The notes beneath the pieces were generated by a model. It saw only the letters and a list, made by a program, of their open reading frames with translations, had not been told where the DNA came from and did no database searches. DNA of 8,788 bases from Bordetella parapertussis (GTDB lineage Bacteria > Pseudomonadota > Gammaproteobacteria > Burkholderiales > SG8-41). The position numbers and the translations under genes were made by a program. Location of the stretch: contig CAMBSS010000172.1 of NCBI GenBank assembly GCA_945870465.1, positions 1 to 8,788 on the forward strand. The letters are read 5' to 3'. Of this stretch, positions 1 through 8,788 are shown piece after piece. Numbering within the stretch: the stretch's first letter is position 1; the number at the start of each line of letters is the position of its first letter.

Positions 1-970
1 AGGAAATCTCCACGGGTTTGCCGCTTGCTATGGACTCGATGATGCCTTCGAACGCCGCTATCGTTGCCGTCATTTCAGCCGGCGTGATTGGGTACGGCGC
101 GCCACCAGCGACCGCCTGCGCGAACGCATCGAATTCGGCGCGCAGCGAATCGATTGCCGGATGCACTGTGCGCTCTATGGTTTTGCCTGAACGGCGCACC
201 ACCAACTCGGTCTCACCCAGCGCCTCCGCCGAACCCTTGTCGCCAAACGCGTGCACGCGCCAGTAAAACGGCGACGGCCGCACCGCACCCAGCGTACCGC
301 TCATCCCGTTTTTGAAACGGAACAGCACTGAAATCGTATCGCGCGGATCATGCCCGCCGCGCATGCTGGCGAACCGCGCGCTGACCTCAGCGACCGGGCC
401 GGCCATGCTGACGAACGCATCGAGTATATGGATGCCGGTGCCGGTCATGCCTGCACCCGGCGTTTCCGCGGGCTTGTCGCGCCAACCGGCGAAGAAGTTG
501 CTCGAATTCTCGTTGCTGTAATGGCCTTCGATATGCATGACTTCGCCAAGATCGCCGCTGGCGACCACGCCGCGCAGTGCTGTCATCGCGGGCCAGAAAC
601 GTTTGTTCTGCCCGACGCCGATCACGCGCTTGGCATCGAGACAGGCTTTTACCGCGCGTTCAGCGTCGGCACGCTTCAATGACAAAGGCTTTTCGCAAAA
701 AACGTGCTTGCCCGCGCGCGCCGCGGCGACTATCTGGTCTGCGTGCAGCGAGTGCGGCGTTGCCAGCACCACGGCTGCGATTCTGGGGTCGGCGAGCACT
801 TCGTCAAGTTCGCCGCAAAGCGGGATGCCGTGCTCGCTGGCGAATTCCTGCGTCTCTTCGATTTCCTTCGTCACGCCGCGCACGAACCTCAACTGCGTGC
901 ACTTGCCCTGCACCGCCTTGACGATGTTCTTGCCCCACCAGCCGAGCCCGATAATTGCCGCGTTGACCAC
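1..970 (-). CDS. Gfo/Idh/MocA family NAD(P)-dependent oxidoreductase (3' end beyond window)
   Basis: Reading the minus strand from 970 gives 323 uninterrupted codons that run off the left edge. The start is a GTG with GGGAG five bases upstream; no in-frame ATG precedes it. Residues 4-15 carry a Rossmann nucleotide-binding strand with GLGWWG (8-13). The family's EKP motif is at 93-95, preceded by the AGKHVF strand; the lysine is the usual catalytic/cofactor-contacting residue. The C-terminal alpha/beta domain follows, with GTGIHILD at 177-184, whose histidine is the usual active-site position. Known members oxidise or reduce sugars, inositols or related polyols with NAD(P) in the cytoplasm. 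Family proteins are about 330-380 residues, so only a short C-terminal stretch should be missing. It is divergent from the receptor gene at 1106, with 135 bp between the starts. Family assignment is firm; substrate unknown. Confidence 0.93.
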   Translation of the reverse strand, partial: MVNAAIIGLGWWGKNIVKAVQGKCTQLRFVRGVTKEIEETQEFASEHGIPLCGELDEVLADPRIAAVVLATPHSLHADQIVAAARAGKHVFCEKPLSLKRADAERAVKACLDAKRVIGVGQNKRFWPAMTALRGVVASGDLGEVMHIEGHYSNENSSNFFAGWRDKPAETPGAGMTGTGIHILDAFVSMAGPVAEVSARFASMRGGHDPRDTISVLFRFKNGMSGTLGAVRPSPFYWRVHAFGDKGSAEALGETELVVRRSGKTIERTVHPAIDSLRAEFDAFAQAVAGGAPYPITPAEMTATIAAFEGIIESIASGKPVEIS

Positions 971-1105
971 GATATCTCCCGCGAAAATGCCCACGGATTC
1001 TACCCGATTGCCGGCGGCATCAAGGCAGTGTCAATTCGCGCGGCCTTTTGGCACAATGACGCGAGCATCGCGCGCAGAATCGCGAAACGTCATGCCGGAG
1101 GAGAA

Positions 1106-2071
1106 ATGACCGCCACCGCAAAATCAGGCCTGGTTCCGCTAGCCTTACTGTTGGCTGGCGCAGCTTTCGCGCAGGATTATCCAAACAAACCGATCCGCCT
1201 GGTCGCCCCATTTTCTCCCGGCGGCGCGACCGACGTGCTGGCGCGCATCGTCGGCCAGAAAATCACCGAGCGCATGGGGCAGCCGGTCGTGATTGAAAAC
1301 CGCGTCGGCGCGGGCGGCAACATCGGTGCCGAGCAAGTTGCGAAGGCTGCACCCGATGGCTATACGCTGCTGATGGGCGGCGTGCCGCACGCGATAGGCG
1401 CCAGCCTTTACGCCAAGCTCGGTTACGACATGGTGAAAGATTTGTCCGCAGTCGCCGAAGTCGCGTCGTTTCCCAGTCTGATAGTGCTGCATCCCTCGCT
1501 GCCGGCGAAATCCATCAAAGAACTGATCGCGCTCGCCAAAGCAAGACCCGGCCAGCTCAATTTCGGCTCGGCCGGCAACGGCTCGCCCAACCATCTCGCG
1601 CTCGAACTGTTCGACGCCATGGCCGGCGCGAAAATGACTCACATCCCGTACAAGGGCGCCGGACAGGTCGTCGGCGATCTGCTCGCTGGACAACTGCAGC
1701 TCGCATCCATGGGTTTCCCGATTGCAATGCCACACGTGCAGTCCGGCAAGCTGCGCGCCATCGCGCTGACCGGTGCGACGCGCTCGCCATTGCTGCCGCA
1801 AATACCGACCGTCGCGGAAGCGGGATTGGCAGGTTTCGACGTCACATCCTGGTACGGCGTGTTCGGCCCGGCCGCACTGCCGAAAGAAATGGTCGCCAGG
1901 CTCAATACCGAGATCAGCAACGCCATCACCGCACCCGAACTCAAGGAAAAACTCACCGCGCTGGGGGCCGAGCCTTCAATCAAGTCGCCCGACCAGTTCG
2001 CCCAGTACGTGCGCGAGGAAATCGTCAAATGGGCGAAGGTCGTTAAAGAGTCGGGCGCGAAGCTGGATTGA
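1106..2071 (+). CDS. Bug/TctC-family tripartite tricarboxylate transporter substrate-binding receptor (first copy)
   Basis: A 321-residue protein. The open frame extends back to 704, but that part overlaps the oxidoreductase antisense. The chosen ATG is preceded by GGAGGAG (1097-1103) and starts a classic signal peptide: Lys6, a hydrophobic core (8-20) and an AFA cleavage site at 20-22. The mature part has the Bug family landmarks: PFSPGG followed by TD near residue 40, the ENR-GAGG segment, PDGYTLL, and an HIPYKG strand in the second lobe. Bug receptors are periplasmic two-lobed proteins that bind carboxylates, amino acids or other small organic molecules and normally feed a TctA/TctB permease. 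No permease is present here, as is common for the many orphan Bug genes of Burkholderiales. It aligns end to end with the protein at 2263. Family certain; ligand unknown. Confidence 0.95.
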   Translation: MTATAKSGLVPLALLLAGAAFAQDYPNKPIRLVAPFSPGGATDVLARIVGQKITERMGQPVVIENRVGAGGNIGAEQVAKAAPDGYTLLMGGVPHAIGASLYAKLGYDMVKDLSAVAEVASFPSLIVLHPSLPAKSIKELIALAKARPGQLNFGSAGNGSPNHLALELFDAMAGAKMTHIPYKGAGQVVGDLLAGQLQLASMGFPIAMPHVQSGKLRAIALTGATRSPLLPQIPTVAEAGLAGFDVTSWYGVFGPAALPKEMVARLNTEISNAITAPELKEKLTALGAEPSIKSPDQFAQYVREEIVKWAKVVKESGAKLD

Positions 2072-2102
2072 GCACGCAGAAGCAAGCTTAAAGACCGTTT
2101 GG

Positions 2103-2224
2103 AGCCGCAGATAAATTCTTTTCAATACCCCCTTGAGGGGTACGCGGATGAGCGCAGATACTTCAAAGTAACTAACATCGGCTAGACAGCAGCCCTGGAA
2201 CTTCATCTGCGTTTATCTGCGGCT
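2103..2224. repeat. MITE-like intergenic element with 13-bp inverted ends
   Basis: Positions 2103-2115 (AGCCGCAGATAAA) and 2212-2224 are perfect inverted repeats 122 bp apart edge to edge. The heptamer CGCAGAT occurs four times inside: twice forward (2106, 2153) and twice inverted (near 2204 and 2215). The block at 2143-2159 matches the reverse complement of the right end at 14 of 17 positions. A smaller hairpin, TACCCC/GGGGTA, lies at 2126-2142. No T-run follows either strand of that hairpin, so it is not a classic terminator, and no target-site duplication is obvious. The element fills most of the gap between the two receptor genes. I interpret it as a dispersed non-coding palindromic repeat; this needs other copies in the genome to be confirmed. 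Confidence 0.5.
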
Positions 2225-2262
2225 GATTAGATTTTTTACACACATTGGGGAGGAGACCCACG

Positions 2263-3252
2263 ATGTCGCAGGAATATTTTTACGCCGAACGTAATTTATG
2301 GCGCATCACCGCCGCGGCTTTTGCGTTGTTATGCAGCCCGCTGACGGCAAGCGCCGACTACCCGACGCGCCCCGTCCGCGTCATCGTTCCCTATTCGCCC
2401 GGCGGATCAAGCGACGCCGTCGCGCGCATTTTGAGCCAGAAACTGGGCGAAACACTCGGCCAGCAATTCGTCATCGACAACCGTCCCGGCGCTGCCGGTT
2501 CTCTCGGGCGCGAGATCGTCGCTAAAGCCACACCCGACGGCTACACGCTGCTGATCGGCGATTCGCCGCACACGATCAACGTGCACGTGCTGCGCCATGT
2601 GCCGTACGATCCGATCAAGGACTTCACGCCTATAACGCTAATCGCCACTGCGCCGCAGGTGCTGGTCATCAACCCCGCAGTTCCCGCGCAGACGCTGAAG
2701 GAATTTATCGCTCTGACTGCCGCGCAACCGGGCAAACTCAATTACGGTTCGGGCGGCACCGGTTCGATCACGCATCTCACCGGGGAACTGTTCAAGCTCG
2801 CTGCTCGCGTGGACATCCTGCACGTGCCCTACAAAAGCATCGCGATCGCGCAGACCGACGTCATCGGCGGGCAGATGCAGGCGGCATTTCCCACCATGCC
2901 GGGCGCTACGCCCCACGTTAAATCAGGCCGGCTGCGTGGCCTCGGCGTCAGCAGCGCGCAGCGCACGGCAGCGCTGCCGGATGTGCCGACGTTCGAGGAA
3001 AACGGCCTCTCGGGAATGATAGTGACCAACTGGTTCGGCATATTCGCGCCCGCGCGCCTGCCCCAGCAGCAACTGGCTCGGCTGCACAAATCCGTGCTCG
3101 ATGCCCTGCAGGCGAAGGACGTGCGCACGAAATTCGCGAACCTCGCGCTGGAAATCACGCCGACATCGCCGCGCGAATTCGAAGCCCACCTCAAGAGCGA
3201 GCTCGAAAAATGGGGCAAGGTCGTGAAAGCGGCCGGCATCAAGCCGGAGTAG
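2263..3252 (+). CDS. Bug/TctC-family tripartite tricarboxylate transporter substrate-binding receptor (second copy)
   Basis: A 329-residue paralog of the preceding gene. A TTG six codons upstream is also in frame, but the ATG at 2263 has GGAGGAG (2249-2255) at a seven-base spacing and is preferred. The N-terminus has a charged stretch (1-14), a hydrophobic core (15-28) and an ASA cleavage site at 29-31, giving a periplasmic protein that starts DYP. Landmarks: PYSPGG followed by SD, DNRPGAAG, PDGYTLL and HVPYKS. It lines up with the first receptor over the whole length, but the ligand-facing loops differ (for example GGVPHAIG there against GDSPHTIN here), so a different ligand is likely. Only the 122-bp repeat element and its own ribosome site separate the two, so co-transcription is possible. 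No permease gene follows; a TA module does. Confidence 0.95.
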   Translation: MSQEYFYAERNLWRITAAAFALLCSPLTASADYPTRPVRVIVPYSPGGSSDAVARILSQKLGETLGQQFVIDNRPGAAGSLGREIVAKATPDGYTLLIGDSPHTINVHVLRHVPYDPIKDFTPITLIATAPQVLVINPAVPAQTLKEFIALTAAQPGKLNYGSGGTGSITHLTGELFKLAARVDILHVPYKSIAIAQTDVIGGQMQAAFPTMPGATPHVKSGRLRGLGVSSAQRTAALPDVPTFEENGLSGMIVTNWFGIFAPARLPQQQLARLHKSVLDALQAKDVRTKFANLALEITPTSPREFEAHLKSELEKWGKVVKAAGIKPE

Positions 3253-3262
3253 CCACCCGCCA

Positions 3263-3291
3263 TCGACGAATCGACCGCGACCGCATATAAT
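3263..3291 (+). promoter_or_regulatory. Sigma-70-type promoter of the Phd/PIN toxin-antitoxin operon
   Basis: TCGACG (3263-3268, four of six matches to the -35 consensus) is followed by a 17-bp spacer and a perfect TATAAT (3286-3291). Transcription would begin near 3298, about 25 bases before the antitoxin ATG at 3324. The site lies just after the stop of the second receptor, so the TA genes have their own transcription start. Confidence 0.6.
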
Positions 3292-3292
3292 G

Positions 3293-3313
3293 TGACCAAC
3301 TTTATGACCAACT
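3293..3313 (+). promoter_or_regulatory. Two tandem 9-bp repeats, putative antitoxin operator
   Basis: TGACCAACT occurs at 3293-3301 and again at 3305-3313, a 12-bp period close to one helical turn. The pair sits between the -10 box and the antitoxin start, where Phd-type antitoxins usually bind to repress their own operon. The repeats are direct rather than palindromic, so the operator role is inference from position. The GGAG ribosome site of the antitoxin (3314-3317) directly abuts the second repeat. Confidence 0.4.
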
Positions 3314-3323
3314 GGAGCACATC

Positions 3324-3557
3324 ATGCCCGCGATGAATCTGGCCGCCGCCAAAGCGAATTTGAGCGCCCTGGTAAGCAAAGCCGAGGGCGGCGAAGAAAC
3401 CATCATAATGCGCCGCGGTGAAGCGGTCGCCAAACTTGTGCCCATGACCGGGCGCAAGAAAGCTTTTCGTTCGCGCGCCCAGTTCCGCGCTACGTTGCTT
3501 AAATCGAGAAAATCGAGTGCCACCTTGATTCGTGCAATGCGAGACGAGGGATATTGA
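3324..3557 (+). CDS. Phd/YefM-family type II antitoxin
   Basis: A 77-residue protein. The ATG has GGAG (3314-3317) six bases upstream. Residues 4-40 follow the Phd/YefM pattern: NLAAAKANLSALVSKAEGGE, then a TIIMRRGEAVAKLVP strand-turn-strand that normally forms the dimer and DNA-binding part. The basic C-terminal stretch (44-77) would be the segment that covers the toxin. Its stop overlaps the toxin start (TGATG), the usual coupling in such operons. Known role: it neutralises the partner PIN nuclease and, with it, represses the operon. The promoter and a tandem repeat directly upstream fit autoregulation. Family assignment is firm by pattern and by context. Confidence 0.9.
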   Translation: MPAMNLAAAKANLSALVSKAEGGEETIIMRRGEAVAKLVPMTGRKKAFRSRAQFRATLLKSRKSSATLIRAMRDEGY

Positions 3558-3985
3558 TGGTCTATCTGGATACCAGCTTTATCGCCCCGTTGGTCATCTC
3601 CGAGAACAGCAGCGCAGCGGTAGAAGCTTTGGTCATGAAAGTAAAGTCCGGCGATCTGGTCACGGGGATGTGGACGCAAGTTGAACTCGCAAGCCTGGTG
3701 GCGCGCAAACTGCGCATGGGCGAAATAACCGCCGCTGACGCTGATGCTGTACGGCGCGAGTGCCGTCACATTCTGGAGGAATCATTTAATATTCTAGCTC
3801 CGGCGGCGGCAGACTTTGCGACGGCTACAAAGTATCTCGAAATGCCCAAGACTGGCCTGCGGGCGGGCGACGCATTGCACCTCGCGATTGCGGCGAACCA
3901 TGGCGCCAGGAAAATATGGTCACTTGACCGTGGATTCGTTCAAGCGGGCAAATATCTCAAGCTACCGGTGAGTGCCGGACTGTAG
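3557..3985 (+). CDS. vapC: PIN-domain toxin (VapC-like ribonuclease)
   Basis: A 142-residue protein starting at the ATG that shares one base with the antitoxin stop; GAGGG (3546-3550) lies six bases upstream. The four acidic residues expected of a PIN nuclease metal site are visible: Asp5 in YLDTS, Glu43 in QVELAS, Asp105 in AGDALHLA, and Asp124 in SLDRGF. Length and motif order match VapC toxins, which are Mg-dependent RNases that cleave tRNA or rRNA when not held by the antitoxin. All catalytic residues are kept, so the toxin is probably active. The last ten bases of the gene, including the TAG stop, are repeated immediately downstream (3986-3995). This PIN protein is of a different subgroup from the one at 7246-7641. 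Confidence 0.92.
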   Translation: MVYLDTSFIAPLVISENSSAAVEALVMKVKSGDLVTGMWTQVELASLVARKLRMGEITAADADAVRRECRHILEESFNILAPAAADFATATKYLEMPKTGLRAGDALHLAIAANHGARKIWSLDRGFVQAGKYLKLPVSAGL

Positions 3986-4031
3986 CGGACTGTAGTTAAG
4001 GCACGCCGACGCCAATCTGCCGTTCGCTCCG

Positions 4032-4223
4032 ATGTCCACCAACACATCTCACATTACCGAAAAATTGCTTGCCTCATTTAGCGTCGAGGCCGATACCCGT
4101 TTTGCCGAGATGATTGAATCCGGCGTAGGCATTCAGTGGCAAGACATGCGGGTGTATCTCAAAGCCCGTGCCAACGGTAATAGTGCCCAACCTCCATTGG
4201 CTCACCGTTGGCACAGGTCATAG
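4032..4223 (+). pseudogene. Possible antitoxin relic, C-terminus replaced by repeat DNA
   Basis: A 63-codon frame. Residues 1-50 look like a real small protein: a short N-terminus, a helix with FAEMIESG, then WQDMRVYLKARANG. This pattern resembles small antitoxins that accompany RelE/ParE-type toxins, as I remember them; that is a recollection, not a search. From about residue 48 the frame runs into an 11-bp inverted repeat and the remaining residues look like translated repeat DNA. There is no ribosome site upstream of the ATG and no toxin gene follows. I read it as the stump of a former TA module. It could also be a chance ORF. Confidence 0.35.
4168..4214. repeat. Perfect 11-bp inverted repeat
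   Basis: GTGCCAACGGT at 4168-4178 is exactly mirrored by ACCGTTGGCAC at 4204-4214, with a 25-bp spacer. It begins inside the last conserved codons of the antitoxin-like relic. No T-run follows on either strand. It could be the edge of an inserted or rearranged element, or a transcript-end hairpin. Confidence 0.6.
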
Positions 4224-4249
4224 GTTCCGCCCGGCTATAGGAACTACCC

Positions 4250-4277
4250 TTCGCCCTGAGGTATCGAAGGGTGAACG
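4250..4277 (+). repeat. 28-nt palindromic repeat, copy A
   Basis: TTCGCCCT at 4250-4257 pairs with AGGGTGAA at 4268-4275 (one G-T wobble). The inner positions form tandem G-A mismatches, then a closing G-C pair around a GTAT loop. A second pairing, ACCCTTCG (4246-4253) with CGAAGGGT (4265-4272), is also possible. Copy B lies inverted 14 bp downstream. It resembles the short palindromes with a TGAGGTATCGAAG core that are scattered between genes in many environmental proteobacteria (recollection). Confidence 0.6.
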
Positions 4278-4291
4278 CAACCCAGTTAGTC

Positions 4292-4319
4292 CGTTCATGC
4301 TTCTATACATCAGCACGAA
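4292..4319 (-). repeat. 28-nt palindromic repeat, copy B (inverted)
   Basis: Read on the minus strand this is 22/28 identical to copy A. Its outer stem is longer: GTCCGTTC (4289-4296) pairs with GAACGGAC (4317-4324), continuing inward with TGCT/AGCA. All six differences from copy A fall at paired positions and preserve pairing: C-G to T-A, C-G to G-C, and G-C to T-A. It begins 14 bases past the stop of the ThDP-enzyme gene, so it would form the first hairpin in that gene's 3' untranslated region. Confidence 0.6.
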
Positions 4320-4338
4320 CGGACCGGTTCAGGACTTC

Positions 4339-6171
4339 CTATTTTTCCAGCCCGGCAAGCTTCCTGAAATTCGGCTCGGCATGCGGGAACGGCGGCAGTT
4401 GCCACGTGCCAGTGCCGACCGGACGGATGTCGCGATCGACGGGCACCTCAACCAGGTAAGGCCGGTTAGACTTGATCGCGGTTTCGAGCACACCTTCAAG
4501 ATCGCTCGCGCGTTCGACTTTCGCGCCATCTACGCCCATGGAACGTGCCAGCATCACAAAATCCGCGCTGAAAAGCTTCTTGGTCTTGTCGATCTGGAAG
4601 CTGGTCGCCAGTTCCTGTCCGAACATGCCGAGCTGCATGTCGCGGATCGAGCAGTAGCCGTAGTTGTTCCACACCACCCACACGGCGGGAATGTCGTATT
4701 CCACCGCGGTAGCCAGGATGTGCGGCGTCATCATGAAAGATCCGTCGCCGACCACCGCAATCGCCGGGCTTTCCGGCTGCGCGAGTTTCGCGCCGAGGAT
4801 GCCGCAGGTAGCAAAACCCATGGACGCAAAACCCCATGACTGCAGCAGGTGGCGCGCGCGCCGCGCTTTCCATAATTGCACGACCCAGTTGTGGTGCACG
4901 CCAACGTCGGTCGCGAATATCGCGTTTTCCGGAATGACGTTCGACAGCCCCTTGAGCAGGCGCTCGGGACGCATCGGCATCTGGTCGGACTCCATGAACG
5001 GCTTCTGGTAGTCATCCCAGATTTTTTTGCAGTCCTTGAGCTTCGCCATCCAGTCGTCGTAAGTCTTCGGCTTGGACTTGGTTTTTTCCTGCGCGCGGCG
5101 CACCAGCACTTCAAGGCTCGCGCGGATGTCGCCGAGTATGCCGAGATGCGCCGGATAGTTGCGCCCGATCTCGGAAGGGTCGTTGTCGATCTGGATCAAT
5201 TTGGTCGGCGGCACAGTCAGCGTATAGCCGCTGATCCACGCGCTGGTGGCGCGGTCATCGAAGCTGCAGCCGAGCCCGAGTATTACGTCGGCATTGCGCG
5301 TTGCTTCGTTCGCTGCGTATGGGCCGTTTCTGCCCATAGGGCCGAAACTCAATTCATGCGTTTCGTCTATGGTGCCTTTACCGTTCGGACTGGTGACCAC
5401 CGGAATGCGCAGCAGCTTGATGAAGTCGAGCAGCACTTCAGTCGCTTCACCGATAAGACCGCCCTGCCCGACCAGAATCACCGGACGTTTTGCCGCAAGC
5501 AGCAAGTCCAGCGCCTGATCCAGCGCACCGAGATCACCCGGCGCGCGTTGCATGACCAGCGGATCGGGATCCGGCACCTCACATTCCGCGGATTCCTGGA
5601 ATACATTGAGCGGCACGTCGATGTTCACCGGGCCCGGGCGGCCTGTGCGCAGCAGTCCGAACGCCTGCTTCATCGCCAGCGGCAGCATTTCAACGCGCGA
5701 GGGCTGGAAGCTTTTCTTGACCAGCGGCCGGATCACCGACGGGAAGTCGCCCTGAAAGTAGCGGCCGGTTTCCTGGAACGGCATGCGGTTGAATTGAGTC
5801 GTCGGCACATTGCCGGTGATGGCAAGAAACGCTGACGAATCCATCATCGCGCCGGCAAGCGCGACCGGCATATTGCACGAACCCGGACCGCACGAAGTGT
5901 AAGTCGCGACCGGTTGATGCTTCACTTTGTAATACGCATCGGCCATGTAACCCGCGGCCTGCTCGTGGTGCACCGAGATAGTCCGGATGCGATCGGCCGC
6001 GCTGCATGCAGCATCAAGAAAACCGATATTGCCGTGGCCGCACACGCCGAACAGATACGGCACCTTCTCTTTGATCAGGTACTCGACCATGATCTCGGCG
6101 CCTTTATAGGTCGTGCGCTTGGGTGCGTTGCTCGTGGTTTTGGTCGGTGCGGCGGGGGTCGGCGTGTCCAT
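4339..6171 (-). CDS. ThDP-dependent acetolactate-synthase-like enzyme (IlvB superfamily), substrate unassigned
   Basis: A 610-residue protein. The ATG at 6171 has GGAG (6179-6182) at a seven-base spacing. After a Thr/Pro/Lys-rich leader (1-20) come the three domains of the family. The N-terminal pyrimidine-binding domain has the catalytic Glu70 in HHEQAAGYMADAY. The central Rossmann-like domain spans roughly 220-370. The C-terminal diphosphate-binding domain has GDGS at 475-478 and NN at 502-503, the metal/ThDP motif at normal spacing. Enzymes of this family make or break C-C bonds next to a carbonyl (2-oxoacid decarboxylases, acetolactate synthase, sulfoacetaldehyde acetyltransferase, oxalyl-CoA decarboxylase). 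The motif after NN (YGYCSIRDMQ) is not that of housekeeping IlvB and no IlvN subunit is near, so a catabolic role is likelier. It lies 76 bases after the binding-protein gene and ends the minus-strand gene train. Confidence 0.88.
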   Translation of the reverse strand: MDTPTPAAPTKTTSNAPKRTTYKGAEIMVEYLIKEKVPYLFGVCGHGNIGFLDAACSAADRIRTISVHHEQAAGYMADAYYKVKHQPVATYTSCGPGSCNMPVALAGAMMDSSAFLAITGNVPTTQFNRMPFQETGRYFQGDFPSVIRPLVKKSFQPSRVEMLPLAMKQAFGLLRTGRPGPVNIDVPLNVFQESAECEVPDPDPLVMQRAPGDLGALDQALDLLLAAKRPVILVGQGGLIGEATEVLLDFIKLLRIPVVTSPNGKGTIDETHELSFGPMGRNGPYAANEATRNADVILGLGCSFDDRATSAWISGYTLTVPPTKLIQIDNDPSEIGRNYPAHLGILGDIRASLEVLVRRAQEKTKSKPKTYDDWMAKLKDCKKIWDDYQKPFMESDQMPMRPERLLKGLSNVIPENAIFATDVGVHHNWVVQLWKARRARHLLQSWGFASMGFATCGILGAKLAQPESPAIAVVGDGSFMMTPHILATAVEYDIPAVWVVWNNYGYCSIRDMQLGMFGQELATSFQIDKTKKLFSADFVMLARSMGVDGAKVERASDLEGVLETAIKSNRPYLVEVPVDRDIRPVGTGTWQLPPFPHAEPNFRKLAGLEK

Positions 6172-6247
6172 GATTATTCTCCGTGAATTCTGGCTGAGTG
6201 CTGCGAGGGGTCGATTCTAGGACGCGCCCGGTTGCTAATCAAGCGCG

Positions 6248-7147
6248 CTATCTGACCACATCTTCCCACCGCGGACACGCGCGTTCCTCGAAAGGCTTGT
6301 CCCACTGCGCGCAATTGGCGCGGTCGACGACTTGCACCGGCAATATGATCTGCGGTGGCACGCTCTCGCCGCGCAAATGGCGAATCGCTGCTTCAGTGGC
6401 GAGGCAGCCCATTTTCATGGCGTCGAAATCGACCGTCGCGAGCAACTTGCCGCTTTTGATCGCGGCAATCGCTTCCGGTACCGCGTTGATGCCGGTCACC
6501 ACACTCGTGCGTCCCGCCGCATCGAGCACTTCCAGCATGGCCAGCGCCATCACATCGTTGGCTGCAAGTATCGCGTCGAACCGCACGCCGGACTTCAGAA
6601 AAACCGCGCCGACATGCAAAGTGTCATCGCGCTGATATTCGCCGCTGATCGTCGCCACGATGCGCATGTCCGGAGATTTTTTCAGCGCGTCGCAGAATCC
6701 GCGTACCCGTTCCACGCTCGACACCGATTCGCGTGGCCCGGCGACGATGACGATATCACCGCGTCTTTTCAAATGGTCGCACAGGTACGTAGCGACCCTG
6801 ATCGCCAGCGGATAGTCTTCGGAGCCGACAAAGGTAACGATGTTCTGCTCGGTAAACGGGTTGACGAAACCTATGATGGGAATGCCGGCCGCGACAATCT
6901 TGCGAATCGCCGCATTGACCGCGGTCGGATGCGCCGGCACCAGCGCAAATGCGTCAGGACGCGTGGCCAGCGCCACGTCGATCAGCGCAATCTGCTCTTT
7001 CGCATCATCGGGTTTTTGCGGCACGTAGTGAACAGTGCGCGCCCCCATGCGCTGCGCCGTGCGATCAGCGCCCATCCGCGCTGCGGCATAGGCGGGGTTG
7101 GTGAGGTTCTTGGTGAAAACCGCTATAACGGGCTGTTTTTCATTCAT
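6248..7147 (-). CDS. RbsB-like (Peripla_BP_4) sugar-binding-fold protein without signal peptide
   Basis: A 299-residue type I periplasmic-binding-protein fold. Lobe one begins at once with VIAVFTKNLTNPAY (7-20). ERVRGF in the middle, AANDVMALAMLE near Asn197/Asp198 and TGINAVPEAIAAIKSGKL follow the RbsB/LacI-core pattern of sugar binders. There is no signal peptide and no helix-turn-helix. A TAA stop lies in frame two codons before the ATG, so the frame cannot be extended. The ribosome site is weak (GGTAAG). Codons 9-35 are duplicated at 7995-8075. It is followed after 76 bases by the ThDP enzyme, so the two probably share a transcript. No ABC ATPase or permease is in view. Possible roles are a cytoplasmic metabolite sensor or binding partner, or a translocated protein whose signal was lost. 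Confidence 0.85.
   Translation of the reverse strand: MNEKQPVIAVFTKNLTNPAYAAARMGADRTAQRMGARTVHYVPQKPDDAKEQIALIDVALATRPDAFALVPAHPTAVNAAIRKIVAAGIPIIGFVNPFTEQNIVTFVGSEDYPLAIRVATYLCDHLKRRGDIVIVAGPRESVSSVERVRGFCDALKKSPDMRIVATISGEYQRDDTLHVGAVFLKSGVRFDAILAANDVMALAMLEVLDAAGRTSVVTGINAVPEAIAAIKSGKLLATVDFDAMKMGCLATEAAIRHLRGESVPPQIILPVQVVDRANCAQWDKPFEERACPRWEDVVR
7043..7123 (-). repeat. 81-bp direct repeat, copy 1 (inside intact binding-protein gene)
   Basis: Identical to 7995-8075 at 80 of 81 positions, same orientation, offset 952 bp. The only difference is G at 7097 against A at 8049, a synonymous third-position change (AAC/AAT, Asn17). It covers codons 9-35 of the binding-protein gene. Similarity stops abruptly at both ends. 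Confidence 0.95.
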
Positions 7148-7245
7148 GGCTTACCGGTATGCATTAACTCTACAAACTGGCGCGAGCCAAAAACTGGAAA
7201 AAACGCAGCGCACGCAGCCAGTCGGAGCCAATCAATTGGGAACGG

Positions 7246-7641
7246 TTACTTCAGCAATGTCATTCCGGCCTTCGACGCTCGCTTATCGAAAGTCACCACG
7301 CTCTTGCAACCTGCTGAGACAGCGGAATGAGCAACCAGACAATCCGCGAAATCCGCCTTGCTTGATTCGAAAAGACGCAGGGCTTTCCAGGCCGTCTCTG
7401 CGTCCTGCACCACTAATTGTTTGATGCTCAGGATTCTGCGCACGATTTCTGCGACTTCTTCCCTGGTCGCTCCGTAACTGCTCTCGCTCACCCAAACGAC
7501 TTCCACGAGCACGACCAGTCCGACGAAACCCGGCGCGGCCTCATTGCATATTTTCTCAATGAAAGACGTCGCAAGGCGGGACTGGATCGCATCGTCTTGC
7601 GCGATATAGCGCACCAGAACATTTGTATCGATGCCGATCAC
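7246..7641 (-). CDS. vapC: PIN-domain toxin (VapC-like ribonuclease) paired with AbrB antitoxin
   Basis: A 131-residue protein starting at GTG; the start overlaps the antitoxin stop by four bases (GTGA), the usual translational coupling. The PIN metal-site residues are Asp5 in GIDTNVLVRY, Glu47 in VLVEVVWV, Asp97 and Asp100 in ADFADCLVA, and Asp119 in TFDKRA. The motif set is that of VapC toxins that pair with AbrB/MazE-type antitoxins. All acidic residues are kept and the length is normal, so it is probably functional as an RNase when released. The gene ends 98 bases before the binding-protein start, and the whole module lies between the two copies of an 81-bp repeat, which suggests it arrived as a unit. 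Confidence 0.92.
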   Translation of the reverse strand: MIGIDTNVLVRYIAQDDAIQSRLATSFIEKICNEAAPGFVGLVVLVEVVWVSESSYGATREEVAEIVRRILSIKQLVVQDAETAWKALRLFESSKADFADCLVAHSAVSAGCKSVVTFDKRASKAGMTLLK

Positions 7642-7877
7642 CGACCGGCGCCCCGCGCCCGAATTGCCGCATTCATGTCGGCCACGCCTACAGGTTTGGA
7701 CGGCTTGCGCAGCAAGCCCTTCAGCGAGCGCACGTCATCGATTGCGGGCTTGATTGCAAACATGCCGCTCTCAATCTCGACGAATTCAATTCGATCGCCC
7801 GCGTCCAATCCGAGCCTCTGCCTCACGCCCAGCGGGATAGTCACCTGCCCTTTGGTGGTCATGATGGATGTGGCCAT
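7638..7877 (-). CDS. vapB: AbrB/MazE (SpoVT-AbrB) family antitoxin
   Basis: A 79-residue protein; the ATG at 7877 has AGGAG (7883-7887) five bases upstream, which favours it over Met6. Residues 5-37 are the swapped-hairpin AbrB DNA-binding domain: TTKGQVTIP, then VRQRLGLDAGDRIEF. The C-terminal part (45-79) would bind and block the PIN toxin that follows with a four-base overlap. Antitoxins of this type repress their own operon through a palindrome, and one is present just upstream at 7904-7919. Family firm from motif and partner. Confidence 0.93.
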   Translation of the reverse strand: MATSIMTTKGQVTIPLGVRQRLGLDAGDRIEFVEIESGMFAIKPAIDDVRSLKGLLRKPSKPVGVADMNAAIRARGAGR

Positions 7878-7903
7878 TCCGACTCCTACTTTTTATAGAT
7901 TTC

Positions 7904-7919
7904 CTTACTATATGGTAAG
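7904..7919 (-). promoter_or_regulatory. Near-perfect palindrome upstream of the AbrB antitoxin, putative operator
   Basis: CTTACTATATGGTAAG is a 16-bp inverted repeat with one mismatched pair, 26 bases before the antitoxin ATG. On the minus strand it is followed toward the gene by TATAAA (7892-7897), a possible -10 box. No convincing -35 at normal spacing is seen (CTGACT at 7918-7923 would leave 20 bp). The position fits an autorepression site for the AbrB-type antitoxin; this is inference. Confidence 0.45.
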
Positions 7920-7953
7920 TCAGTAATCAGCGCAAGGCCGAATGCCATCAATG

Positions 7954-7970
7954 CAGCTCGCGGCGAGCTG
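7954..7970. repeat. Perfect 17-nt palindrome (CAGCTCGC-G-GCGAGCTG)
   Basis: The 8-bp arms at 7954-7961 and 7963-7970 mirror each other around one base, giving a 7-bp stem with a 3-nt loop. It lies in the novel tail of the relic gene, between the AbrB operator and the 81-bp repeat. No T-run follows on either strand, so it is not a typical terminator. It may mark the junction of the inserted segment. Confidence 0.5.
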
Positions 7971-7994
7971 TCCATTTACTCTCAGTAACATGCG

Positions 7995-8075
7995 CCCCAT
8001 GCGCTGCGCCGTGCGATCAGCGCCCATCCGCGCTGCGGCATAGGCGGGATTGGTGAGGTTCTTGGTGAAAACCGC
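7995..8075 (-). repeat. 81-bp direct repeat, copy 2 (inside relic gene)
   Basis: Direct copy of 7043-7123 with one synonymous difference at 8049. Together the two copies bracket 871 bp containing the AbrB/PIN module. Recombination between them would delete that segment and restore one intact binding-protein gene next to mmgE/prpD. Confidence 0.95.
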
Positions 8076-8098
8076 GATCGTGGACAGAGCCATTGCGC

Positions 8099-8788
8099 TC
8101 AAGCCGTAGCCATGTGACTTAACAAATCCCCAATATCAGTACAATTCTCGAACTGTGCAACCCCGTCGATTACCTGTTGCACCTGCTTGTTTTTCAGCAC
8201 GCCGTCCGCCAGTTCGAAAAACTTGCGCTCGATATCGGTGTCGCCCAACGGGTTGTTCGGATGGCCGGGCGGATATTTGTGCACGCGCGTAAATTCGCGG
8301 CCGTCGCGCAGCCTGACCACGACACCGCCGCCCGACGAGCGCGGCCATAACGCAGTGAGTTCGTCGTCGGCTTCCAGTCGCGTCTTTGCGATCAACTCTT
8401 TGATGTCCGCCGACGCAATGCGTTGGTCCGTAAACTGCGCAGGCCCAAATTCGCCGTCGAGTAAAGCCGCAACTACGCAATAGTGATAACTGTGGTCTGC
8501 CGTTTCCTTGTCGCGCGGATAGTTCTTCTGCGGATCCGATGCTTTCTTGACGGCGTTCGCGTGCAGCTTGATGACGACACTATCGATGTCCGTGGGCGGT
8601 ATTCTTTCCCGCGTCACCAGGTCGAGCGCAGCGCGTATAGGCGCCATCGCTCCTGCTACCGCCGCATACGGCTTCAAGCATGTATCGAGTATGCGGTAGC
8701 GCTCGCCGACCGGCGCCACCAGCGCTTCGAAGTCCATCGTCCCCGCCACCGTCTTGCCCCAGCCCGCAACACCTTCGAAGATTTCTTC
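8099..8788 (-). CDS. MmgE/PrpD family protein, C-terminal half (5' part beyond window)
   Basis: The frame is open to the right edge and gives 229 residues before the TGA at 8099; an internal GTG at 8749 is not the start because similarity continues upstream (EEIFEGVAGW). Family signatures of the C-terminal domain are visible: KPYAAVAGAMAPIRAAL, a VVIKLHANAV strand, an HSYHYCVVAALLDG segment near visible residue 100, a regulatory-looking EADDEL stretch, and HPNNPLGDTDIERKF near 175-190. MmgE/PrpD proteins are about 450-480 residues and include 2-methylcitrate dehydratase, cis-aconitate decarboxylase and many uncharacterised catabolic members. This one stands at the head of a minus-strand train with a binding protein and a ThDP enzyme, not with prpB/prpC, so methylcitrate dehydratase activity should not be assumed. 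Confidence 0.9.
   Translation of the reverse strand, partial: EEIFEGVAGWGKTVAGTMDFEALVAPVGERYRILDTCLKPYAAVAGAMAPIRAALDLVTRERIPPTDIDSVVIKLHANAVKKASDPQKNYPRDKETADHSYHYCVVAALLDGEFGPAQFTDQRIASADIKELIAKTRLEADDELTALWPRSSGGGVVVRLRDGREFTRVHKYPPGHPNNPLGDTDIERKFFELADGVLKNKQVQQVIDGVAQFENCTDIGDLLSHMATA

Follow-up and report, generated by a model that had tools for sequence, protein, structure and literature searches.

Passages of PMC3874152 describe target duplications of long and variable size, "in the order of 100 bp", at the insertion of some restriction-modification systems, and the work of Nobusato et al. 2000 (Gene 259:99) is cited for this type of insertion in passages of the same paper and of PMC3031569 and PMC1643837. 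The locus described here is similar in that a small addiction-type gene set lies between direct repeats of about 100 bp. It differs in that insertion with long target duplication is known for restriction-modification genes, while here the flank outside the left copy is not clearly the native 5' end of the gene, and none of 35 binding-protein places and 12 mmgE loci showed an empty site. Homology-facilitated illegitimate recombination has been proposed, in passages of PMC5361080, for displaced effector-immunity modules with gene remnants beside the new modules. An added module, a cut-off gene piece at one edge and replaced neighbouring DNA are likenesses to this locus, whereas the piece in the window (the whole stretch of 8,788 nucleotides that was analysed) is a patch with two unrelated edges. 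As for toxin-antitoxin pairs with long target duplications, no title or abstract beginning among the papers listed by literature searches for them describes one, which is not meant as a claim that such a pair is unpublished. With VapBC-type pairs the locus shares an AbrB/MazE and a PIN gene, the antitoxin gene lying directly ahead with an overlap of 4 nt, and nothing unusual was seen in its pair, which scores below the cut-off of the one matching NCBIfam VapC model. It is ordinary for chromosomes to gain toxin-antitoxin pairs and for rearrangement joints to carry partial copies of genes. In the best reading of the sequence, the repeat would be an ordinary rearrangement scar beside a VapBC-like pair and not the footprint of a self-inserting toxin module.

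Read on the minus strand, the window carries in this order the C-terminal part of an MmgE/PrpD gene, a truncated frame, an AbrB/MazE-type gene, a PIN gene, a gene for a Peripla_BP_4 binding protein and a gene for a ThDP enzyme (Table 1). The ATG of the truncated frame is located 5 bp behind the stop codon of mmgE/prpD (8101-8099), and a TTG at 8102, in the same reading frame as this ATG, overlaps that stop. The inverted repeat ahead of the AbrB gene is possibly an operator. Between copy B and the AbrB gene an RNA element was looked for; the idea was rejected, as the window gave no Rfam match at the gathering threshold and the folding was unremarkable (z score -0.27). No transposase was recognised among the ten window proteins scanned, in agreement with the initial annotation of this DNA.

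Table 1. Features of the locus and their positions in the window
Feature	Positions	Strand	Remarks
mmgE/prpD gene, C-terminal part, runs off the window	8099..8788	-	PF19305, 132.2 bits
Truncated frame, 57 codons and stop	7920..8093	-	ATG at 8093
Leader of copy B including its start codon (MALSTI together with the following bases)	8079..8093	-	Unrelated to the leader of copy A
Copy B	7995..8078	-	Part of the truncated frame that follows mmgE; P0121 and P0122 contain the product of this frame
CTTAC-6-GTAAG inverted repeat, upstream of the AbrB gene	7904..7919	.	Read from the sequence; also in G019
AbrB/MazE-type antitoxin gene	7638..7877	-	PF04014, 28.7 bits (cut-off 24.7)
PIN-domain toxin-like gene; its GTG start and the stop of the antitoxin gene overlap by 4 nt	7246..7641	-	PF01850, 54.1 bits (cut-off 23.6)
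Spacer, PIN gene to start codon of copy A	7148..7245	-	Last bases resemble G055 at the same place
Leader of copy A including its start codon (MNEKQPVI together with the following bases)	7127..7147	-	Family-like
Copy A	7043..7126	-	Codons 9-35 of the intact binding-protein gene and one further, partly matching codon before
Intact binding-protein gene (Peripla_BP_4), 299 aa	6248..7147	-	PF13407, 148.5 bits
ThDP enzyme gene, next downstream of the binding protein	4339..6171	-	93% identical in G055 and G058

A repeat search of the window gave a single strong direct repeat of 84 nt (copies A and B), with 82/84 identical positions (98%) and a spacing of 952. In its 81-bp core (7043-7123 and 7995-8075) 80 of 81 positions are identical, and the sole mismatch, a C/T difference within an Asn codon, is synonymous. 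The repeat corresponds to codons 9-35 of the intact binding-protein gene and codons 7-33 of the truncated frame. The direct repeat with the AbrB/MazE and PIN pair between its copies is real; repeat search and domain matches reproduce what had been annotated on each of these points. Homologous 81-bp stretches of relatives (26 distinct ones, drawn only from fetched loci matching a short search pattern, with loci lacking the pattern uncounted) agree with copy A at no more than 66 of the 81 positions and with copy B at no more than 67, so that the likeness between the two copies is far beyond chance. Their 5' sequences are unrelated and they have separate start codons, a point that the initial annotation had left unweighed.

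The gene pair between the copies is VapBC-like and probably acts as an ordinary type II toxin-antitoxin pair. The PIN protein has the acidic residues D5, E47, D97/D100 and D119, which are taken here to be catalytic, and matches one NCBIfam VapC model with 19.6 bits, below the 73.6-bit cut-off of that model. Neither AbrB nor PIN gave a match beside the binding-protein gene in the corresponding regions of the relatives G055 and G058, and a DNA search of both genomes was likewise empty; therefore the pair looks added in this lineage, and the earlier proposal that the segment entered later is supported. A relative with 82% DNA identity was found in G019 (L092, 5420-5885), where the PIN gene is without its middle part and the CTTAC-6-GTAAG repeat is kept. 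This relative is also situated behind an MmgE-like gene, only 25% identical, to which little weight is given because MmgE-like genes are numerous, with 19-74 matches per genome in 12 genomes. Relatives of the PIN protein were present in 54 plasmid records, all under 60% identity, and in several of the records listed the relative is annotated as VapC and located next to AbrB/MazE. A viral or plasmid origin was considered and rejected: the binding-protein search of viral contigs was empty, the PIN search of these gave one locus at 51%, a degenerate 30-base pattern matched nothing, and the plasmid relatives stay below the identity given above. A piece of another mmgE gene had also been considered for the DNA from copy B to the AbrB gene, on account of a 33-nt match of 88% inside an MmgE-like gene of G060; this was rejected, as 179 of 500 shuffled sequences matched 43 MmgE-like proteins equally well.

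Downstream of copy A, the order binding protein, ThDP enzyme, TctC, TctC and dehydrogenase is common to the window and G055, and is found with one extra TctC gene in G058. These are the two most syntenic relatives, with binding proteins 75% (G055) and 71% (G058) identical to that of the window. Upstream of the binding-protein gene lies not mmgE but a TctC gene in G001 and G058, and a 3' TctC remnant in G055. In G055 (L048, about 17398-18113) two small minus-strand frames upstream of the binding protein resemble, by eye, an antitoxin-PIN pair. For the relatives as a whole, 40 entries representing 35 distinct places (L048-L052 repeat L021-L025) were counted, leaving out duplicates (L009-L014, L016), distant relatives (L017, L018), a different protein with 24% identity (L008) and the internally deleted copy of G017 (L019/L020). 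Within 1.5 kb upstream of the binding protein, MmgE was recognised in none of the 35 places; a TctC gene was found on the same strand in eight and on the opposite strand in one, a ThDP enzyme in four, and none of the tested proteins in 22. The reverse comparison covered 12 mmgE loci, 11 from a search of 74 genomes of the family (E ≤ 1e-40, 40-70% identical) and one, G141, from 399 genomes of the order; in large genomes these searches scored part of the candidates, up to 39 per genome in the former and up to seven in the latter. A binding protein was found behind mmgE in 0 of the 12 loci, four of which gave no more than weak hits (E of 0.04 or higher), and the gene behind mmgE was a same-strand TctC gene in four loci and an opposite-strand TctC gene in three. 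The closest mmgE relatives (L102-L107, L083, L084) often adjoin a TctC receptor gene. Both counts refer to places outside the closest strains P0001, P0002, P0121 and P0122. A search with the DNA of positions 7995-8788 against 369 genomes of the class gave no match at E ≤ 1e-25; it was run without a positive control and shows little. The ancestral operon of mmgE/prpD, binding protein and ThDP enzyme that had been suggested for this locus is thus not borne out by these counts, and the uninterrupted single-copy site proposed as a check was not found in any of the 35 binding-protein places or 12 mmgE loci.

The start of the binding protein was used to judge which copy is native. The 119 proteins of the family (P0002-P0120) supplied 96 leaders with a length of five residues or more and 77 distinct endings. 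These served as a profile over positions -2 to -5 ahead of the conserved AVF, and scores were compared with those of 50,000 random leaders; P0001, which is 98% identical to the intact protein, was excluded since it bears the leader of copy A. The score of the leader of A was equalled by 0.022% of the random leaders, and 72 of the 77 family leaders score no higher. For the leader of B, which has T, the commonest residue, at position -2, the values were 12.5% and 7 of 77. A first version of the test with 114 leaders gave 0.01% for A and 10.8% for B. When the bases before the start codons were aligned, the score of A against G055 was reached by 1.9% of shuffles, against G058 by 99% and against L001 by 39%, while that of B against G055 was reached by 9.2%. 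Judged by these scores, the family-like leader is that of copy A, on the side of the insert, which points to A as the native copy; the leader of B is weak, though some family leaders score no higher. A target duplication predicts that the native 5' end lies outside, at copy B, and that the start of A derives from the insert, so that the leader test points in the opposite way.

A junction of this kind could in principle be produced by assembly, two genomes or places being falsely joined through shared sequence. A protein search with the truncated product gave three proteins at E ≤ 1, one of them a 101-aa piece of an ordinary relative. The other two (P0121 and P0122) are 57 aa long and 98% identical; P0121 is from ENA (longest contig 3364 bp) and P0122 from Logan (longest contig 3563 bp), each with three member sequences. 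Both span the leader, the repeat and the unrelated tail, i.e. both junctions of copy B, which makes an accident of assembly unlikely, and the start of copy A recurs in P0001. An assembly error, which had been named earlier as the finding that would refute the repeat, is accordingly given hardly any probability. Each of the two proteins carries a single substitution, different from that of the other, so that the scar does not seem brand new but has persisted through some divergence of strains. Of the recent event read from the one synonymous difference between the copies, only a part can be retained.

The explanation preferred here, to which about an even chance is given, is that a deletion-insertion took place upstream of a native locus of binding protein and ThDP enzyme and that a copied patch of 84 bp stayed behind at one of the junctions. 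Copy A would then be in its native position, and its start and the genes downstream of it would be native as well, while the DNA just upstream would have been rearranged in this lineage, mmgE/prpD and the VapBC-like AbrB-PIN segment replacing the TctC gene or remnant of the closest syntenic relatives. Copy B would be a scrap where mmgE and the AbrB-PIN segment adjoin, a copy of some 84 bp from the 5' coding region of the binding-protein gene of this same lineage, joined illegitimately on either side, and it probably has no function of its own. With a deletion-insertion as the presumed cause, template switching or one-ended (homology-facilitated) illegitimate recombination may have produced the patch, this copying mechanism being a guess. 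The downstream order shared with G055 and G058, and the TctC gene or remnant upstream in G001, G058 and G055, speak for a scar. Against it stand the start of B so close behind the mmgE stop with the in-frame TTG over this stop, which resemble a coupled operon, as well as the modest upstream likeness of A, the 22 of 35 upstream places without a recognised tested protein, and the fact that seven of the 77 family leaders score no higher than the leader of B. The same in-frame start behind mmgE can be turned into the main rival, which is considered possible at rather less than even chances: mmgE may once have had its own binding-protein gene behind it, with MALSTI as its start (MSAMALSTI if read from the TTG). 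Entry of the AbrB-PIN pair would have truncated this gene at codon 33, and gene conversion with the intact gene would keep the shared part alike. The conversion tract would, equally tentatively, run up to the variable leader in one direction and to the cut in the other. Partial copies do exist in relatives, as a 3' piece of the binding-protein gene (residues 184-299) is located near a full copy and is 74% alike in DNA in G083 (L038, 148-498) and an internally deleted copy is present in G017 (L019), and G007 has two full copies. However, mmgE and the binding-protein gene were found adjacent in neither set of relatives, and the leader of B scores weakly. The two copies are identical at 80 of 81 positions yet have unrelated leaders, whereas a second gene of such likeness, inherited in the normal way, should have the same leader, as is the case for P0001. 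A short copy from the lineage's own gene is therefore favoured, and a remnant would need gene conversion as an extra step.

The initial annotation suggested that an operon of mmgE, binding protein and ThDP enzyme was opened when the AbrB-PIN segment entered and 81 bp of the target were duplicated. Insertion of this type is described for restriction-modification genes. Direct repeats of fitting size, near 100 bp at both edges of the insert, do bracket an addiction-type pair that was not found beside the gene in G055 and G058, and a computed deletion of the 952 bp between the copies leaves an open frame of 894 nt with no internal stop, which is in line with the excision by recombination that had been put forward. 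The outer flanks taken together should then give the original gene, but the outer flank, the leader of B, is not clearly native, whereas the flank on the insert side is native-like, and it would have to be by chance that the insert supplied a start codon in frame together with a family-like leader. With no uninterrupted site of mmgE and binding protein among the places surveyed, a target duplication is considered improbable. Still somewhat less probable is the wider claim that a VapBC-like pair moves by insertion with long target duplication and forms an addicted but RecA-reversible block. If this were true, the pair would be lost through the 952-bp deletion, after which an open binding-protein frame would follow mmgE directly, and if close strains showed an empty site between mmgE and the binding protein, long target duplication would be extended from restriction-modification genes to a toxin-antitoxin pair. 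The locus carries a caution, namely that a direct repeat around a module indicates a target duplication only if the outer flanks fit, and that the variable leader of a gene can reveal the native copy.

Two further elements were observed elsewhere in the window. A second toxin-antitoxin pair on the plus strand (3324-3985), consisting of a Phd/YefM antitoxin (PF02604) and a PIN protein (PF01850), is located between the ThDP and TctC genes; at the corresponding place in G055 and G058 no match to it was found. The intergenic region at about 2100-2235 contains the inverted arms gccgcagataaa and tttatctgcggc. Within it, positions 2105-2152 are 83-84% identical to two stretches of G019 close to its relative of the AbrB-PIN pair, and because of these two matches this segment may be a dispersed repeat.
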